The notes under the pieces are model-generated. The model saw nothing but the letters and a program-made list of their open reading frames with translations, had not been told where the DNA came from and ran no database searches. DNA of 64,000 nt from a virus. The DNA is taken from the IMG/VR virus record IMGVR_UViG_3300030333_002628, positions 1 through 64,000 of that record, one strand, 5' to 3'. Numbering within the stretch: the stretch's first letter is position 1; the number at the start of each line of letters is the position of its first letter. A program made the translations under genes and the position numbers. Below are positions 1-64,000 of this stretch, in pieces.

Positions 1-621
1 AGCGATGGGGGGGCGCAGATGGGAACAAACGCGAGTGGTATTACTCCTACCTGTGCAATAAGCGCAGGGTATCAAGGCACTACTTGGCCGCTTCATATCC
101 AGAACGGAAGCAACGTAAGTGGAACACCACGCCCCGCAGTAGGTTTGAAATGGAAACTTAGTGGGTGGGGTAATCAAGACGAATCTGATAAATGGTCGGG
201 AATATTAGTTTCTTCTCAAGCAAACTATGGCGTAAAACACAAGATGGATTTCTATCTCCAAGCAGACTCATCAGCAAGCGGTGGTGTCAATTCCCCTGTT
301 GTAGCCATGACAATTGACTACGACTTAGAGATTGATGGTAATTTCAATGATACTTCGGATATAGCCCTAAAGTCTAATATAATAAGTATTCCAAATGGGT
401 TAGATATGATTGAAAAATTAAATCCTGTCACATTTAATTGGGATAGACATGGTAATAACAAACCAAGCGCAGGTTTCATAGCACAGGAAGTCGAAGAAGT
501 ATTACCCGATTTAGTTAGGGGAGAAGAAGGGGAAAAGACAATCAAGACGGCAGGTATTGTAGGTTATCTTGTAAAAGCGGTTCAAGAATTGAGTGCGAGA
601 GTAAAGGAATTGGAGGGTTAA
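1..621 (+). CDS. Tail fibre C-terminal part with S74 self-cleaving chaperone (5' end outside window)
   Basis: The reading frame is open from base 1, so this is the end of a longer gene. The last 90 residues match the peptidase S74 / endosialidase intramolecular chaperone: SDIALKSNI, then KLNPVTFNWD, then GFIAQEVEEVLPDLV and a C-terminal coiled coil. In known S74 proteins this domain trimerises the fibre and is cut off by a Ser-Lys dyad; SDxxxK is present here. The upstream part is Gly/Ser/Thr rich like a fibre shaft. It is probably the end of the fibre gene that leaves the window on the right, but the two edges are not directly contiguous, because a direct join would create a stop codon. Confidence 0.85.
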   Translation, partial: SDGGAQMGTNASGITPTCAISAGYQGTTWPLHIQNGSNVSGTPRPAVGLKWKLSGWGNQDESDKWSGILVSSQANYGVKHKMDFYLQADSSASGGVNSPVVAMTIDYDLEIDGNFNDTSDIALKSNIISIPNGLDMIEKLNPVTFNWDRHGNNKPSAGFIAQEVEEVLPDLVRGEEGEKTIKTAGIVGYLVKAVQELSARVKELEG

Positions 622-622
622 T

Positions 623-793
623 ATGGCAATTAAATATGAGAATAAAACATATAGCGAAAAACAGGATATAATTAATGATATTTCACACAATAAAGTATAT
701 GCTGAATGTGGAACCTGTGGGATTCTCATAGTAGAAGAGAACTCAGGAGATGGTGATGTCTATACTGAAATGGATAATCATACCTGTGAATAA
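623..793 (+). CDS. Small cysteine-containing protein, 56 aa
   Basis: Begins one base after the fibre stop codon, so it is probably co-transcribed with it. The product starts MAIKYENKTYSEKQ and contains a CGTCG pair near residue 35 and one more Cys near the end, suggesting weak metal binding at most. No family is recognised. The length, the close packing behind the fibre gene and the absence of an alternative frame support it as a real gene. Confidence 0.5.
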   Translation: MAIKYENKTYSEKQDIINDISHNKVYAECGTCGILIVEENSGDGDVYTEMDNHTCE

Positions 794-810
794 TAGGACT
801 TAAGACATAC

Positions 811-821
811 ATATTAAATAC
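811..821 (+). promoter_or_regulatory. TATA-like box upstream of the 843 gene
   Basis: ATATTAAATAC begins 32 nt before the ATG at 843. This fits the TATA-to-ATG distance seen at other starts in this genome. A second AT-rich run (TTCATATAC) lies closer, at 824. Confidence 0.35.
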
Positions 822-842
822 TGTTCATATACAGGGCATAAT

Positions 843-1064
843 ATGAGTAGTGAAGAGATAAGCGAAAACGAGATGCTAAGGCAGGTTGCGTCAGACCGAT
901 TGGTTTACATGAGGCTGATGGAGAAGTCTATTAACGATATAGACACCATTCTTAGAGGTCTTAAGTCTGATATTATGGAAATTTCTCAGCAAGTAGCAAT
1001 GAGAAATGAAGATTTGACCCTTGAGCCTAGTGAAGATGAGGCCGAGGACGAATCTGATGACTGA
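843..1064 (+). CDS. Small acidic helical protein, 73 aa
   Basis: Starts MSSEEISENE and is predicted almost entirely alpha-helical, with a heptad-like middle (RLMEKSINDIDTILRGLKSD) and a very acidic tail ending in DESDD. No family is recognised. It lies in a run of small plus-strand genes between the fibre and the head-tail genes. Acidic coiled-coil proteins in such positions can be scaffolding or connector accessory proteins, but nothing here proves it. Confidence 0.5.
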   Translation: MSSEEISENEMLRQVASDRLVYMRLMEKSINDIDTILRGLKSDIMEISQQVAMRNEDLTLEPSEDEAEDESDD

Positions 1065-1158
1065 TGTGGACGGTTTTGCAAGATGGATTTTGGAAAAGAT
1101 TGGTGCTATAATACGTCCATAAATTTTCCTTTTAATCATAGTGGGAATGTGATTCACA

Positions 1159-1320
1159 ATGCGTAAAGGTAAAATAGTATACCAGCCACCAGAAAAATCA
1201 TACACAAAGGTAAACATTGAAGAAACACCGCATGGCTACAAACTTTACAGAGACGGTGACGACAGACACTTTACAGTAATCCCCTTCTCAGCAGTAAAAC
1301 AAATATTATACGATAGGTGA
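1159..1320 (+). CDS. Small hypothetical protein, 53 aa
   Basis: Starts MRKGKIVYQPPEKSY and ends KQILYDR. It ends four bases before the next gene, suggesting a shared transcript. The residue mix, basic at the start with an aromatic, strand-rich C-terminus, looks like a folded protein rather than a chance frame. An AT-rich TTTAATC box lies 28 nt before the ATG. Function unknown. Confidence 0.45.
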   Translation: MRKGKIVYQPPEKSYTKVNIEETPHGYKLYRDGDDRHFTVIPFSAVKQILYDR

Positions 1321-1324
1321 AAAA

Positions 1325-1687
1325 ATGAGTGAAAATAATACAACAGTAGCAGACTGTGTAGCAGATTGCGTAGAGGCTTCCTCTGGCCTACTAGATGACA
1401 TTGAAATGGTTCTAGTAGCGGGCGGTGCGCTTCTAGGTCTTGCAGCATGGGCATATCAGAAATATAAGAAAATCACAGCAGATGGGGAAATAACTCTTGA
1501 TGAACTACTAGACGCAGTAGATGAAGCAAAGGAAAAGGTAGAAGAAGCCGAAGAACATATAGAGGTTCTTGAAGAGGCTTATGACAAATATAATGTGGCC
1601 GAATTGAAGGCTATGCTCAAGGAGAAAGGACTTCCTGTTGGTGGTAAGAAAGCCGACTTGATTGCTCGCCTTGAGGAAGCCCAATGA
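1325..1687 (+). CDS. Membrane-anchored protein with C-terminal SAP domain, 120 aa
   Basis: Residues 28-46 form one membrane span (VLVAGGALLGLAAWAYQKY) followed by a charged helix of about 40 residues. The last 30 residues match a SAP motif (NVAELKAMLKEKGLPVGGKK, then ADLIARLEE), a helix-extended-helix fold usually associated with DNA binding. It overlaps the next gene by four bases (ATGA). A membrane anchor, coiled coil and DNA-binding motif in one small protein could tie viral DNA or the virion to the membrane, or the protein could act in DNA ejection. This is inference. Confidence 0.6.
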   Translation: MSENNTTVADCVADCVEASSGLLDDIEMVLVAGGALLGLAAWAYQKYKKITADGEITLDELLDAVDEAKEKVEEAEEHIEVLEEAYDKYNVAELKAMLKEKGLPVGGKKADLIARLEEAQ

Positions 1688-1926
1688 GCGAAGAAGTTTT
1701 AGAAGTCAAGATTGAAAATCTTGAGCAAACAGTCGAAAGACACGACAGGCTCATAGAGCAATTGGTTCAGGCCCAAATGGATATGAAGACTGGTCTTACT
1801 AAAGTCGCTACTGAATTAGAAGTTACTAATGGGCTTATAGCCTCCTATATGTCTAATATGCAGAAGGTTGTATTCTCTTTGATTGCTGTAGTGGCAGGGG
1901 CTATGGGAATCTCTACGCAGATGTGA
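1684..1926 (+). CDS. Coiled coil plus C-terminal membrane span, holin-like candidate
   Basis: An 80-residue protein with a coiled coil over residues 1-55 (EVKIENLEQTVERHDRLIEQ) and one hydrophobic helix at the end (VVFSLIAVVAGAMGI). This layout resembles XhlA/hemolysin-type phage accessory lysis proteins. Translation is probably coupled to the SAP protein by the ATGA overlap. Archaeal virus lysis is poorly known, so the holin reading is a guess; it could equally be a structural membrane protein. Confidence 0.45.
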   Translation: MSEEVLEVKIENLEQTVERHDRLIEQLVQAQMDMKTGLTKVATELEVTNGLIASYMSNMQKVVFSLIAVVAGAMGISTQM

Positions 1927-1930
1927 GAAG

Positions 1931-2107
1931 ATGGGTAAAATGGCAGCAGCATGGTTTAGGTGGGTCGAAGCAAAGATAAGTCGTATAGAGGACGAACATC
2001 GGAACCTTGAAGAAACAGTCAAAACCTTAAAAAGACAACGGAAGCGAATGCTTTTGATATTTATAGGAGTGATTATACTAAATGACATACTACTGCTCTC
2101 AATCTGA
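1931..2107 (+). CDS. Small coiled-coil membrane protein, 58 aa
   Basis: Starts MGKMAAAWFRWVEAKI, continues with a charged heptad helix (ISRIEDEHRNLEETVKTLKR) and ends in a hydrophobic helix (MLLIFIGVIILNDILLLSI). It is the third membrane protein in a row and shares the coiled coil plus C-terminal span layout of its neighbour at 1684, so the two may be paralogues or partners. It overlaps the start of the 2082 gene by 26 bases in another frame. Confidence 0.5.
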   Translation: MGKMAAAWFRWVEAKISRIEDEHRNLEETVKTLKRQRKRMLLIFIGVIILNDILLLSI

Positions 2108-3074
2108 TGTAGGAACTAGACTAGGTTTAAACAACGCACAGAGAACCCAAGCATCAAGTAAATTGGATTTAGCAATCCGCAGGGCCGCCATAGAGATAGA
2201 CCAAGAATTCAGAGACTATGGTAGAGACGCGCCTAGCAGAGAAAGCGGTGAGACTACGACTACTGGTGCGGTTAATGTAGGAGATACAACAATTGGTATT
2301 ACAAGTGGCGCTGATTTTGCCTCTTCTGGGGAAGGTAATATTGATGGAGATTCTATTAAATGGACTGGTATGGATGGCGCGATTACAAGCCTTTCTATTG
2401 CTAATGCCGGGGACTCCTACCCAGCAGGCACTTTAACGGCTTCAGGAGGCACAGGAAGCGGCTTTACGGGGACGTATGGAATAAGCGCTATTGTATCTTC
2501 TATTTCTCTAGGTGGCAGTAACCAAAACGCAAGAGACCAAAGTGGCGGTCTACACGGCCCCGGCACTTTTACCTTAAACGGTGGAACAGGTGGAACGTTT
2601 ACTGTTGCAGATGGAGTAATATCCAACATTCAAGTCACAAGCACCGCTACCTTTACTTCTGTGCCTACAGTAGCGCCCAGCAATAGCACATCTTTTGGTG
2701 ATAACACGCTAACTGCGGTGTTGGCATCCACAGGAGTTATCTCAAGCGTAAACATAACTGCGGGCGGAGTCTATACAGCAGCCCCTACTGGGATAAGTAT
2801 ATCTGGTGGTGGCAATAATGGTTCTATTACCCCTACTTTTACCTTTAATCGTTTGACAGGCGTGACAAACATATCCGCAGACCACGCAAGCGGTGTGGCA
2901 ATCCAAGAATCAGCGATGGCTCACATATTGCGTGAAGTATGCGCTGATTTAGCGGCTGCATTTTATATGGAAGACGAAGGAGGCACGATTATGAGTGAAA
3001 GAGGGGGCGCTGTCCTTAGAGATAGAGGAACAATTAACCTAAAAAGGCTGGCACATCTTGGCACAGTTAATTAG
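2082..3074 (+). CDS. Head-tail connector-like protein with inserted Gly-rich repeat domain, 330 aa
   Basis: The ends look like a small head-tail adaptor. The N-terminus (residues 1-50) is helical (LDLAIRRAAIEIDQEFRDYG), and the C-terminus (about 265-330) has the LREVCADLAAAFYMEDEGG helix common in gp6-like adaptors. Between them lie about 200 residues of Gly/Thr/Ser-rich beta repeats with GxxYPAGTL and GGVYTAAPTGI units, like those in the tail tube protein at 4895. The insertion probably decorates the surface of the neck. Position before the gp10-like and tail terminator genes supports a connector role. Confidence 0.5.
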   Translation: MTYYCSQSDVGTRLGLNNAQRTQASSKLDLAIRRAAIEIDQEFRDYGRDAPSRESGETTTTGAVNVGDTTIGITSGADFASSGEGNIDGDSIKWTGMDGAITSLSIANAGDSYPAGTLTASGGTGSGFTGTYGISAIVSSISLGGSNQNARDQSGGLHGPGTFTLNGGTGGTFTVADGVISNIQVTSTATFTSVPTVAPSNSTSFGDNTLTAVLASTGVISSVNITAGGVYTAAPTGISISGGGNNGSITPTFTFNRLTGVTNISADHASGVAIQESAMAHILREVCADLAAAFYMEDEGGTIMSERGGAVLRDRGTINLKRLAHLGTVN

Positions 3075-3082
3075 GTGGTTGT

Positions 3083-3781
3083 ATGGCGGGCGGTATTGAT
3101 ATAGATGCTCAAACAGCAGCAGGTCGTAAGTTAAGATTAGACGTAGAAAAACTAATGAAAACGTTTGAGAAAGAGCAGAAAAGAGAGGTTGAAGAAATTC
3201 TCAAAACAATAGGGCAAGAAGAATCAAGGAATATGAAAGCCAGACTTAATAATCTAGGTTCAGGATATTCTTCTATGGGCGCTAAGGTTGCTGCTACTGT
3301 TGCTTCTAGGATGGTTGACTACAATGGTGATTACAAAGAGTTAGAGATAGGCTCTATTAAAGGAGAAGCAATAGGAAGCAGGGGTGCTAATCTTGCTATT
3401 ATATTAGCAGAAGGTAAAGGTAGGGGAAGCGAAGTAAGAATGCCTCCCAGAGAATCGGGAATTTGGTTTTTTGGTAACTCCCCAAGTTCAAGTTATGGGG
3501 GATTCGTCACACCTAAAAGTCTCGCACACCCAGTAAGTGTCATAAAGAAAGCCTATCGTTCACCCGCAAAAGACCCAGAGCCTAAGTTCCTTGAGCAAGG
3601 TATGGAGAATATAGAAAGGAAAATTCAAGAAAGAGTAATAGAAGGTATCATAGAAGGTTGGGATAAGACAGCAAAGAAATGGAATAGAAAGAGTGGTCTA
3701 CAAGAATTCCAGAGAACCCTTAGTAGTATTAAGCGTAGTGCTGGTTCTGGTAGTTATACTGCTGGTGGTGGGTCACGATGA
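3083..3781 (+). CDS. HK97 gp10-like head-tail joining protein, 232 aa
   Basis: A basic, helical N-terminus (KLRLDVEKLMKTFEKEQKRE) is followed by an alpha/beta core and an amphipathic C-terminal helix, the usual shape of gp10/tail-completion proteins of siphoviruses. Place in the order connector, gp10-like, terminator, tail tube matches that role. It is longer than a typical gp10 (about 130-150 aa) owing to a middle loop rich in Ser/Gly (about 125-150). It overlaps the next gene by four bases (ATGA). Confidence 0.5.
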   Translation: MAGGIDIDAQTAAGRKLRLDVEKLMKTFEKEQKREVEEILKTIGQEESRNMKARLNNLGSGYSSMGAKVAATVASRMVDYNGDYKELEIGSIKGEAIGSRGANLAIILAEGKGRGSEVRMPPRESGIWFFGNSPSSSYGGFVTPKSLAHPVSVIKKAYRSPAKDPEPKFLEQGMENIERKIQERVIEGIIEGWDKTAKKWNRKSGLQEFQRTLSSIKRSAGSGSYTAGGGSR

Positions 3782-4839
3782 GTATAGCGACAAAAAGCCA
3801 GTATTGGAATGCTCGTATGACAGGCGCAGACCCATCTAATCCTGGCGGTAATAGTAATGATTTATGGACTGGTAGTGGCGGTAGCGCAGTAGACGGGTCT
3901 TGGGTAATTACTAATGGAACGTGGTCTATTACTCCAGCAGCAGACGATAATAGTTTAACTCTTTTATCTTGCTTTGAATATGCTACTGCGCCAGATAATA
4001 ATGCTATCTTACTTACTTTAGCGAATGGCTCACATAGAATAGATGTTAAATCAGATGGCACTAGTGGGGGTTTGAAACTAGTGGGGGCCACCACAGTAGC
4101 CTTTTCTAATTTAGATTTGGGTATGAGTGAAAATGATTCAGTTCCTTTAATACTTAGACTAACTCTTGATTCAACAGGAAAGGCAAACCTATACAGACAT
4201 GAGATTATAGAAGATGATGATGCTACAACAGATTATCTATCTGTAACTGCTGCATCAAGTAGCGATAATACTGTTAGTTTTGGTAATACTAGTGGTAATG
4301 TTAAGTGGCATAGCGTTTACTACAGTAAATTTGGTGCATTTACCCCTACAGAACTTATGGGGGCAGACTTCGCACAGGATATTCACGTTAGAATGGCTCT
4401 CGGTATAGTAGACCACTTGCAAAAAAGCGGAAAGCCATACTTGAAAACGCAGGTTGCTGACTCTAATATTATCTATGCTTATGATTTATCTGCTTCTAAT
4501 GTAAGAAAATTATCAACACCCTTTATCCATGTCTACTTAGACAACATTGCTTCTCCTGAATTCGATGCTCTCTCAGGCTCTTCTATACAGCAATTATACG
4601 ATGTGGATATATTCGTTACTACTAAAGGGACTAATTATGAGAACGCATATATGCTAGGATTGAATATTTTGGGTGAAATTTTCGATGAACTATATACAAA
4701 TACTGGGTTAAATGGCACTACTGATAGCCTAGATAGCCACGATGTTAGATTAGATACCAGAATAGACGATGATGACATCATTTGCACCCACCAATTGACC
4801 CTCACATATCGTAGAAGAATCAAGATGACAAGGCGCTAG
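3778..4839 (+). CDS. Tail terminator-like protein with N-terminal beta-sandwich domain, 353 aa
   Basis: The C-terminal 150 residues resemble tail terminators that end the tail tube: DVDIFVTTKGTNYENAYMLG, then IDDDDIICTHQLTLTYRRRI. The first 185 residues look like a LamG/concanavalin-type beta-sandwich (SWVITNGTWSI, LYRHEII, WHSVYYSKF), which would be an added carbohydrate-binding decoration. The order, just before the tail tube gene, supports the terminator part. The domain boundary near residue 190 is estimated by eye. Confidence 0.5.
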   Translation: MSIATKSQYWNARMTGADPSNPGGNSNDLWTGSGGSAVDGSWVITNGTWSITPAADDNSLTLLSCFEYATAPDNNAILLTLANGSHRIDVKSDGTSGGLKLVGATTVAFSNLDLGMSENDSVPLILRLTLDSTGKANLYRHEIIEDDDATTDYLSVTAASSSDNTVSFGNTSGNVKWHSVYYSKFGAFTPTELMGADFAQDIHVRMALGIVDHLQKSGKPYLKTQVADSNIIYAYDLSASNVRKLSTPFIHVYLDNIASPEFDALSGSSIQQLYDVDIFVTTKGTNYENAYMLGLNILGEIFDELYTNTGLNGTTDSLDSHDVRLDTRIDDDDIICTHQLTLTYRRRIKMTRR

Positions 4840-4843
4840 AGCG

Positions 4844-4854
4844 TATATTTATAG
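4844..4854 (+). promoter_or_regulatory. TATA-like box of the tail tube gene
   Basis: TATATTTATAG lies in the 55-nt gap between the terminator and tail tube genes, 51 nt before the ATG at 4895. With transcription starting about 25 nt downstream the mRNA would have a leader of about 25 nt that includes a GAGGT ribosome site. This suggests separate control of the most abundant tail protein. Confidence 0.5.
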
Positions 4855-4894
4855 CACACTTGATGCGTAATCGCACCATATAGAGGTATCAATC

Positions 4895-6655
4895 ATGGGT
4901 GTAGACTGGACAAACAGATATATCGCAATAGAGAAAGAAAGCAGTTACGGGTCTGAGCCTGGTGTTATTACTGCTATATCCGTAGCAACAACGACAATAG
5001 CATCAAACTATACAGATGGCGATACAACGCTTGTTCTGACAGACGCAAGCGGTTTCGCTAATTCTGGAACAGGAACTATATTCACTTCTGGAACTGGCCC
5101 TGCTAATGCAGTTACCTTTACGTGGACGAATAAATCCACCAACACCCTTACTGTTCCAGACCTTGATGCTAGTTATGCTGCTGGCGTGACTGTGACAGCG
5201 AGTGGTGATTCAAACGAAAATAGCGGAACAGGAACTTGGACTGCTGGAACAAGCCCAAACGACCTTACAGGAGGCGGATGGGGCGCAAGCGGAACTTGCA
5301 CTACTAATAGCGCAGGCGGAGTTCACTCTTTTACTATCACAAATCACGGACAGGGTTACAGTAGCGCACCTACTATTACTTGCGCTGACATTGGCACTAT
5401 ATCAGACCAGCCAGACGTTTCTGTAACTCTTTCTTCTAACTCAAAGGGCGTTACCTATGGTGAAGCAGATGACGAGTCAATGAAGCAAACCTTTGAATTG
5501 CTTGGTAGGTCAGACATGAGCCGACAGGTTGCTTCAAAGGCTGTAACCAGCACGCAATACGGTGAGGGTTCAATTAATCTCGCAGTTCAGCCTGACGACT
5601 TCATGGGTAAGATTCTATACGCCTTCCTACCAGCAACAGAGGAGGGAGACAAATTCATCTCAAGCGTCAGTATCACAAACGCCGGAAGCGGTTATGATAA
5701 CGGTTTTGTCAAACTAGGTCTATCAGGTGGAAGTCCCACAGAAGCGGGAGAACTGATTGCTAAGGTTGCAGGTGGGTCTATAACTGAGGTTTACGTCACA
5801 AACCCAGGAAAGGGATATGGAAGCACACCCACTATAGCAGAGGGAGATTTGTCTTCTGGTGGAAACAATTTCACCGCAACAGCAACAATGGGGGCAGCAA
5901 GAACGCACATCTTCAATGAGCCAGTTCTATCAACCCACGCCTACCCATCCTTTACCATGAGGGTTGGGAGAGGAGACAGGGAACACACCTTTACCGGAAT
6001 GGTGGCATCGAAACTTGCTTTCAGCGCTAACCTAAACGAATATGTTATGGCTTCTGTAGACTGGATAGGTAAGAACGAAGAGTCCACATCGACTCTAAGG
6101 ACAGACGTAAACTTCGCTGGTCTCGATGTTGACGCACTACACTTCGCTGACGCAGAGGTTTATTTCCAAGACAATGCTAACAAGACTGTTAAGGTTCAGC
6201 AGATTTCCTTTGAGATAAACATCAACCGTGACCTTGATTCTGCATACGCTGTAGGAAACAGGTCTTTCACACGTGCGCCCCCAACCCAAACAAGGGAGAT
6301 TACCGGAACTATGGAGTTCAACGAAGTTATCTACAGCGACATCGCTGACTACGTTAACGAGCCTACCTACGACCAACTAACAGGCTCAAGCGTCCACAAA
6401 ATACAGGATGGTGGAGGTAAGCCTGCCATTACTCTGAAATTCAAGAGCGAAAGTGGTAACGACTACCTAGAGTTCTATTTCTACAACGTGCGATTTGAAG
6501 CGCCCGAAGCATCAGTTAGTGGCCGTGACCCCAACAGAATGTCTGTAGGGTTCCAAGCCTTCTACGATGCTACAAGCAACGGTGCTGGTAAGGCTATTGA
6601 GGCAAAATTGGTTGGAAGTGGAAGTCACGTTCAAGACAGCGCTTATGACAGTTAA
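4895..6655 (+). CDS. Major tail tube protein with inserted repeat modules, 586 aa
   Basis: The start (MGVDWTNRYIAIEKESSYGS) and the end (residues about 340-586, with HTFTGMVASKLAFSANLNEY and VYFQDNANKTVKVQQISFEI) fit tail tube proteins, with the usual tube beta-sandwich. Residues about 30-320 hold Ig-like and Gly-rich modules with the pattern ITxxGxGYxxxPTI: TITNHGQGYSSAPTI, SITNAGSGYDNG and YVTNPGKGYGSTPTI. Length is about twice that of a plain tube protein, so the modules probably project from the tail. The gene has its own promoter-like box and precedes the tail assembly chaperones. Confidence 0.75.
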   Translation: MGVDWTNRYIAIEKESSYGSEPGVITAISVATTTIASNYTDGDTTLVLTDASGFANSGTGTIFTSGTGPANAVTFTWTNKSTNTLTVPDLDASYAAGVTVTASGDSNENSGTGTWTAGTSPNDLTGGGWGASGTCTTNSAGGVHSFTITNHGQGYSSAPTITCADIGTISDQPDVSVTLSSNSKGVTYGEADDESMKQTFELLGRSDMSRQVASKAVTSTQYGEGSINLAVQPDDFMGKILYAFLPATEEGDKFISSVSITNAGSGYDNGFVKLGLSGGSPTEAGELIAKVAGGSITEVYVTNPGKGYGSTPTIAEGDLSSGGNNFTATATMGAARTHIFNEPVLSTHAYPSFTMRVGRGDREHTFTGMVASKLAFSANLNEYVMASVDWIGKNEESTSTLRTDVNFAGLDVDALHFADAEVYFQDNANKTVKVQQISFEININRDLDSAYAVGNRSFTRAPPTQTREITGTMEFNEVIYSDIADYVNEPTYDQLTGSSVHKIQDGGGKPAITLKFKSESGNDYLEFYFYNVRFEAPEASVSGRDPNRMSVGFQAFYDATSNGAGKAIEAKLVGSGSHVQDSAYDS

Positions 6656-6667
6656 GGGTGATTAAGA

Positions 6668-6787
6668 ATGTCAGTAGTATACGATAGAGTTCCAGTCAAG
6701 AACAAGGATATGGATTTAATTCCTAAGAAAGCGCCCAAACCAGCCCCAAAGAAGAAGGCTGCGCCAAAGAAGAAGAAATCTGAGTAA
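6668..6787 (+). CDS. Short basic protein with Lys/Pro/Ala tail, 39 aa
   Basis: Starts MSVVYDRVPVKNKDMDLIPK and ends in a run of Lys, Pro and Ala (KKAAPKKKKSE). It lies 12 bases after the tail tube gene and one base before the next. Lys/Ala-rich tails of this kind also occur in the protein after the capsid gene (59203). It may bind nucleic acid or the tail surface; unproven. Confidence 0.5.
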   Translation: MSVVYDRVPVKNKDMDLIPKKAPKPAPKKKAAPKKKKSE

Positions 6788-6788
6788 T

Positions 6789-6941
6789 ATGGTTGCATCC
6801 AAAACCTTTACAAACACTTTAGGGGTGTGGGAATATCAGGAAGACGGGTCAATCCGTCTCATTAGAGAGGCCAAAGAGCCAATAGACAAGCGGAGAGTGA
6901 AAAAATATGCCAATAGCGCAAAAGGAAATAGAATTAAATGA
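6789..6941 (+). CDS. Small basic hypothetical protein, 50 aa
   Basis: Starts MVASKTFTNTLGVWEYQEDG and ends with a basic helix. It overlaps the tail assembly chaperone gene by 35 bases in another frame. Position between tail tube and tail chaperone suggests a tail accessory protein. No family recognised. Confidence 0.45.
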   Translation: MVASKTFTNTLGVWEYQEDGSIRLIREAKEPIDKRRVKKYANSAKGNRIK

Positions 6942-7263
6942 TGGAAGCAAAATACTTGTAAAGCAAGTTTCAGGACGAAAGAAACTGAAAATTGAGGCTA
7001 TTCAAGCCAAAGTATATCGTAGGTTTAGACACTTCGGAGAACCTACGGATTGGACTATGGAACAGCACGAAGAGTTCTCTGACGCATTAGATGAGGAAGG
7101 TGCTGGTCTTGAGGCACAGGTGGATTCTTGGCTAGAGGATTGCATTTTATCAGACGGAATTGATATTGATGACTTAGAAAGCGATGAGTTAATGGCTGTT
7201 CTATCTTTCGTTAGGGGCGATACAGAGGATGGTGCAATCCCTTTGGAGTCTTCGCAAGAGTAG
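6907..7263 (+). CDS. Tail assembly chaperone, G-like, 118 aa
   Basis: A small protein with a beta-rich start (EIELNDGSKILVKQVSGRKK) and a helical acidic C-terminus, sitting between tail tube and tape measure, where lambda-like viruses encode G and G-T chaperones. The downstream partner at 7278 is in the -1 frame, which stays open back to 7215. The heptamer CCCTTTG at 7239-7245 reads C CCT TTG in this frame, the pattern needed for -1 slippage. The chaperones bind the tape measure protein during tail assembly. Confidence 0.6.
   Translation: MPIAQKEIELNDGSKILVKQVSGRKKLKIEAIQAKVYRRFRHFGEPTDWTMEQHEEFSDALDEEGAGLEAQVDSWLEDCILSDGIDIDDLESDELMAVLSFVRGDTEDGAIPLESSQE
7239..7245 (+). promoter_or_regulatory. 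Candidate -1 ribosomal frameshift site
   Basis: C CCT TTG matches X XXY YYZ in the reading frame of the 6907 gene. After a -1 slip the frame runs PFGVFARVAPSLCMAFKGVL into the 7278 gene, giving a fusion of about 218 residues. It sits about 20 bases before the first frame's stop, as in many G/G-T systems. CCCTTTG is not the commonest slippery sequence. Confidence 0.45.
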
Positions 7264-7277
7264 CGCCCTCTCTTTGC

Positions 7278-7562
7278 ATGGCGTTTAAGGGCGTGCTTCC
7301 CTCTGATTTATGGGATAGATATGACTGTGATACAGGATTCGATAGATTAATACTTGATTTAGAAGTAGCCAACGAGATTAATACTAGAATAAACGAAGCA
7401 ACAAATAGTGCTTCAAAATCTGGTAGTGGGCTTGCAGATTCAGCAAATGCAGTAGTAGCGCGAAGAAATCAAAGGCGAAAAGAATATTTAAGCAACACCA
7501 ATGATTTCTTTAGTGCCGTAGAGAAAGCAGGGATGCCTGAAAGGAAGCGAGAGGATGGTTAG
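7278..7562 (+). CDS. Tail assembly chaperone, T-like extension, 94 aa
   Basis: Mostly helical (DLWDRYDCDTGFDRLILDLE) with a basic C-terminus. It can be translated alone from ATG 7278, but its frame is open upstream to 7215, allowing a -1 fusion to the 6907 product. It ends three bases before the tape measure gene. In lambda the T part recruits the tail tube protein to the tape measure. There is no clear ribosome site before 7278, which favours the fusion. Confidence 0.55.
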   Translation: MAFKGVLPSDLWDRYDCDTGFDRLILDLEVANEINTRINEATNSASKSGSGLADSANAVVARRNQRRKEYLSNTNDFFSAVEKAGMPERKREDG

Positions 7563-7565
7563 AGA

Positions 7566-10241
7566 ATGGCACGTATAGGCGCACCAAGGGTATTCTTTAA
7601 CGTTGTTGGTAGTTTTCAAGCAGCGAAATTGCTAGATGATGCTGCATCCCAAATGACTGTCCTTAACTCTATTTTCATGGACGGTCTCGGTGGTATAGAG
7701 GATGCAGCCGTTTCTTTAGCAGAGCAAATGGAAATGGTAGTGCAAGCCACAGTTCCTTTAAGCGCTGAAATAGAAAGAGCGACAATTGAGTTTGAGAAAT
7801 TCCTAAGTGTTGGTGATGAAGTTAGTGGTAGGCTTGCTGGCGAAATCATGGGGATTGGTGCAGAGGTTGGATTTACTGCTACCGAATCTTTAGATGCTGG
7901 TTCTAGGATGGCTCAACTTTCTGGTATATTCAATGATGAGGTTATCCCATCAGCAACAAAAATGGCCCTAGCCTTCGGTCTTATCGGTGATATGGCCCCA
8001 GAAGATGCAATGATAAAACTTATCAACTTGCAACAGCAGACCAACTTCGTATTTGAGAATACTAACAGGGCGGCCTATGACTTAATGACTACACAGCAAC
8101 AAAGATTACACGTTGAAAGGGAAATGGCAAGGGTTATCAACCAACTTAACTCGGTTGAGGACAAATCGGCTGCAACGATGAGTAAGATTATCCGTGTAAT
8201 GAATGAGTTTGCATCGCAAGCAAGACTAACTGGAGAAGAAATATCCTTTATGGCTGCTATGTCTGCTACACTAATTGAGGCTGGTGAAGAGCAGGGTAAA
8301 GCAGGTAGAGCGCTTAGAATGATTTATGCACGTTTGGGTGCAGACACCAACGGGGCAGCCACAGCCCTAAATAACATAGGTATTGCTACTAAAGACTCTA
8401 CTGGCGCTCTAAGGCCACTATCAGCCATTCTTGCAGACTTAGCCCCGCAATGGGAGACTATGGGGAACGCTCAAAAGCAACAGATAGCGCAAGCAGTAGC
8501 GGGTAATCTACACTATGTCCGTTTCCTAAAATTGGCAGAAGGTTTTGGGAGAGTTACAGACCTACAAAGAGAAGCAGTCGGGCAGACTGGTGCTGTATTT
8601 AATGAGGCTGGAGAGGCTACTGGGTTCCTAAATGATATGATGGAATCTAATGCTAACCAACTTGAAAGAGCAAGAGCAGAGTTAGAGATGGCTAACGCAG
8701 AAATCGGTGATAAATTAATCCCAAATATTATTGAAGCCACGCAGTTTCAAACTCAATTCAATCTTGCTATTGCAGATACCATAGACAAAGCGGGGCCGCT
8801 TGGTGGTATTATGTCTGCTATGTTTGGCTTCCAGCAAAAGATGTCTACTACTTATGCGCCATTCTTCACTATGAACTTGAATATCAAGGCTCTGATGATT
8901 TCCCTTGCCACCATGAGGCAGATTTATAGGGCTATGGATGGAGAGATGTTGGCTAGGGATGGGGCTGAAAAAGCAGGCCACGCTAGAAGAATGAGTCAAG
9001 CAAATCAAATAAATCAGCAACATAGCAAACAAATCTTAGCGTATGAAAATGAGAAGACTGCTTTACAAGAATTAAATATTACAAGAAACATGGCTATAGG
9101 AAAAACTCGCCAGATAGGTTCTATACAAGCGCAGATAGATAAAAGAAATGTTGCTTTCTATGAGCGCAAAGCAAAGTTTGAGAAGCATGGGATAGCACTA
9201 CAAACCACTAACATAGATAAATTGAAACTTAGTAAGGCGGCTACCGGAGAACTCAAGGCTGCTATTTTGGCTCAGGCAAACGCAGAGGATGAATTGTATG
9301 CCGCCATAGAAAGACGTATAGCGCAACTACCAAGACTAATTCAGGGGGAGAAAAAGTATCAGAATACTAAGAAAGATAACGCTATTTACATTTATGATGA
9401 TGCAGATGCTATCAGAGAAAGCACAGAGAGACACGAAGAAAGAAGCATGGCTTTATCTGACGAAACCCTTGCCAATGCAGCACTTAGCAATTCATTTATG
9501 AAAGTAGGTGCTGGTGTAATGGTTACTGATATGTTAGTCATGGGTCTTAGTAGCCAAATAGATAAATTCGCTGGTAAGGGAACAGCAGCAAGAATAAGCA
9601 TGGTTCTAACTGGGGCGCAGATGGTTATCATGGCTGGTGAGACTATGATTACCGCATTTGCTATCCATGAATTGTCAAAACAACAAATAAAACAGAAGGG
9701 AACTTCAGATGCGGGGACGGTTTCTAATACTGCTTATGCTGGTAGTTTAGGTAGAGTAAGTGCTGCTGCCGCTACAGCAGGCAAAGCATTCATGCGCTGG
9801 CTTCCGATAATAGCAGCAGTCGGTCTGGTTCTCTACGCAGTCCAAAAGAGATACAAGATATTTGGTGACACAAGCAAGAAAGCCACCAAAGAAGTAGAGA
9901 ACTTAAACGATTCGATGAACGACTTAGAATCTCTGGGAACTAAGGTAAAACTCACTAGCGCTGTAGATACTGACGCTATCTCTGCCGCCGCAGGTGACAT
10001 ACAGGAGTTTGCTGGCGCAAGAGAGGAGATGTTCTTCGGCTTCAAGGCCGGACAGGTTACAGGAGATTTAGTAAAGCAAGTATCTATGGGCGGGGTAGAA
10101 AACTTCGTAGCAAACACGGAAGTCGTAATGACTAACAACTTCAATGGTATGACTACAGAAGAAGTAGCCCAACAAATACTAAATGAGATAGAGAGAGGCG
10201 CAAAGGCAAGAGATATAAATCTCTCAGGCGTAAGAATGTAG
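7566..10241 (+). CDS. Tape measure protein, 891 aa
   Basis: The N-terminal half matches the TP901-type tape measure core: FEKFLSVGDEVSGRLAGEIM, then MNEFASQARLTGEEISFMAA and AGRALRMIYARLGADTNGAA. Long helices follow (residues about 330-620), then hydrophobic segments (VGAGVMVTDMLVMGL near 650; WLPIIAAVGLVLYAV near 745). The tape measure sets tail length and is injected with the DNA; the size would fit a tail of roughly 130 nm by the usual 1.5 angstrom per residue rule. It follows the tail chaperones, as expected. Confidence 0.85.
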   Translation: MARIGAPRVFFNVVGSFQAAKLLDDAASQMTVLNSIFMDGLGGIEDAAVSLAEQMEMVVQATVPLSAEIERATIEFEKFLSVGDEVSGRLAGEIMGIGAEVGFTATESLDAGSRMAQLSGIFNDEVIPSATKMALAFGLIGDMAPEDAMIKLINLQQQTNFVFENTNRAAYDLMTTQQQRLHVEREMARVINQLNSVEDKSAATMSKIIRVMNEFASQARLTGEEISFMAAMSATLIEAGEEQGKAGRALRMIYARLGADTNGAATALNNIGIATKDSTGALRPLSAILADLAPQWETMGNAQKQQIAQAVAGNLHYVRFLKLAEGFGRVTDLQREAVGQTGAVFNEAGEATGFLNDMMESNANQLERARAELEMANAEIGDKLIPNIIEATQFQTQFNLAIADTIDKAGPLGGIMSAMFGFQQKMSTTYAPFFTMNLNIKALMISLATMRQIYRAMDGEMLARDGAEKAGHARRMSQANQINQQHSKQILAYENEKTALQELNITRNMAIGKTRQIGSIQAQIDKRNVAFYERKAKFEKHGIALQTTNIDKLKLSKAATGELKAAILAQANAEDELYAAIERRIAQLPRLIQGEKKYQNTKKDNAIYIYDDADAIRESTERHEERSMALSDETLANAALSNSFMKVGAGVMVTDMLVMGLSSQIDKFAGKGTAARISMVLTGAQMVIMAGETMITAFAIHELSKQQIKQKGTSDAGTVSNTAYAGSLGRVSAAAATAGKAFMRWLPIIAAVGLVLYAVQKRYKIFGDTSKKATKEVENLNDSMNDLESLGTKVKLTSAVDTDAISAAAGDIQEFAGAREEMFFGFKAGQVTGDLVKQVSMGGVENFVANTEVVMTNNFNGMTTEEVAQQILNEIERGAKARDINLSGVRM

Positions 10242-10248
10242 TGATAAA

Positions 10249-13200
10249 ATGCGTAAATTTGATACTAAATATGGGGTATGGCTTGCGGGCTATTACGATG
10301 ATTTTACAGGGGCTAGAGCAATCGCTAATGACTTTAATCAACCCAGCGTAAACGATGATTACAATCATTCACTTTCACATCACGGTAATGCCTTAAATGG
10401 TGAAGCCACTTTAAATCCCCGTTTTAGGTGGGCGTTTGTTGATAGAAAGAGGACTTCTGGTAGTAACTTCTTCTCACAAGCAACTAATAAATTCCTAAAG
10501 AATAACGGTTCTTTTGAATGGTTGGGCTTTGATGGAATAAGAATGAAGCCCTCTACTTGGCATGGTAGAGCGCAATTACAATACCCAGATGGAAACACTA
10601 ACGCTAACAGGTATCAATTCGATGGAGATAATACAGAAAAAAGTTACCAGATGTTTACTAATGGATATAAAACTTCTGACTTTTACCTGATACCTACTGG
10701 TAATATGGATGCTTCATTTGCTAGAACTGCAATTAAAAATTATTCTACAACTAATATGGGAACTTTCAAAGCAGGTCATCCTACTACTACTAAAGCCCCA
10801 ACTGATGGTTTTATGAGAACAGCACACTTAACTGGTGTTTGGATGGGAGAAGCATTAGATGTTAGTAACACTACTAATGACACACCATTGAATCTTTTTG
10901 CGCCCCTGAAGTCTGCTAGTGGAAAACCCTTTTTATGTATCAGAAGTATGTGTGCGCAAAATAGTGACATAGGTAACGTTCCCACTATTTACTATGAAGG
11001 TTCTCTGAATAGCGCATCTGATAATGATGTTTTTAGCACCAGAGTAGCAGTTAGGTCTCATAGGGGGACTAACAGAGTTTCAAGCCTTGCGTCATTAAAT
11101 GGAGATGGTAAAGGAGTAGAGTGGCCCACATTACAATTCCACATAGGTTACAGTAAACCTACTACAAATCTAACTAATAATAGAAGAATAAATAAGAATG
11201 GATTTGAAGGCACACCTGCTATAAATTATACTATAGATTTCTATAATCATTCCTTGTTTACTTACGATGCTTACGGTGCAGAATACGTGGGCGGTGTGAA
11301 ACAAACCTATGTAAATGACGACTCTTGGTTGGATATAGATTTCGTTATTAACTATACTACTGGTAAGTATAGAGTTTTTATTAATGGTAAAGAAGATACT
11401 ACGCATGGTGGAACTGGTTTTAATCTTGCTGGTAGTCCTACTGCCGCCAATATGTATGGTTGGGAAATGACACTTAAACCAAGAAATTTTACTGCTGAGG
11501 AAACTGGAGGTAACGCACATACTCCAGTAAATAACATACAATACTTAATGATAGATAGAGTGGGTCTTTTCCATTATATCTCAGATGCTTTGCATTTCTC
11601 TTCCGATGAAACCCCACTTAAACAACTACAGATAGATATGAATGCTGGTGGTTTGTCTAACGGAAGTATTACTCTATATGATGACCCAGCCTATGAAGAG
11701 GGAACTAATAACTATGGTTTATTAGATTCAAGTTATCATCATAAATTAACAAATATAGTAAAAAATTCAAACGATTGGAATATCCTGATATTTGGTAACG
11801 AAGATGTGAATAGAAGAGATAGACCTATTTTCAAAGGTTTGATTAGTAATTATCAAATCAAGCAACAAAGAAATACAAGACAAATAAAAATTGATTTCGA
11901 TGAGCCTTCTGCTTACCTAGAAACACAACTACCCCTTTGGGAAGTGGGGCAAAAGGCCGTAACTGATGATAGCGATTCTACTCCTTATTGGTTGTTTGAT
12001 GCACAGGGCTTTAAACATTTGATGAATTTAGGGGAGAGTAAACTAAAACTACTAAACCCAACGTTAGGGTTTGATGTTGATGATGGCTATACCGAAAGAA
12101 GCGACCAAAGAATGCAGTTAAATAGTTCACACCCAATACAGATGTATAATAATGAAGACGAGTTTGGGCCAAATGACTTAGAAATATACTACGAAGGCGC
12201 AAGAATAAAGGGTATTTTTGAAGAGACGATTAGTAGCACTACCTATACTGTAATTAAACTGGGAGGTAATCACGGTTTAAGTTCCGGTGATAGTATAACA
12301 ATTACAGGAAGTATGAATTATGATGGGACATATACTACTGCGGCCAATACTTCTGGTAACAAATTATACTTTGCTCAAGGAGATATGCCTTATGTCCCAG
12401 ATGCACCAAAAATATTCTATGGTGGTAGGCACGTGGGCGCTAAACTTACATACGATAACTGGGTTCCTCCTAATGGTAGCGCACTTGAAACATGGGGCTG
12501 GCCTCTACCATACCCTAATCTAACAGAGGCGCAATGGAATCATGGGGTATTTCTAAAGTTATTTGTTGATGCAGACCCCGGATTAAAAGCCGGAGATATA
12601 TTAACAATTAATAAAAACGACCAAGGAAATTGGTATGATGGTGAAACCATAGAGGTTACAAGTGTAGAGGGGCCATTTAGACAGTATATGCCTTCGGCAA
12701 CCGCAATTTATCCTTTCCAATTAAATAAGGGATTATACGATACTCTTGCTAAAATGTGGATAATTAATACAAACTATAGATTACCATATCTCAGTAACAG
12801 TAGTTCTCTGACGACTGGTGAACTAGGAGTCTATTGTAAAGGTGTAGTATTTAATGGTAATACGACACAAAACGAGCCAGAAGTTACAAACGCTAGTGTA
12901 AATCTTATCTCATCAGGGGTTAGAGAAGGTTGGAGGATTGAAAACATAGATGGTGTTTCTAATGGCCTACCAGAAGAAGGAGACCCCTGGGTAATTACAG
13001 ACGTTGCCGCAAACACCTTAGAATACGATAATTTTAATTGGGCAAACACTACTGGGCAACAGCATTTCGTTCAGGGAGACGGGGCGCTGCTGTATTGGGA
13101 TGGTAGCGCTACCGTTGATAATAGAATAAGATACTGTAGTGATACCAAAGGAGTAGTAACTTCCTCTTCTTTCCCACAGGGCTTTAAACATAAAGCACTT

Positions 13201-16200
13201 CACGCAAAATGGATGCGAGACTTGCCTCTCTCTTTGTGGTTCAAATATCATTTTGGTAGCATTCAAAACGTCCCAATATCTACAGGTCATCTAATATCAG
13301 CAGTAACACCTTCCTCTACAGAAGTTAGAATTACGTCAGAAATGTATTGGCAATTGAAAAACGCCGGGGAAGAAAGTGGTATAGGCGAGTTAGTAAGTGC
13401 CTCATCTAGCGGGGATAAAGTTTCTCATTTCATATACAGGGGATTGAAATTTGCCTCTCCATTATCTACAGATAATAGATATTATTTGACAGGGGTTAAA
13501 TTTATTAGCAAGGATTTTGCGGGTGGTGCTGCAACTAAAGTAAATATATGCAGAATTTATAATGATTACAAACACCTATGGATTCTCTGGGCAGATATGA
13601 GAAATAACGGGGATGCTGATGCAGACGGAGGGTATAGAAAAGATAGTTTTGGACTTAAATACCCCACCACAGAAAACTATGATGTTTCTTTATTCTTTAC
13701 AGATAGTGTAACAGAACAAGGAAAACCAACAAAGTTTACTGATTTGAAAATAGGAGAAGATATAGATATTTGGGAAGTAGATGCCACTAATGACCCCTCT
13801 ACTGGTGTTGCTTTCTCCAAACCCATAGATTATGACAATTCTCTTCTTGTAGAGCATGGTAAGGGAACTGATGATATAGATAACAACGGTGGTTTTACTA
13901 GAATAACTAAGAACGGTCACGGTCTATCTCAAGGAGATTATGTATACGTCTGGGATATAAAAGAGGGCGGAAGCCTAGACACTAGTGGGCGATACAAGGT
14001 AACTAATGTAAGTGGAGACGCATTTACCATTGGTCTTGCTTGGGGATTAGGGCAGAATGGGACTACTTTTGGTAATGATATTTACCCTTCAATTTGGTTT
14101 GCTAAAACCGTTGGCTCGTCAATAGCAGATGCTAAATACCAAGATTGGGAAAACAAGGGTGGTGCGTTTGTAATAATAGACTCTTCTAAATTCTTTAACC
14201 TAAACACTATCGCAAACGGCGGTAGGACTGGGCAAGACGCGGGTGGGCAAACAAGATTAGAAGAGTTTGTAGCATCTACCAGAGGACACCCAGCGCTTAT
14301 TGATAATTACTACCAAGAGGCAATAAGTCACGGAAAAAATGTAGAGGGGCTTTTTGATACTCACCCTAATTCAGATAAACTACTTTTCGACTCTACTTAT
14401 TTAACTTCTAATGTAGGGATGAGACATTCTGCTATATTTGTAAATGATGTATCTCAATTTCCTGAAACTGGAATGGGTAAATTAAATGTTATTAAAAATA
14501 CTGGTGGCACTAGGGTAGATGACTCCATAAAATATTATGTGGTTTGGGGAGGGAAACATTCTACTAAATTACAAGGAACTGTGACTGGGTTTAACGCAGC
14601 CTTTGGGTCTACAAGCCCTACTATAGAAATCATAGATATAAATACTGATGTAACTCCAGTAAAAAACGGAATGATAGTAACGCATGACAAAAATGGTAGG
14701 AAATACAGAGTTATTAATAATGGGACTGCTGCTGGTGGTGGTTCAGGCTCTAACGTATTTACATTACACCCTTACGATTTAGATGATAATTTACGCATTA
14801 ACAGCGCTAATGATACCGCATGGCAAGTAGGGGACAGTTACACAGTCGATACTCAACTATACAAGACCATGATTATTTCTCCTTCGGAAGTGTTTTTGAG
14901 ACCGGAAAGCATTTTTTATGAGGCAGGTTATGGTAGAGCAACAGGAGAGTTAATTTTTGATAACGCACCCACTACTTCTTCTTCTACTACTGATATAAGC
15001 ACTACTAACGGGGCTACAATAACAATTAGGTCATGGTTTAAAAACCCAAAACCTTGGCCGACAGAAGACAGCCCTAGAAATGTAAGAATGGGAGAACCTA
15101 TAACATACATCTTTAGAAGCGGGCTAGGTGCATTCGGCCAAACTACCACTACAGAAAACTTTAACGGGGCTATACACAGTAGCCTAGACATTACTGACGC
15201 TTCTGATTTCCCAAATACTGGTAAGGCTTGGTTATATTTTAGTGGTGATAACTATAATGATGGTGGGTGGAAACTAATTACTTATACTGGTAAATCGGGC
15301 AATAAACTAACTGGCATTACTGGAACATATTTTACTTATCCTTCTGGAACTTCGATTCATGCCAGCAGAAAAGACCCTACACACCCACAGTATGTCAGGG
15401 TTAATGGAACAGGAAATACAACCGCTATAGCGACAGATTTAATGGCTGCAATAAACAGCGTAGACGGTAATAATGATGGTGTTGTTGATTCCAAAATTAG
15501 GGTAGTTCAAGATACCAATAGATTATCTTTTGAGCAAACAACAATAGGCTCTGGTGGAAATAGTGAAATTATAGTAACAAAATATGGCAACCAATCAGAC
15601 TTTACTTCACAGAGGGGTATGCAAGGTGGGGCAGATTTAGAATCAATAGCAACTATACAGAATGAATCTACTTTACCAAGAGAACTAAGTAGACTATACG
15701 AGTTACACATTAGTAACGACAGGTCTTACAACGTTCCCATAGACCTAAGCCAAGATTCTGCGGTGATTAGTAATTCACTTTCTCCTCAATATGCTCTGCG
15801 AATGATGATGCAGATAGAAGGAAGCGTTAGGAATAAAAACGCTGGAACTTATTTCGACAACGATAAATTTAGAACTTTATGGCAAGCAGCGTCAATGAAT
15901 ACTTGGCTTCCCCCAACTAATATCAACGTCCCTATGGATATTAACAACGTTCCCATTACTACTATGATGGCTTACGATGGTGGCGCTACTAATAAAAATG
16001 ATTTTGGCTCTACTGTAGACAGTAGAAATAAAACTCTAGGTGCAACTATAGCAGCAGTCAAAAAGACTAGCGGTTACAGCGATGAAGGAAACTATATGCC
16101 TTTCACAAAAGTTATGGGTCGGGATGGGAGATTAGATTTTAGACCTAAGTTCAATAGTGGTATAGCATTAGATAGAACAAGCGTTAGACTAAGTAATATT

Positions 16201-18327
16201 GAAGGTGGAGTAGTCTCTAAGATAAGTAATGTAAGAGTTTACTATGATGATGGTGCTTCCTTTGTGGATTACCCCTCTACTAGTGTGCAAGATACTAGTA
16301 AGTGGAAAGTATTTCAATATCCAAAAATCAAGAGTTCTTTAGAGGCACTAAAATTAGCAAAGAGACAATATTCTACACTAAAGGATTCCCCACTACAAAT
16401 AAAATTATCACCTATTCTACAAGGTAATGTAGATAGAATGATGTTACAAAGTGGAAGGTTTGGGTATATCGCAGACCCCTATAGAATAAGTCAAATTGCT
16501 GATGGTGCGACTGGTGCTAATGAAGGAGTTCAGTATTGGAGTAGGGTTGGAACTGGAGGGTGCTTATTCCCCGGACAAGTAAACGCTATGGATGGAAATT
16601 TAGGAAAGCAAACTACCCTTGCAGGGTCAAAGAATAGACAAGGACGAAGCGACCAAAAACACGCAACTAATGATTTAGATTACTTTAGTCAATATTTTTA
16701 CTATGGGGCTAACAGCCTAGCGTATGCAGCACAGGTAGTTCATATACCTAATAATACACCGTTTGTTAGTAACACAAGTGGTAATGAGTTAAGAGTTTTT
16801 ATCTCCCTAAAGAATGGGCAAACTGGGTCAGATATAGATACTGCTAAGTTTGTAGTCTGGTTAGTGGATTATAATTTTACTGATAACCACCTAAAGAACG
16901 TAGATAGTGTGGCGGGACACTCCAGCAAAAACATATACGGTAGCGGTTTTTATGAGATTCCAATACCAGATTCTTATGATGGTGGGGGAGGCAATAATAA
17001 AATTGTTTTATCTGTTAACGTAGAATATCTAAAGAGTCTTCTACGACATAGGTGTGGAGAAGGAACTACGCACTTGTTGAAAAACGCACACGTTTTAGAA
17101 GATGGTAGTAGCACCACAGCCTTAAGTAGTATTTCTACCCATGCGGACGCAAGCACTTCCATCTTCCCTCTAGGCGGAAGGCAATGGTCTACTGTTCTAC
17201 CCAACAAAGGATTTTTCCAACAAAGAACCTCTTGGTATGCACCAAGAATAAATGTTACCAGAGATATGTCTTATTGGCCCGGCACTTACATTACCTATAC
17301 AGACAAAGGTATTGACTTGGATAATGAAGTTTTGACTATACAGGAAATTAGATGGCAATTTGACAATCAACAGAAAGAAAAACTTGCTATGACTCTTGAG
17401 AGGGATATTAGTTTTGCATCCCAAAGTGTTAGTGCCTATCTATTCCCTTCGTTCCCACATAATACTCCAGTAACCCACGATTCCCCTACTGAGTATGTTC
17501 CTCCTTCCTTCCCTCAAACTGTAGGTTCTGGGACGCAGACAATTGATTCAGATGATTGGATTGCACAAAATCCAGCAGACCAAGGAAATCAAACAGGTAT
17601 CTATGATAACACAGGCAATGCCTTTACTGAGTATAGACAAAGCCAATCTACTTTTAACCAGATAGGTAGCGGTGCTTGGGCAGACATTAGAGGCTTTGGC
17701 TCTATGACTCAAGACCTCATGGGTTCAAGGGGTCAGTTTGGAATTTTGGGACAAGAAAGACCCCCTAAAATATCTGCTAGTGTGCGTGGTATAGATGTTG
17801 AACTAGAATTTACCCCATCAGAAGGAACAGTTACTAAAGCAAAAGAGGGCTATGCTTTCCCCGGTAATACTCTACCGGGTGGGGAGACAGGCTACGTTGC
17901 TAAGAATTCTATGGAAGCAGAGTTTTCTGTGCCTAAAGATATTTTATCAGACCAGATGGAAATTTCTGCGGCAATCTCTCATGGTGAGGGAGACCTCTCC
18001 ATAGAAAGAAGTAACAATCTACTTGGAAGAGAATCGAAAGCACTAATGACTACCAAGATAGAAAACATTACTAAAGGAACTACTTTTTCTTCGGAGACTC
18101 AAGTGAATAAAGGAATGAGTAATGCTAGAACATATCTTTTCCCAACGCAAAGAGTTACGGGTATGTCTGCTGGAGATAGAATAAGAGTAACTATAACACG
18201 TGACCCAAATAACTCTAGTGATACATCTAACTATTCAGCAGTCACACTACATGGAATAAATGTTGGTCTACAGAGAGCGAACAACACCAGTTTTGGGACT
18301 ACGAGTTCTCTTACTCCTTATGAGTGA
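10249..18327 (+). CDS. Giant tail tip / baseplate hub and fibre-like protein, 2692 aa
   Basis: One uninterrupted frame of 8 kb. Residues about 250-440 look like a LamG-type beta-sandwich (WLDIDFVINYTTGKYRVFIN). A hub-like segment follows (FKGLISNYQIKQQRNTRQIK, DEPSAYLETQLPLWEVGQ), then a long Asp/Asn/Gly-rich beta region. Near residue 2000 is another hub-type region (MGRDGRLDFRPKFNSG, SLEALKLAKRQYSTLKDSP), and near 2380 a domain with LTIQEIRWQFDNQQKEKLAM. The position directly after the tape measure is where siphoviruses encode distal tail and hub proteins. Several usual proteins appear merged. It ends inside the 3' end of the opposing ERCC4 gene. Confidence 0.65.
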   Translation: MRKFDTKYGVWLAGYYDDFTGARAIANDFNQPSVNDDYNHSLSHHGNALNGEATLNPRFRWAFVDRKRTSGSNFFSQATNKFLKNNGSFEWLGFDGIRMKPSTWHGRAQLQYPDGNTNANRYQFDGDNTEKSYQMFTNGYKTSDFYLIPTGNMDASFARTAIKNYSTTNMGTFKAGHPTTTKAPTDGFMRTAHLTGVWMGEALDVSNTTNDTPLNLFAPLKSASGKPFLCIRSMCAQNSDIGNVPTIYYEGSLNSASDNDVFSTRVAVRSHRGTNRVSSLASLNGDGKGVEWPTLQFHIGYSKPTTNLTNNRRINKNGFEGTPAINYTIDFYNHSLFTYDAYGAEYVGGVKQTYVNDDSWLDIDFVINYTTGKYRVFINGKEDTTHGGTGFNLAGSPTAANMYGWEMTLKPRNFTAEETGGNAHTPVNNIQYLMIDRVGLFHYISDALHFSSDETPLKQLQIDMNAGGLSNGSITLYDDPAYEEGTNNYGLLDSSYHHKLTNIVKNSNDWNILIFGNEDVNRRDRPIFKGLISNYQIKQQRNTRQIKIDFDEPSAYLETQLPLWEVGQKAVTDDSDSTPYWLFDAQGFKHLMNLGESKLKLLNPTLGFDVDDGYTERSDQRMQLNSSHPIQMYNNEDEFGPNDLEIYYEGARIKGIFEETISSTTYTVIKLGGNHGLSSGDSITITGSMNYDGTYTTAANTSGNKLYFAQGDMPYVPDAPKIFYGGRHVGAKLTYDNWVPPNGSALETWGWPLPYPNLTEAQWNHGVFLKLFVDADPGLKAGDILTINKNDQGNWYDGETIEVTSVEGPFRQYMPSATAIYPFQLNKGLYDTLAKMWIINTNYRLPYLSNSSSLTTGELGVYCKGVVFNGNTTQNEPEVTNASVNLISSGVREGWRIENIDGVSNGLPEEGDPWVITDVAANTLEYDNFNWANTTGQQHFVQGDGALLYWDGSATVDNRIRYCSDTKGVVTSSSFPQGFKHKALHAKWMRDLPLSLWFKYHFGSIQNVPISTGHLISAVTPSSTEVRITSEMYWQLKNAGEESGIGELVSASSSGDKVSHFIYRGLKFASPLSTDNRYYLTGVKFISKDFAGGAATKVNICRIYNDYKHLWILWADMRNNGDADADGGYRKDSFGLKYPTTENYDVSLFFTDSVTEQGKPTKFTDLKIGEDIDIWEVDATNDPSTGVAFSKPIDYDNSLLVEHGKGTDDIDNNGGFTRITKNGHGLSQGDYVYVWDIKEGGSLDTSGRYKVTNVSGDAFTIGLAWGLGQNGTTFGNDIYPSIWFAKTVGSSIADAKYQDWENKGGAFVIIDSSKFFNLNTIANGGRTGQDAGGQTRLEEFVASTRGHPALIDNYYQEAISHGKNVEGLFDTHPNSDKLLFDSTYLTSNVGMRHSAIFVNDVSQFPETGMGKLNVIKNTGGTRVDDSIKYYVVWGGKHSTKLQGTVTGFNAAFGSTSPTIEIIDINTDVTPVKNGMIVTHDKNGRKYRVINNGTAAGGGSGSNVFTLHPYDLDDNLRINSANDTAWQVGDSYTVDTQLYKTMIISPSEVFLRPESIFYEAGYGRATGELIFDNAPTTSSSTTDISTTNGATITIRSWFKNPKPWPTEDSPRNVRMGEPITYIFRSGLGAFGQTTTTENFNGAIHSSLDITDASDFPNTGKAWLYFSGDNYNDGGWKLITYTGKSGNKLTGITGTYFTYPSGTSIHASRKDPTHPQYVRVNGTGNTTAIATDLMAAINSVDGNNDGVVDSKIRVVQDTNRLSFEQTTIGSGGNSEIIVTKYGNQSDFTSQRGMQGGADLESIATIQNESTLPRELSRLYELHISNDRSYNVPIDLSQDSAVISNSLSPQYALRMMMQIEGSVRNKNAGTYFDNDKFRTLWQAASMNTWLPPTNINVPMDINNVPITTMMAYDGGATNKNDFGSTVDSRNKTLGATIAAVKKTSGYSDEGNYMPFTKVMGRDGRLDFRPKFNSGIALDRTSVRLSNIEGGVVSKISNVRVYYDDGASFVDYPSTSVQDTSKWKVFQYPKIKSSLEALKLAKRQYSTLKDSPLQIKLSPILQGNVDRMMLQSGRFGYIADPYRISQIADGATGANEGVQYWSRVGTGGCLFPGQVNAMDGNLGKQTTLAGSKNRQGRSDQKHATNDLDYFSQYFYYGANSLAYAAQVVHIPNNTPFVSNTSGNELRVFISLKNGQTGSDIDTAKFVVWLVDYNFTDNHLKNVDSVAGHSSKNIYGSGFYEIPIPDSYDGGGGNNKIVLSVNVEYLKSLLRHRCGEGTTHLLKNAHVLEDGSSTTALSSISTHADASTSIFPLGGRQWSTVLPNKGFFQQRTSWYAPRINVTRDMSYWPGTYITYTDKGIDLDNEVLTIQEIRWQFDNQQKEKLAMTLERDISFASQSVSAYLFPSFPHNTPVTHDSPTEYVPPSFPQTVGSGTQTIDSDDWIAQNPADQGNQTGIYDNTGNAFTEYRQSQSTFNQIGSGAWADIRGFGSMTQDLMGSRGQFGILGQERPPKISASVRGIDVELEFTPSEGTVTKAKEGYAFPGNTLPGGETGYVAKNSMEAEFSVPKDILSDQMEISAAISHGEGDLSIERSNNLLGRESKALMTTKIENITKGTTFSSETQVNKGMSNARTYLFPTQRVTGMSAGDRIRVTITRDPNNSSDTSNYSAVTLHGINVGLQRANNTSFGTTSSLTPYE

Positions 18328-19048
18328 ATGAGTCTCTTAGGGCTAATATTTTTTTGGCTTTGTCCCTACCAATGCCCTTTATTTCCATCAAATCTTTTTG
18401 AGTTCTTCTGCTGTGTAGAATTTTGGGGACGCTACCAAATTTTTGTAATAAATCTATGGCTATTTGCGGCGTAATACCCGGTATTGCGACTAACATAGAA
18501 ACCCGATTATCGTAGGTAGGGGCCGTTGCTGCCTTCTTTACGAAATCAGGCAGTCTATTTATCCCACCCTCTCCATCTAACATCATCTGCGTGTGATTTA
18601 TGATTAACCAATTAATAAATTCCTCCATACTTGCAAGTTCCATGTATCGTATCTTAGGAAATCTTTGGTAGAAGGTTTGCTTGAATCTCTCTATCGCCTT
18701 TTGCATACGACTTATTTCAATTGCTGTTTTTTGTCTGCTACTATAACCTTTAACGTATGGTTTTAGTTTAGTTCCATAGACCACTAGGAAAGGATGCTCA
18801 AAGTTATTTTGCAAGTCTATTAACTGGTCTACTATAGTTCTTGTTCTACCTATACCTAGAATACTTCTGTAAAGGTCATTTATTTCCTTTGCCTCTACTC
18901 CCCATTGGCCTATAGCATAGTCAGCAGTCATTAATCTCTTTACCCTTGCTTGTCCGCTTGCGTTATCGAGAGAAGAGTCACCCATCCTCATTAGTAAGGA
19001 ATTGATAATCTTCTGGTTTTCCCTGTCATCTATTAGAAGCATAACCAT
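18311..19048 (-). CDS. ERCC4/XPF-type nuclease with helix-hairpin-helix domain
   Basis: Near the start is LLIDDREN, and about 35 residues later GVEAKEINDLYRS; these correspond to the DxRE and ERKxxxD motifs of the XPF/Mus81/Hef nuclease fold, slightly degenerate. The last 60 residues form a tandem helix-hairpin-helix (VAIPGITPQIAIDLLQKFGS, IKGIGRDKAKKI). Such enzymes cut branched or flap DNA during repair and fork processing. I chose the ATG at 19048 because the longer frame overlaps the zinc-ribbon gene at 19078-19212 and adds residues unlike this family. The 3' end overlaps the converging tail gene by 17 bases. Confidence 0.75.
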   Translation of the reverse strand: MVMLLIDDRENQKIINSLLMRMGDSSLDNASGQARVKRLMTADYAIGQWGVEAKEINDLYRSILGIGRTRTIVDQLIDLQNNFEHPFLVVYGTKLKPYVKGYSSRQKTAIEISRMQKAIERFKQTFYQRFPKIRYMELASMEEFINWLIINHTQMMLDGEGGINRLPDFVKKAATAPTYDNRVSMLVAIPGITPQIAIDLLQKFGSVPKILHSRRTQKDLMEIKGIGRDKAKKILALRDSFTHKE

Positions 19049-19077
19049 ACCAAGAGTAAAAGGTATATGAAATGATT

Positions 19078-19212
19078 CTAAATGATGCAAGCGCCATCGC
19101 CGCAGCAAGATGCGATTTTATTCTTACAGTTAAGACAAACTGACGAGCCATGTAATTCCATGAATCCTCTATCGCTTCTACAAATAGGACATAATTGTTT
19201 AAGTTCAGCCAT
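19078..19212 (-). CDS. Zinc-ribbon microprotein, 44 aa
   Basis: Contains CPIC, CLNC and a C-terminal CC/C cluster, enough for one zinc ribbon. GGAGG lies a few bases before the ATG. It sits between primase and ERCC4 nuclease in the same direction, so it is likely co-transcribed with them. It may be a nucleic-acid-binding accessory factor. Confidence 0.6.
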   Translation of the reverse strand: MAELKQLCPICRSDRGFMELHGSSVCLNCKNKIASCCGDGACII

Positions 19213-19227
19213 TATTCTACCTCCTTT

Positions 19228-20229
19228 TTAATCGTGTAACCAGCATGGGCCAGAGCAAAGATTCCTTGTTCTGAACCAATCAGTCGAAGGAATGTGAGCG
19301 TATTTTAGAAGAGATAACACTTGACTTTTAGTTATTTGCCTATTGAAATCTCTCCAACCTAGAGTCTCTATGAAAGATGTTATTTCTTCTGCCATATCAT
19401 AAGTTTCTCTAGCATTAAAATTCTCTGGGGGCGCAAACCACCTGAGACTATCCGCTAGATACTGAACTAGTGCAACCCTTACTTCATGTCTTGGGTTCTC
19501 ATGTCTCATTAATTTATTGAGACATGGTGGGATAGGAACTTCCCCCATACACCCGATTTCACCTTCAAAATCTTCTAAAGAAACCACGTTTCTTTCGTGC
19601 TTAACTGGGTTCTCTGAAACCCATTTAACTATGTTAAAATTAGATGCCGTTTCCGCGCCTCTGAAGGGGTCAGAGTCCCTAAGTTTTTCGTCAGGGCGGG
19701 AGGGTATCACGTAGCCGAAAGGGTCGCCTTTAAACGCATCTAAATCTATGTTAACAGCCCATCTCTGGCGGGTCACGTTATACGTCCCCGGAACCCTTGT
19801 TAATTTCTGTGGATTTCCTACCCCATCTAGGGTCTTTAGACCAGATGCAATCTTGTTCTGATAGCGTATAATATGTGGTGCTATAGACTGACCTTTAACT
19901 GGTTTCTCAAACAATTGATGCACATGAAAACCACGCCCAGTAGCAACGACTCTTACATCACCACTTAGTCTACCAATTAAAGTATGCACATCTTTCTTGA
20001 CATCATCTATTGTAGTATCAGCCGTAGTATCAAAATCAAACCAAGCCCTATCCATCACTACTGAATCTGGGTCATACTTCCAAGGCTTGGTAGGGTGTGG
20101 TCTTTCAAAGTGGAATAAAGATGTGTAGATATTTGCTTTACCATTTAGATTATGCACATAAGTATTGAATTCCTTACGTGTATTACAGGGTCTACGCCTT
20201 AAGCCAATCTCTCTAGGGAAAGAAAACAT
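19228..20229 (-). CDS. Archaeo-eukaryotic primase, PriS-like catalytic domain fused to PriL-like C-terminus
   Basis: Residues about 60-70 (RAWFDFDTT) carry the DxD metal motif of AEP primases. ATGRGFHVHQLF (near 97) matches the SGxGxH motif, and KLTRVPGTYNVTRQRWAVNI the conserved strand region with the third acidic/basic positions. From about 225 on the sequence looks like the PriL Fe-S domain: IGCMGEVPIPPCLNKLM, then HEVRVALVQYL and NLCSGPC at the end, giving four Cys. Fused PriS-PriL enzymes are known from archaeal mobile elements. It makes primers for the PolB encoded nearby. Confidence 0.75.
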   Translation of the reverse strand: MFSFPREIGLRRRPCNTRKEFNTYVHNLNGKANIYTSLFHFERPHPTKPWKYDPDSVVMDRAWFDFDTTADTTIDDVKKDVHTLIGRLSGDVRVVATGRGFHVHQLFEKPVKGQSIAPHIIRYQNKIASGLKTLDGVGNPQKLTRVPGTYNVTRQRWAVNIDLDAFKGDPFGYVIPSRPDEKLRDSDPFRGAETASNFNIVKWVSENPVKHERNVVSLEDFEGEIGCMGEVPIPPCLNKLMRHENPRHEVRVALVQYLADSLRWFAPPENFNARETYDMAEEITSFIETLGWRDFNRQITKSQVLSLLKYAHIPSTDWFRTRNLCSGPCWLHD

Positions 20230-20237
20230 AATCCCAC

Positions 20238-20360
20238 CTAAGCCTTGTAAAGAATGAAAGCAGCGCCGAACAATACAAGCCCTTGAAATATAATTAGTGG
20301 TGCTGCGTCAGACCAAGACACAGTAATGTCATCAATCCAATCTAGTCTAATCTCTATCAT
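20238..20360 (-). CDS. Single-span membrane microprotein, 40 aa
   Basis: An amphipathic start (MIEIRLDWIDDITVSWSD) is followed by one hydrophobic helix (LIIFQGLVLFGAAFILY). AGGTGA lies just before the ATG, and the start codon overlaps the stop of the upstream gene (ATGA). The last base is 8 bases before the primase start. Function unknown. Confidence 0.5.
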   Translation of the reverse strand: MIEIRLDWIDDITVSWSDAAPLIIFQGLVLFGAAFILYKA

Positions 20361-20494
20361 AGCATCACCTTTTGCTCATGGCTACAAGAACATCTTCCAA
20401 TGGTTTGCATTTCGGATTCCCCCTCCGGTGTTAGTATTGACGCATCCTCAAACCCTTCCCAATCGTCATCCTTGTCACAAATGTCACACTTCAT
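20357..20494 (-). CDS. Zinc-binding microprotein, WEGFED family, 45 aa
   Basis: Cys pattern CDIC near the start and CSCSH near the end; WEGFEDAS in between. It is clearly related to the adjacent 53-residue protein, which has CAACG, WEGFEDMV and CDCG in the same order, so the two arose by tandem duplication. Start and stop overlap both neighbours by four bases (ATGA), giving a tightly coupled operon with the Cas4-like nuclease. Confidence 0.55.
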   Translation of the reverse strand: MKCDICDKDDDWEGFEDASILTPEGESEMQTIGRCSCSHEQKVML

Positions 20495-20652
20495 TCTAAA
20501 GCAACCTCCTGTTGGTTGCCACAATCGCAAGCAGCGATAGTAACCTTCTGGGGCTTGTCACCTTCGCGTCCGGTAACTCTAACCATGTCCTCAAATCCTT
20601 CCCACATATCATCTGCCCCGCACGCCGCGCATATTAAATCTTCTACGTCCAT
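20491..20652 (-). CDS. Zinc-binding microprotein, WEGFED family, 53 aa
   Basis: Contains CAACG (residue 8), WEGFEDMVRV (17) and CDCG (43), a four-Cys ribbon layout. Paralogue of the downstream 45-residue protein. It overlaps the end of the Cas4-like nuclease gene by 10 bases. It may be a cofactor of that nuclease or a general nucleic-acid-binding ribbon. Confidence 0.55.
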   Translation of the reverse strand: MDVEDLICAACGADDMWEGFEDMVRVTGREGDKPQKVTIAACDCGNQQEVALE

Positions 20653-21509
20653 TCTTCCATACTTCCCGTTAATTCCGTCTCGCAGTTTAGGTGAAAATCA
20701 CACCACAAAGGGCAGAAATATTCATTCCAATTCATTTCATACTGCTGGGAATTGAGTGAATCTATGGTGTGATATAAATTGTTCTCAAAGGCATTAATAG
20801 ACCTATTCATAACAGGCTCTAAAAGAGCGAAGCCGTTGTTTTCTCCCACCCACATAGTCTTACCGCGCTTTTTATATTCCTGTAATAGTTTATCGTTAGG
20901 GTCAACATTCTCATAGTCTGGGCTAAGATAAAGGAAATGTGAAACCTCATCATAGCCTAACTGTGAAAGCATCCTATTATAGAATACCAGTTCTTTTCGG
21001 GTGCGTCCGAGTTTACCCATATTCATTTTACCAGTCTTAAGTTCTACTAAAATTAATCCTCCCTGCGGATGCCTCAAGACTCCATCTATCATACCGACCC
21101 ACACTATAGGTAAAGTAGTATGAGGATGCAATTCTAATTCTTCGTATACTTCATGCTTGACTTCTGCTTCAACAACATCAAACATAGTAAGGTCGCTCGC
21201 TATCTGAAACAGTAGAGACTTGAGTGCTACTGCACCACTATCTTCCTCCATCCCCTCTGCGATAAGAAAACGTTCCATGTCTTCTGGTTCACCTAAGATG
21301 CCATGTTCCATAGCGGCGTGAATAATACTACCTCTAATCGCCTCTTCCGTAGGTGGCGCTTGGGGGACATCAGCCACATATCTCCAATAGAATTGTCTGG
21401 GACACATCTTGTAGGTCATATAGGATGATTTGCTACAGCGAAGAATCTCTCCGCCCGGTTTATAGGAGGATGCTTGGGACTGTTCTTGTGTAGCACGCAC
21501 AAGAATCAC
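20643..21509 (-). CDS. Cas4/RecB-type PD-(D/E)XK nuclease with Fe-S cysteines, 288 aa
   Basis: CSKSSYMTYKMCPRQFYWRY near residue 25 and CPLWCDFHLNC near 265 supply the Cys residues of the Cas4/AddB iron-sulphur cluster. The catalytic core is RGSIIHAAME (motif I His), VGMIDGVL (Asp) and LILVELKTGK (the ExK of motif III), followed by the QxxxY-like helix ELVFYNRML. Such enzymes resect DNA ends. Location in the replication block, not beside any CRISPR array, points to viral recombination or end processing. The four-base overlap with the upstream gene suggests coupling. Confidence 0.85.
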   Translation of the reverse strand: MILVRATQEQSQASSYKPGGEILRCSKSSYMTYKMCPRQFYWRYVADVPQAPPTEEAIRGSIIHAAMEHGILGEPEDMERFLIAEGMEEDSGAVALKSLLFQIASDLTMFDVVEAEVKHEVYEELELHPHTTLPIVWVGMIDGVLRHPQGGLILVELKTGKMNMGKLGRTRKELVFYNRMLSQLGYDEVSHFLYLSPDYENVDPNDKLLQEYKKRGKTMWVGENNGFALLEPVMNRSINAFENNLYHTIDSLNSQQYEMNWNEYFCPLWCDFHLNCETELTGSMEEWT

Positions 21510-21832
21510 TCCTCTTCTTTATTAGTTACTCCGTTGTCCCAATCTTCTATGCGACTTTGCATGGGGTCTAGTGGCTTATTACAAGCAGGGCAAGTATCTT
21601 GTGGTGGTAGAGCCTTTAGTAGAGGCTGAACAACCCTTTGGCCGCAATGCTCACACTCTATCTCTTTTATTAATTCAAAATGGTCTAGTATACCAAATAT
21701 GAGACCATTAACTCTGGCTAAATCTGCACCAACAGCCTCTATCAATTGCTTAACTGTAGCATCTATTTCAGATATAGCACGCTCATTCTGTTTAGCAGTA
21801 GGCTTACCTGTAAACTTCCTACTTCTACCCAT
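21506..21832 (-). CDS. Helical zinc-ribbon protein, 108 aa
   Basis: A basic start (MGRSRKFTGKPTAKQNERAI), a long helix (residues 15-60) and a ribbon with CEHCGQ and CPACNK. First gene of the operon that continues into the Cas4-like nuclease, with a TATA-like box exactly 29 nt upstream. It could be a DNA-binding partner of the nuclease; no family recognised. Confidence 0.6.
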   Translation of the reverse strand: MGRSRKFTGKPTAKQNERAISEIDATVKQLIEAVGADLARVNGLIFGILDHFELIKEIECEHCGQRVVQPLLKALPPQDTCPACNKPLDPMQSRIEDWDNGVTNKEEE

Positions 21833-21850
21833 AATATCTCCTCACCTTTT

Positions 21851-21861
21851 CCGCATATAAA
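21851..21861 (-). promoter_or_regulatory. TTTATATGCGG promoter box (operon at 21832)
   Basis: On the minus strand TTTATATGCGG begins 29 nt before the ATG at 21832 (18 nt between the box and the ATG). The same 11-mer recurs at 26347, 29351, 30773 and 37593, each time in front of a minus-strand gene. A TATA box at this distance implies a nearly leaderless mRNA. Confidence 0.75.
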
Positions 21862-24087
21862 CTATAGCCAAGTAACGTTGCCTAACCCCTGCATTGCATT
21901 CTCCAATGGTTGTGACGACCAACCTACTAGGCTGTAGTAGGGGGTTATCTTATCCAAAATAAAACGCTGACATATAATCTTGTAACCTACTTTAACAAAT
22001 GAAATATCTTCTTCATTATCAAACGCAATATACTTTCCTTTATCATTTAAAGTAACCTTGAAGAAAGAACCCTTACCGTAACCCTTACCTAGAAATTCGT
22101 TAGACCAAGAAGCAGCAGCAGCATTACCTGACAAGACTTTGTATTCACTTAGATTCTTCTCAAGTTTACCCTTCATACTAAGCCTATCAATATCCATAGT
22201 TCCATTTACTGTAGACTCTATGATTTGGTTTAACTGTTGTGTTACTTCTTCTTCCTCTTTATTGGCAAGTATTCCGCCGATAACTTCACCCATTGCTTCC
22301 TTCATCACCGGAGGCATTCGGGATTGCTTCATCTCTATCCCTTTGACATAGAGTTTAGGTTCGTGCCACTCTCCGTCAGTCCATACCACGTTCCCAGCAT
22401 ATCTATTCTTTGCCATGAGCAACATACGGTCACAATATCTTTCATACTCTACCTCAATGGGGTGCATATAGCCATTGATAATCCTAAGTTTCTCAAACCA
22501 TTCTCCTGTTAAACCTTTATCTTCATCCACCACGAAGATACTGTCCGTGTGCCCATAGATAGTTTCCCAACCTACTCTTTGCGCTGCGCTTCTTAGCCTC
22601 TTGAGCGTTTGTCTTGAAGTATATGTTATTGCGCCCGCCACTTCTGGGTGATACATACCAAACTTAGAATCACCAGCAACACCATACATAGAGGCTACAA
22701 GAGACTTACAAGCAAATTGCATAGCATCCCAAGTCTCTGCATTTACAGGGTCATCTTGCTTTAACTGTTTGTATTTGTTCCTCATCTTAGTCATCTTATC
22801 CATCTGAACTACAAGCATACCTTTGCCTTCTTTCAAAAATTTAGAGCCGTTGCCACAATCCTCTCCTTCTTCATCGTTTAGTTTCTCCCAAGAGATATTA
22901 TACATAGCAGCGTTGCTGTGATACATCGCTTTGATGTCTAAAATACCTACGTTGTCATACACGCTGGGGTCTACTTCCATGATGTCTGCGCCTTCGTATG
23001 GAACATACTCAAACTGTGGCTTGGTGGGAATTCTCTTAGCGAACCAATCCATATCTTGTAATACTAGACAAGTAAACATCTTGGTAATAAATGGCGTAGT
23101 CTTTAGGTCACATTGCACTAGATGTTGCAGAGAAATATAGTGGTTGATTGCATTTACTTTAGCGTCTAACTTAGGTAGCAGCCTTACGTCTTGTCGGCAG
23201 TAGTGAACGTAAAGTGGTAAGTTAGTATAATAGGTATCGTGTCCGTCAGGTAACTCTACTTTCTTTTCTCCTAGAACTAATTCAGCAACGTCATCTAGTT
23301 TATAGCCCGACAGTTTACCGTTCTTTAACTCCCATAACTTAGAGAAAGCAATCATCAAATCAATACAGTTCCTTCCTACAATTGGTTGTTCCCAATCCTT
23401 GTAACTGTAAACCAATCTATTATAGGGTGACATATATGACGCATGAAGACCTCTTGCCCTGCATCTTTCAATAATTGTTTTTATATCTGCGCCGACCACA
23501 TACCAACCAGTAATAATATCGGGGTCTTGTTTCCTCATGTGCTTTAGGAAATGAGTCAGCATTTCTTTCTCGCTAGGGAAGGCTTTGGCTGGAATATCAT
23601 AAGTGTAGTCACCAAATTTAGTTAGGTCTTTACTTTCCTTTAAGGACTTGTCTACAAACCACACGTATTCCTTCTCGGTGTAAGAATCATATACTACAAT
23701 AACAGTTAGATGATTGGTGGTAGGATTCCATTCACAATCCAGATACCAAACCCTGTGTTCGTAGTTAGGAATTGGCTCATGTCCCGCTAGTAGTCTTTCA
23801 GACAAGACTCTATTAGTAACTGGTATGTTAGCCTCCCATGTTGGTATATTTGGGTGTGCCTGCTTGAAGTCATAAATGTCGTTTGGGTGTGAGACTATTA
23901 TCTTAGTCAGTTCTTCCCCATACAACCCCACGTGACCTCTTTGTTTGTGGCGTGCATCAATGAGATAGGAGTCTTGGTTCTGAACAAAGAAGTAAGAGTC
24001 GTAGGTAGTAGCGCTAATGCTACATCTCTCACGGTTCTCATCACGATACCGTATGTCAATACCTTTCTTAGTCCTAGTTACTATCAC
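21862..24087 (-). CDS. polB: Family B DNA polymerase, 741 aa
   Basis: Exonuclease motifs: WYLDCEWNP (Exo I, about residue 115), GWYVVGADIKT (Exo II) and YCRQDVRLL (Exo III). Polymerase motif A is LDIKAMYHSN, motif B KSLVASMYGV and motif C YGHTDSIFV. The catalytic Asp of motif A and the second Asp of motif C are present, but the first Asp of the usual YGDTDS is His here. Proofreading residues appear intact. At 741 residues it is close to cellular archaeal PolB. Its neighbours are the clamp and recombinase genes, so it should be the viral replicative polymerase. It overlaps the upstream HTH gene by 14 bases. Confidence 0.95.
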   Translation of the reverse strand: MIVTRTKKGIDIRYRDENRERCSISATTYDSYFFVQNQDSYLIDARHKQRGHVGLYGEELTKIIVSHPNDIYDFKQAHPNIPTWEANIPVTNRVLSERLLAGHEPIPNYEHRVWYLDCEWNPTTNHLTVIVVYDSYTEKEYVWFVDKSLKESKDLTKFGDYTYDIPAKAFPSEKEMLTHFLKHMRKQDPDIITGWYVVGADIKTIIERCRARGLHASYMSPYNRLVYSYKDWEQPIVGRNCIDLMIAFSKLWELKNGKLSGYKLDDVAELVLGEKKVELPDGHDTYYTNLPLYVHYCRQDVRLLPKLDAKVNAINHYISLQHLVQCDLKTTPFITKMFTCLVLQDMDWFAKRIPTKPQFEYVPYEGADIMEVDPSVYDNVGILDIKAMYHSNAAMYNISWEKLNDEEGEDCGNGSKFLKEGKGMLVVQMDKMTKMRNKYKQLKQDDPVNAETWDAMQFACKSLVASMYGVAGDSKFGMYHPEVAGAITYTSRQTLKRLRSAAQRVGWETIYGHTDSIFVVDEDKGLTGEWFEKLRIINGYMHPIEVEYERYCDRMLLMAKNRYAGNVVWTDGEWHEPKLYVKGIEMKQSRMPPVMKEAMGEVIGGILANKEEEEVTQQLNQIIESTVNGTMDIDRLSMKGKLEKNLSEYKVLSGNAAAASWSNEFLGKGYGKGSFFKVTLNDKGKYIAFDNEEDISFVKVGYKIICQRFILDKITPYYSLVGWSSQPLENAMQGLGNVTWL

Positions 24088-24373
24088 CTAAATCACGTTC
24101 CTTGTGCCCACGTGACCTTGTAGGTATATTATGTTTGTTCAGCCATTGGTTTACTGCTGCTGGCGTGATTCCAAACTCCTGTGCAATATCAGCCATAGTC
24201 CTTCCACTAAGGTAGTTATCTCTCAACCATACAGGGTCTCTATAGTGCTTGGGTTTTGTTTTATCAATTAAAACAAACCTTACTTCATACTGGCTATCGC
24301 TGGCTATTCCCTCTCCTTCTACGCCATGCGTTATCATACCATTTATTGTATCTCTTACGTCTTCTGCTATCAT
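24074..24373 (-). CDS. Helix-turn-helix protein, 99 aa
   Basis: The C-terminal half holds a clear HTH: GRTMADIAQEFGITPAAVNQ, then WLNKHNIPTRSRGH, as in sigma-70 region 4-like or resolvase-type HTH domains. The ATG at 24373 is preferred over a GTG three codons earlier because AAGGAG lies eight bases before it. It lies between clamp and polymerase genes and could regulate this operon or load onto DNA with the replisome. Confidence 0.6.
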   Translation of the reverse strand: MIAEDVRDTINGMITHGVEGEGIASDSQYEVRFVLIDKTKPKHYRDPVWLRDNYLSGRTMADIAQEFGITPAAVNQWLNKHNIPTRSRGHKERDLGDSN

Positions 24374-24374
24374 A

Positions 24375-25352
24375 CTATTCACTCCTTATTGCTGTTTGTA
24401 GAACAAAACTATTGTTGTTAAATGTGAACATTATCTTGTAACCCTGATTAGCCCTAGTAAAATCAAAGAGATTGATTGATACATCTCCGTGTATCTTAGA
24501 AAAGAACTGCTCAAGTCCTCCCGCTAATGTCACTTCTTTATCCCATAGGTCTAAGTCTGGATGGAAATACATCTCCTCTATGGTAGCATTGCGGGCAAAC
24601 GCCTCTTGTGCCTCATTCACTTCGTTTTTAGTTAGAGGGAGAGTGCTTACAGTCTTCCCCTTGTTTGCCTTACCAGTAACTACTTCTAAATGGTATGAAC
24701 CATCGTGTCTCAAAAAGAAGCATAATGTGTATAGGTTCATCTTCTGTTGATTCATAGAATCACATCTAAGTGCCTCATACAAATCAGTAGCATCTACAGT
24801 CCCCAGTAGGTAGGAATGATACTCGTCTCCGGCTAAGGTTTCATAGATATAACGCCCGTCTCTCTTGACAGATATTCTTTTCATTACTGACTGCGCTTCC
24901 CTTTCCCATTCCCTTAACGACTTGGGATTATTGGGATAAGCAGTAGCATCTGGATTAGCCTCTAAAGTAGTTTGCTTGTTACTTGATTTAACTCTTAACT
25001 TATTACCGTCTTGAGTTAGATTAACTGTTGCACCATGATACTTCAAAGCACCTAAAAGTTTAGAAATATCAGTAATGTAAATGGGATTCTTAGAAAAGTA
25101 TGCTGCTGTCGAAGGACTCAAATGCTCTGGGTTAACTGTGCTTAGGTGAGTAAGAGAAGAAACACCATCCTTTGACAAGGCAGTAATGCTCATTACTGTG
25201 TCTATAGAACCTATCCCAGTAGAGTTTGTCTTAGTTCGCAAAACGCAAGAATGCACTTGGTCTTGTAGTTTACCGCTTATCATTTGCGGGCGCTGTATTT
25301 GCTTTAACAGCAGAGACAGAGTATCATTCTTGGTCTTTAGCGTCTCCGTCAT
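24375..25352 (-). CDS. Putative PCNA-like sliding clamp, 325 aa
   Basis: Lies between the RecA-like ATPase and PolB, where related viruses encode a clamp. The protein has repeated beta-alpha-beta stretches: KLLGALKYHGATVNLTQDGN in the middle, and an end with GGLEQFFSKIHGDVSINLFD then IMFTFNNNSFVLQTAI, typical of the last strands of a clamp subunit. It is longer than cellular PCNA (about 245 aa). Sequence similarity is weak, so the call rests on shape, place and the presence of a clamp loader gene. The start is uncertain (25352, 25361 or a GTG at 25370). Confidence 0.5.
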   Translation of the reverse strand: MTETLKTKNDTLSLLLKQIQRPQMISGKLQDQVHSCVLRTKTNSTGIGSIDTVMSITALSKDGVSSLTHLSTVNPEHLSPSTAAYFSKNPIYITDISKLLGALKYHGATVNLTQDGNKLRVKSSNKQTTLEANPDATAYPNNPKSLREWEREAQSVMKRISVKRDGRYIYETLAGDEYHSYLLGTVDATDLYEALRCDSMNQQKMNLYTLCFFLRHDGSYHLEVVTGKANKGKTVSTLPLTKNEVNEAQEAFARNATIEEMYFHPDLDLWDKEVTLAGGLEQFFSKIHGDVSINLFDFTRANQGYKIMFTFNNNSFVLQTAIRSE

Positions 25353-26328
25353 TTGACTCATCTTCCTCACTCTTTTCTTCTACTACTAAGAAAGGAAGAC
25401 CAGCCCATGAAACTTCTCCCCCCTTTACTCTGAGTATGTCGTGGGTAGTCCCAACAAACTCCATGTTCCTACCCTTCATCTCTTCGATAGTCGCTCTGAT
25501 AACCCACTCATCATCCGAAAGTGACTTATCGCCTTTGACCCCTGCTGCTGGGTCTGCCTTCTTCATGTAGCGCCCCAAGAATATCTGTTGAGAAAATCGG
25601 CGCATTGTCCCCTTCTCCCAGTCTGGCCTTTCGCCTACTGACATGAGAACCTTCTTACCGCTTCCGTCATCCATGTATTCTTGTATGGCCTTCAAATGGA
25701 AGGTGTTGAATATCATTGGAACGGGTAGGGCGTGTAGCCTATCAAGAACGTCACGGTTCATTCGGTTGCGCTCTCTCCATTCCTTCTGGTTGAAGGAGTC
25801 GTCTTCATTCTCTATGATTCCCTTGTCAAGAAGGGACTGCCTCATAGCAAACTCGCACCACTTTAGGAAAGTAGAGCCACCATCGAAAACAATACCAGCA
25901 ATAGAATTAGGATTCTCCTCCAAGTCCTCTGCTAGTAGGTTGATGAACCACTTAGTCTTGTTAATGAGAGCGTTGTGATTAACCGAGTTATCGTCATGGT
26001 AGATAGAGTCGTCAAACTCATCTAGTAGTGGGATAACTACTATGTTATCTCTGTCTGGGTAGATATGGTCTACTGTGGACTTAGCAGAGTTATCGACATC
26101 GAGAATTACCACCTTCTTACCAGCAAGTATAGCAGGTTCCATCAGAGATAGAGCCAAGCCAGTCTTAGCCGTATTCTCATGGCCCACAAGAGCGCCACGA
26201 TATGTTACCTTCTCTTGTCTGCGTGTATCAAGAAGATTCCTGTAGTATTCTCTATCGTAAAGAGTCTGTGGCGCTTTAGCCGCCTCCTTCTTCTTTACAT
26301 CGTTTCCTGTCGTTACCCAACTGCTCAT
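25324..26328 (-). CDS. RecA/RadA-like (Sak4-type) ATPase, 334 aa
   Basis: The Walker A region is ALVGHENTAKTGLALSLM near residue 50, a variant P-loop, and Walker B is AGIVFDGGS near 147, as in RecA-fold ATPases of the phage Sak4 / RadA-like group. NTFHLKAIQEYMDDGSGKK follows at the usual place of the sensor strand. These proteins promote single-strand annealing or strand exchange. A promoter box lies exactly 29 nt before the ATG. The acidic C-terminus (EEKSEEDESNDGDAKDQE) may bind partner proteins such as the SSB or clamp. Confidence 0.75.
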   Translation of the reverse strand: MSSWVTTGNDVKKKEAAKAPQTLYDREYYRNLLDTRRQEKVTYRGALVGHENTAKTGLALSLMEPAILAGKKVVILDVDNSAKSTVDHIYPDRDNIVVIPLLDEFDDSIYHDDNSVNHNALINKTKWFINLLAEDLEENPNSIAGIVFDGGSTFLKWCEFAMRQSLLDKGIIENEDDSFNQKEWRERNRMNRDVLDRLHALPVPMIFNTFHLKAIQEYMDDGSGKKVLMSVGERPDWEKGTMRRFSQQIFLGRYMKKADPAAGVKGDKSLSDDEWVIRATIEEMKGRNMEFVGTTHDILRVKGGEVSWAGLPFLVVEEKSEEDESNDGDAKDQE

Positions 26329-26346
26329 ATTTACTCCTCACACTCT

Positions 26347-26357
26347 CCGCATATAAA
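26347..26357 (-). promoter_or_regulatory. TTTATATGCGG promoter box (operon at 26328)
   Basis: Minus-strand TTTATATGCGG, 29 nt before the ATG of the RecA-like gene, with the same 18-nt gap as at 21851 and 37593. It probably drives recombinase, clamp, HTH and PolB as one transcript. Confidence 0.75.
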
Positions 26358-26359
26358 GG

Positions 26360-27853
26360 CTAGGTTCTCAACGGTATTAGGCAATTACTTCCTAGCACCA
26401 GAGAAGCAATCGAAACTGCACTTCTAATTGAACTAATAGTTACATCAAGAGGGTCTATGATACCAGCCTCAACAAAGTTAACTGTTTTACCAGTCTTAGC
26501 ATCAATCCCGTATGTAGTATCAAAGGATGCGACTTCTTCAAAGCCTGCATTATCTAGGATTAAGAACTTAGGCATCATAAATGCTCGCTGAATAATCAAA
26601 TCATTATCTGGTTGACTACCAAAATAGTTCAGCAGAAGACCACCACCCGCAATAACACCATTACGCATAGCGGCTTTAACAGCATTAACAGCGTCATCTA
26701 CTCGTTCCTTTGTCTCAAGTAGTTCTACTTCTGTATAGCCACCTACTTCAATAGAAGCAATACCGTTCTCTAGTCTACCTATTCTTCTAAGTAGTATTTC
26801 TTCTTCCCACTTGTTATCATCCTTCTTGACGTATTGTAACTCTTGATACAAAGTGTCAAGGTGTGCATCACAAACAGGTTGACTTACTTTAACAATTGTA
26901 TTGTCTCGCTTAGACTCCATGCTTAGAATATGACCCATGCCGTGTTCCTCTACATTCGTTATGTCTCTATCCCAGAACTTACCATATAGTGGGCCTCCAA
27001 CCATCGCTTGAATATCCTCTAGCCAATCTTCTTGTGACTTACCCATCTCTGGAGTCTTTAGCATGGCAGCGTTTACTTTCCCCTGCATTACATTGATTAG
27101 TAGGTTAGGTAGAATGCGTGGATTAATCTCGTTACAAATTATCAGAAGACCTCTGTTCTGTTTGATACTCAATTCTAACGCTGGTAATAATTGGTCGAAA
27201 GATTGAATCTGGTCTGATACCAGAAGAACGTTAGACTCGTCCATATTACGTGGGAAGTGTGGGCTTAATTGTCCTGAATGAATCTCAAACCCGTTACACA
27301 TCTTATAGGTAGTATCAAAGCCACTTCCTACTTCAACAGATACAACACCATCCTTACCTACTTTACCCATTACTTCTGCTATCAAAGAGCCTAACTCTGG
27401 GTCGTTGTTGGCTGCGATAGTAGCAACATCAACCAATTGAGACTCATCTTCTATACTGATTGCCTGTTCCTTTATCTTCTCAATGATTGCCTCTGATTGA
27501 GACTTGATTTGATTAACTACAACATCAGGACGAACCCCTTCTGATATTCTCTCAAAGCCCAAATTACAAAAAGCCTGTGCTAGAACTGTTGCTGTAGTAG
27601 TCCCATCACCACTAATAGTCTGCGCTTGTTCCGCTACTTGTTGTATTAATTCAATCCCCATCTGCACATAGGGGTCGTTGTCGTGAACTGCTTTAGCAAC
27701 AGAGACACCATCATTTAGAACAACAGGAGGCTTATCTCCTTCCCTCTGAATAATAACGGTCTTAGCAGCAGGGCCGATAGTTCCTTTAACTGCTGTTGCA
27801 ACCTTGTTAACTCCTTGTAGAAGTTTCTCTCTCGCTTCTTCATCAGTTATCAT
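26360..27853 (-). CDS. groEL: Group I chaperonin GroEL, 497 aa
   Basis: A bacterial-type chaperonin, not an archaeal thermosome. It has KGTIGPAAKTVIIQ (residue 22), LNDGVSVAKAV (46, the nucleotide Asp) and SGDGTTTATVLAQA (82, ATP-binding loop). VGKDGVVSVE (167) and ETKERVDDAVNAVKAAMRNG with VIAGGG (about 385-410) follow. The end matches the GroEL equatorial helix (ISSIRSAVSIASLVL). It is shorter than GroEL (about 540) and lacks the Gly-Met tail. A GroES gene lies directly upstream. Likely role: folding viral capsid or tail proteins. Confidence 0.95.
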   Translation of the reverse strand: MITDEEAREKLLQGVNKVATAVKGTIGPAAKTVIIQREGDKPPVVLNDGVSVAKAVHDNDPYVQMGIELIQQVAEQAQTISGDGTTTATVLAQAFCNLGFERISEGVRPDVVVNQIKSQSEAIIEKIKEQAISIEDESQLVDVATIAANNDPELGSLIAEVMGKVGKDGVVSVEVGSGFDTTYKMCNGFEIHSGQLSPHFPRNMDESNVLLVSDQIQSFDQLLPALELSIKQNRGLLIICNEINPRILPNLLINVMQGKVNAAMLKTPEMGKSQEDWLEDIQAMVGGPLYGKFWDRDITNVEEHGMGHILSMESKRDNTIVKVSQPVCDAHLDTLYQELQYVKKDDNKWEEEILLRRIGRLENGIASIEVGGYTEVELLETKERVDDAVNAVKAAMRNGVIAGGGLLLNYFGSQPDNDLIIQRAFMMPKFLILDNAGFEEVASFDTTYGIDAKTGKTVNFVEAGIIDPLDVTISSIRSAVSIASLVLGSNCLIPLRT

Positions 27854-27862
27854 ACTAAACCC

Positions 27863-28105
27863 TCAATCAATAATACAAATTAGATTATCTATTATAGTAG
27901 CGAAAAGCCCTTCTTCTATCTTAATAAGTAAATCATTCTCATCTGCGAGTATCACTATGTCACCTACTTTAACTGTTGCAGATTCGTCAGCAACGCTGAC
28001 AACCCGATACTGCTGTAATCCTCGCTGGATAATCAAACCAGACTGCGTCTGTTCGTTCTTGTTAGCACAGGGCCATAGTAGAATATAGTTACCTAAAGCC
28101 TGCAT
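27863..28105 (-). CDS. groES: GroES-like co-chaperonin, 80 aa
   Basis: Starts MQALGNYILLWPC, matching the first GroES strand. A mobile-loop-like stretch follows (NEQTQSGLIIQRG) with the conserved hydrophobic triplet LII that contacts GroEL. VKVGDIVIL corresponds to the core strand. At 80 residues it is shorter than the usual 95-97, so the dome loop and base hairpin are reduced. It sits nine bases upstream of groEL, the order of cellular groESL operons. Confidence 0.85.
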   Translation of the reverse strand: MQALGNYILLWPCANKNEQTQSGLIIQRGLQQYRVVSVADESATVKVGDIVILADENDLLIKIEEGLFATIIDNLICIID

Positions 28106-29317
28106 CTACCATTCACCCAGTTCGCCATCATCCATTACATCTTCGGACTCAAGCGAAACGGTAGATACTTCATCAAAAGGCCACCAACCGGACACGCCCA
28201 TGCGCTGTTCACCCGTCTGCTTATCCTTCCAAGTGCTGCCAACAAGTAGAATCTTAGTGCCTACACCGAAATCAATCACCCTCTCTGCTGGCGAGTAAAC
28301 CTCCACCACAGAAGCAGATGAATTAACATCAAGGTCAGCGCAGATTAGCGTAGACGCACCGTTATTGCGTGGGTCTATGTGGATAATCTCTGCCTGAACA
28401 GCCGCCACAGCGTCCCATCTCTTGGGGTTATCAGCCATGTCTTCCGACCACTTAGGCAAATCCATCATACTCTCCATCAAGGAGAGTGGGGCAACCTCTT
28501 GTTCTGCCATGCGCTCATCCGATAGAACAGCCATTGGCCCATCTGGGAACATACTGGCTATGCTGTCATCTGGTGTGAAGTCTAGTAACTTAGCCTTGAG
28601 ATAACCAACGCCCTTGTTCTGACCGATGCCTACGGCTAGTGAACCGCAAGTAAAGGTAGGCCATTGAACGTCAGCAGCACCACCGGAACCTCTGATAGCC
28701 ATAACTCTCCAGTCACCAGTCTTATCCTCTGAACCAACAAAGAGAGAAACCCTCTCTCTGTCGTCCTGTGGTCTTGGCTGTCCGAACTTGAAGTTATTGT
28801 TACCGTTAGCAAACGTTGGGTTGCTCTTATCCCACACGCAGTAGAAGTGAGTATCACCATCTAGCCTCATACTGTGGCGTGGTAACTCGGTAACAGTAGT
28901 CTCCTCTGCACCAAAGAAGTCCTCACGTGCGTAGCGGGTAAAGGAACCGTCAGCATTCTCCTTGAGAAGAACGACTGCACCCATGTCAACCTTAGCCATG
29001 CGAGTTCCCTCATCAGCAGAAAGAAGTTCGTTCTTGTTCTTGTTGTAGATGTTCTTACCCCATTGCTTGGCTCTTGGCACGCTGATAAACATACCGTGTA
29101 TCTGCGTAGCACCAGAATTCCTAAGCGCTCTAGTCTCATTCCTAATCTGCACACCAGCAATCTTGAGGCAAGCCGCGTAAGCCTCCTCATCAGACTTACC
29201 GCCTGCTCTTAGTGCTGCCCCTTGTGCCTCATAGACAACATCTGCCTTCGCCTTAAGCGTATCAACATCTGTCTCTAAAGTCTTGGCTGTCCTCTCTATA
29301 ACTTTGTCGTCAATCAT
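28106..29317 (-). CDS. Putative single-stranded DNA-binding protein (RPA/OB-fold type), 403 aa
   Basis: Located between clamp loader and GroES, a place suited to an SSB. The C-terminal third has an OB-fold-like pattern (RVIDFGVGTKILLVGSTWKD, GVSGWWPFDEV) and an acidic tail ending DVMDDGELGEW, typical of SSB proteins that recruit partners. The N-terminus is helical. The start at 29317 is chosen because the TATA-like box at 29351 lies inside the longer frame and AGGTGA precedes this ATG. The function is inferred from place and tail rather than a strong match. Confidence 0.45.
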   Translation of the reverse strand: MIDDKVIERTAKTLETDVDTLKAKADVVYEAQGAALRAGGKSDEEAYAACLKIAGVQIRNETRALRNSGATQIHGMFISVPRAKQWGKNIYNKNKNELLSADEGTRMAKVDMGAVVLLKENADGSFTRYAREDFFGAEETTVTELPRHSMRLDGDTHFYCVWDKSNPTFANGNNNFKFGQPRPQDDRERVSLFVGSEDKTGDWRVMAIRGSGGAADVQWPTFTCGSLAVGIGQNKGVGYLKAKLLDFTPDDSIASMFPDGPMAVLSDERMAEQEVAPLSLMESMMDLPKWSEDMADNPKRWDAVAAVQAEIIHIDPRNNGASTLICADLDVNSSASVVEVYSPAERVIDFGVGTKILLVGSTWKDKQTGEQRMGVSGWWPFDEVSTVSLESEDVMDDGELGEW

Positions 29318-29350
29318 CTCATTCACCTTGTAATTTGTCCGCCACCTTTT

Positions 29351-29361
29351 CCGCATATAAA
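29351..29361 (-). promoter_or_regulatory. TTTATATGCGG promoter box (SSB-GroES-GroEL)
   Basis: Minus-strand TTTATATGCGG beginning 44 nt before the ATG at 29317. The extra distance leaves room for a leader with the ribosome site AGGTGA. It overlaps the 3' end region of the clamp loader gene and shows that the upstream extension of the SSB frame is not coding. Confidence 0.7.
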
Positions 29362-29363
29362 TA

Positions 29364-30257
29364 TTAGCACAGTTCTCTAATGAAGTTATAGACAACCGCC
29401 CTTTCCTCTACAGCCAACGCAAAATCCCTCTCTGCATTGATTGTTGCTTCTACTACTCTCATCTTATTCGCGGGCGTAGCAGTAGCAGAATCCATAGCAA
29501 AATCGAAGATGCTTAGGATAGCCTCACGCCTCTGCTTGGTCTTCCATAGCAATTCAGAAGCCTCCTCAAAGTCCCTATCTCGGAAGCAGAGTTCTAAAAT
29601 TCTCTTACTAAAATTTATCTGGGGCATCGTTGCTGTCATATCTGACAGAAATCCATCGCTGTCATCTACTGACGCATAAGCCTGTAAGAAATTAATAGCA
29701 GCACGCAAATCTCCCTTGTGTATCTTAGCAATTAATCCAAGATTGTTTGCAGAAATCTCTACCCCCTCCTTACCTGCTATAACCGCTAATCTATCTACCA
29801 TAGCCTCTTGACTAATAGGGTTAAATTCCAAAACCCTACATCTTGACTTGAGATAAGGGGTAATCTTACTCAGGTTGTTGCAAGTGAGAATGAAATATCC
29901 GTGTGCGTTCTCAATCACACCCTTCAATGCCGACTGTGCAGCAGGTGTCAATTGGTCTGCCTCATCTAGCAGAAAAATCTTACTATAATACCCATTACTA
30001 GCCATAGGAATTATCTCGTTCTCGATAAATTCAATTCCTCTCTCAAACTTACTACTAGCATTGTAGGTCTCAACCACGCAATTCCACTCATTACCCAATG
30101 CGTATGCCAAACTTGTCTTACCTGTTCCAGCACCACTACTGTATAGGATAAGGTGTTGCGCCTCACTACCCTGTAGAATATCTGTTATATGTTCTTGACC
30201 TACAATACCTTCTAAGGTATCTGGCCGATGCTTGATGGCCCAAACATTACGGCTCAT
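29364..30257 (-). CDS. Clamp loader ATPase, RFC small subunit type, 297 aa
   Basis: Starts SRNVWAIKHRPDTLEGIVGQ, the classic RFC box. Walker A is SSGAGTGKTSLA (residue 40), Walker B FLLDEADQL (98) and the SRC motif LKSRCR (137). Length is near that of RFC-S (about 320). The ATG at 30257 is chosen because it overlaps the stop of the upstream gene (ATGA); the longer frame adds unrelated residues. It loads the sliding clamp for PolB. No large RFC subunit was recognised. Confidence 0.9.
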   Translation of the reverse strand: MSRNVWAIKHRPDTLEGIVGQEHITDILQGSEAQHLILYSSGAGTGKTSLAYALGNEWNCVVETYNASSKFERGIEFIENEIIPMASNGYYSKIFLLDEADQLTPAAQSALKGVIENAHGYFILTCNNLSKITPYLKSRCRVLEFNPISQEAMVDRLAVIAGKEGVEISANNLGLIAKIHKGDLRAAINFLQAYASVDDSDGFLSDMTATMPQINFSKRILELCFRDRDFEEASELLWKTKQRREAILSIFDFAMDSATATPANKMRVVEATINAERDFALAVEERAVVYNFIRELC

Positions 30258-30568
30258 TGTAATAACTCCGAATTCTCTCTTACCATCCATAACTTAGGGG
30301 CTTTAATGTAGTCACCATCAGACCCAGCCACGAAGAAATCATGTCTCATCTTCATTACGTTAGCCAGAGTTCCAGTAGAACTAAAGGTGTTTAGACACTT
30401 ACCGTTCTTGAACTTGGCGTTATAGAATATCTCCTTGACTGTGCTTGGGCCATTATCTTGTAAGTATCTAGCGCACGCACGCATAATGTAACTATTCTTC
30501 TTAGTCTTACCAATCCTAATGGGTCTAGTCCTAGTGTTAGGAGAATGAGAACCGAAGCCGCCACTCAT
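30254..30568 (-). CDS. Winged-helix-like basic protein, 104 aa
   Basis: Has a basic start (TRTRPIRIGKTKKNSYIM) and a helical segment ending in a wing-like FSSTGTLANVMKMRHDFFVA. It resembles several other small basic proteins in this block (34243, 37152, 38928, 50242) in having an LxxxGxLxxLL-type second helix and a C-terminal strand pair. ATGA overlaps on both sides tie it to the clamp loader and the zinc microprotein. Probably DNA-binding. Confidence 0.5.
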   Translation of the reverse strand: MSGGFGSHSPNTRTRPIRIGKTKKNSYIMRACARYLQDNGPSTVKEIFYNAKFKNGKCLNTFSSTGTLANVMKMRHDFFVAGSDGDYIKAPKLWMVRENSELLQ

Positions 30569-30735
30569 TCCCATAACTCCTCATATCTACCTTCCTCTCT
30601 CTGGGTTGTGATACAGTCGGAACAAATACCATCCCCTTCCGCATACCCACACGCTATACAAGGCATAGGCTTTAGGTGTAGAAGGCGGTGGAGGAACGAT
30701 ACTATGATGGAAGGGAACCACGACTTCAAACTCAT
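30565..30735 (-). CDS. Zinc-ribbon microprotein, 56 aa
   Basis: Contains CIACGYAEGDGICSDC, a compact four-Cys ribbon, after a hydrophobic start (SWFPSIIVSFLHRLLH). GGAGG lies eight bases before the ATG, and a promoter box lies 48 nt upstream. The stop overlaps the next start (ATGA). An internal Met (residue 24) could also start the ribbon. Confidence 0.55.
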   Translation of the reverse strand: MSLKSWFPSIIVSFLHRLLHLKPMPCIACGYAEGDGICSDCITTQREEGRYEELWE

Positions 30736-30772
30736 TGTATCAACCGCCTCCTACACATAGCGGTTATCTGCC

Positions 30773-30783
30773 CCGCATATAAA
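30773..30783 (-). promoter_or_regulatory. TTTATATGCGG promoter box (clamp loader operon)
   Basis: Minus-strand TTTATATGCGG, 48 nt before the ATG at 30735. The transcript would have a leader of about 20 nt with a strong GGAGG site. It lies just after the stop of the preceding gene at 30786. Confidence 0.65.
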
Positions 30784-30785
30784 GA

Positions 30786-31124
30786 CTATCTCTCAACACT
30801 ATTCTCTATTGTTAATGCTTCTAGTAATCTAAACAGGTCTGCTGCTTCCCCGTCATGCGATATTAGGGCAATTAGAATACCATTCAAAAGCCCTCTAGTA
30901 TAATCGTTAGACCAATCGTAGCCAGCGCTCAAAACAGTCTGGGCCATAGCCTCCAGTTCTGATTCTGGCTTTGGTGGTTCTGGGTCAGAGCAGAAGTAAA
31001 TCATATTCTTTATCATCTCACCATGCTTGACATTCTCTTCGGTTATAATATCTGTTAACGTAGGGTCAACGCCCGCACTTAGTATATTCTCTATCATACC
31101 CATCATTACCCGAAAGTCGTCCAT
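30786..31124 (-). CDS. Helical acidic hypothetical protein, 112 aa
   Basis: Starts MDDFRVMMGMIENILSAGVD and is helical throughout. It contains LEAMAQTVLSAGYDWSNDYT, which repeats the ENILSAGVD pattern, suggesting an internal duplication. The longer frame to 31421 is rejected because it runs over the zinc-ribbon gene at 31150-31368. No family recognised. Confidence 0.5.
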   Translation of the reverse strand: MDDFRVMMGMIENILSAGVDPTLTDIITEENVKHGEMIKNMIYFCSDPEPPKPESELEAMAQTVLSAGYDWSNDYTRGLLNGILIALISHDGEAADLFRLLEALTIENSVER

Positions 31125-31149
31125 GTTACTACATAGGAACAATGATTTA

Positions 31150-31368
31150 TTATTGCTTCCTCTTCCCCCTCTTCTTTCCTTTATCACTTCTTGTCTTACG
31201 CCTCTTCCTCTTGGGGATTTGAGCAATGCAATATTTACACAAACTCCTAACAAAACCGTCTGTATACAGGGTGTTAGGCATAATTCTCTTACACTTTCTA
31301 CATTGCACCTTCTTAGGTGCGTTTGGTAATAGTTTCTTGAGATAACTAAAGTCCCTGTCCTCTCCCAT
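31150..31368 (-). CDS. Basic zinc-ribbon protein, 72 aa
   Basis: CRKCKRIMPNTL and CKYC form a four-Cys ribbon, followed by a strongly basic tail (KRKRRKTRSDKGKKRGKRKQ). This is a typical layout for nucleic-acid-binding proteins. A TTAATAT box begins 29 nt before the ATG, matching the leaderless pattern in this genome. Confidence 0.6.
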   Translation of the reverse strand: MGEDRDFSYLKKLLPNAPKKVQCRKCKRIMPNTLYTDGFVRSLCKYCIAQIPKRKRRKTRSDKGKKRGKRKQ

Positions 31369-31393
31369 AGTGGTGCGGGAACATAGCGGGATA

Positions 31394-31792
31394 TTAACTT
31401 TCTCTTATGCAATGCAGACAAACATTACTATTATCTGGGAAAACTCTTATTCTACCACACTCACACTTCTGCGCCTTCTCCTTCTCAGAGGGAGTCATTA
31501 CTGTTAAACTACGTGTGTGAGTAATATCGTCCTTGCTTTGTATTAACTCTCTATTTATGTCGTAAACAAGGTGGGTTGCTTTAGCACCTACAGCATTCTC
31601 TACTTGTTCTTTCCCAACGACTACTATCTGGGAGTTCTTAGCCATAAGTGCCGACAAACTGTGGGGTGAGGGAACAGTTCTAACAGACTTCTTCTTAGAT
31701 AGAATAGCGGCCATTCCTTCTTTCGTCATCTTGCCATGTTCGTATAACAGTTCCACTATGATGCGCCGGATGCGCCGATTGTTCGCACTCAT
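31394..31792 (-). CDS. Winged-helix plus zinc-ribbon protein, 132 aa
   Basis: Residues 5-60 look like a winged helix (RIRRIIVELLYEHGKMTKEG, then SLSALMAKNSQIVVVG). The end carries CECGRIRVFPDNSNVCLHC, a zinc ribbon. This domain pair recalls archaeal transcription regulators. A TCATATA box starts 30 nt before the ATG. It could regulate viral transcription. Confidence 0.55.
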   Translation of the reverse strand: MSANNRRIRRIIVELLYEHGKMTKEGMAAILSKKKSVRTVPSPHSLSALMAKNSQIVVVGKEQVENAVGAKATHLVYDINRELIQSKDDITHTRSLTVMTPSEKEKAQKCECGRIRVFPDNSNVCLHCIRES

Positions 31793-31830
31793 ATAACAAT
31801 GGTGACTCTTAAGTGTATATGAGACCTTTA

Positions 31831-32028
31831 TCAGTCTTTTAGTTTACCGTAGAATAATTCCATCGCTTCCGGCCTTTCTAATTGTAAAAGTTCTTCTGGC
31901 TCTGGCGCTTGAGAATAAATCTTATTACCATAGTATGGCGCAGCATTTATTATCTCATCAGACTTATGTTTACAAAATACTAGAAACAAAGCAAGACCTA
32001 AGATAATTATTACTGTTATCAAATCCAT
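31831..32028 (-). CDS. Small membrane protein, 65 aa
   Basis: An N-terminal hydrophobic helix (LITVIIILGLALFLVFCKHK) is followed by a polar, acidic domain of 45 residues. It overlaps the upstream gene by ten bases. Topology is probably N-out or signal-anchor. Function unknown. Confidence 0.5.
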   Translation of the reverse strand: MDLITVIIILGLALFLVFCKHKSDEIINAAPYYGNKIYSQAPEPEELLQLERPEAMELFYGKLKD

Positions 32029-32699
32029 TCTGTCACCTGCTCAGAAGTCTTACGCACACCTTTAGGTAGCGTATCGCCTCTGGCTCGCAGGTCGTTGGTC
32101 GCGGGTATAAAGTTTGTCACTATCTCTCTCCAATATAGGTCACTTTGACGGAAAGGAAAGGGGGCCATGTCTTCTGCCTTCTTCTTCTTAGGCCACTTTA
32201 CCTTACTTCTCTTACCTGTTATTCCATAAGCAAAAATAGACCTTACTATATCATCACTCATTTGCATATTAGCCTTAGCAACCAAGCGCCAGAAATCTAT
32301 GTCATCTACATTCTCACGAAGAAAGGCAAGAGCATAAGGTATGGGCATCCCCTTTTGACTAACCCAAACCCTTCTTCTATCGGGCCATTGTAGGATAGCA
32401 TTTATCCCAACCAAGAGAGAGTCTTTATCTCCTGTCAACGATGGATGAATGATAACATAGGGCTTTTCATTAGCACTTATCGTAGGCTTCTTACTTGTAA
32501 CAACAATTAATCTATTGCCTATATGTGGTAGCCACTCCTTCACATCTTTATTCTTGAACTTGTCACTATATAGAATAAATGTTGTATCTGGGTCAGTCAT
32601 GGGCGAGTCTATTTCATTACGCATGATGACAACGTTGCCATGCAGTATGTTCCAGTCTTCTTGGAAGGTCTCATCTCTGGTAAAAATTACTATTCCCAT
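32019..32699 (-). CDS. Hypothetical alpha/beta protein, 226 aa
   Basis: The first 120 residues alternate strands and helices (MGIVIFTRDETFQEDWNI, FILYSDKF, NRLIVVTSKKP, YVIIHPSLTG). The second half is helical (IPYALAFLRENVDDIDFWRL) with a basic patch WPKKKKAED. The outline recalls clamp-loader delta or nucleotidyl-binding folds, but no motif settles it. The TATA-like TTTATAAAGT box at 32741 lies 51 nt upstream. Confidence 0.5.
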   Translation of the reverse strand: MGIVIFTRDETFQEDWNILHGNVVIMRNEIDSPMTDPDTTFILYSDKFKNKDVKEWLPHIGNRLIVVTSKKPTISANEKPYVIIHPSLTGDKDSLLVGINAILQWPDRRRVWVSQKGMPIPYALAFLRENVDDIDFWRLVAKANMQMSDDIVRSIFAYGITGKRSKVKWPKKKKAEDMAPFPFRQSDLYWREIVTNFIPATNDLRARGDTLPKGVRKTSEQVTEWI

Positions 32700-32740
32700 A
32701 TAACCCGCCCAAAATTTTTCTTGTCGTATTTTAGATACGC

Positions 32741-32750
32741 ACTTTATAAA
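32741..32750 (-). promoter_or_regulatory. TATA-like box upstream of the 32699 gene
   Basis: Minus-strand TTTATAAAGT, 51 nt before the ATG at 32699, in the only gap of this stretch. It is directly before the stop of the preceding gene. Confidence 0.45.
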
Positions 32751-32993
32751 TTACCAACCTTTACTATAAACGTAGTTCTGTAGGCTACGCATCTGACTCT
32801 TGGATAACCCCCAAGCCTCACCTACTGATTTACCTGTTAAACTATAACCACCAACAGACCAATCTATCCCAGTAGATAGAATAACTGCTACTACTCCATC
32901 ATCTTTCATTGCTTCTACTAACTTGGGCCATTCGTCCTTGTTTATCGCACGCGCATTAATGGTGTTCCTATGCCCACTTCTCCACCGCTTCAT
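32751..32993 (-). CDS. Small hypothetical protein, 80 aa
   Basis: Starts MKRWRSGHRNTINARAINKD and contains a central alpha/beta stretch (VVAVILSTGIDWSVGGYSLT) and a C-terminal HTH-like helix pair (SVGEAWGLSKSQMRSLQNYV). It overlaps the upstream Mom-like gene by four bases. The coupling suggests a job linked to that enzyme or the same regulon; no family recognised. Confidence 0.5.
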   Translation of the reverse strand: MKRWRSGHRNTINARAINKDEWPKLVEAMKDDGVVAVILSTGIDWSVGGYSLTGKSVGEAWGLSKSQMRSLQNYVYSKGW

Positions 32994-33637
32994 GTTGCTG
33001 CCCCCTTTGGGTATGATTCTACGGGATAGCGCAGACTCTTTAATGCTTTCTTTCTGAATCTCTTGTTTCCGCAGAGAAAAATATACCTATGTTTTCTAGG
33101 TCTCTCTTGCATATAGAATCTGTCACCATACTTCTCTCGGATTAACTTACCTCTGTTTTCATGCCCCCTAAATTCATCCGCTATTGTTTGGCTGTGTAGG
33201 TGTTCTAGTCCCTTTATCTTCCAATCAGTTCTCTTTGCACTTAAACCAGTATAGAGAAAATTCGTGGCTTGGTAGACAATACCTAGATGTTCTTGTGAAG
33301 TATCAGCATAAGAAATAACTATTGCGTCTTGTTCTTCCTTCAATAACCGCAAACTTGCACCGACAAGAATGCTGGCTTCATTATGTAGATTATTCTTTAA
33401 ACAAAGTCGGTTTAATTCTAACACTTGATGTTGGTAATCTTCCCCAGCCACGCCCTTCCTCAAGGTAGCGCTGAAAGGAGTTCCGTAAGTTACTACACCT
33501 ACTAATTCTAATGTGTCTAGTTTGATTAAACCGTAAGCGTAAGTAACACTAGGCCATCTCTTAGCATAATGGATATTTAATATGAAGTCTTCGCAATCAC
33601 TTCTTTTAACAGGTATTACATCGTATTCTTCACGCAT
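32990..33637 (-). CDS. Mom-like DNA base modification protein (GNAT fold), 215 aa
   Basis: It has the sequence pattern of phage Mom-family proteins: HYAKRWPSVTYAYGLI near the start, GVVTYGTPFSATLRKG, LELNRLCLKNN, ASILVGASLRLL. The signature is VISYADTSQEHLGIVYQATN, followed by FLYTGLS. Mom of phage Mu converts adenine in DNA to a carbamoylmethyl-type derivative that blocks restriction enzymes. This would protect viral DNA from host restriction. The start at 33637 (or 33640) is inferred; the longer frame begins inside the neighbour. Confidence 0.7.
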   Translation of the reverse strand: MREEYDVIPVKRSDCEDFILNIHYAKRWPSVTYAYGLIKLDTLELVGVVTYGTPFSATLRKGVAGEDYQHQVLELNRLCLKNNLHNEASILVGASLRLLKEEQDAIVISYADTSQEHLGIVYQATNFLYTGLSAKRTDWKIKGLEHLHSQTIADEFRGHENRGKLIREKYGDRFYMQERPRKHRYIFLCGNKRFRKKALKSLRYPVESYPKGAAT

Positions 33638-34259
33638 CATCCACAACCTCAAAATCAACGTCTTCTACTCTGGGCGCTCTCAAAGCCTGCATCCTGAATT
33701 CTACCTCATCTAACAATTGCGGGTTGTCTTTCAGAACATCAACAAGGACATGATTCATGTTGTTCATGTGAGTTTGTGCCAATAGGAATTGAGAGTCAAC
33801 ACCAATCTCTTTCTTTAACTGTGCGATTAACTTAATAGATGAGTTTGCTTGTCCTATTAATCTAGTCGCATCAGATACAAAGTCAGGGGTTATCATTCCA
33901 TCATTCTCCTTCCTTTCCTCCAGTTCATTCAAATAACCTTCAATCCTACGCACTATTCCTTCGGCGCTTGTCAAAGTATCAATCGACCTTTCTCTTGCCT
34001 CCTCTACCTCTGCTGCATCTCTTGGGTTGTATTCTAAATGTGCCTCCATGTGATTCATAACTGTGCCTTCGGGCCAGCCATGCTTCGCCTCAAGATAATC
34101 TGGAGTGACTTCTTCTGCTACTAATTGCCTCTCATAGTCAGCCCTATCCTTATGGTCGCAGAAGGGGCAACCACCATCTAAGACCCAACGGAGAACATCT
34201 ATAACAAACATATCGTTCTCATTGTGTAACCGTTGTTCTATCTCAATTCTCGATTTCAT
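33630..34259 (-). CDS. Zinc-containing helical protein, possible small terminase-like, 209 aa
   Basis: The N-terminal half has CPFCDH and an HTH-like stretch (VTPDYLEAKHGWPEGTVMNH followed by HLEY). The rest is coiled coil (IVRRIEGYLNELEERKENDG, SSIKLIAQLKKEIGVDSQFL). This layout of DNA-binding start plus oligomerising coil resembles small terminase subunits, but the large terminase lies 16 kb away, so the call is weak. A general DNA-binding role is equally possible. Confidence 0.4.
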   Translation of the reverse strand: MKSRIEIEQRLHNENDMFVIDVLRWVLDGGCPFCDHKDRADYERQLVAEEVTPDYLEAKHGWPEGTVMNHMEAHLEYNPRDAAEVEEARERSIDTLTSAEGIVRRIEGYLNELEERKENDGMITPDFVSDATRLIGQANSSIKLIAQLKKEIGVDSQFLLAQTHMNNMNHVLVDVLKDNPQLLDEVEFRMQALRAPRVEDVDFEVVDDA

Positions 34260-34557
34260 AGTTCTCCTCCAGATAATATTCTCTAGCCCCCTTAGTGGGT
34301 TGATGGAATGGAATCTTACGCACCCTAAAGACGTAGGCTACGTCTCTGGGTTGAGGACAAATGCGGGAAGCGCACAAAGAATAATGTCTCTTCTTAGTGC
34401 CGTTACTATCTCTTCCGTGTCGCTTAGTCTTCGCTTCTGCTATAATTGTTTTAATAGGCTTGGGGTTATCAAAACTCGCGTTCTCTTTCAGATAATCTAT
34501 GACAGCAGGCCACCATGCGGGATGCTTTCTCTGTGATTTCTTCCAGCCTTTAGCCAT
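34243..34557 (-). CDS. Basic winged-helix-like protein, 104 aa
   Basis: Starts MAKGWKKSQRKHPAWWPAVI with GGAG eight bases before the ATG, which rules out the longer frame to 34590. It contains KTIIAEAKTKRHGRDSNGTK and a C-terminal strand region (VAYVFRVRKIPFHQPTKGAR). It belongs by shape to the group of small basic wHTH-like proteins at 30254, 37152, 38928 and 50242. Confidence 0.5.
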   Translation of the reverse strand: MAKGWKKSQRKHPAWWPAVIDYLKENASFDNPKPIKTIIAEAKTKRHGRDSNGTKKRHYSLCASRICPQPRDVAYVFRVRKIPFHQPTKGAREYYLEENYEIEN

Positions 34558-34562
34558 ATTAT

Positions 34563-34874
34563 TTACTCCTCTAAAGTGCAGTCGTGACAATAAGTATGTC
34601 CGTCTATATCGGTTCTCATCTCATCCATGTCACAGGCTACACATCTTTTAATATCACAATGCCAGCACTCATGGACATCTTTATGTGAACCACAGGAATG
34701 ACATCTATCTGGCTCGTTCTCCTCCTCTTCTATAAGTCGCTCAAGATATACGCAGAAATCCATAGCCTCTTCTTGGGCGTGCTTTAACCATTCAAGTTTA
34801 GACAAGTCTTCACGTTCCATAGTAGTGCCATACTTTGCTTTACCCTTTAATGCACGTGCGGCTATTTTAGCCAT
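34563..34874 (-). CDS. MazG-like NTP pyrophosphohydrolase fused to zinc ribbons, 103 aa
   Basis: Residues 1-50 match a short phage family in the all-alpha NTP-PPase group: GKAKYGTTMEREDLSKLEWL followed by HAQEEAMDFCVYLERLI, with the EExxD metal motif. The remaining half contains CHSCG, CWHC, CVAC and CHDC, two possible zinc sites. MazG-like enzymes hydrolyse nucleoside triphosphates or ppGpp-like signals. Fusion to zinc ribbons is unusual. The start at 34874 avoids overlap with the neighbour. Confidence 0.55.
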   Translation of the reverse strand: MAKIAARALKGKAKYGTTMEREDLSKLEWLKHAQEEAMDFCVYLERLIEEEENEPDRCHSCGSHKDVHECWHCDIKRCVACDMDEMRTDIDGHTYCHDCTLEE

Positions 34875-34890
34875 TACTCTTTTCTCTATT

Positions 34891-35019
34891 CTACTCACGC
34901 AAACTCTCTCCTTGGTGGGGGCAACCACACTTTAGAATAAATGCTACGCCACCTTCTGCTTCGTAACTTGTAACCCTCTTCTTACAATGGAAGCATCTTA
35001 ATTGAAAGGGCGGGGTCAT
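34891..35019 (-). CDS. Zinc-ribbon microprotein, 42 aa
   Basis: Has CFHCKKRVTSYEAEGG and CGC near the end. Its ATG overlaps the stop of the MCM-like helicase (TGATG), so translation is likely coupled. It may assist helicase loading or be a generic nucleic-acid ribbon. Confidence 0.5.
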   Translation of the reverse strand: MTPPFQLRCFHCKKRVTSYEAEGGVAFILKCGCPHQGESLRE

Positions 35020-36314
35020 CAGTCTTCCTCCGTTAGCGGGCCTATCCTACATAGTAGTCCTTTCCTACCTCTCCTATTAGTGTTTGGTTCAAATTCTTTA
35101 TACCATCCCTGTCCTTCTAAGTTCTCGATAACCCAGCGCTTGGCGCTTTGGTAATCTCCTTGTGTTATCATACGCGAAACTTCCTTTAACAGTTGTGACT
35201 TCGGTAGGTCTTGTTTCCAGAATGTGCTACGAATCAGTTCAAGGTCTGCGTCCATCACACGCCTCCTCTGCTCAAGCGACTGGGCAAGAATCTTCTCAAG
35301 AGTATCATCCATAGTAATGAGCAAAGGAACACCACCATGCCACTCCTCTTTCATCATGTGATACCCAATAGAAAGCCTGCGAAATAGGTCAGCCTCAAAA
35401 GACCTAACATCAGGTCTGTTAATCCATTCACCTATGTCATCATCGAAGATAACACCAGTAGGTGGATTCGCTAGAGCGTCTTGCATCCTCTGTCTTAACC
35501 AATGTTTTATCTCAAATGCTTGGTTAGCCAAGTGTGTGCGCTCTTCAATTGTCATGTTGGATTGCTTGTGCTGGGCCTTCTTGTATAATAACTCTTTTTC
35601 TGGACTCATCTCGATGTCTATAATAAAGAATCTTCTATCTAATCCAGAGTCTAACTCAAATCTCGCTGGTTGAGTCCCAGCCCACACAGTATAACGGGTA
35701 GTGTATCTAACCCATCCATTGCGAAGCGCTTTCTGAACTCTCCCGTTGTCAAGAGAAGTGAGCAATTGGTTCTTCATATCCATGCTGTGGTCTTTCTTGG
35801 AGGCATCGGACATTGAGGAGAATTCCTCAAAGCCAAGAAACCCACCGCATAGACTCCTAGCCAACGGCTGCCCTACGATTTCACCCTCTTCATCTACTGA
35901 ACCGAACATACCAGCCTCAGTTACGGAGTTTGGCCCCATCATAGTGTTGAAGCCCTGCCCCATATCTACATACTGACTGTGTAGTAGCCCTGTTCCCTCT
36001 GCTAAGAACATCATTATCATTACCGACTTACCGCTACCCTTTGGCCCCCTTAGCATCAGGTGTATGCGCGTATCAGGTAATTGAGACATCGGTGTATAGA
36101 ATGGCATATTGTTGTGACGTAGGGGACAATTCTCAATGACGAAATCACCCTCTTCTATGTAAGGAGAATTAGGGTCGAAGTCACACCTACTACACTTGTT
36201 AATGCAGTTAAATATGTGACTGCCTATCGAACATAGAAAAATAGGTATCTTATCTTCCACATCAACGTAGTGATTCCCTCTAGCAAAGGAAGTAATCTCA
36301 TCAAAAACTTTCAT
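35019..36314 (-). CDS. MCM-like AAA+ replicative helicase, 431 aa
   Basis: A short zinc-type region (CINKCSRCDFDPNSP and a further C) precedes the AAA+ core: Walker A LRGPKGSGKSVMIMM (about residue 88) and Walker B GGFLGFEEFSSM (about 157). WAGTQPARFELDSGLDRRFF carries sensor 1 and the arginine finger. The C-terminal 80 residues look like a winged helix. It is shorter than cellular MCM (650+) because the N-terminal OB region is reduced. It would unwind DNA for PolB and primase. Overlap with both neighbours suggests an operon. Confidence 0.7.
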   Translation of the reverse strand: MKVFDEITSFARGNHYVDVEDKIPIFLCSIGSHIFNCINKCSRCDFDPNSPYIEEGDFVIENCPLRHNNMPFYTPMSQLPDTRIHLMLRGPKGSGKSVMIMMFLAEGTGLLHSQYVDMGQGFNTMMGPNSVTEAGMFGSVDEEGEIVGQPLARSLCGGFLGFEEFSSMSDASKKDHSMDMKNQLLTSLDNGRVQKALRNGWVRYTTRYTVWAGTQPARFELDSGLDRRFFIIDIEMSPEKELLYKKAQHKQSNMTIEERTHLANQAFEIKHWLRQRMQDALANPPTGVIFDDDIGEWINRPDVRSFEADLFRRLSIGYHMMKEEWHGGVPLLITMDDTLEKILAQSLEQRRRVMDADLELIRSTFWKQDLPKSQLLKEVSRMITQGDYQSAKRWVIENLEGQGWYKEFEPNTNRRGRKGLLCRIGPLTEED

Positions 36315-37168
36315 TCCTCAAACCCCGTCATATCAAACTCATCTTGTTCGTCCTCTAAGTCAATTCTTACGAATCGCTCATCTGCTAGATGCTTTAGCGC
36401 CTGTGTCATTTCTCTTAAGGCTTGCGGGTCATACGGTAATTTATAGTGTGTTTGAAGGTGATTTAGTAGGCTATCGGCGCAGTCTACGTCTAGTAATACA
36501 GGGGATGGACTGCCTAGTAAAACTTCCGCTAGTCTAGCCTCATGCTCAAAGCAGAAGTTACAGAAAAGGTCACACCAAATCCATACATTAGGTGCTAAAG
36601 CAAACTCTGGTTGCATCAGTAGAGTTTCATCTATACCAAAGGCAGTTTTTATCTCATCCTCCGCACTAGCAAAATCGAAAGTGGCGACATGGCCCGCTTC
36701 AAGTTTTGTGGTGTGCTGGAAGTCTGGGTGCATAGCGAACAGGTTACTTGTCATATATGTTAATTTATTTACACCGTAATGATTTAGAATAAGAATTATA
36801 TCTCTAACGATAGGATAAGTATACAACCAGTTCACATTGCTTTGGGCTGGGTTTGGTGAAATCGTCACAGGATGCAGTTTAGGGATTCTTAGCACCCAAA
36901 ACCTATCTCCGTTGGTTGAACGGGTTTCGTATAATCTGTAACCTACCCACGCTGGCGTAGGGATGAAGTTTATCTGTGGGACTTCCATTAACTTACCGTA
37001 TAAACAGGCTATTGGTTGCGCGTCACCAATAATTGCTTTACCTGTTAGAGCAGTAGCGCTACCATGTTCTTCTTGATGGTAAACTATCAAGTGGGTTGGC
37101 TCTACTTCTGGCTTCTGCACAGTCCAGATGCAATCAACGTCCATCCGTGATTCATGTATCTTCGCCAA
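36311..37168 (-). CDS. Hypothetical protein next to the helicase, 285 aa
   Basis: Alpha/beta in the first 180 residues (HLIVYHQEEHGSATALTGKA, WLYTYPIVRDIILILNHYGV) and helical later (LLDVDCADSLLNHLQTHYKL). The first part faintly recalls PAC2-like proteasome assembly chaperones, but I cannot confirm it. Four-base overlap with the MCM-like gene implies linked translation, so a helicase partner or loader is a reasonable guess. Confidence 0.45.
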   Translation of the reverse strand: MAKIHESRMDVDCIWTVQKPEVEPTHLIVYHQEEHGSATALTGKAIIGDAQPIACLYGKLMEVPQINFIPTPAWVGYRLYETRSTNGDRFWVLRIPKLHPVTISPNPAQSNVNWLYTYPIVRDIILILNHYGVNKLTYMTSNLFAMHPDFQHTTKLEAGHVATFDFASAEDEIKTAFGIDETLLMQPEFALAPNVWIWCDLFCNFCFEHEARLAEVLLGSPSPVLLDVDCADSLLNHLQTHYKLPYDPQALREMTQALKHLADERFVRIDLEDEQDEFDMTGFEE

Positions 37169-37574
37169 GTAATTCCCTCCTTCTTTTTCTGTATAAGTCT
37201 ATGGCGAAAGACGGCAGCGTTTTTTCGTAGTTCTGCTGCGTGTGTCTCTTACCAGCAATCTTCTCTATGACATCATTGATAGGCACGACCTCATAGAGCG
37301 ACACGACACGCTTTGAGCCAGTCATCCCTACCTCTCTACGTTCCCCCACCTTATTGAAGAAGTGGGACACCTTAAGGGTCTGCGCTATCTGATTCATAGT
37401 CCACGACCTGCGACTCCTCCATCTCGGTTCCTTTCTATTATTATGACCCACCTTGTAGTCTGTCATTTGATTATTCATCCAGTCGTAAATCTCAAAGGTA
37501 GACATCGAACCCTCCTCTGCTAACTTGGGATAGAGAACTTCATGCAGCGCTTTGCTACCAGTATTACGCGCCAT
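37152..37574 (-). CDS. Winged-helix-like DNA-binding protein, 140 aa
   Basis: MSTFEIYDWMNNQMTDYKVG and RRSWTMNQIAQTLKVSHFFN resemble helices 1-3 of a winged helix; VVSLYEVV would be the wing strand. The C-terminus is basic (KRRRELLGED). First gene of the helicase operon, with the promoter box exactly 29 nt upstream. A role as regulator or origin-binding protein is possible. Confidence 0.5.
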   Translation of the reverse strand: MARNTGSKALHEVLYPKLAEEGSMSTFEIYDWMNNQMTDYKVGHNNRKEPRWRSRRSWTMNQIAQTLKVSHFFNKVGERREVGMTGSKRVVSLYEVVPINDVIEKIAGKRHTQQNYEKTLPSFAIDLYRKRRRELLGEDT

Positions 37575-37592
37575 GTATTATCCCCTCCCTAT

Positions 37593-37603
37593 CCGCATAT
37601 AAA
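37593..37603 (-). promoter_or_regulatory. TTTATATGCGG promoter box (helicase operon)
   Basis: Minus-strand TTTATATGCGG beginning 29 nt before the ATG at 37574. It sits beside the dyad element at 37649-37772, which may regulate it. Confidence 0.75.
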
Positions 37604-37648
37604 TATTACATTCTTTTTTTACATTCTCATTAATTCAGAATTAAAAAA

Positions 37649-37772
37649 CCGTGATACTGCGCCCCTATTCTTTATTTGTTTTATTTCTTCAAAGGTATTT
37701 TAGATAGACTCCTTATTATATCTCTAAAATACTATTGAATTAATTGAAGAATTACAGAAAGTGGTATACTGC
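37649..37772. repeat. Inverted dyad element, copy 1
   Basis: A 124-bp noncoding element: CCGTGATACTGC (37649) and GTGGTATACTGC (37761), spaced 112 nt apart, enclose TTTCTTCAA (37684) and TTGAAGAA (37744). A further stem GTATTTTAGA / TCTAAAATAC lies inside. The reverse complement of 53895-54019 has the same blocks at nearly the same spacing (113 and 61 versus 112 and 60). The whole gap 37575-37790 holds only this and the promoter box. Confidence 0.7.
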
Positions 37773-37790
37773 GAGCCTCTTTTTTTGTTT

Positions 37791-38711
37791 TCACCCCTCA
37801 ACCTTTCTGAAAGAATTGAGAAACCAAAGATGCTGTATCTTGTCCCACTCTTGGTCTGTCATTTTTCCTCTCTTCTTGTATCTTACATTAGATGTTATTC
37901 TTCTATACTCACTTGTCATATCTGTTATTACAGCATCTAAATTAGCGTATAGAATATCTCTCTGTAAGTTAGTGAGATTCCTGACGAATCTTTTTAACGG
38001 TCTCATCTGGACTAATCCATCATCCACTTCCTTGAACAATCTTATCTCCACCTTGTTTGGTTTATGCCTTCCTTTCTTAGTAAGTTTATCCGTTATCTCA
38101 ACAAACATATCATCATGTATTATTCTAAGAACGCTACTTCTGTGCTTTCTTGGCGTAGTGCCAGCAGATACTTTAACAGATTTACCAATCTTGATGAAAC
38201 TCTCCCAAGAGTCAACCCTAATCTTACCTTTAAAGTAGCGCACTATCTCCTCATGCGCTAGGTCTTGTATTTCTGTGGTGTGCTGCACACCTACAATAAC
38301 ACTTTCTTTAGAGTTACTTTTTTGCACCCAGACTCCAAGAGTTCTATCGTTGTAGTCTAACAGGTAATCTTCCACTATCTTATAGACGCTAAAGTAGTCT
38401 AACATTTCTAGGAAGGTTCGGTAATCTATCTCTGGGTCGAAGTTTCTAATCAAATCCCATAGAACTCTTCTATCAATTATAGTAAGTGTCTCCTTCTTGT
38501 ATGAAATAATTATTATCGGTTGTTTCAGTAAGATAGAATAACGCTTGTTATGTTCCTCATCTCTCCTATACTCGTAGCGAAATGCCTGCGCCTCTTGTAT
38601 TTCCATGTGCTTGACAAATAACTCTCGGTAGCGTGGCGTGCCATCGAACCCAACGAAATGCCCGTCATCGTTGAATAGCGAAGTGCTAGAAGTATAACCC
38701 GACTGTGGCAT
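37791..38711 (-). CDS. Hypothetical protein, 306 aa
   Basis: A mixed alpha/beta protein with a middle helical part (LIRNFDPEIDYRTFLEMLDY) and a very basic C-terminal half (AGTTPRKHRSSVLRIIHDDM, MRPLKRFVRNLTNLQRDILY). It ends right beside the dyad element. The basic surface suggests nucleic acid binding; binding to the adjacent element is possible but untested. No family recognised. Confidence 0.5.
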   Translation of the reverse strand: MPQSGYTSSTSLFNDDGHFVGFDGTPRYRELFVKHMEIQEAQAFRYEYRRDEEHNKRYSILLKQPIIIISYKKETLTIIDRRVLWDLIRNFDPEIDYRTFLEMLDYFSVYKIVEDYLLDYNDRTLGVWVQKSNSKESVIVGVQHTTEIQDLAHEEIVRYFKGKIRVDSWESFIKIGKSVKVSAGTTPRKHRSSVLRIIHDDMFVEITDKLTKKGRHKPNKVEIRLFKEVDDGLVQMRPLKRFVRNLTNLQRDILYANLDAVITDMTSEYRRITSNVRYKKRGKMTDQEWDKIQHLWFLNSFRKVEG

Positions 38712-38928
38712 TCCATTCCTCCCACCATTCGGCGTTTTCTTCCTTGTCCCTTCTAATCCACAGGCTGAAAGCCTTCATGGTAAGGCCGAAGTCATCACGT
38801 GTCTTATGCGTGTATTTCTTTGGCCCGTCTACTCCGAACCACTTGTAGGCTCTCCTCAGTAGTTCTTCTGGGTTATCCGCTAAGGTCTCCACTTCTTCCT
38901 CTGTGATTGGCCCTGTGTTTTCCCGCAT
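38686..38928 (-). CDS. Small acidic hypothetical protein, 80 aa
   Basis: Helical and acidic: MRENTGPITEEEVETLADNP, then LLRRAYKWFGVDG and WIRRDKEENAEWWEEW. It overlaps both neighbours (stop in the 38711 gene; start touches the 38928 gene), indicating one transcript. No family recognised. Confidence 0.5.
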   Translation of the reverse strand: MRENTGPITEEEVETLADNPEELLRRAYKWFGVDGPKKYTHKTRDDFGLTMKAFSLWIRRDKEENAEWWEEWNATVGLYF

Positions 38929-39248
38929 TATCTTCTCCTCCTCTTACTTTCTACCCAAGTTACAAATCTTTCTTTATCTGTTACTTTAAATGCCTTCACC
39001 TGATTGTGATTGAATTCTCGTCCTCTGTTTAGAGTAGATGTCTCGACTCCTTGTGCGCCTCTTAGTAATTGCGAAATAGAATTGTTAGAGTAACCTGCGT
39101 TACGATAACGTCTAGTCTTTCTGTATTGAGTTTTTGCCTCACCGAGTTTGGTGTTGATTTGCTCTGCACTTAGCGGCTCAGGAGAGTTCAGCAGAACTTG
39201 ACTTATCTGCTTCCTAATCTGGTAGCGTCCCTTACGTCCGTTTGGCAT
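38928..39248 (-). CDS. Basic winged-helix-like protein, 106 aa
   Basis: IRKQISQVLLNSPEPLSAEQ and GYSNNSISQLLRGAQGVETS read as a winged helix with a recognition helix, followed by VKAFKVTDKERFVTW as the wing. Both ends are basic. It is the clearest member of the virus's set of small wHTH proteins. Probably a regulator. Confidence 0.55.
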   Translation of the reverse strand: MPNGRKGRYQIRKQISQVLLNSPEPLSAEQINTKLGEAKTQYRKTRRYRNAGYSNNSISQLLRGAQGVETSTLNRGREFNHNQVKAFKVTDKERFVTWVESKRRRR

Positions 39249-39251
39249 AGT

Positions 39252-39341
39252 CTACCCACTCCTAGTCCGTTTATAGACCTTTTTATTCCTCTCAGTATAG
39301 CGTTTTTTTGCTGCAAAATATTCTTCCCATGTCTGGCTCAT
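39252..39341 (-). CDS. Basic microprotein, 29 aa
   Basis: MSQTWEEYFAAKKRYTERNK, then KVYKRTRSG. GGTGA lies just upstream of the ATG at 39341, and the ATG overlaps the stop of the upstream membrane protein. Very short, so the call is tentative. Confidence 0.35.
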   Translation of the reverse strand: MSQTWEEYFAAKKRYTERNKKVYKRTRSG

Positions 39342-39514
39342 CAAATCACCCCGAATACTTTTATTGTTATCATAGCCGCTAGAATAAGATTTACACCACC
39401 CATCACAGTTCTCCAAAAAGCCATGACTCCCATGTGGTCGAGATACCATTTTTCACTCATCTTGTTTTCCTCTCCTATGCGCTGCGCTTCAAATAAGTCG
39501 CCCCAGTAACCCAT
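39341..39514 (-). CDS. Single-span membrane microprotein, 57 aa
   Basis: MGYWGDLFEAQRIGEENKMS followed by a hydrophobic C-terminal helix (GGVNLILAAMITIKVFGVI). The start at 39514 follows the upstream stop directly; an internal Met at 39460 is also possible. Function unknown. Confidence 0.45.
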   Translation of the reverse strand: MGYWGDLFEAQRIGEENKMSEKWYLDHMGVMAFWRTVMGGVNLILAAMITIKVFGVI

Positions 39515-39673
39515 TTACTCACTTAACTCCAAAGTTCCATTGTAATACTTACCGTCTATTTTTACTCTTATTCTATAATCAATACCAGAGAATTCATCGT
39601 ATGCAGAATCGCACTTTACCAGTCTTATTATGTGCGCGTCACCATTTGGTATAACAGGTAATTCTTCGGTCAA
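39515..39673 (-). CDS. Small beta-rich protein with TTG start, 52 aa
   Basis: Reads from TTG 39673 (overlapping the upstream TGA): TEELPVIPNGDAHIIRLVKC, then DYRIRVKIDGKYYNGTLELS. The strand pattern and codon use look genuine, and only a TTG start makes the frame fit between its neighbours. Confidence 0.4.
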   Translation of the reverse strand: MTEELPVIPNGDAHIIRLVKCDSAYDEFSGIDYRIRVKIDGKYYNGTLELSE

Positions 39674-39819
39674 TCTAACAACCCCAAATCAAAGTGATGC
39701 TTCCAAAATTGTATTGCTTCTTTTTTACAGGAGGGGCAGATAAGCACCCCAGTCACGCCGATGGTCTCCAACATGACCCCGTTTGGGTCTCCGGTAGTTC
39801 TACAGAAATAGCACATCAT
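39670..39819 (-). CDS. Zinc-ribbon microprotein, 49 aa
   Basis: CYFC at the start and CPSCKKE in the middle, separated by a beta hairpin (GVMLETIGVTGVLI), then an aromatic tail (IQFWKHHFDLGLLD). Classic small zinc ribbon. Confidence 0.6.
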   Translation of the reverse strand: MMCYFCRTTGDPNGVMLETIGVTGVLICPSCKKEAIQFWKHHFDLGLLD

Positions 39820-39821
39820 AC

Positions 39822-39953
39822 TTACTCCTTCCTTTGTTCTAAGTAGCCAAGCGCTGTATCTCTAATCTCTTCCAGTTCTTCTAACAGGTCTTCTATCTGC
39901 TCTCGACTCATATATTGAATCCTATCTATGTTTTTTGTTAAAGAAAAAGTCAT
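39822..39953 (-). CDS. Small helical protein, 43 aa
   Basis: Almost wholly one amphipathic helix (MSREQIEDLLEELEEIRDTA). GGAG lies ten bases before the ATG. It could dimerise through a short coiled coil. Function unknown. Confidence 0.45.
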   Translation of the reverse strand: MTFSLTKNIDRIQYMSREQIEDLLEELEEIRDTALGYLEQRKE

Positions 39954-39964
39954 AATTATATCTC

Positions 39965-40141
39965 CTAACAGCAAATCTCCCATGAGCAATCTTCTTCAAT
40001 CTCTCTATCACATTCTCTGCAATGTAGTTTAACGGTTACGTGAACGGTGTTATCCGAAACATCAACGTCCATATCTACTCCGTAGCCTATGAATTCAAAC
40101 TGGCATTTTGCGAATTGCCCAGAATCGGAATCTCTACACAT
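39965..40141 (-). CDS. Cysteine-rich microprotein, 58 aa
   Basis: Strands (VDMDVDVSDNTVHVTVKL) are followed by CRECDREIEEDC and a final CC; a further Cys pair lies near the start. Its ATG overlaps the upstream stop (TGATG). Confidence 0.5.
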   Translation of the reverse strand: MCRDSDSGQFAKCQFEFIGYGVDMDVDVSDNTVHVTVKLHCRECDREIEEDCSWEICC

Positions 40142-40353
40142 CAGTAAATAGCCCCCTCAACATAAACTATCTTACCACACTCTCTGCACTTGATTTCAAA
40201 CGACACGCACTCTGAGCCACCAACCCACACCTTATCAACCTTTTCTACATCGGTGTCCCATTCTTCATGGTCGCAGGCGGCCTGCTTTTCCTCTACGAAC
40301 CTTTCCCACTTTGCGTCCGTATCTTCATCTTCGTATCTATGTTCATCCACCAT
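40141..40353 (-). CDS. Zinc-ribbon-like protein, 70 aa
   Basis: CDH near residue 27, then CVSFEIKCRECGKIVYVEGA, a ribbon half-site with a beta hairpin. The N-terminus is acidic and helical. Overlaps upstream and downstream genes. The ending is similar in kind to the neighbouring 58-residue protein. Confidence 0.5.
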   Translation of the reverse strand: MVDEHRYEDEDTDAKWERFVEEKQAACDHEEWDTDVEKVDKVWVGGSECVSFEIKCRECGKIVYVEGAIY

Positions 40354-40645
40354 GAATCACTTCCTTTATCTCGTCCTCATCATCTAAGTAATCAGTTATT
40401 ATATCATCACCATCATAATGTGCTTTCATCCTTAAAACACAATGCCACCTTTCTCTATCTGTCATAATTCGTGGGTCTCTCGCATTTGGGTTTACTTCAT
40501 CCCATACTTGGTAGAACTCCGCTTCGTTCATGCAGTCATTCAGGAAGAATATGTCGCCAAACGCTACGTCTCCTGTGTTGCAGAAGAAGCACCAGCGCTT
40601 GAATCTCCCGTTGTGGGTTTCATTTTTCATCACTTCCCAGCCCAT
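40343..40645 (-). CDS. Cysteine-containing hypothetical protein, 100 aa
   Basis: RWCFFCNTGDVAFGDIFFLN with one more Cys pair (NDC, HC), then helical acidic end (YDGDDIITDYLDDEDEIKEV). The ATG at 40645 overlaps the upstream stop (TGATG). Confidence 0.5.
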   Translation of the reverse strand: MGWEVMKNETHNGRFKRWCFFCNTGDVAFGDIFFLNDCMNEAEFYQVWDEVNPNARDPRIMTDRERWHCVLRMKAHYDGDDIITDYLDDEDEIKEVIHGG

Positions 40646-40854
40646 CAGTTTTCCCCCGTCTTTGCATTAACAAACCATTCAAAGATGTCCTTGTCTGCTT
40701 CATCAGTTATTGTAAAGATGCTACCAGACCTTAGATGAACTTCTATTATAACTTCCTCGTATGGAACCTTTACAATAGCGGCTATCTCATCTATCCTGAT
40801 TGTCGATATTCCAGAGTTTGTCTTAACCGTTACCCATTCTTTCGCGTCACTCAT
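40645..40854 (-). CDS. Small beta-rich protein, 69 aa
   Basis: WVTVKTNSGISTIRIDEIAA, then VIIEVHLRSGSIFTITD: a small all-beta fold of the LytTR or OB-like size. No family can be fixed. Part of the run of small accessory genes. Confidence 0.45.
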   Translation of the reverse strand: MSDAKEWVTVKTNSGISTIRIDEIAAIVKVPYEEVIIEVHLRSGSIFTITDEADKDIFEWFVNAKTGEN

Positions 40855-40855
40855 A

Positions 40856-41308
40856 TTACCAGTCCTCCGTTGCTATGTTCTTAATCTTTATCTTTCGGGC
40901 GCTGTTGCCAGTCCACATACAGTCGATGCCGTGTGCGTTCAAGGTCTCGATTATCTCAAGCCCTATCCTGTCGAAGTCTGCGTCCTCTGAATCAGCGCCC
41001 CAGCCCAAGTAGCATTCGCCTCTTGATACTAGGTTCTCGTTATTTTGATTGTGAAAGTAAACATACTTCGTTGCCTCATCTGGGATAGCAGCACAAGCAC
41101 AAGACATACAGCACCAGAAATTCATGCGAGCAAAGAAACCCTTTCTTCTAAGTTCCACAAATGCTTTTCTCAAGTCTTCTCTTGTAATAGTTCTTTCAAG
41201 TAGGTTGAGTCCCTTGAACATTTTTTCTATCTCTTGTCCTTCATCATCATAACGAATACGAGAGGCCCAAAGTGAGTCTTCTTCTGTAATTACCCAAGGG
41301 TCTGTCAT
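40856..41308 (-). CDS. DUF6891-like protein, 150 aa
   Basis: Middle and end resemble the DUF6891 family seen in bacteria and phages: FWCCMSCACAAIP, YVYFHNQNNENLV, CYLGWGADSED, then LNAHGIDCMWTGNSARKIKI. The function of that family is not established. The ATG overlaps the upstream stop (TAATG). Confidence 0.55.
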   Translation of the reverse strand: MTDPWVITEEDSLWASRIRYDDEGQEIEKMFKGLNLLERTITREDLRKAFVELRRKGFFARMNFWCCMSCACAAIPDEATKYVYFHNQNNENLVSRGECYLGWGADSEDADFDRIGLEIIETLNAHGIDCMWTGNSARKIKIKNIATEDW

Positions 41309-41412
41309 TATCTAGCCTCCGGTATTTTTTCTAGTATAATCTCTACTATATCGCTGCGTCCGTTTTTGTTTAACATGAATAATACATCATCTAAGTCCAT
41401 TTTGTATGCCAT
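41308..41412 (-). CDS. Helical microprotein, 34 aa
   Basis: MAYKMDLDDVLFMLNKNGRS, then DIVEIILEKIPEAR; a helical hairpin. AGGAAGAA precedes the ATG and the stop overlaps the next ATG. Short but well framed between its neighbours. Confidence 0.4.
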   Translation of the reverse strand: MAYKMDLDDVLFMLNKNGRSDIVEIILEKIPEAR

Positions 41413-41700
41413 TTATTCTTCCTCCGTCTTCATTTTTACTGTAATGCCTCTCGCATCTGCTTTGCCTGTTGCGATATTATAACCTGTAATGTTCATACCT
41501 AGCCCCTTAAGTAACGTGTAATCTACCCAATGTTGGCGCTCAGTCGGAACATACCAGTCTTTGGTTTTTGTATCTTTGTCTTCACCCCTAAAGATATGAC
41601 CTCCTGTATCAGTTATCTCATGTGATACAATAGTTATTATCCTATGGTTATGTCGGTTTTGGTATAAGTGTCCGACTATGAATGTTGTTGCTGCGCTCAT
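41413..41700 (-). CDS. Hypothetical protein, 95 aa
   Basis: Starts MSAATTFIVGHLYQNRHNHR two bases after the upstream stop; the longer frame is rejected. Beta-rich with ITIVSHEITDTGGHIFRGED and WYVPTERQHWVDYTLL. Such short SH3-like accessory proteins are common in viruses. No function known. Confidence 0.5.
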   Translation of the reverse strand: MSAATTFIVGHLYQNRHNHRIITIVSHEITDTGGHIFRGEDKDTKTKDWYVPTERQHWVDYTLLKGLGMNITGYNIATGKADARGITVKMKTEEE

Positions 41701-41701
41701 A

Positions 41702-42184
41702 CTAACAAGTCTCCCACCATTCATCATCTGAAACAAAGTGTAACACTTCATCGTATGGAATCTTCACACCGTTGATTATCAACCATTCTATCTCATTTCC
41801 TCTAATGATTATCTTATAGTTAAAAGCCTGTGAGTCATCGTGACTGGTAATGTAAATCCCGCCCATCTTACAGGGAGTCTCAAAGTTTCCGTCCTTGGTG
41901 TAGTGGTAATTTGTCTGCCTATCCTTGAACCAGCCTATCATTTGAGCCGCTAAACAGCCCGCACCATTGGCCCTTCTTTGTCCCATGTCGAAATCTTCCG
42001 GTAATGGGAAAACTAAACCGCCATGCTTGAGTGAAACTAACTTTAGGAATTCAAGTATCTCATTTCCATGAACCGTAGGATAACCGTCAAACTGTCTGTA
42101 GAAAGTCACGATAGGAACTTCTACTTCATTTCCGTCCCAGTCTTCTTGTATCTCTACAATCTGTGTTGTGCTTCTTGTGCCCAT
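41702..42184 (-). CDS. Conserved phage-type protein (MGTRST family), 160 aa
   Basis: Begins MGTRSTTQIVEIQ with VPIVTFYRQFDGYPTVHGNE, a start I recognise from hypothetical proteins of many phages. AGCLAAQMIGWFKDR and GGIYITSHDD follow. Function unknown. A TTTATTAAGGGG promoter box lies 30 nt upstream. Confidence 0.6.
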   Translation of the reverse strand: MGTRSTTQIVEIQEDWDGNEVEVPIVTFYRQFDGYPTVHGNEILEFLKLVSLKHGGLVFPLPEDFDMGQRRANGAGCLAAQMIGWFKDRQTNYHYTKDGNFETPCKMGGIYITSHDDSQAFNYKIIIRGNEIEWLIINGVKIPYDEVLHFVSDDEWWETC

Positions 42185-42198
42185 GTTTTACCGCACCC

Positions 42199-42214
42199 CA
42201 TACCCCTTAATAAA
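42199..42214 (-). promoter_or_regulatory. TTTATTAAGGGGTATG promoter box (42184 operon)
   Basis: Minus-strand TTTATTAAGGGGTATG begins 30 nt before the ATG at 42184. The same 16-mer lies before 43249, and a close variant before 53802. It is a second promoter class, distinct from TTTATATGCGG. Confidence 0.7.
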
Positions 42215-42226
42215 GTCTTCCATTTT

Positions 42227-42391
42227 TCACACAGCCCCCGCCAGATTTGCTATAGCCGCAGCCGCCGAGAGGCAAGTTGACCCCCAAGCATTTTCTACAT
42301 TACCAATTCTTCTTAATACCTTGATATAAGTGTCAAAATTGGGTCGCTCGCTAATATCGTAGGGGTTGCCGTCTGAATCGTATTCTATCAT
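42227..42391 (-). CDS. Small hypothetical protein, 54 aa
   Basis: MIEYDSDGNPYDISERPNFD, then a helical Ala-rich end (CLSAAAAIANLAGAV). GGAG is ten bases before the ATG. The end could insert into a membrane or be buried. Confidence 0.45.
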   Translation of the reverse strand: MIEYDSDGNPYDISERPNFDTYIKVLRRIGNVENAWGSTCLSAAAAIANLAGAV

Positions 42392-42421
42392 TTAATCTAC
42401 TCCTGTATTTTAACCGCCATT

Positions 42422-42748
42422 TTAGAATGCTCTGATGATATATCCGCCTGTAGCCTTGATTGGAATAACTGTCGTTCTATCCTGTAGGTCTCGCATAGTT
42501 TCAATGTTATCGTAGTCTTGCTGTATCTGTTGAAATGACAGGTATTCTACGAATTCAGAATCAATTGCTATAACATCTAATTCAAGATGCTCTCCCATAT
42601 CTTGAGATAGGTCGTAGAGATAGTGGAACAGTTCTTCTAGGCCAAAAGTAGTCCAGCCAGCCATCCTACCGCGCTCTTGAAAAGCGTTGACGAAACCGTA
42701 AACGCCGATAGTTTCTATAATTGCTATACTACCACCCTCCGTTATCAA
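42422..42748 (-). CDS. Conserved phage-type hypothetical protein, 108 aa
   Basis: FVNAFQERGRMAGWTTFGLE, LFHYLYDLSQD and LELDVIAIDSEFVEYLSFQQ match a common phage protein family of unknown role. No ATG precedes the conserved part; the frame opens with a TTG at 42748, so the true start is uncertain. Confidence 0.5.
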   Translation of the reverse strand: MITEGGSIAIIETIGVYGFVNAFQERGRMAGWTTFGLEELFHYLYDLSQDMGEHLELDVIAIDSEFVEYLSFQQIQQDYDNIETMRDLQDRTTVIPIKATGGYIIRAF

Positions 42749-42947
42749 TTATTGTATGTGCGTATCTGTGCAAGTCTTCCCATGATTCTAAATCACCTGC
42801 TTTAATGGTGAAATCATCTAGGTCGGCCTCTGGTTCAAAGATAATGGTTAAACTTACACCGAAAGAATGAGACTCAGGGGTTTCACTCTCGCCACCGTCC
42901 GCCGCTATCTCGTAAGCCACGCCGTTATGAATTCCTTCCCATCTCAC
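42729..42947 (-). CDS. Small hypothetical protein with GTG start, 72 aa
   Basis: Begun at GTG 42947, which overlaps the upstream TGA (GTGA) and has GGAGG seven bases ahead; the longer ATG frame would overlap the neighbour by 85 bases. Content: RWEGIHNGVAYEIAADGGES, then VSLTIIFEPEADLDDFTIKA. Confidence 0.5.
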   Translation of the reverse strand: MRWEGIHNGVAYEIAADGGESETPESHSFGVSLTIIFEPEADLDDFTIKAGDLESWEDLHRYAHTIIDNGGW

Positions 42948-43249
42948 GCGGTCTCCTCCTTGTTTATCGTGTGCGTTGGGTCGGTGCTTATCTCCCAGCC
43001 TGACGGGGTATCGTAGGTCTTGGGGCAAGGCTCAATCTCCGTGTTCATTGGGCGCATCCAGTCGCGGTAGAACTTCCCGCCCTCTAGGGGGGATGGGTTC
43101 AGCCATGTCTTCATCTGGTGGTTGCTCGTCTTGTTATAGTAAGCCACTAGTGCCTCATCTATAACCTGCGCCACTTCTGCCGTTCTTTCTTTAGTCATGT
43201 GGTGAAATGCAATACGCATTCTCCATAATTGGGGTTCTTGTTCCGCCAT
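42944..43249 (-). CDS. Hypothetical protein, 101 aa
   Basis: First gene of the leftward small-gene block. It begins MAEQEPQLWRMRIAFHHMTK, with a helix TAEVAQVIDEALVAYYNKTS. A TTTATTAAGGGG promoter box is 29 nt upstream. No family recognised. Confidence 0.5.
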   Translation of the reverse strand: MAEQEPQLWRMRIAFHHMTKERTAEVAQVIDEALVAYYNKTSNHQMKTWLNPSPLEGGKFYRDWMRPMNTEIEPCPKTYDTPSGWEISTDPTHTINKEETA

Positions 43250-43262
43250 AAATCCCAGACAG

Positions 43263-43278
43263 CATACCCCTTAATAAA
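43263..43278 (-). promoter_or_regulatory. TTTATTAAGGGGTATG promoter box (43249 operon)
   Basis: Minus-strand box identical over 16 bases to that at 42199, starting 29 nt before the ATG at 43249. It marks the left edge of the divergent control region. Confidence 0.7.
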
Positions 43279-43289
43279 CCCACCGATTT

Positions 43290-43970
43290 ACCTAGTGTAG
43301 AAAGTAAACCAGCATTATTTAAAGTATGTATTATTCTAAGTCTTAGGATAGCGGGTAAAGTAGATTTGCTTTAGCGGATAAAGTAGGTCGGCGGAGGCGC
43401 TACCTACAAATTTCTTATCTACAAACCTTATCTACAAATGAAGTTATCTACAAATCACGTGGGTATAAGTAGTTTGCTAAGGGTTTATGTAGTGGTTTTC
43501 TTATCTACAAAGAAAAATCCATTGCGTGCGTTCTAAGGCCGGAAAACGAAATCCAGGTCTCAAGGTAGCATCGCCGGGTAGTTCGCGCTCAGATTGCACG
43601 CCAGACGATTTGTAGATAACACCTATAAACAAATTTGTTGATAGGTAAGTGTAGATTCTGCACTAATGGTTATTTTTGTAACCTAATGTAATGTATACAG
43701 CAGGTGTATTTTGCCACACTTAGTAACTTTTTAGTATTTAATGTTATTTTTGCACGAACTTTACCTTTTACACCAATTTTAATTTCAGATACCTAGTGCC
43801 TCTATCACATCAGGTAATTTTTCCTACATCTGGTGTTATAATTACACCGCCTCACTCGGCCCATGTATCTACAAAGTTGTAGATAATAAACTTAGCGGTT
43901 TACTTTTTGCACTAACTGTGGGCGCGAAGCGCAAGTGTGATTTCCAACACCTAGTGTAATTTTTGCACCG
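43290..43970. repeat. Second repeat family, consensus ACCTAGTGTAATTTTTGCAC
   Basis: Within the 804-nt divergent gap 43250-44053 are copies of ACCTAGTGTA and variants at 43290, 43681 (ACCTAATGTA), 43791 (ACCTAGTGCC) and 43949, often beside TTTTTGCAC or TTTTTGTA. Inverted forms such as ATCTGGTGTTATAATTACAC (about 43828) also occur. They are interspersed with the ATTTGTAGATAA half-sites and probably form binding sites for a different protein. Confidence 0.5.
43415..43511 (-). repeat. Half-site cluster A (TTATCTACAAAT orientation)
   Basis: Four copies at 43415, 43428, 43444 and 43501, all in the minus orientation, plus a lone plus-orientation copy at 43609. They face the leftward gene block. Close by are two copies of GCGGRTAAAGTAGRT at about 43352 and 43374. 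Confidence 0.7.
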
Positions 43971-44010
43971 CCCCCAGGCGCGTAGCGCCTACCTACAAAT
44001 TTGTAGATAA
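43866..44010 (+). repeat. Half-site cluster B with palindromic copies and GC hairpin
   Basis: ATCTACAAAGTTGTAGAT (43867-43884) is a palindrome with a two-base centre, and CTACAAATTTGTAG (about 43993-44006) is another. Between them is a GC-rich inverted repeat AGGCGC-GTA-GCGCCT (43976-43990). The last half-site ends 14 nt before the TATA-like box of the 44054 gene. Confidence 0.65.
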
Positions 44011-44023
44011 GGGGGGCGTGGGG

Positions 44024-44032
44024 TTAATATAG
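44024..44032 (+). promoter_or_regulatory. TATA-like box of the 44054 gene
   Basis: TTAATATAG begins 30 nt before the ATG at 44054 and 14 nt after the last half-site. Confidence 0.55.
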
Positions 44033-44053
44033 TAGGGGTGCGTAGGGTGAGAC

Positions 44054-44461
44054 ATGGCAATTGGCGGACATGGAACCATCAACCACTATACTGACGGTGA
44101 AACTAGAATAGTCATTAGACCACAACCTGTATTATACACGTTAAAGGAAGTGGTGGTAGGTATGTGGGACATTGACAAGACGACTGACTGGGATGACGAA
44201 GGTAATCAAACTGTTAAACTACACGAAACCCTGTGGCAAGGGACGATGGAGAGATACGGTAACAGGAAGGGTATGGTAGAATACCTATTAATTCACGTTT
44301 ACGAGAATGCTATCAGGAACCCAGATTGGTGTCCTACAATAAATACTAACTCAAGATATGACGAAATCCCCGATGGGTGCAGAGGTAGAATAGAAGACTT
44401 CGTTCTTAGAATAATGCCTACTCTACGTGGAGACAAGCACCCTCACAGGGAGGACGGCTGA
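44054..44461 (+). CDS. Hypothetical protein, first gene of the iteron island, 135 aa
   Basis: Starts MAIGGHGTINHYTDGETRIV; mixed fold with VVVGMWDIDKTTDWDDEGNQ and a helical part (MVEYLLIHVYENAIRNPDWC). No family recognised. Expression is likely leaderless from the box at 44024 and controlled by half-sites upstream. A T-rich terminator follows. A first-in-line gene next to the origin-like region is a candidate for the half-site-binding protein. Confidence 0.5.
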   Translation: MAIGGHGTINHYTDGETRIVIRPQPVLYTLKEVVVGMWDIDKTTDWDDEGNQTVKLHETLWQGTMERYGNRKGMVEYLLIHVYENAIRNPDWCPTINTNSRYDEIPDGCRGRIEDFVLRIMPTLRGDKHPHREDG

Positions 44462-44495
44462 AGCGACTCACCAGAGACGGAGGTATTTTGACAGT

Positions 44496-44541
44496 TATTT
44501 TATTTTTCTATTTTATTTTTTATTTTTCACAGATATTTTTC
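44496..44541 (+). terminator. T-rich terminator after the 44054 gene
   Basis: After CAGTTA a run of TTTTATTTTTC-type tracts continues for about 45 nt. T-runs are the established termination signal of archaeal RNA polymerase. The same CAGTTA or CCGTTA plus T-run layout follows the units ending at 45184 and 45790. Confidence 0.6.
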
Positions 44542-44601
44542 TTTGTAGATAACCTATAACCAAATTTGTAGATAAGGGCTTATCCACAAATTTGTAGATA
44601 A
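44542..44601 (+). repeat. Half-site cluster C, three copies
   Basis: TTTGTAGATAA at 44542, 44565 and 44591, all plus orientation; the last also has a weak inverted partner. Ends 14 nt before the TTCATAA box at 44615. Confidence 0.75.
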
Positions 44602-44614
44602 CCTGGCCGATGGG

Positions 44615-44621
44615 TTCATAA
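44615..44621 (+). promoter_or_regulatory. TTCATAA box of the 44644 unit
   Basis: TTCATAA starts exactly 29 nt before the ATG at 44644, the same distance as at 45341 and 49312. Confidence 0.6.
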
Positions 44622-44643
44622 CCTGGTAGGGGGTAGCGGTGGT

Positions 44644-44853
44644 ATGAGTGGCGAAGTAGACTGTCATGCAATACCAGAAGAACTAACTTGTGTCCTCTGT
44701 GGTTTACCGATTAAAACAGACTGGGCGGGATGGAAGTATGGGCATAATGCGTTACCTGTTAAAGTAGGTCGAGCCTGTGATGATTGTCAGATTACTGTTA
44801 TTCTACCTGCGAGAATAGGTATGATAATAGATACAGTAGGGGAGGAAGAATAA
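44644..44853 (+). CDS. Zinc-ribbon protein of a phage-wide small family, 69 aa
   Basis: CVLCGLPI, then GHNALPVKVGRACDDCQITV and ILPARIG; this matches a small conserved phage protein with GHNAxPVxxGRCCDxCN. Likely zinc-binding. First of three small Cys-containing genes in this unit. Confidence 0.6.
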   Translation: MSGEVDCHAIPEELTCVLCGLPIKTDWAGWKYGHNALPVKVGRACDDCQITVILPARIGMIIDTVGEEE

Positions 44854-44855
44854 CC

Positions 44856-45032
44856 ATGATTCCACATCAGGTTGTATGTGATGGGTGCGGGGAGACTCAC
44901 TTCCTAGATACTATAACAGAAGTAGTAGAATGGATGAGTGCCCACTACGATGCCTGTGATGACCCGAAGGTATACAAGAAACTCATAGTTAATCTAAAAG
45001 ATAAACTAGAATACGAAGGGAGGTTAGAATAA
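44856..45032 (+). CDS. Cysteine-containing microprotein, 58 aa
   Basis: Starts MIPHQVVCDGCGETHFLDTI two bases after the preceding stop, with GGAGG ahead; the longer frame from 44784 is rejected because it overlaps that gene. Helical after residue 20. Confidence 0.5.
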   Translation: MIPHQVVCDGCGETHFLDTITEVVEWMSAHYDACDDPKVYKKLIVNLKDKLEYEGRLE

Positions 45033-45034
45033 CC

Positions 45035-45184
45035 ATGAAATCATGTGAAGTAGACATTGATGACGATTGCGTTGGTGAGGCAGAATATCTGGTCTTGGGC
45101 TTGCACACACGAAGATATTGCTGTGGCCCTTGCCTAGAACACGCGCCGGGCGATGTAGATATTGTTAACATTAAAGTAATGTAG
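45035..45184 (+). CDS. Cysteine-rich microprotein, 49 aa
   Basis: CEVDIDDDC and YCCGPCLEH give a possible zinc site. GGAGG lies 14 bases before the ATG. Last gene of the unit, followed by a T-rich terminator. Confidence 0.5.
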   Translation: MKSCEVDIDDDCVGEAEYLVLGLHTRRYCCGPCLEHAPGDVDIVNIKVM

Positions 45185-45212
45185 TCAAAAAAACAGTTAA
45201 ACTAGGTCAGAT

Positions 45213-45244
45213 ATTTTAATTTTTATTTTATTTTTCATTTTTTC
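45213..45244 (+). terminator. T-rich terminator after the 44644 unit
   Basis: AACAGTTAAACTAGGTCAG is followed by TTTTAATTTTTATTTTATTT and further T-runs, as after 44461. Confidence 0.6.
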
Positions 45245-45259
45245 ACTCAAAAGGGGCGA

Positions 45260-45329
45260 AATTTGTAGATAAGCCCCCAATATACCCAAATTTGTAGATA
45301 AGAGCGCTATATACAAATTTGTAGATAAG
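45260..45329 (+). repeat. Half-site cluster D, three copies
   Basis: AATTTGTAGATAAG at 45260, 45289 and 45316, in plus orientation and spaced 29 and 27 nt. The last ends 12 nt before the TTCATAA box. Confidence 0.8.
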
Positions 45330-45340
45330 AGAGCGACAGG

Positions 45341-45347
45341 TTCATAA
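45341..45347 (+). promoter_or_regulatory. TTCATAA box of the 45370 unit
   Basis: TTCATAA begins 29 nt before the ATG at 45370. Confidence 0.6.
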
Positions 45348-45369
45348 GGTGGAGGGTGGTGGTGGTGTC

Positions 45370-45621
45370 ATGGCGAACTACCCAAGAGGGAAAAACACCG
45401 ATACAATAAACCTAACACCAAGTCCTAGCGGATTCTTCGATATGCTATGGCTCATTGCTACTTCAAGTGAAAATGTAGGAGACAGGGAGTATGCTAGAAG
45501 AACGCTTAAAGCAGGTTACATACGTGGTTTAGCAAGTATACCAGATGACCTAGAAGGTAGTATAACAGAAATGACAAGCGGGGAACCAATCGAAGATATG
45601 ATTCCTGACGAGAGGGAGTAA
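45370..45621 (+). CDS. Hypothetical protein, 83 aa
   Basis: MANYPRGKNTDTINLTPSPS, then a helical part (MLWLIATSSENVGDREYARR). The start at 45370 is chosen from its 29-nt distance to the TATA-like box; a Gly-rich upstream Met would lie inside the expected promoter. No family recognised. Confidence 0.5.
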   Translation: MANYPRGKNTDTINLTPSPSGFFDMLWLIATSSENVGDREYARRTLKAGYIRGLASIPDDLEGSITEMTSGEPIEDMIPDERE

Positions 45622-45622
45622 A

Positions 45623-45790
45623 ATGGCACTATCAAGAAAGCACTTCAGAGAAATGGCGAAGGCTTGCGCTCGCCTCCCTGATGATGATAACAAAACAGTT
45701 ATTGTAAACACGCTCGCTAAAATAAATGCTAACGCAAACCCCAGATTCCAGAGGGGGAGATTCCTAGCCGCTTGCTATAGGAAGGAGTGA
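45623..45790 (+). CDS. Small conserved phage-type protein, 55 aa
   Basis: MALSRKHFREMAKACARLPD, then NPRFQRGRFLAACYRKE. This resembles a small phage protein family ending RFxxxRFLxAC, of unknown role. One base after the previous stop, so co-transcribed. Confidence 0.55.
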   Translation: MALSRKHFREMAKACARLPDDDNKTVIVNTLAKINANANPRFQRGRFLAACYRKE

Positions 45791-45827
45791 CCGTTAAAGT
45801 AACTGGGATCGAAATAGTTTACCTAGT

Positions 45828-45870
45828 ATTTTATATTTTTATTTTACTTTTTATTTTTATTTTTTCTTTT
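45828..45870 (+). terminator. T-rich terminator after the 45370 unit
   Basis: GACCGTTAAAGTAACTGGGA, then about 40 nt of T-runs broken by single A. Third example of the same design in the island. Confidence 0.6.
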
Positions 45871-45871
45871 T

Positions 45872-46063
45872 ATTTGTAGATAATTTTTTATTTGTAGATA
45901 ACGGCTATCTACAAATTTGTAGATAGGAGGATGCTGCGATTCTTATCTACAAATATTACCTGGCGGCTTATCTACAAATTATTATCTACAAATCTGAGCC
46001 TGCCGCTTATCTACAAATATTCATCCCTGCTTATCTACAAATGGATTCACACTATCTACAAAT
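45872..46063. repeat. Half-site cluster E, about ten copies with a 22-bp perfect palindrome
   Basis: Plus-orientation copies at 45872 and 45890, a perfect palindrome CTATCTACAAATTTGTAGATAG (two 11-base arms, 45905-45926), then six minus-orientation copies at 45943, 45968, 45982, 46007, 46031 and 46053. The palindrome shows the full site is two half-sites meeting head to head. Together with the T-run and the leader it fills the gap 45791-46274. Confidence 0.85.
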
Positions 46064-46132
46064 GGCTCGGAAGGCCCAAAAATGGCCTAAAATAACGGTG
46101 ACTATAAGTAGCGGTGGCCTCTCACAGCACCT

Positions 46133-46223
46133 GCCGACTTGTCGGCCTACCGAAATCTGGCTGGGAACAGTCAGAAGAACCCGCGCATCCTGATGCGTTT
46201 ACAGCCCTGACAAAAAGGGGCTG
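46133..46223 (+). ncRNA. Structured 5' leader of the DUF932 gene (three hairpins)
   Basis: Three inverted repeats follow each other: GCCGA-CTTG-TCGGC (46133-46146), CGCATC-CT-GATGCG (46184-46197) and CAGCCC-N10-GGGCTG (46202-46223). The first has a CUUG tetraloop, known to be very stable. The candidate TATA box (ACTATAAG, about 46101) lies 170 nt before the ATG, so this unit, unlike its neighbours, would have a long leader. It may be a riboregulator or a separate small RNA. Confidence 0.45.
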
Positions 46224-46274
46224 AGGGGGACTTGACGCAGAAAGACGAGTCGGCGCTCTAAGGAGGAAAAACGA

Positions 46275-47816
46275 ATGGAAAACAGATATGTAGCCATGCG
46301 AACCATCCTACTAACCGCCCTGCTTCTCGCAGGGGCCGGAGTAGCGTCTGCCACAGATGACTCTGTGGTGGTCGAGAAGAACGCCGACATTGGGGGCAAC
46401 CTAGATGCCTGCTCAGAAGATCGAGTGGTTATCACTCAGGCAGCCCTCAGACTGACCGATGAGCCGACTGTGTGCCATCCTAACGCGGACTGGAAAGCCC
46501 GTAAGAGGAGGCGCACTCTGGCCGCCAACAGTAAGGCACAGAAGGGGGCGCGAGTCCCCAAGAGCCACAAGCGGAACGGAGAATACCCCATCCGCAAAAA
46601 CCTGTTGAATCGGCCCGCCGCCATGTCTGTCGCTGGCATTCAGCCAGAGTCAGGGATGAACGCGGAACAAGTGATTGAAGTCACCGGACTCGGAGACTGG
46701 CATTGCGAGAAGACCACGCAATATGCCCGAACCGGAGAAGTGTTGACGCTATACAATCAAACGTCTGAGGGACAGTTTGAGGCTGTTGAAATCCCCCAAT
46801 ATGAAGAAGTGGTGAACACCAAAGGCAACCTGCAAAGGCTGACCCGCAGAAGTGACACAAGGGTTCAATTCGGGCCTGTTGGAGACAATTACACCGTCCT
46901 CCAGCACTCCGATGCAATCCGAATGGTGCATGATGTGGTTGATGCCCTTGAACTGGACTGGGAGTATGTTGGGACTGTTGATAATGGTCGCAAAATGCAC
47001 GCAGCCCTACTCATGCCTGATGATGCTGCCTTCGCCCTGCCCGACTTCAATGACGGACAGGAGAAGTTACAGCAATACATCGGTATCACGAACCAGCATG
47101 ACGGGAAGGGGGCATTCTCCTTCTCGCAGTTCGTGATGAGGATATGGTGCTGGAATCAGTTCGTAGCCACATTGGGCGCAGTCGGGAACAAGGGTAAGTC
47201 AGCCAACGCTGATGTGTCCTTCCGAAAGACGTTCAGGCACAATCAGCACATGGAAGCGAACATCGCAAAGTGGTCGCAGGTCATGGCGCTGACAACCCAG
47301 CATAACAGGGCTTACATCGAACTGGTGGAAGAACTGCTGGATGTGCCGATGGATATGTCTGAGCGCATTAACTTCTACGTGAACCACTTGGGCCTCAAGG
47401 GGCATCAGAAGCGCGTAGAGGCGGACGGAACTAACCCTTACGGGCTATCCACCAAGGGCCAGATAAAACTAGACACGCTGCTAGACTTGGAGACACAGGA
47501 ACAGAACCAAGTCGGGCGCATGGATGGGACTGTCTGGCAGGCTGTTCAGGTGCTTCTTGACTACTACGACCACGAATACCTCTACGATAAGCAGGGGGAC
47601 GTTTCCTTGGCACGTGCAAAGGATTCGCTACAAGGTCGGGTGGCAAAGAGGAAGGTGCTAATCCAGAAGTGCGGATTGATGTCCATTCAGGACGAATCAG
47701 CATGGAAAGAGCAGGTGTCCTTCCACGCGCACCTAGTCGAGAAGGATGATGACCCAGAGGACGACCCAGAAGCAGAGGAGAACGCGCTTCTGGATGCGGC
47801 CCTAGAACTGGCCTAG
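46275..47816 (+). CDS. DUF932 family protein with apparent signal peptide, 513 aa
   Basis: Residues about 165-400 match the phage/plasmid DUF932 family: GDNYTVLQHSDAIRMVHDVV, DNGRKMHAALLMPDDAAF, QYIGITNQHDGKGAFSFSQF, RIWCWNQF. The function of that family is unsettled. The N-terminus reads MRTILLTALLLAGAGVASA (from residue 8), a textbook secretion signal with AxA cleavage site, followed by about 120 residues with a basic stretch (DWKARKRRRTLAANSKAQKG). AAGGAGG lies eight bases before the first ATG. Base composition is clearly richer in GC than the minus-strand genes, suggesting separate origin. Confidence 0.75.
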   Translation: MENRYVAMRTILLTALLLAGAGVASATDDSVVVEKNADIGGNLDACSEDRVVITQAALRLTDEPTVCHPNADWKARKRRRTLAANSKAQKGARVPKSHKRNGEYPIRKNLLNRPAAMSVAGIQPESGMNAEQVIEVTGLGDWHCEKTTQYARTGEVLTLYNQTSEGQFEAVEIPQYEEVVNTKGNLQRLTRRSDTRVQFGPVGDNYTVLQHSDAIRMVHDVVDALELDWEYVGTVDNGRKMHAALLMPDDAAFALPDFNDGQEKLQQYIGITNQHDGKGAFSFSQFVMRIWCWNQFVATLGAVGNKGKSANADVSFRKTFRHNQHMEANIAKWSQVMALTTQHNRAYIELVEELLDVPMDMSERINFYVNHLGLKGHQKRVEADGTNPYGLSTKGQIKLDTLLDLETQEQNQVGRMDGTVWQAVQVLLDYYDHEYLYDKQGDVSLARAKDSLQGRVAKRKVLIQKCGLMSIQDESAWKEQVSFHAHLVEKDDDPEDDPEAEENALLDAALELA

Positions 47817-47851
47817 CCCGGATCGAGTGAGTCCACTTCGGAACAACATAA

Positions 47852-47889
47852 GTCAGCAGGGGGGGCAGAGAATCGCCGCCCCTGTTGAC
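47852..47889 (+). terminator. Hairpin terminator after DUF932
   Basis: GTCAGCAGGGG (47852-47862) pairs with CCCCTGTTGAC (47879-47889) apart from one mismatch, followed closely by T-runs (GGTTTTTTTTCGGTTTTTT, about 47902-47920). It looks like an intrinsic terminator of bacterial type. Confidence 0.6.
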
Positions 47890-47924
47890 CCACTTTCTGC
47901 GCGGTTTTTTTTCGGTTTTTTCGC

Positions 47925-48252
47925 ATTTGTAGATAAGAAAATCCCATTTGTAGATAAGGATTTTGATTTTATTTGTAGATAAGATTTTTATTTGTAGATA
48001 AGATTTTGATTTTATTTGTAGATAAAAATTTGTAGATAAGAGGAATTTTTATTTGTAGATAATTTTTTGGGAAATTTGTAGATAAGAAAATTTGTGTATA
48101 AAAATTTGTAGATAAGAATTTGTATGTAATAATTTGTAGATAAAAATTTGTAGATAAGATGGCGTAGCCTAAATTTGTAGATAAGGCTAGTGCTGTAAAT
48201 TTGTAGATAAGAAGCCAGGTGAAAATTTGTAGATAGCCCGCTTATCTACAAT
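47925..48252 (+). repeat. Half-site cluster F, at least fourteen copies
   Basis: ATTTGTAGATAAG or ATTTGTAGATAA at 47925, 47946, 47971, 47990, 48014, 48028, 48051, 48074, 48104, 48132, 48146, 48173, 48199 and 48225, all plus orientation, 14-30 nt apart. Three decayed copies lie between or after them (48090, 48117, 48242). It is the largest array and occupies nearly all of the gap 47817-48286. Confidence 0.9.
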
Positions 48253-48258
48253 TATTGC

Positions 48259-48265
48259 TTATAGG
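48259..48265 (+). promoter_or_regulatory. TATA-like box of the 48287 unit
   Basis: TTATAGG begins 28 nt before the ATG at 48287, directly after the repeat array. Confidence 0.5.
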
Positions 48266-48286
48266 CAGATACCCATTCCGCTATTC

Positions 48287-48409
48287 ATGGCAAACGGAAA
48301 CAAGCCTACGAAGCACAGCCAGAAACCGCCCAGAGTTACCTTCCTGATGGAAGTGACCTTCGATGAGCAGGGTTGCACCCTGCAAATCTTCGATGTGAGG
48401 AGGGTCTGA
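48287..48409 (+). CDS. Microprotein, 40 aa
   Basis: MANGNKPTKHSQKPPRVTFL, then MEVTFDEQGCTLQIFDVRRV; a basic disordered start followed by a beta hairpin. It ends one base before the next gene. No family recognised. Confidence 0.5.
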   Translation: MANGNKPTKHSQKPPRVTFLMEVTFDEQGCTLQIFDVRRV

Positions 48410-48410
48410 A

Positions 48411-48848
48411 ATGGATAAGGACGCGCCGATATTCCGAGGAGAGAAGATCGAAATTCCTCAGCACATGGTCGAAGACTACCTTCACATTCTGGAACTTGGC
48501 TACGGCAACCCCCACAGCCGAAACCCAGATGATACCGAGAAAATAGACGCTCTACGCATCCTCTTGGGCAGAATGACAATCCAAGAAGAGGCAATTCAAG
48601 AACTCTGCTCGGAAGTATTCGACAACCCCAACAGACACCCGAAACTCTACGAGAATGAGGAGGATATGAGGCACTACGACCTTAAGCCATTCACCGACCT
48701 ATGGCTAATGTATGCGAGTGATTCCAAACTCTACGCATCACAGGGAACCCTAACAGACGCAGCACTTGAGGCAGTTAAGGAATACGAGCCAGAGAGCGAC
48801 ATTGAGGCCCGATTTGCCGCAATGGTTCAGAGGGGAGGGGGTTATTGA
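48411..48848 (+). CDS. Hypothetical acidic helical protein, 145 aa
   Basis: Helical and acidic: DYLHILELGYGNPHSRNPDD, ILLGRMTIQEEAIQELCSEV, LTDAALEAVKEYEPESDIEA. GGAGG precedes the ATG. No family recognised. GC-rich like the DUF932 gene, unlike the minus-strand genes. Confidence 0.55.
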   Translation: MDKDAPIFRGEKIEIPQHMVEDYLHILELGYGNPHSRNPDDTEKIDALRILLGRMTIQEEAIQELCSEVFDNPNRHPKLYENEEDMRHYDLKPFTDLWLMYASDSKLYASQGTLTDAALEAVKEYEPESDIEARFAAMVQRGGGY

Positions 48849-49025
48849 ATGACGGAATTGAGAATTGGTCTAATTACTTCCCGCTACCGAGTTTCCCATC
48901 CTCAGATTCGACATGACCCAGAGATGGCGGAGAGGGTCAAGAAATTCTTGGCAGAGAAGCAGAAGGAAGACCGAGATCGAATGTGGGCCAGATTCGCAGA
49001 GGAGTTAGACGGACTATTATCTTAG
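48849..49025 (+). CDS. Small helical basic protein, 58 aa
   Basis: MTELRIGLITSRYRVSHPQI, then a charged helix (AERVKKFLAEKQKEDRDRMW). It starts at the base after the previous stop. A hairpin terminator follows. Confidence 0.5.
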   Translation: MTELRIGLITSRYRVSHPQIRHDPEMAERVKKFLAEKQKEDRDRMWARFAEELDGLLS

Positions 49026-49034
49026 AAATTCTAC

Positions 49035-49073
49035 GGTGGCGGGGGTGTTTCCGTTCAATTTTCCCCCGCTACC
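49035..49073 (+). terminator. Hairpin terminator after the 48287 unit
   Basis: GGTGGCGGGGG (49035-49045) pairs with CCCCCGCTACC (49063-49073), an 11-bp GC-rich stem with one G-T pair and a 17-nt loop, followed by AAATTTTTCC. Confidence 0.6.
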
Positions 49074-49091
49074 AAATTTTTCCAGGCTACG

Positions 49092-49307
49092 ATTTGTAGA
49101 TAATTTTTGAGGCTACGATTTGTAGATAAGGCCAGAATTTGTAGATAAGAATTTGTAGATAAGAATTTTAATTTGTAGATAATTTTTTCTTTTTTTATTT
49201 GTAGATAGGCGAAAATTTGTAGATAGGGGGCCAGGCCAGGATCGGCGGCCAAAATCGGAAAAAAATCCTGCCTGGAAAATCGGCTGAATCCGTCCTTTGT
49301 AGATAGG
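49092..49307 (+). repeat. Half-site cluster G, eight copies
   Basis: Copies at 49092, 49118, 49137, 49151, 49171, 49197, 49215 and 49295; the last three end TAG rather than TAA. The final copy ends about 5 nt before the TTCATAA box. With the terminator it accounts for the gap 49026-49340. Confidence 0.85.
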
Positions 49308-49311
49308 ACTA

Positions 49312-49318
49312 TTCATAA
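49312..49318 (+). promoter_or_regulatory. TTCATAA box of the 49341 gene
   Basis: TTCATAA begins 29 nt before the ATG at 49341, as at 44615 and 45341. Confidence 0.6.
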
Positions 49319-49340
49319 GGGGCAACACTATCCCAGAGCC

Positions 49341-50072
49341 ATGCAATCCGGCAATGGAATGTTAGAAGTAGTAAAATTGAACGCAAAAATAGGGGCTGAA
49401 ACGGCAGCCTTCCTCAGAGAGAACGGCATGGTGCTAACTAGGGCACAGAACGCCATTCTAGTGCCAGAGGAGGCCGCCCACATGATGCTCTCGATTGAGG
49501 GGCAGATTCAGGCCGTAAACTGGGCCAGAGAGACCCAGAAGAACGGCCTAACGCCAGCAGAGAGGCCCGACTGCGAATGCGGGGGACACCTGAACGCAGA
49601 TTACGGCCTATCGGACAGAATTCCGACCTGCTCGCGCTGCCAGACCCCCAGATTCGCGGGGACTCGCTCAATCAGGGAGAAGGTCAGCCAGACCTACGAG
49701 CCAAGCCTGTCAGACCACGTAGACGGGTTCACCTTGGTGATTAGGGACGAGCCAAAGAGAAGGGCGCTCAAGAAGACCCAGAGCGAAAGGGGCGGCCCTT
49801 GGGAGACCCAGACCCTATTCTGTGGGGCAGCAGTCCGACTAAGGGGCTTCGGGGAACAACTGTGGGCCTTCACAGACAGCACAGGCCGCTATTGCGGTGA
49901 GGGGCTTCTATGGGCCTTCGGCGTGTCCCCTAGTGGCATAACGGGCATTGTGGCAATCCACCCAGCCCAGACCGCGCAGTTCGTAGGCAGGGTTCAGATG
50001 ACAGCCGACCCCTTCGACCTACTAACCACAGTAGACGCACCCAGCGCACTAATCCGCACCTACTGGGGCTAG
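49341..50072 (+). CDS. Hypothetical zinc-site protein, 243 aa
   Basis: Helical N-terminal 75 residues (ETAAFLRENGMVLTRAQNAI) lead into a Cys site (CECGGHLNADYGLSDRIPTC and a further C). A beta-rich C-terminal half follows (WETQTLFCGAAVRLRGFGEQ, GLLWAFGVSPSGITGIVAIH). No family recognised. GC-rich and last gene of the island. Confidence 0.55.
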   Translation: MQSGNGMLEVVKLNAKIGAETAAFLRENGMVLTRAQNAILVPEEAAHMMLSIEGQIQAVNWARETQKNGLTPAERPDCECGGHLNADYGLSDRIPTCSRCQTPRFAGTRSIREKVSQTYEPSLSDHVDGFTLVIRDEPKRRALKKTQSERGGPWETQTLFCGAAVRLRGFGEQLWAFTDSTGRYCGEGLLWAFGVSPSGITGIVAIHPAQTAQFVGRVQMTADPFDLLTTVDAPSALIRTYWG

Positions 50073-50108
50073 TCAAGCCAAGATCGAAAGGCTAGAGGAA
50101 AACGTAAG

Positions 50109-50183
50109 GTCTGGGGGGGCAGAAGTCCCCCCAGACTGGGCAGATTTTCGCAGGGTCGCCACCCTGATTTTTTTGATTTTTTT
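50109..50183 (+). terminator. Double intrinsic terminator at the end of the island
   Basis: First hairpin: GTCTGGGGGG (50109) with CCCCCCAGAC (50127), a perfect 10-bp stem and 8-nt loop. Second: CAGGGT-CGCC-ACCCTG (50151-50166), a perfect 6-bp stem and tetraloop followed by ATTTTTTTGATTTTTTT. This has the form of a bacterial Rho-independent terminator. It separates the island from the converging terminase block. Confidence 0.75.
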
Positions 50184-50241
50184 CCCAAAAATTTTCATTA
50201 CTACGACTTACCCTGGGGCTACCGGGTCGAAAAATTTTTTA

Positions 50242-50628
50242 CTAAATTTTTGAAATGGGCTTTATTAACTTCCAATGCTTGATGTTATTCTTTTTGGTTG
50301 TCAGAACTTCGCCGTTTTTCTCACATATACGCATGAATGCACCTACGGAATACCCATTCAATTGAGTCCACTTCGGAGGAACCTTCTTGTTGGCGGCTTC
50401 GGCAATTTGTGATGATGTCAACCACTCGCCTTCTGCGAAATAAGAAGACAAAGCCCACTCTATTGCTTCCGCAAATACCGTTCTCTTATTGTTGGGGCCG
50501 TGTTTTCTAACCTTGCGGTCTTGTAACTCAAACTTCTTACCAGTTCTCCTATTGCGAGTCTGGCGCTTATTACGCCCACCGTATGGCCCCTTACCCCACT
50601 TACCTGCCACGTATAACCCTCCCGCCAA
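50242..50628 (-). CDS. Basic winged-helix-like protein, 128 aa
   Basis: A strongly basic start (YGGRNKRQTRNRRTGKKFEL), then AEAIEWALSSYFAEGEWLTS, SQIAEAANKK and YSVGAFMRICEKNGEVLTTK as a winged helix. Downstream of and overlapping the large terminase gene by 28 bases. It could be a DNA-binding partner of the terminase (small-subunit role) or one of the virus's wHTH regulators. Confidence 0.5.
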   Translation of the reverse strand: MAGGLYVAGKWGKGPYGGRNKRQTRNRRTGKKFELQDRKVRKHGPNNKRTVFAEAIEWALSSYFAEGEWLTSSQIAEAANKKVPPKWTQLNGYSVGAFMRICEKNGEVLTTKKNNIKHWKLIKPISKI

Positions 50629-52096
50629 GAGCAGACTCCTTTCTATTTATCTTGTAACTTCCTCCCTGCCATTCCCCCTTCTTCATGGTCTTGAATACGG
50701 ATGGCATATCTGGAGTCTTATACGAGAACAAATCAATTGCGTGTGCTAGAGCCATAGCACAGTCGTTATGCTTACCCAAATCTATTATCTCTCCATCGCG
50801 CCACGCATGACTCTCTAGTTCTTCTAGCACCATATTAACCATTTTCCTTGTTTCATCGTCACCATAGGGAAAACATACTAGTTTACGCTCAAACCAAACC
50901 CTCATGCGGTTCAAAAGACCCTGCTTAAGCGTTTTATTACTCACTTTACTCTCTCTATAATCTAATACTGCGCCCTTTTGAGAGATAAGGGGGTCATAAA
51001 GGTGCTGAAACCCTGCTGCTTCGACAGCAAAGGGGGGAGTCTTGTATTTCTTACTCCACTCAATCATCATATCGGCCTGTCTGTCTGGAGGGAAGTCATT
51101 CCTACGCCACATATCTACGAAGTGAATATATCCTTCATCGTCTTGCGCTAAACATATCATAACGCTGTAGTCTTGTCCCAATCCATGTGCTGGGTCGAAC
51201 CCAATACCGTATTTTAGACCATCTAACTTCTTAGGAGTCAGAACCGCATCCAGATTTAGGTTGCATCTAGTTAAACTTCTTGGGAATACGCTCGCTTCGT
51301 CATCAATGACCTTACACATATACTCTTGAATAAAAGATAACTCTCCCATAGCCTCTTTCTGCTCTAACAGGAAATCTATAGGTCTAAATTCAGGCCATAA
51401 CTCAATAGCAGTCACATTTTCGGGGTCAGCCTTGTATTCGTCCCAATTCTTGACCGCAGACCAAGACCCACTCTTCCAAGTGTCGTTTTCTAACATCTCA
51501 GTATGATACAAGTCATTCATAGACATCGGAGTGCCTACACAATAGATAGAAGTGCCTGGAGAGAGCATAGGAGTGACCTTTTTCCTAAACCAATTCCTCA
51601 AACCGTCATAATTCATGTCACCAGTATCGTCTAATACGTCATCGAAGGCAATACAGGCCGGATGCTCACCACGAATCGCAGAACCAACAGATGTAGCCCG
51701 AATCCAAGCGCCATTAGTGAATCTTAACTCAAGTTTGTTGCCTCTACGGGTATCTAGGTATTTACTTAACTGAGGGTGTCTTTTCATGTCATCTCTAATC
51801 TCTTCAAGCCTTCTAATTGCCAAATCTTTGCTCGCTGAGAATAGCCAGCACGAAAAGGGCTTATCGCGCCACTTTTCAAAGAGACATTGATGTAATAGTT
51901 TCACTCTGAGGGTAGTAGACTTACTGTGGTCTCTCGGTGCAATGACACAAACCCTATGGACTTGTTTCCCGTCTCTTTCACCATACATTTCCATCCATTC
52001 GCCAATATGTTCTCCCCACGTATAACCAAGCCACTTGTAAAAGTATTCTACGTCAGTTCTCGACCTAGCCATAGAGAAATCAGTTCCAAAAGTCAT
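50600..52096 (-). CDS. terL: Terminase large subunit, 498 aa
   Basis: ATPase: VIAPRDHSKSTTLRV is a variant Walker A (about residue 55), IAFDDVLDD the Walker B region, and YCVGTPMSMNDLYH the coupling motif. Nuclease (RNase H fold): GIGFDPAHGLGQDYSVMIC (first Asp, about 290), VEAAGFQ, and KHNDCAMALAHAIDL with the last catalytic Asp. It packages DNA into the prohead. The ATG at 52096 is chosen because it overlaps the stop of the zinc gene upstream (TAATG). Confidence 0.9.
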   Translation of the reverse strand: MTFGTDFSMARSRTDVEYFYKWLGYTWGEHIGEWMEMYGERDGKQVHRVCVIAPRDHSKSTTLRVKLLHQCLFEKWRDKPFSCWLFSASKDLAIRRLEEIRDDMKRHPQLSKYLDTRRGNKLELRFTNGAWIRATSVGSAIRGEHPACIAFDDVLDDTGDMNYDGLRNWFRKKVTPMLSPGTSIYCVGTPMSMNDLYHTEMLENDTWKSGSWSAVKNWDEYKADPENVTAIELWPEFRPIDFLLEQKEAMGELSFIQEYMCKVIDDEASVFPRSLTRCNLNLDAVLTPKKLDGLKYGIGFDPAHGLGQDYSVMICLAQDDEGYIHFVDMWRRNDFPPDRQADMMIEWSKKYKTPPFAVEAAGFQHLYDPLISQKGAVLDYRESKVSNKTLKQGLLNRMRVWFERKLVCFPYGDDETRKMVNMVLEELESHAWRDGEIIDLGKHNDCAMALAHAIDLFSYKTPDMPSVFKTMKKGEWQGGSYKINRKESALGGRVIRGR

Positions 52097-52227
52097 TATC
52101 GTGGCCTCAATTCTTCTTCTCCGCAATAAGGACATTTGCGACCCTGTATTTTAGCAGTTAGCATACTTTTAGCCATCCAACCGCAAGCATTACATTTGGC
52201 AGAAGTCCACATATTACTCATGCCCAT
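52096..52227 (-). CDS. Zinc-ribbon microprotein, 43 aa
   Basis: CNACGWMAKSMLTAKIQGRK followed by CPYCGEEE, a compact four-Cys ribbon like archaeal small zinc proteins. The stop overlaps the terminase ATG. Either of two ATGs (52227, 52221) may be used. Confidence 0.6.
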   Translation of the reverse strand: MGMSNMWTSAKCNACGWMAKSMLTAKIQGRKCPYCGEEELRPR

Positions 52228-52363
52228 ACTTGTCATAAATCATTTCATTGCAACGAAGACACACTCTAATTTTACTTATAGGGAAAAGAACTGTCCCGCT
52301 TTCTGTTGGGAAAATCTTCTTACATACCGAACATTGAATCAGGTAGTCGTAGTGATGCACCAT
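52214..52363 (-). CDS. Zinc-ribbon microprotein, 49 aa
   Basis: CSVCKKIFPTESGTVLFPIS, then VCLRCNEMIYDKYG; a four-Cys ribbon. The ATG overlaps the stop of the phosphoesterase (TAATG), and the 3' end overlaps the next ribbon gene. Confidence 0.6.
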   Translation of the reverse strand: MVHHYDYLIQCSVCKKIFPTESGTVLFPISKIRVCLRCNEMIYDKYGHE

Positions 52364-53802
52364 TATTCCACCGGGGCAAACAGATTCCCTATTACTCCTA
52401 ATTCTTTGTCTACCAAGTGCGCCATCAGACCAGCCCTATTTAGAGTGAAGCCTTTTCTATAGTGCCATTTATCGTGGCCCGCAAGACTAGGTAATTGGAT
52501 TACCATACAGCCCGCCTTTTCAGTTTGTTTAATGTGATGCAGATGTCCGTGAAACCAAGTATGATGCTCGCAAGCGCCCCACTCACTTCTTGCTTCATGC
52601 GACATTAGAGCAGGTAAATCTGCGCCCCTTACTCCGTCACCATGAGTAAACCCTAATAGATTATTACCATAGGTTGTGTATTGTCTTAGTTTCAAGTCGT
52701 CTGTAATAGTAACTCTATCACTATTCTCATAAACGGCCTGTAGATAAATCATTAAAGCAAGACTGGAATGCCTATCGTGATTACCACGCATAAAGACTAC
52801 TTCTACGGGCGCGACCTTAGCAAGCATCTCTATGTGCTGTCTAGCCAGATAAGCGCCATCTCTCAATATTAGGGCGGGGCTACCCGCAGTATCTTGTGGT
52901 GTGCCTTTAGTGGTAGTTCCCATATCATTATCGACATGGAACCAATCACTACCAGTTCCTATGATTATCTTTTCTGGTCTACCTGGTAGCCTATCTATTA
53001 GATTCTGGGTTTGTTCCATCAGCCTTTGCTGCGCTGTCTCAAGATTGTAAGTTTCGCCAGTTTCATCTTCCCAAGCATCCTTACCATAGTGGAAATCAGT
53101 AGGGCTGATAACTACAGCGTATGGGTTTGTATCTTTATCGACATATTGGGCGGTTTTCATCTTTTCTAGTTTAGGGGCTTTGTAAGGCTCTATAGCCAGT
53201 TCACTAAACTCGTTCAATAGTGTTTCTCTGAGAAGTCTGTATTTGTCCGCATCTCTTTCAATAGTGCGCCAATACTTTCTCTTAGCCTCTTGTAGAACAT
53301 TTCTTCTCTTTTCTACTACTGCTTCATCTACTAAATCGGCAATACTCTTAATAGAAATCTCCTCATCAGTAAAAATGTCCATCCCATGAGTCCAACCGTT
53401 GACTCGGATATAATTCTGAACCCAGTCTTCAGGAAGAGCGAATTCACGCGCTAACTCATGCGCCTTCATGTTCAAACCTTCTGCCGAGTAAGCACGCTTC
53501 ATCTTCCTGTGCGTGTCACCATCTACGGCCATAAGTTCGTTACTACCAGCAATTACAGAAATATAGCAATCGCTCGTCTTATCGTAGTATACTTCCATAG
53601 AACGCACTACTTTAGGAGAGTCTATCTTCATCTCTCCGCCAGTTTTCTTACGCCAGCGCATTATCTTCAAGCGCCATGCTTCGGAACTTCTACTTGGGTC
53701 TATTTCATGTAGAAATCGACCAAACTCAGAAACACTAGTAAAACTCTTAGTGTTAGCATACTTCTCTATTAGGCTGTCTCCACCGCTACGGTAAGTCCCC
53801 AT
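52363..53802 (-). CDS. Calcineurin-like metallophosphoesterase with N-terminal DNA-binding-like region, 479 aa
   Basis: The C-terminal half has the metal motifs of the family: SPTDFHYGKD (D, H), GTGSDWFHVDN, MRGNHDRHSS (GNHD), FTHGDGVRG and WFHGHLHHI (GHxH). The first 200 residues contain helix-turn-helix-like parts (MKAHELAREFALPEDWVQNY). The family includes Mre11-type nucleases and phosphatases. Its place upstream of the terminase suggests DNA processing for packaging or repair. No Rad50 partner is seen. Confidence 0.75.
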   Translation of the reverse strand: MGTYRSGGDSLIEKYANTKSFTSVSEFGRFLHEIDPSRSSEAWRLKIMRWRKKTGGEMKIDSPKVVRSMEVYYDKTSDCYISVIAGSNELMAVDGDTHRKMKRAYSAEGLNMKAHELAREFALPEDWVQNYIRVNGWTHGMDIFTDEEISIKSIADLVDEAVVEKRRNVLQEAKRKYWRTIERDADKYRLLRETLLNEFSELAIEPYKAPKLEKMKTAQYVDKDTNPYAVVISPTDFHYGKDAWEDETGETYNLETAQQRLMEQTQNLIDRLPGRPEKIIIGTGSDWFHVDNDMGTTTKGTPQDTAGSPALILRDGAYLARQHIEMLAKVAPVEVVFMRGNHDRHSSLALMIYLQAVYENSDRVTITDDLKLRQYTTYGNNLLGFTHGDGVRGADLPALMSHEARSEWGACEHHTWFHGHLHHIKQTEKAGCMVIQLPSLAGHDKWHYRKGFTLNRAGLMAHLVDKELGVIGNLFAPVE

Positions 53803-53818
53803 TGAACAAAGGGTGTTT

Positions 53819-53834
53819 CATACCCCTTATTAAC
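53819..53834 (-). promoter_or_regulatory. Variant TTTATTAAGGGG box (terminase operon)
   Basis: Minus-strand GTTAATAAGGGGTATG starts 32 nt before the ATG at 53802 and shares the TAAGGGGTATG part with the boxes at 42199 and 43263. Confidence 0.6.
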
Positions 53835-53894
53835 ATTCGCACGAATTGTAATTCTTTCAGTATGTTCCGTATTTAGTAACAAAATTACAGGCTT

Positions 53895-54019
53895 GCAGTA
53901 TAACGGTTTTTTTATTTCTTCAATTATTTCATAAGAGGTTTTAGTTAGGGAACCCTTACTATCTCTAAACTACCTTTGAAGAAATTAAAAAAATTAGCAA
54001 AAATAGAGCAATATAACGG
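53895..54019. repeat. Inverted dyad element, copy 2
   Basis: Lies in the divergent gap 53803-54099. GCAGTATAACGG (53895) and GCAATATAACGG (54008), 113 nt apart, flank TTTCTTCAA (53915) and TTGAAGAAA (53976), with a central near-perfect stem GTTAGGGAACCCTTAC. It is the reverse-complement relative of 37649-37772. It may control both the terminase and the portal operons. Confidence 0.7.
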
Positions 54020-54099
54020 TTTTAAACTGAAAAAAAGCCGAAAAAATACAAAAAGAATGAATACGAAGGTTAAAGAAACAAAGGAAACGTGGATTAGAC

Positions 54100-55488
54100 A
54101 TGGCAGAGCGTAGCATCTTGGATAAAATGCTTGGTCGAAACAAAGAACAGACCGTAGCGGCACGAATTCCAACAAATAAGACGTTTCAGGTGGCGGCTGG
54201 TATACCTGATATAGTTAGAGATACAGAAAGGCTGAACAAAGACTCAAATTACGACAGCGAATTTGATATGTATGATTTAATGCTTAAACTAGACCCAGAA
54301 CTAAACGGGGCAGTTAGAGCAGTTAGCCTAACAGCAAATAACTTTGAGATTAATTACGACAAAGGACGTAACGCACGCATAAGGAATGCGGTTCGTGATT
54401 TAGTAGAAGAAACTCTTGATTTCGATGACATACTAATTAACGCTATGAGAAATCTCATGGTTTACGGTAACGACATCAACAAGATAGTAGGGAAGCAAGG
54501 AGTAGGCGTTACAGACCTACAAAATCTCCCCATTATGCAAATAAACATTGTAGATGAGAGGGGCGGTCTTGGTTCGTATTTCGTAGCAGATAAAGATAAT
54601 CCAGTAGTTAAGCCAGTAACCTATATGCTTAGGGAGGCTACATCTTACGAGAAGGCCATACCCGCAGAGGAGATAATGCACATTAAAATTGACTACAGAA
54701 GCAATTGGTTTGTAGATAAGAAGGGGCGAAAGACCTACGGCGTTTGGGGTGCGTCCCGATTCTCGGCGCTTAAGCAGGCTATACGCATGAAGTATAACTC
54801 TCTGAATAACAGGTTGTCCCTAGAGGATAGTATGACAAAGCAATATATCACAATTGACAAGTCAGCCATAGAGCATATCCAAGACCCTGCCGAGCAGTAT
54901 GACAGGCTTAATACTATAATGAATGATGTAATATCTCTGTTTGAGGGGCTTAGGGGAGACCAGATTCCAGTATTGCCCCACTATGTAGAATTACATCACG
55001 TAGACTTAGGTAATTCTCTTCCTAACAGCGCAGACTTTTTAGACAGCATAAATGCTGACATTGCTGCCGTTCTTCAAGTCCCACGTGTAGCAGCAGGGCA
55101 AGAAAGAGGAAGCACATTCGCTGCCACTTACAATGCTAATATGTGGGCAGTCCAAGCCATCAGCAGAATGCACAAAGTTTTACAGCAGGCTTGCCGTGAT
55201 TTGTTTTCCATGCACTTGACACTACTAGGCATAGAGCATAAAAAGTCAGAATTGCCGACCATAGAATTTGATGCTATGGATAGCGAAACACCGCTTAATA
55301 TTATGCAAAGGGCAAGCATGGGCTATGACTCAGGCATTTTAACACTCAATCAGGCACTTGAAATTCTGGATTTGCCAGCCGCAAAGAAAGAAGATGGGGA
55401 AAAGAGGAAAGAAGCGCCAGACCCCACGATAAACGAGTTACCACCTGAGAATTCGCAACCGGGGGCAGAGAATGAGCGACCAGAGTGA
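54100..55488 (+). CDS. Portal protein, 462 aa
   Basis: First gene of the head operon. Features typical of portals: YDLMLKLDPELNGAVRAVSL near residue 50, a wing with IKIDYRSNWFVDKKGRKTYG, and the stem region DFLDSINADIAAVLQVPRVA. The C-terminal region is Pro/Glu rich. The portal forms the dodecameric ring through which the terminase pumps DNA. A chance copy of TTTGTAGATAAG lies inside the gene at 54709, coding FVDK. Confidence 0.85.
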   Translation: MAERSILDKMLGRNKEQTVAARIPTNKTFQVAAGIPDIVRDTERLNKDSNYDSEFDMYDLMLKLDPELNGAVRAVSLTANNFEINYDKGRNARIRNAVRDLVEETLDFDDILINAMRNLMVYGNDINKIVGKQGVGVTDLQNLPIMQINIVDERGGLGSYFVADKDNPVVKPVTYMLREATSYEKAIPAEEIMHIKIDYRSNWFVDKKGRKTYGVWGASRFSALKQAIRMKYNSLNNRLSLEDSMTKQYITIDKSAIEHIQDPAEQYDRLNTIMNDVISLFEGLRGDQIPVLPHYVELHHVDLGNSLPNSADFLDSINADIAAVLQVPRVAAGQERGSTFAATYNANMWAVQAISRMHKVLQQACRDLFSMHLTLLGIEHKKSELPTIEFDAMDSETPLNIMQRASMGYDSGILTLNQALEILDLPAAKKEDGEKRKEAPDPTINELPPENSQPGAENERPE

Positions 55489-56395
55489 GCAGAACATTAT
55501 CCAAGAGTTAAATGCTCGATTCCAAGAATTGCGTGCCTTAATGATTACAATAGGCTCAGTTATAGCCATGCTTCTAGCCGGATTAAATGAAGTAGGGTTT
55601 ATACAGTTTGCCGTAGATAGTCTTGTAGACTGGGCCGAAGACGACCCAGATAGAAATCCTTACATTGATTCTTGTGAAGAAGATTGGGAAATGGTAGCAG
55701 ACCACTACATAATAGAGACAAACGTTCTGTTTTCCATACATCTACTAGATTACGCTTGGTGCAATTCTATACACACTATAAATTATAATGTTAGTATGGA
55801 CGGTAAATCAAAGGCTGGAGAAAGCGCCGAATTTAGGAATGAGCATCAGTTTGTAGTCACTATAGAAGACATTAGTGAAGGAACGCATCGTGCGTATATA
55901 GAAGTATGGAACGGCTCAGTCTCCTTATTTGAAAGTAAAACAATAGACTTTGAGTATGATTATATGGAAATGGAGAGTGCAGTATATGGTTGCACTAACA
56001 CCACAGCATTAAATTATAATGAGTCTGCAACCCATGATGACGGAACTTGCGAATACCCCCAAGAGGAAGAGGAAGTTACGGATGATTGCTATGCCTATTT
56101 CTACGATGTGTTTTCCTATTGGAATGAAACCAACGAATCGCTCTACAACGAGTTTGATGTAGACTTTTCTTGTATGGCTAATGTTACGGTGTTTGTGACA
56201 ATAGACGCTTATGATTCCTTGAATGAAACTCTGTTATATCATGTAGAAGATAACTTTACAACCTATCATCAAGAATGGGATTACCAATATCTTGATTTCT
56301 ATGACAAGCCCTATGAAGCACCACTAAATACTCATTACCAAGTATATTATAATGAGACTCTACAAGATGAGGCTTGGTATAGGGTAGAGGCATGA
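55472..56395 (+). CDS. Membrane-anchored surface-type protein with GCT..NYN motif, 307 aa
   Basis: Residues 20-42 are hydrophobic (ALMITIGSVIAMLLAGL), likely a signal anchor. The rest is acidic with many Asn-X-Ser/Thr sequons (NVS, NGS, NTT, NES, NET, NFT). The stretch YGCTNTTALNYNESATHDDG followed by TCEY matches a short repeat common in marine surface proteins (GCTDxxAxNYNxxAxxDDGSCxY). It lies between portal and protease, an unusual site for such a protein. It may serve in host contact, ejection or superinfection exclusion. Confidence 0.6.
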   Translation: MSDQSEQNIIQELNARFQELRALMITIGSVIAMLLAGLNEVGFIQFAVDSLVDWAEDDPDRNPYIDSCEEDWEMVADHYIIETNVLFSIHLLDYAWCNSIHTINYNVSMDGKSKAGESAEFRNEHQFVVTIEDISEGTHRAYIEVWNGSVSLFESKTIDFEYDYMEMESAVYGCTNTTALNYNESATHDDGTCEYPQEEEEVTDDCYAYFYDVFSYWNETNESLYNEFDVDFSCMANVTVFVTIDAYDSLNETLLYHVEDNFTTYHQEWDYQYLDFYDKPYEAPLNTHYQVYYNETLQDEAWYRVEA

Positions 56396-56493
56396 GGAAA
56401 AGCACTTTGGTCTTTATCAAAGTAGGGTTTATTTGTCTTGGTTCTATGGTTGCTTTTTTCATTGCTGCTATGTTAACCACGAATAGTTCATAA
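56392..56493 (+). CDS. Membrane microprotein, 33 aa
   Basis: Nearly all one hydrophobic helix: MRKSTLVFIKVGFICLGSMV, then AFFIAAML. The ATG overlaps the preceding stop (ATGA), so it should be made together with the surface-type protein. Could be a holin or a partner in the membrane. Confidence 0.5.
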   Translation: MRKSTLVFIKVGFICLGSMVAFFIAAMLTTNSS

Positions 56494-56516
56494 ATCACTT
56501 GCAAACTCAAGTGTTT

Positions 56517-57851
56517 ATGTCGTGCGGATGCGATTGTGAAACAGAAGCAGAAGCAAAAGAGTTTGTAGAAGAGGTTTCTGCCTTTACAACGTGTGAGGCT
56601 TGTGAAACAGAAGCAGGGTGCAAAGACGACAAATCTTGTTCCAAAGGTAGTTACAAAGCAGAAGAAGAATACGAACCCGTTATTTGTGAATCCTGTGAAG
56701 GCGCTTTTTTGAAATGCCCGCCAGGTGAAGAACTGGTAGAGGGAGAGTGCAGAAAGGTTGCTGTAACTCTTGAACTAGATATTGATGAAGTAGAGGCAGT
56801 AGTAGAAGCCTCTACAGGTAATACTATTATAGAAATAAGGGGCGTGGCATTTCACGAAGGCGTAAACAAAAACGGCTGGTCTTTGACTTCTGCTGGTGCT
56901 AAGTCTCTAATTCATCAGATGGAGGGTGCAGATGTCACTCTTAATCACCCAGAAGCCTCAGAGCATGGTTCTGGGTTTACCCGTAACATGGATGGGGGCG
57001 TAGAAGAGGCAGTAGTAGGTTACATCAAGTCTGCTTCTTTCTTTACAACCCAAGATGGCTATGAGGTTAGATACGTGGCTCATGTAGTTAGGCATGAGTT
57101 ATTTGGCAGTTTAGAGTCCGGCTTGTGGTCGAGAGACGACTATGGTGTGAGCATCGGCGGGTCGGGCATACCAATCGAAGCAGATGAAGAAGGTATAGTC
57201 TTTGGTGAAGATTTTACTTTCGACCATCTTGCCATTGTTCACAGGCCCGCTTACGAGCGTGCAAGTATAGAAAGTGTGCGTAGAATTGAAAAACCAGAGG
57301 AAATTCAAGCAACCTTTATATCTCATTCAAAAGGTGAGGAGGATAACCAAGAAGTGGTGAGCGCAATGACAGAGACGGAAATTGTAGATAACACGAACTT
57401 AGAAGCAGAAATAGAGGCTCTAAAGGCTGACCTAGTTCTCGCATCGAGCAGGGTTGCCGAGTTTGAGGCAGCAGAAGACGCTCGCATCGAGTCAGAGAGG
57501 GTCGCTCTTGTAGAGCAGGCTTCCGAAATGGGTATGTCAGGTCACGATGACCTACAGGCAGACACCATTCGCAGCCTGATTGCATCATGGGAGGCTTCCC
57601 ATCCAGAGCCAGCCCCAGTAGTTATGGAAGAAGTTACCAGCGAGCCTTCTGTTGAAGAGACTCCAGTAGCAGCCTCCGAAACTCCAAGGTCAGTAGTAGC
57701 CAACTACCTAAACGGTAAGATTGTAGAGTCCGATGAGGGCATCTACGAGAGGGCATACAACGCTTGGGCAAAGGCATGGAACGGAACACTCGATAGGGAC
57801 GAGGACGGATTGAGAGCCAGACCCTACTCAGAGATAAAGGAGATGATTTGA
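56517..57851 (+). CDS. Prohead protease fused to scaffold domain, 444 aa
   Basis: An N-terminal Cys-rich part (MSCGCDCETEAEAKEF, CEACETEAGCKDDKSC) precedes a U35/S78-type protease core: VTLNHPEASEHGSG (His), VGYIKSASF, YGVSIGGSG (Ser) and FDHLAIVHRPAY. From about residue 290 a coiled coil (NLEAEIEALKADLVLASSRV) forms the scaffold part removed during maturation. The frame also opens with TTG or GTG further up; the ATG at 56517 is preferred. The Cys-rich head is unusual for this family. Confidence 0.8.
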   Translation: MSCGCDCETEAEAKEFVEEVSAFTTCEACETEAGCKDDKSCSKGSYKAEEEYEPVICESCEGAFLKCPPGEELVEGECRKVAVTLELDIDEVEAVVEASTGNTIIEIRGVAFHEGVNKNGWSLTSAGAKSLIHQMEGADVTLNHPEASEHGSGFTRNMDGGVEEAVVGYIKSASFFTTQDGYEVRYVAHVVRHELFGSLESGLWSRDDYGVSIGGSGIPIEADEEGIVFGEDFTFDHLAIVHRPAYERASIESVRRIEKPEEIQATFISHSKGEEDNQEVVSAMTETEIVDNTNLEAEIEALKADLVLASSRVAEFEAAEDARIESERVALVEQASEMGMSGHDDLQADTIRSLIASWEASHPEPAPVVMEEVTSEPSVEETPVAASETPRSVVANYLNGKIVESDEGIYERAYNAWAKAWNGTLDRDEDGLRARPYSEIKEMI

Positions 57852-57852
57852 A

Positions 57853-58266
57853 ATGGCAGCACTAAATGAGACAAGGAATTGCGCAGACATACAGGAGACT
57901 TTTGACGGTCAGGGTTACTTGGTAAAGTATCACGCAAACGGCATTCTAAAGACGGCGGCTGTGGATGACAACCCAATGGGAGTTACCGCAGCAGAGTCCT
58001 CAAGGGACGCATCAGGCTCTTTGGAGGCAGCAGGCACAGGAACAGTAGCAGTTTACCCACTATCTGGAATTGTTTACGTCAAGTGCATGGGAATTGCATC
58101 AAACGTCACAAAGTTCGGACTTCCTCTATACTGCGGAACTACAGACGGCTACGCAGATGATGATTCTTCCAACTCCGCTACCCTAATCGGCTACTACGCC
58201 GGAGAGGACGGATTGACGATAACGGCTGGCGATTTGGTTCCAGTCTTCGTGGTGGGGCACAACTGA
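57853..58266 (+). CDS. Head decoration protein (DUF2190-like), 137 aa
   Basis: All-beta, Gly/Ala-rich sequence with GYLVKYHANGILKTAAVDDN, GVTAAESSRDASG and VKCMGIASNVTKFGLPLYCG, typical of small capsid decoration or stabilising proteins placed between protease and major capsid genes. One base after the protease stop. Probably abundant on the head surface. Confidence 0.6.
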   Translation: MAALNETRNCADIQETFDGQGYLVKYHANGILKTAAVDDNPMGVTAAESSRDASGSLEAAGTGTVAVYPLSGIVYVKCMGIASNVTKFGLPLYCGTTDGYADDDSSNSATLIGYYAGEDGLTITAGDLVPVFVVGHN

Positions 58267-58277
58267 GGTGATGATGA

Positions 58278-59198
58278 ATGGCAAATGATACACTAGATAA
58301 GATACTAAACGTAGAAGCAGCAGACGGGCCTTTTTCGGTTCCAGATGCAGTCCTTGAGCAGACTCTAAGAGACTTCATCCAACTACAGAGCAACACTATC
58401 GCAATAGCAACAGACTTGGTTGGCGTAAGGTCAGTCCCTTGGCTGGAGTTCACTTGGTATACCGGAGTTAACGGAACTTTCGACTACCCGCTAGACGATG
58501 TGGCCCTAACTGACCCAACCAAGGTCGGAACGGCTAACTACACGACCAAGTTAGAGAAGGGACAGGGTAGAGTCACCTTCCTAGACGCTGTAAGACTACG
58601 AGGCGAGACTTGGGAGAACATCGACAGGCAGCAATTGGCTATCGTCCGAGCAAGGGCAGACAAGATTGACAACAAGATTCTAACCGACCTAATGGCTGGC
58701 GTTGGAAACACCGATGTCGCAACAGGTGGCGGAACTTCAAGGTGGGGCTTGAGTGCCGCAGACGAAGAAGGCAACGTCCTTACGGCTATGGATGCAATCT
58801 TCGCTAACGGAAAGGTTAGCGGTAACGAGCCTCTAGCCCTTGTCGCACCAGCAGACAAGAGAAGCGCACTTCTCAACACTACTCTTTACGGAAACGTTGT
58901 TGAGTCCCTAGCAGACCACTTGGCTAGAATCGCATCCCTGCGAATCTACTACACCAGAGACATTGGTGCTGGTAGCGCTATGGGTGACGATGCTCTTCTT
59001 ATGGTTCCAGGCGCTGAGACGGCTGAGTTCTTTACCTACAACGGTGAGGGCTTCCAAGAGACTGAACTTACCAGAATCCCCGGCCTTGGTTTCGACTGGA
59101 TGCTAACTTCCTACATGGGAAGCGTTGTTCACGAACACCAAGACGGTGCAGCAGCAGGTAAGAACAACCGCATGGTGAAGATTACGACTGTAAGGTGA
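58278..59198 (+). CDS. Major capsid protein, HK97 fold, 306 aa
   Basis: An N-arm (FSVPDAVLEQTLRDFIQLQS) is followed by an E-loop region (DYPLDDVALTDPTKVGTANY), a P-domain spine helix (WENIDRQQLAIVRARADKID) and an A-domain with LALVAPADKRSALLNTTLYG and RIYYTRDIG. Size and position after protease and decoration genes agree. A GGTGATGATGA region provides the ribosome site. It has the strongest codon bias towards GC in this operon, as expected for a highly expressed gene. Confidence 0.85.
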   Translation: MANDTLDKILNVEAADGPFSVPDAVLEQTLRDFIQLQSNTIAIATDLVGVRSVPWLEFTWYTGVNGTFDYPLDDVALTDPTKVGTANYTTKLEKGQGRVTFLDAVRLRGETWENIDRQQLAIVRARADKIDNKILTDLMAGVGNTDVATGGGTSRWGLSAADEEGNVLTAMDAIFANGKVSGNEPLALVAPADKRSALLNTTLYGNVVESLADHLARIASLRIYYTRDIGAGSAMGDDALLMVPGAETAEFFTYNGEGFQETELTRIPGLGFDWMLTSYMGSVVHEHQDGAAAGKNNRMVKITTVR

Positions 59199-59202
59199 TT
59201 AA

Positions 59203-59613
59203 GTGGCCGCTAAGACGGCTAAGAAAGCCACAAAGAAGAAGGCGGCAGCAAAGCCAAAGTCCCCTTCTAAGGCTTCACTTGTAAAGTCGCTTAAGGAAAA
59301 AGGCATTGAAGTCCCAGAGGGCGCAGTCATAGCAGACCTACAGCACAGACTAAAGCATTGGACGGGCGATGCAGGTTACAATGTTAGGTTGCATAAAGGC
59401 GTAGGCCCAAAGTGGGAAGGGCATCCTCTTTCTCTTCTAAGTGATAGGAAGGCCATGTATTGGTTGCCTGCATCTGCTTTTGCTGATGAGATTATCCGCA
59501 CACGTTTGGTTCTAGTAGTTAAAAGGGGTCTACCTTTAAACAACGCTCTTGTCATAGATGTGCCTGTAGACTACGGTGGAGATGATGGCAGTAACGACAG
59601 CGCAGATTCGTGA
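59203..59613 (+). CDS. Lys/Ala-rich protein with SAP-like helix pair, GTG start, 136 aa
   Basis: The first 25 residues are AAKTAKKATKKKAAAKPKSP, like a histone H1 tail. Next is a SAP/LEM-like helix pair (SLVKSLKEKGIEVPEGAVIA, DLQHRLKHW) and an alpha/beta end. AAGGTGA precedes the GTG. Located just after the capsid gene, it may be a DNA-binding head protein or a neck component. Confidence 0.55.
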   Translation: MAAKTAKKATKKKAAAKPKSPSKASLVKSLKEKGIEVPEGAVIADLQHRLKHWTGDAGYNVRLHKGVGPKWEGHPLSLLSDRKAMYWLPASAFADEIIRTRLVLVVKRGLPLNNALVIDVPVDYGGDDGSNDSADS

Positions 59614-60010
59614 TTTGCTCAATAGGCCCAGAGGACTTACAGAAGCGACTATTAGTGAATATATTACTATTAGAACGGCAGAAGTCAATAAGAAGGCTCG
59701 CGGCATCAAGTATATTGATGCTACTAATGCAGTCACCGACACCCTCAAAGAATCTGCTATTAAGTTTTTAGTATGCACCGATTGTTTGAGGGTATTAGTA
59801 GATACAATTCATGCTATTGTTCCTGAGAAAGAAAAGGGCGCACAGGATATTAGATTTGCTGCTCAGTTAAAGTCTATGGAAAAGCAGGCACTAGAAGCAA
59901 TTAGAGCGATAGAAGAGAAGGGTGGAACTGCGTTTAAGGTCAAGGCCACTACAACTAAGGTTGGTGGCACTACGAGTTCGCAGTTAAGCGGTAGTTTGCA
60001 CACCCTATGA
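59585..60010 (+). CDS. Head-tail connector-like helical protein, 141 aa
   Basis: Starts MAVTTAQIRDLLNRPRGLTE, then TIRTAEVNKKARGIKYIDAT and ESAIKFLVCTDCLRVLVDTI; small helical fold similar to gp6/YqbG-type connectors. It overlaps the upstream gene by 29 bases. Upstream in-frame ATGs at 59576 and 59582 also exist. Its stop codon lies in the loop of the hairpin at 60000-60020. Confidence 0.5.
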   Translation: MAVTTAQIRDLLNRPRGLTEATISEYITIRTAEVNKKARGIKYIDATNAVTDTLKESAIKFLVCTDCLRVLVDTIHAIVPEKEKGAQDIRFAAQLKSMEKQALEAIRAIEEKGGTAFKVKATTTKVGGTTSSQLSGSLHTL

Positions 60011-60020
60011 ATTAGGGTGT
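60000..60020 (+). promoter_or_regulatory. Hairpin covering the ribosome site of the fibre gene
   Basis: ACACCCTA (60000-60007) and TAGGGTGT (60013-60020) form a perfect 8-bp stem with the 5-nt loop TGAAT. The right arm contains AGGGTG, the only ribosome-site-like sequence before the fibre ATG at 60025. Ribosomes finishing the connector gene would open the stem, so the fibre may be translated only when coupled. Confidence 0.5.
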
Positions 60021-60024
60021 AAAT

Positions 60025-63000
60025 ATGGCAGATTATTTTTGGAAAGCGGTAGGCTCTTCTACAGACCCTACTGTTGCAGGTAACTGGGTAAACTCTAGCG
60101 GTGTAGCATACGGAAGCGAACCGGATAGCGATGATATTATCCATTTTACAAGCGGTGGTAATAAACCCTGTAATTTTACTAATCTAACTAAAACTTATGC
60201 TGGTATGCAAATCCATAGTGATATAGATACTGGGACAGGCGTTACTCTTGATAATACAGATATTACTTTATCTGGTGATTTGAAATTTTACGGAAGTAAT
60301 ATACTAACAGTAAAAAATGATTCTACTATAACATTTACAGGTAGTTTTGGGAATGCACCAAGAGTCTACTATCCAGAGGGTTCAGATTGGGAACCAAGAA
60401 ACGGTGTGTTTACAAATTCTTCTTCAAGAAGTAACTTAACTATAATATTTAACGGAAGTGGTAGCACTACCTTCGTGCATGGTATTTACCCTAACATCAC
60501 ATTTACTGGTGGTAATTTATCCCCTACTGCTCACACTTCTATTACAAATAATTACAGTAAGGCATCTATCTTAGATTTTAACTTAGGTGCTAATTGTAAT
60601 GTTCAACCTTATTCTTCTGGCGCTACAAGCGAAAATGATTTAGATTTACACTTTTCCATAGAAGGTGAATTAACTCTTACAGGAACTTCTTTCAAATGGG
60701 GTAAATGTATCTTTGAACTTGCACCATACGCAGCAAATAAACCATTTCCTTTTGATGGTAATATTGCTAACTTTGGTGGGGGAACGCCAAAGACGTTTAG
60801 AGCAGAATACTATGATTTGAGAATTATACCCAGAGGGGGAAGTAAAGAAGGATATTTTACTTTACCTACTGGTGCTATTATCAACTGTAACTCTTTTTAT
60901 TTGTTGGATAATGGTAGGATATATGGGTCATCTTCTGGTGGTGGCGCAGAAATACATTGTGTAAGAAAGCCGGATATTAAAGGAGACTGGAATTTCCAAC
61001 AAATATCAAAAACAGTTTACAGAACAATAGGGGCAAAGCCCTTACTTGGAACTCCTTTCGGTGGGACTGGATTAGGCGATATAGGAACTTCGGGACAAGT
61101 TCTTGCTGTTAAATCTAATGGAACTGAATTAGAGTGGTCTTCTACCGCAGGCGGTGGTGGCCTTAGCACATTAGATGTAGTAGCAACGGATAGTGGTTAT
61201 ACTTGGGGAACAAATGATATTACCACTATTACTAATCTAAAAGTAGTCGCTGGTGCGAATGTTACTCTTGCGACTGATACTACGAATAAAGCATTAAGAA
61301 TTACTTCTACTGATACAAATACTACTTATAGCGCTGCTTCTACTAGCGCTGCTGGTTTAGTCACCGCATTACCTAACCCACACGGAGGGAAATTTCTTAG
61401 AGGCGATAATACATGGGTTGTTCCCCCCGATACTGATACTACATACACGGCCTATGCGGGCGCAACTTCGCCCGGAACCGCCGCTTTAGTCCCTGCAAGA
61501 GATAGCGGAAGCACTACTACCAAATATCTTAGAGAGGATGGAGATTGGGTAGTCCCTCCTGATACTGATACTAACACTACCACTACTGCTGATGTTCTAG
61601 CAGCACTTAACGCAGATTGGGGGGCAAGCAAAACCTTTGGGACGCAATCAAATGATACCGCTACATTTAGTGGCCCAATTACTTCTACTGAGGGGACAAT
61701 TACAGGAATTCTTTTTGGCACATCAGCAGATAATAGAATAAGATTTGATGAGTCTAATGATAGAATACATCTTGAAACAAATGCCACTACAAGAATGAGT
61801 TTTTACAATGATGGCACAGTAAGCATGACAGGGAAATTAAATGTAGACCAATTAGCCCTTGATGATAAAAGTATAACGGTTCATCCCTCAAATCATAATA
61901 CCGCCGGACAAATTCTCACAATAAGGTCTGGAGATACGACTGCCGGAACAACTGATAACATAGCGGGCGGAAATTTAGTTTTAGCGGGCGGTGCTGGTAA
62001 AGGAAATGCTGCGGGAGGAAAAATAGTTTTCAAGGTTGCAGATTCGGGAACAGCAGGCGTAAGTGGCTTTCCCCTAAACCCTAAAGCAACCGCTATGACA
62101 ATTAACGCTAATAAAAGTATTACAATGGAGTCTCATTTGACAATAGATGGAAATCTTACTGTAAATGGGACTGAAACTACAGTAGATACTGCTACTTTAT
62201 CGGTGGAAGACCCCCTAATAATATTAGCAAGCGGTAATAGTTCTGCTGATAGTATTGATATTGGTTTTTATGGATTGTATAATGCAAGTTCAACTCTTAA
62301 GTGGGCAGGTCTTTTCCGTGATGCAAGTGATGGTAAATTCAGATTATTCAAAGATTTAGAAGCCGAACCTTCTACTACAGTAAATACTAGCGGGACAGGT
62401 TATGCCATAGCGACTTTAGTAGCAAATCTTGAGGGAACAGCCTCTAGTGCTACAACGGCCACTACTGCTACAAATGTAGTTATTACAGATAACGAAAACA
62501 CCGATGAAGATAACGCAGTAGTTTTCGTTGCGGGCGCAGACGTTGATGGCTCTACAAGTGCAGGTTTAGAGTCTGATGGAAACCTAACTTACAACCCATC
62601 CACAGGACAATTAAGTGCTACTAAATTTGCAGGTGATGGTTCAAGTCTGACTGGATTAAGTGGTAATGCTACTACAAGTGCTGTGACTGTGCAAGCAAGC
62701 CCCGATGATGAATTCAACTTAATACCCTTTATCGCAGATGCCGCTACTGCTTCGGGCAACCATGCTTTAGAAATGGATGCAGGCTTAAAATATAATCCCT
62801 CTACTAATGATTTTTTAGTAACGGGAATGTCACAAAACTACTTTACGACTACTGATTCTTTGAGAAAAGGTTTTGATAGTAGGGTCACTCAAACAGGCAC
62901 TTCATGGACGGGAAATTCATCGCTTACAGTAGGGGCGAGATTTAGGGCCATACAAAGTGGGGCTGTTGCATCGGGCGAAACTTCAACTATTAAAGGAATT

Positions 63001-64000
63001 GAAGTATTAGCGGAAGATGGTGTAGGCGCGACTAACGTTGGAGTTTGTAATGTTCTTGGTGGGACTATAGAAGCCATAGGCACGCAAGACGGAAGTGGTG
63101 CTACAACTGCTACAGGATTAAAAATTACTACAAGTGGTGCAGATACCAACTATGGTTTGATTGTAGATGGTGGTAAGGTTGGGGTTGGTGTCTCAAACCC
63201 ATACGCAAATCTAACAGTAGATGGAAACCTCTTAGTTTCCAGTTCGGGAGATACGGCAGACCCGAAGGTGGAAGGCATATTGCATCGCATCACAAACGCT
63301 TCCAATGACAACCCCGACATGGAGATATTCTTCGTTGAGAATCATGGTCTGGGTTATGGTTTCCGTATGCAGTATGACGGCACTAACAACCGCATGAGAT
63401 TCTTTACTCACGACAATAATACAAGTGGTTCAGAAGTAATGAGGTTCAACAGGGCGGCGGCAGGTGATATTTGGTTAGGGCCAAGTGGTAGTAAGGTAAT
63501 CATTGGTGCGACTACTTCGCCTGTATCTCTTTTACATCTTGAGAAGACTGCTTACGACTTCGACTCGTCACCCGAAGATGGCGATTTCCATCTCATGCTC
63601 AAAGCCACAGAAAGTAGCACCACCGGAGATGCACTTTCGATTGGATTCGCTCAAACGAGTGATGCTACGACAGTAGGTGCGAAGATAAGCCACCTTGTCT
63701 CCGGCTCATACTCAAGGGGTCATTTGATATTCTCAACCAACAATACGGCTTCCGGTGGAGATACAACCGAAGAGAGAATGAGAATAACAGATGCGGGTAA
63801 TGTCGGAATAGGCAATACAACTCCATCTGCACCACTTGTCATAACTGCTGATACAGACGGTGGAGATACAGTAAGAATAGAAGGGTCTGATGCTAACGGA
63901 AACCTATCAACTCCCGATTTAGCCCTAGTTAGAACGAATGGCTCACCTGCCGGAAACACTTGGTTGGGGCACATACATTTCAAAGGTATGAATAACGCTT
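60025..64000 (+). CDS. Tail fibre / appendage protein, 1325+ aa (runs off the right edge)
   Basis: The frame is open from ATG 60025 to the window end. Residues 1-330 are beta-rich with Gly/Asn/Thr repeats (GGNLSPTAHTSITNNYSK) like beta-helix adhesins. Around 440-530 two modules of the fibre type KFLRGDNTWVVPPDTDTTYT and KYLREDGDWVVPPDTDTN repeat. Later come typical fibre parts (DGNLTVNGTETTVDTATLSV, SGQVLAVKSNGTELEWSS). The gene probably ends in the S74 chaperone seen at 1-621, but the two edges are out of frame by at least two bases, so some sequence is missing between them. Confidence 0.8.
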   Translation, partial: MADYFWKAVGSSTDPTVAGNWVNSSGVAYGSEPDSDDIIHFTSGGNKPCNFTNLTKTYAGMQIHSDIDTGTGVTLDNTDITLSGDLKFYGSNILTVKNDSTITFTGSFGNAPRVYYPEGSDWEPRNGVFTNSSSRSNLTIIFNGSGSTTFVHGIYPNITFTGGNLSPTAHTSITNNYSKASILDFNLGANCNVQPYSSGATSENDLDLHFSIEGELTLTGTSFKWGKCIFELAPYAANKPFPFDGNIANFGGGTPKTFRAEYYDLRIIPRGGSKEGYFTLPTGAIINCNSFYLLDNGRIYGSSSGGGAEIHCVRKPDIKGDWNFQQISKTVYRTIGAKPLLGTPFGGTGLGDIGTSGQVLAVKSNGTELEWSSTAGGGGLSTLDVVATDSGYTWGTNDITTITNLKVVAGANVTLATDTTNKALRITSTDTNTTYSAASTSAAGLVTALPNPHGGKFLRGDNTWVVPPDTDTTYTAYAGATSPGTAALVPARDSGSTTTKYLREDGDWVVPPDTDTNTTTTADVLAALNADWGASKTFGTQSNDTATFSGPITSTEGTITGILFGTSADNRIRFDESNDRIHLETNATTRMSFYNDGTVSMTGKLNVDQLALDDKSITVHPSNHNTAGQILTIRSGDTTAGTTDNIAGGNLVLAGGAGKGNAAGGKIVFKVADSGTAGVSGFPLNPKATAMTINANKSITMESHLTIDGNLTVNGTETTVDTATLSVEDPLIILASGNSSADSIDIGFYGLYNASSTLKWAGLFRDASDGKFRLFKDLEAEPSTTVNTSGTGYAIATLVANLEGTASSATTATTATNVVITDNENTDEDNAVVFVAGADVDGSTSAGLESDGNLTYNPSTGQLSATKFAGDGSSLTGLSGNATTSAVTVQASPDDEFNLIPFIADAATASGNHALEMDAGLKYNPSTNDFLVTGMSQNYFTTTDSLRKGFDSRVTQTGTSWTGNSSLTVGARFRAIQSGAVASGETSTIKGIEVLAEDGVGATNVGVCNVLGGTIEAIGTQDGSGATTATGLKITTSGADTNYGLIVDGGKVGVGVSNPYANLTVDGNLLVSSSGDTADPKVEGILHRITNASNDNPDMEIFFVENHGLGYGFRMQYDGTNNRMRFFTHDNNTSGSEVMRFNRAAAGDIWLGPSGSKVIIGATTSPVSLLHLEKTAYDFDSSPEDGDFHLMLKATESSTTGDALSIGFAQTSDATTVGAKISHLVSGSYSRGHLIFSTNNTASGGDTTEERMRITDAGNVGIGNTTPSAPLVITADTDGGDTVRIEGSDANGNLSTPDLALVRTNGSPAGNTWLGHIHFKGMNNA

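Follow-up and report, generated by a model that had tools for sequence, protein, structure and literature searches.

The island at positions 43250-50241 of the window (the whole stretch of 64,000 nt that was analysed) adjoins the terminase gene in the 71-kb record of a tailed archaeal virus and probably harbors a virus-encoded regulator-operator module. Its arrays of short half-sites come in allelic specificities, would be read by a Cys-rich protein termed ZnR, and appear to be exchanged together with it as a block. To our knowledge, almost nothing is known of how uncultured marine archaeal viruses regulate their genes; the island provides a concrete candidate for a virus-encoded regulator along with an operator code that can be read across dozens of genomes. 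Swaps within near-identical backbones serve as natural experiments, and the resulting prediction on binding is a simple one.

Organization of the island

Units of the island had been described in a first-pass annotation as repeating one order, consisting of gene end, terminator, half-sites, TATA-like box and start codon. This order is real, except in the unit of the DUF932 gene (Table 1). Half-sites matching TTTGTAGATA occur 45 times in the island, compared to a mean of 0.01 and a maximum of 1 in shuffled sequences, and only a single further copy is present elsewhere in the window. None is located within the 11 genes of the island, though 63% of it is coding. The half-sites are asymmetric, occur singly or as dyads and mostly share one orientation in the window. 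Eight T-rich tracts are found on the plus strand of the 64 kb, four of them just 3' of unit ends and a fifth within an array (49172-49210); a search of Rfam yielded no credible known RNA in the island. A unit consists of a half-site array, a TATA-like box, a putatively leaderless gene or small operon and a putative terminator, and each unit is predicted to be independently promoted and insulated.

Table 1. Features of the island and its borders. Site numbers per array are from a scan with a position weight matrix (PWM), whereas the total of 45 sites in the text counts matches to TTTGTAGATA.
Feature	Position	Strand	Remark
TATA-like box TTTATTAA	43271-43278	-	29 nt before ATG 43249 of minus operon
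Half-site array	43397-43647		8 sites, between divergent minus operon and island
Half-site array	43862-44013		4 sites including dyads, upstream of unit 1
TATA-like box TTAATATA	44024-44031	+	30 nt before ATG 44054
Unit 1, gene g1	44054-44461	+	135 aa, no family assigned; 54-56% identity in L002/L003
T-rich tract	44493-44545	+	after unit 1, terminator-like
Half-site array	44539-44604		4 sites, unit 2
TATA-like box TTCATAA	44615-44621	+	29 nt before ATG 44644
Unit 2, small genes g2-g4	44644-45184	+	44644-44853, 44856-45032, 45035-45184
T-rich tract	45210-45251	+	after unit 2
Half-site array	45259-45331		4 sites, unit 3
TATA-like box TTCATAA	45341-45347	+	29 nt before ATG 45370
Unit 3, genes g5 and g6	45370-45790	+	45370-45621, 45623-45790
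T-rich tract	45826-45897	+	after unit 3, extending into following array
Half-site array	45870-46065		10 sites, mostly minus orientation, upstream of DUF932 gene
Predicted structured leader	46118-46274	+	of DUF932 gene, z -3.9 to -4.7
Unit 4, DUF932 protein	46275-47816	+	513 aa (PF06067, phrog_1221), with SD
T-rich tract	47905-47932	+	after unit 4
Half-site array	47923-48255		17 sites, largest array, 16 in plus orientation
TATA-like box TTATA	48259-48263	+	28 nt before ATG 48287
Unit 5, genes g8-g10	48287-49025	+	48287-48409, 48411-48848, 48849-49025
GC-rich inverted repeat	49035-49073	+	arms 49035-49045/49063-49073, after unit ending 49025, terminator-like; by eye
Half-site array	49090-49309		8 sites, all plus orientation, upstream of ZnR
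TATA-like box TTCATAA	49312-49318	+	29 nt before ATG 49341
ZnR	49341-50072	+	243 aa, Cys-rich (C78, C80, C97, C100), candidate site-specific regulator
F1	50242-50628	-	small winged-helix-like protein beside terminase; with and without arrays across relatives

Promoters and presumed leaderless starts

In three units, the box TTCATAA begins exactly 29 nt 5' of the ATG, as previously annotated; these are three of the seven plus-strand copies in 64 kb, and the chance of a box at three of six heads is ~8e-10, with any offset from -45 to -15 allowed. The boxes claimed at 28-30 nt in two more units are likewise present as TTAATATA and TTATA. However, the box is not confined to the island, as the minus-strand operon with its head at 43249 has TTTATTAA at the distance of 29 nt, and the common layout fails for the DUF932 gene. 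The latter is without a box at -29, its nearest TATA-like sequence being CTATAAG at ~46102, and has a Shine-Dalgarno sequence (SD) and a structured leader of ~150 nt. Across 14 islands, a box at -32..-26 precedes 49 of 91 array-head genes versus 14 of 445 control ATGs (p 2e-31), and the base at -1 to the ATG is a pyrimidine in 49/49 boxed array heads. Leaderless archaeal transcripts show this pattern, with a TATA-like box expected ~26-30 nt 5' of the start, and the fixed 29 nt are best explained by presumed leaderless transcription from an archaeal promoter.

The distance between site and box is rigid within each genome-specific type of half-site, or "dialect": 22 nt in 11/11 cases in L033, L036 and L113, 7 nt in 7/7 in L044, 7-8 nt in eight promoters of L014, L016 and L019 and 24-25 nt in three promoters of the window. 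Archaeal activators typically bind upstream of the BRE (PMC5512572). Because of the rigid spacing, a role of ZnR as activator is slightly favored over one as repressor; it would recruit TBP/TFB while bound immediately 5' of the BRE. The same arrangement bears on whether the arrays are replication-origin iterons, with ZnR as initiator and the dialects as incompatibility-like origin types. The repeats are situated between divergent gene blocks, the cumulative GC skew has its minimum near 44 kb, and a cognate initiator would likewise co-vary with its iterons. This assignment is nevertheless quite improbable: the sites are dispersed over 7 kb, ahead of every unit and with a constant spacing to the TATA box, the skew tracks gene strand and array-less relatives do without ZnR.

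Half-site dialects and their candidate reader

The terminase was chosen as anchor for relatives because every scan with a ZnR alignment recovered just four loci, and the islands compared are part of 286 IMG/VR terminase relatives; no terminase relatives were confirmed in GTDB genome contigs. Arrays were found again at the same place in dozens of relatives, whereas the half-site pair pattern run over IMG/VR gave mostly single chance-like matches, bar two relatives of the same dialect. At least 12 dialects exist, essentially one per genome, and dialect counts between genomes are near-perfectly diagonal. A gene of the ZnR superfamily is present in 33/33 islands with arrays and in 0/17 without. 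The Fisher p-value overstates independence, as the loci are related (only four or five independent switches by our count). Some members of ZnR groups B-D were selected by eye within array-bearing loci.

ZnR is fast-diverging, Cys-rich and Zn-ribbon-like, with superfamily members of 243-468 aa. It had no match in Pfam, PHROG, PDB-sequence or INPHARED searches, nor in a fold search, for which the AlphaFold models were poor (pLDDT 50 and 60). Its groups are only modestly linked to one another, with hhalign E-values of 2e-4 to 6e-4 (A-B, A-C, B-D) and, for B-D, hmmsearch values down to 1e-8. Of all gene families, ZnR alone was seen at one constant end of all array-bearing islands and is absent wherever arrays are; in several types the gene is on the strand of the terminase gene and not behind an array.

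In near-identical backbones (terminase 96-99%, F1 82-100% identity), ZnR is only 21-32% identical, and dialect and ZnR change jointly. Dialects differ between L149 and L150 (terminase 99%, F1 100%, ZnR 26%) and between L013 and L014 (terminase 96%, F1 84%, ZnR 27-30%); L014 and L016 have the same dialect (terminase 91%, F1 57-59%, ZnR 71-73%), and in one pair, L036/L130, the dialect is kept at 40% ZnR identity. L144 and L156 are 96.6% identical in DNA across 4685 nt, ending between F1 and ZnR. Permutation within backbones gave a similarity gap of 0.63 for ZnR (p 5e-5), 0.02 for F1 and 0.004 for the terminase. In comparisons between relatives, half-site and ZnR are re-typed jointly, and the island can be replaced in its entirety as a block.

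Other genes in the exchanged blocks, which measure ~4 kb and hold several genes, change as well, and site binding by ZnR is a prediction; one of these genes or a host protein might be the reader, with ZnR merely travelling along. We consider this improbable, as only the ZnR family tracks arrays at the same island end and a host reader would not explain dialects that differ per virus. F1 was rejected as reader: it is present with and without arrays, therefore not the dialect determinant, and is identical across the different dialects of L149/L150. Provided that ZnR is the reader, it would bind the half-sites dialect-specifically and, as a transcription factor encoded by the virus, control the promoters of the island. 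The regulator/site pair would be exchangeable as a unit, and co-infecting related viruses would not control one another's islands, because each genome has one matched regulator and site pair.

Unit turnover among relatives

The earlier proposal of a platform that gains and loses gene cassettes is supported by units gained and lost between relatives. L002 and L003 share the dialect of the window, with terminase identity of 89%. Both lack one unit of the window, at 44539-45251, which comprises array, promoter, genes g2-g4 and terminator. L003 has an F13 unit; in the window it is represented, if at all, by a second cistron of distant similarity. Gene g5 has relatives in L002 and L003 as well as in L044, which is of another dialect, and the families F13, F8, F37, F27, F11 and F81 recur in other-dialect islands. 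L014 and L016 have arrays in common, while their gene content is mostly different. Genes were predicted to be swapped between conserved clusters; the swaps are observed, but cluster sequence is not conserved, and fixed clusters were rejected in view of half-sites re-typed between relatives.

Units may move by recombination, perhaps between arrays. Similarity between arrays could also mediate gain and loss of units if the arrays were selfish repeats or recombination tracts devoid of a regulatory role, and short array matches make up a large part of the homology that otherwise different islands share; the rigid promoter spacing, the exclusion from genes and the tight link to one protein make this very unlikely. 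The probable explanation, taken as one reading with the regulator-operator module, is that this tailed archaeal virus carries an island of accessory genes under regulation. The island would mark an accessory-gene platform, in which host-interaction genes may be found.

Relation to known systems

Exchange of lambdoid immunity regions replaces regulator and operators as one block in a constant backbone. Block replacement is similar here, but instead of two lytic promoters the regulon would comprise many separate accessory promoters, in a different domain of life. Ptr2 and EarA are host regulators of other protein families. Like ZnR in the proposed role, these archaeal activators have several short sites directly upstream of BRE/TATA (PMC5512572); unlike here, their targets are few and no allelic switching has been described for them.

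L5-like (Cluster A) mycobacteriophages (PMC6550527) likewise have many short asymmetric sites for one regulator, with a consensus that varies from one related phage to another along with the regulator, as the half-sites here co-vary with the candidate ZnR. L5-type sites are genome-wide and mostly not promoter-associated, whereas 45/46 sites of this archaeal virus are confined to one island, upstream of leaderless TATA promoters; moreover, the L5-type repressor is a helix-turn-helix protein and ZnR belongs to an unrelated Cys-rich family. F55 of SSV1, with its ATAGATAG tandem repeats (PMC5569661), is also an archaeal-virus regulator with repeated short sites at viral promoters. F55 belongs to the ribbon-helix-helix proteins, measures 6 kDa and has few sites, which overlap the start or the BRE (PMC5569661), unlike the 243-468-aa Cys-rich proteins here, with roughly 10-80 sites upstream of TATA.

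By analogy, ZnR might be an immunity-type repressor, the arrays its operators or stoperators and the dialects heteroimmunity types. Dozens of asymmetric intergenic sites per genome, mostly in one orientation in the window, and a consensus that co-varies with the candidate regulator, the pair being swapped in constant backbones, match the behavior of L5-clade stoperators (PMC6550527), and F55 represses at tandem repeats (PMC5569661). We regard this as rather unlikely: the phage-type integrase PF00589 was not found in the four array-bearing records of 67-72 kb searched, PolB and RFC-like genes suggest a lytic life, and the sites are upstream of TATA at rigid distance, not on BRE or start, restricted to the island and absent from genes. 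In its strongest form, the preferred regulator-operator module is tentative, at somewhat less than an even chance: ZnR would be a new DNA-binding family forming an allelic lock-and-key system of at least a dozen specificities, several in near-identical backbones and block-exchanged. The accessory regulons of co-infecting relatives would then be kept orthogonal to one another or would exclude one another, as an equivalent in archaea of phage heteroimmunity, but without lysogeny. If the reading of a regulator-operator module is right, integrase-lacking archaeal viruses have also evolved the allelic regulator-operator switching of temperate phages, using a different protein family.

The virus is of the marine tailed archaeal type, like Magrovirales and other Poseidoniales tailed viruses (PMC12999244, PMC13108676), reports in which comparable arrays were not found. 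It shares PolB and opposite-strand replication and structural blocks with magroviruses, at a record length of 71 kb compared to 87-110 kb for Magrovirales and other Poseidoniales tailed viruses; membership of Magrovirales would call for 90-110 kb and the magrovirus core genes. Besides PolB, the record carries chaperonin, RFC-like and ERCC4 genes; a relative, G001, has terminal repeats at 72 kb.

Units and promoters of the island

The island, flanked on one side by a minus-strand operon with its head at 43249 and on the other by the terminase block, holds 11 plus-strand genes in six units (half-site array, TATA-like box, gene or genes, terminator-like tract). The half-site TTTGTAGATA occurs 45 times in the island versus 0.01 times in dinucleotide shuffles, and never within island genes. 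The first-pass annotation had proposed one unit order throughout, with TTCATAA 29 nt before the ATG at three heads, a box at 28-30 nt at two more, and terminators after the units. All three spacings are exactly 29 nt, both further boxes are present at 28-30 nt, and a T-rich tract comes after each of four units, with a GC-rich inverted repeat after a fifth; the order breaks down at the DUF932 gene (46275), whose start is preceded by an SD sequence and by a leader predicted to be structured.

Folding of this leader is far stronger than that of shuffles, as in L002 and L003, and weak in L004/L005; it is possibly a cis-regulatory RNA, and Rfam contains no match for it. The elevated G+C content in this region (~48-53% against ~41% over most of the window) suggests that the DUF932-to-ZnR part may have been acquired recently from a foreign source. 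Repeats of a second type (ACACCTAGTGTAA, TTTTTGCAC) occur in the divergent control region, upstream of 43249, and also in relatives, both with and without half-site arrays.

Coordinates of the features
Feature	Position	Strand	Remark
Mom-family match	window 32990-33658	-	PF25680, 5.7e-39
Divergent control region	window 43640-43990		second repeat type
Elevated G+C	window 46000-50000
DUF932 leader	window 46118-46274		z -3.9 to -4.7
DUF932 leader, L002	1967-2215		downstream-of-terminase island, reverse complement; z -6.1
DUF932 leader, L003	4796-5046		downstream-of-terminase island, reverse complement; z -3.9
ZnR (Zn-ribbon-like)	window 49341-50072	+	candidate site reader
F1 (winged-helix-like)	window 50242-50628	-

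Under leaderless archaeal transcription, a box is expected at ~-28, and the start codon should coincide with a pyrimidine/purine step. Among genes directly 3' of arrays, pooled over 14 islands and with predicted starts, a TATA-like box starts at -32 to -26 in 49/91 heads versus 14/445 other ATGs, and the base 5' of the ATG is C or T in 49/49 heads with box. Judged by sequence, the island heads thus look as this mode predicts, and the 29-nt spacing would follow from it; several downstream cistrons of units have SD-like sequences instead.

The distance from the TATA box to the nearest site is constant within each dialect, the half-site type of a genome: 22 nt in the TTTTGTAAC viruses L033, L036 and L113 (11/11 promoters), 7 nt in opposite orientation in L044 (7/7), 7-8 nt in L014/L016/L019 (eight promoters) and 24-25 nt in the window (three). 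Where the spacing is 22-25 nt, the site is located 5' of the expected BRE position, where archaeal activators typically bind; repressors usually cover the promoter or start (PMC5512572). By analogy, this placement slightly favours activation of the island promoters.

Dialects and ZnR among relatives

Terminase-anchored IMG/VR scans yielded 44, then 80 partly overlapping, kin-related and often fragmentary loci, in which arrays were sought by de novo motif search in terminase-adjacent DNA. Of 50 islands that measure at least 2.5 kb, 33 bear arrays, and each of these has a half-site of its own; cross-counting of dialect words over the first locus set gave an essentially diagonal matrix. This search revealed no arrays beside terminase in the remaining relatives, several of which have TATATA-type palindromes instead. 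Palindromes of the AAAGTATATATACTTT type in the array-less islands L121, L122, L022, L023 and L165 are perhaps sites of another regulator. A search of open-licence papers turned up no account of arrays of this kind for these viruses.

Examples of half-site dialects
Dialect	Genomes
ATTTGTAGATAAG	window, L002, L003
ATTTGTTGGTAAG	L004, L005
ATTTGTAGCATAG	L006, L044
ATTTGTAGC	L010
TTTTGTAGGATA	L011, L013
ATTTGTAGTAG	L014-L016
GTTTTGTAACG	L033, L036, L130, L134
ATTTGTTACCG	L038
ACTTCGTAGG	L027, L029, L040
ATTTTGTAGGGTT	L144 group
GTTTTGTAG[GT]CA	L150, L156, L161
ATTTTGTAGTCTAG	L159
AATTGTAACC	L160

In array-bearing islands, F1 and terminase are adjoined by the Cys-rich ZnR (243-468 aa). Under an explicit array rule, ZnR is present in 33/33 array-bearing versus 0/17 array-less islands of at least 2.5 kb, a partly post hoc count since groups B-D were first recognised by eye in array-bearing loci. 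The first-set profile picked up ZnR in the second-set array-bearing loci L113, L130 and L134, and had no match in array-less second-set loci of at least 2.5 kb. Profile comparison relates families F5, F3 and F24 (E 1e-6 to 1e-7) and links the wider groups A-B, A-C and B-D (2e-4 to 6e-4; B-D by hmmsearch down to 1e-8). Structure predictions were of low confidence, and a fold search with these models gave 0 matches. A stretch like CCCCGAAATTAGCC...CACTTTTTT recurs 5' of ZnR in the otherwise unlike islands of L044, L156, L159, L013 and L135.

By sequence comparison of close backbones, the dialect tracks ZnR rather than neighbouring genes.

Identity and dialect in close backbones
Pair	Terminase	F1	ZnR	Dialect
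L149/L150	99%	100%	26%	different
L013/L014	96%	84%	27-30%	different
L014/L016	91%	57-59%	71-73%	same

Permuting dialects within backbone clusters gave similarity gaps of 0.63 for ZnR (p 5e-5), 0.02 for F1 and 0.004 for terminase. L144 and L156 are 96.6% identical over 4685 nt, ending between F1 and ZnR; past this break there is no similarity across ZnR and arrays, then weaker similarity on the far side.

Cassette turnover and probable mechanism

The expected swapping of genes between site clusters is borne out in relatives: window unit 2 (g2-g4), together with its array, box and terminator, is absent from L002/L003. Family F13 heads its own unit in L003-L005, whereas in the window a weakly similar gene, g6, comes second in its unit; L014 carries F6 and F15 twice each. 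Several small families are common to islands of different dialects (~31-56% protein identity); by this comparison, genes cross dialect boundaries and arrays match the resident dialect.

The entire evidence base is comparative, and from it we infer that ZnR binds the half-sites, in which direction it regulates and what purpose the dialects serve. Virus-made ZnR would bind its own half-sites, single or dyad, and thereby set island promoter activity; transcription would run from the ATG to the T-rich tracts. Different viruses would use different matched ZnR/half-site pairs, so that regulation would be private to each virus. Exchange of the whole block would change ZnR and half-sites at one stroke, and within a dialect, like arrays could let units be gained or lost.

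Virus and likely host

The full record comprises 71265 bases, of which the window takes in the first 64000, encoding terminase, portal, tail proteins, PolB, chaperonin, and ERCC4-, RFC- and Mom-like proteins. The TATA-type promoters and PolB, whose best-listed matches are haloarchaeal tailed viruses, e.g. HF1/HF2 (~25% identity), give good support for an archaeal host, with Poseidoniales a likely candidate. A search for a phage-type integrase was negative in this record and in the others covered. The strong Mom-family match suggests that the virus DNA may be modified.
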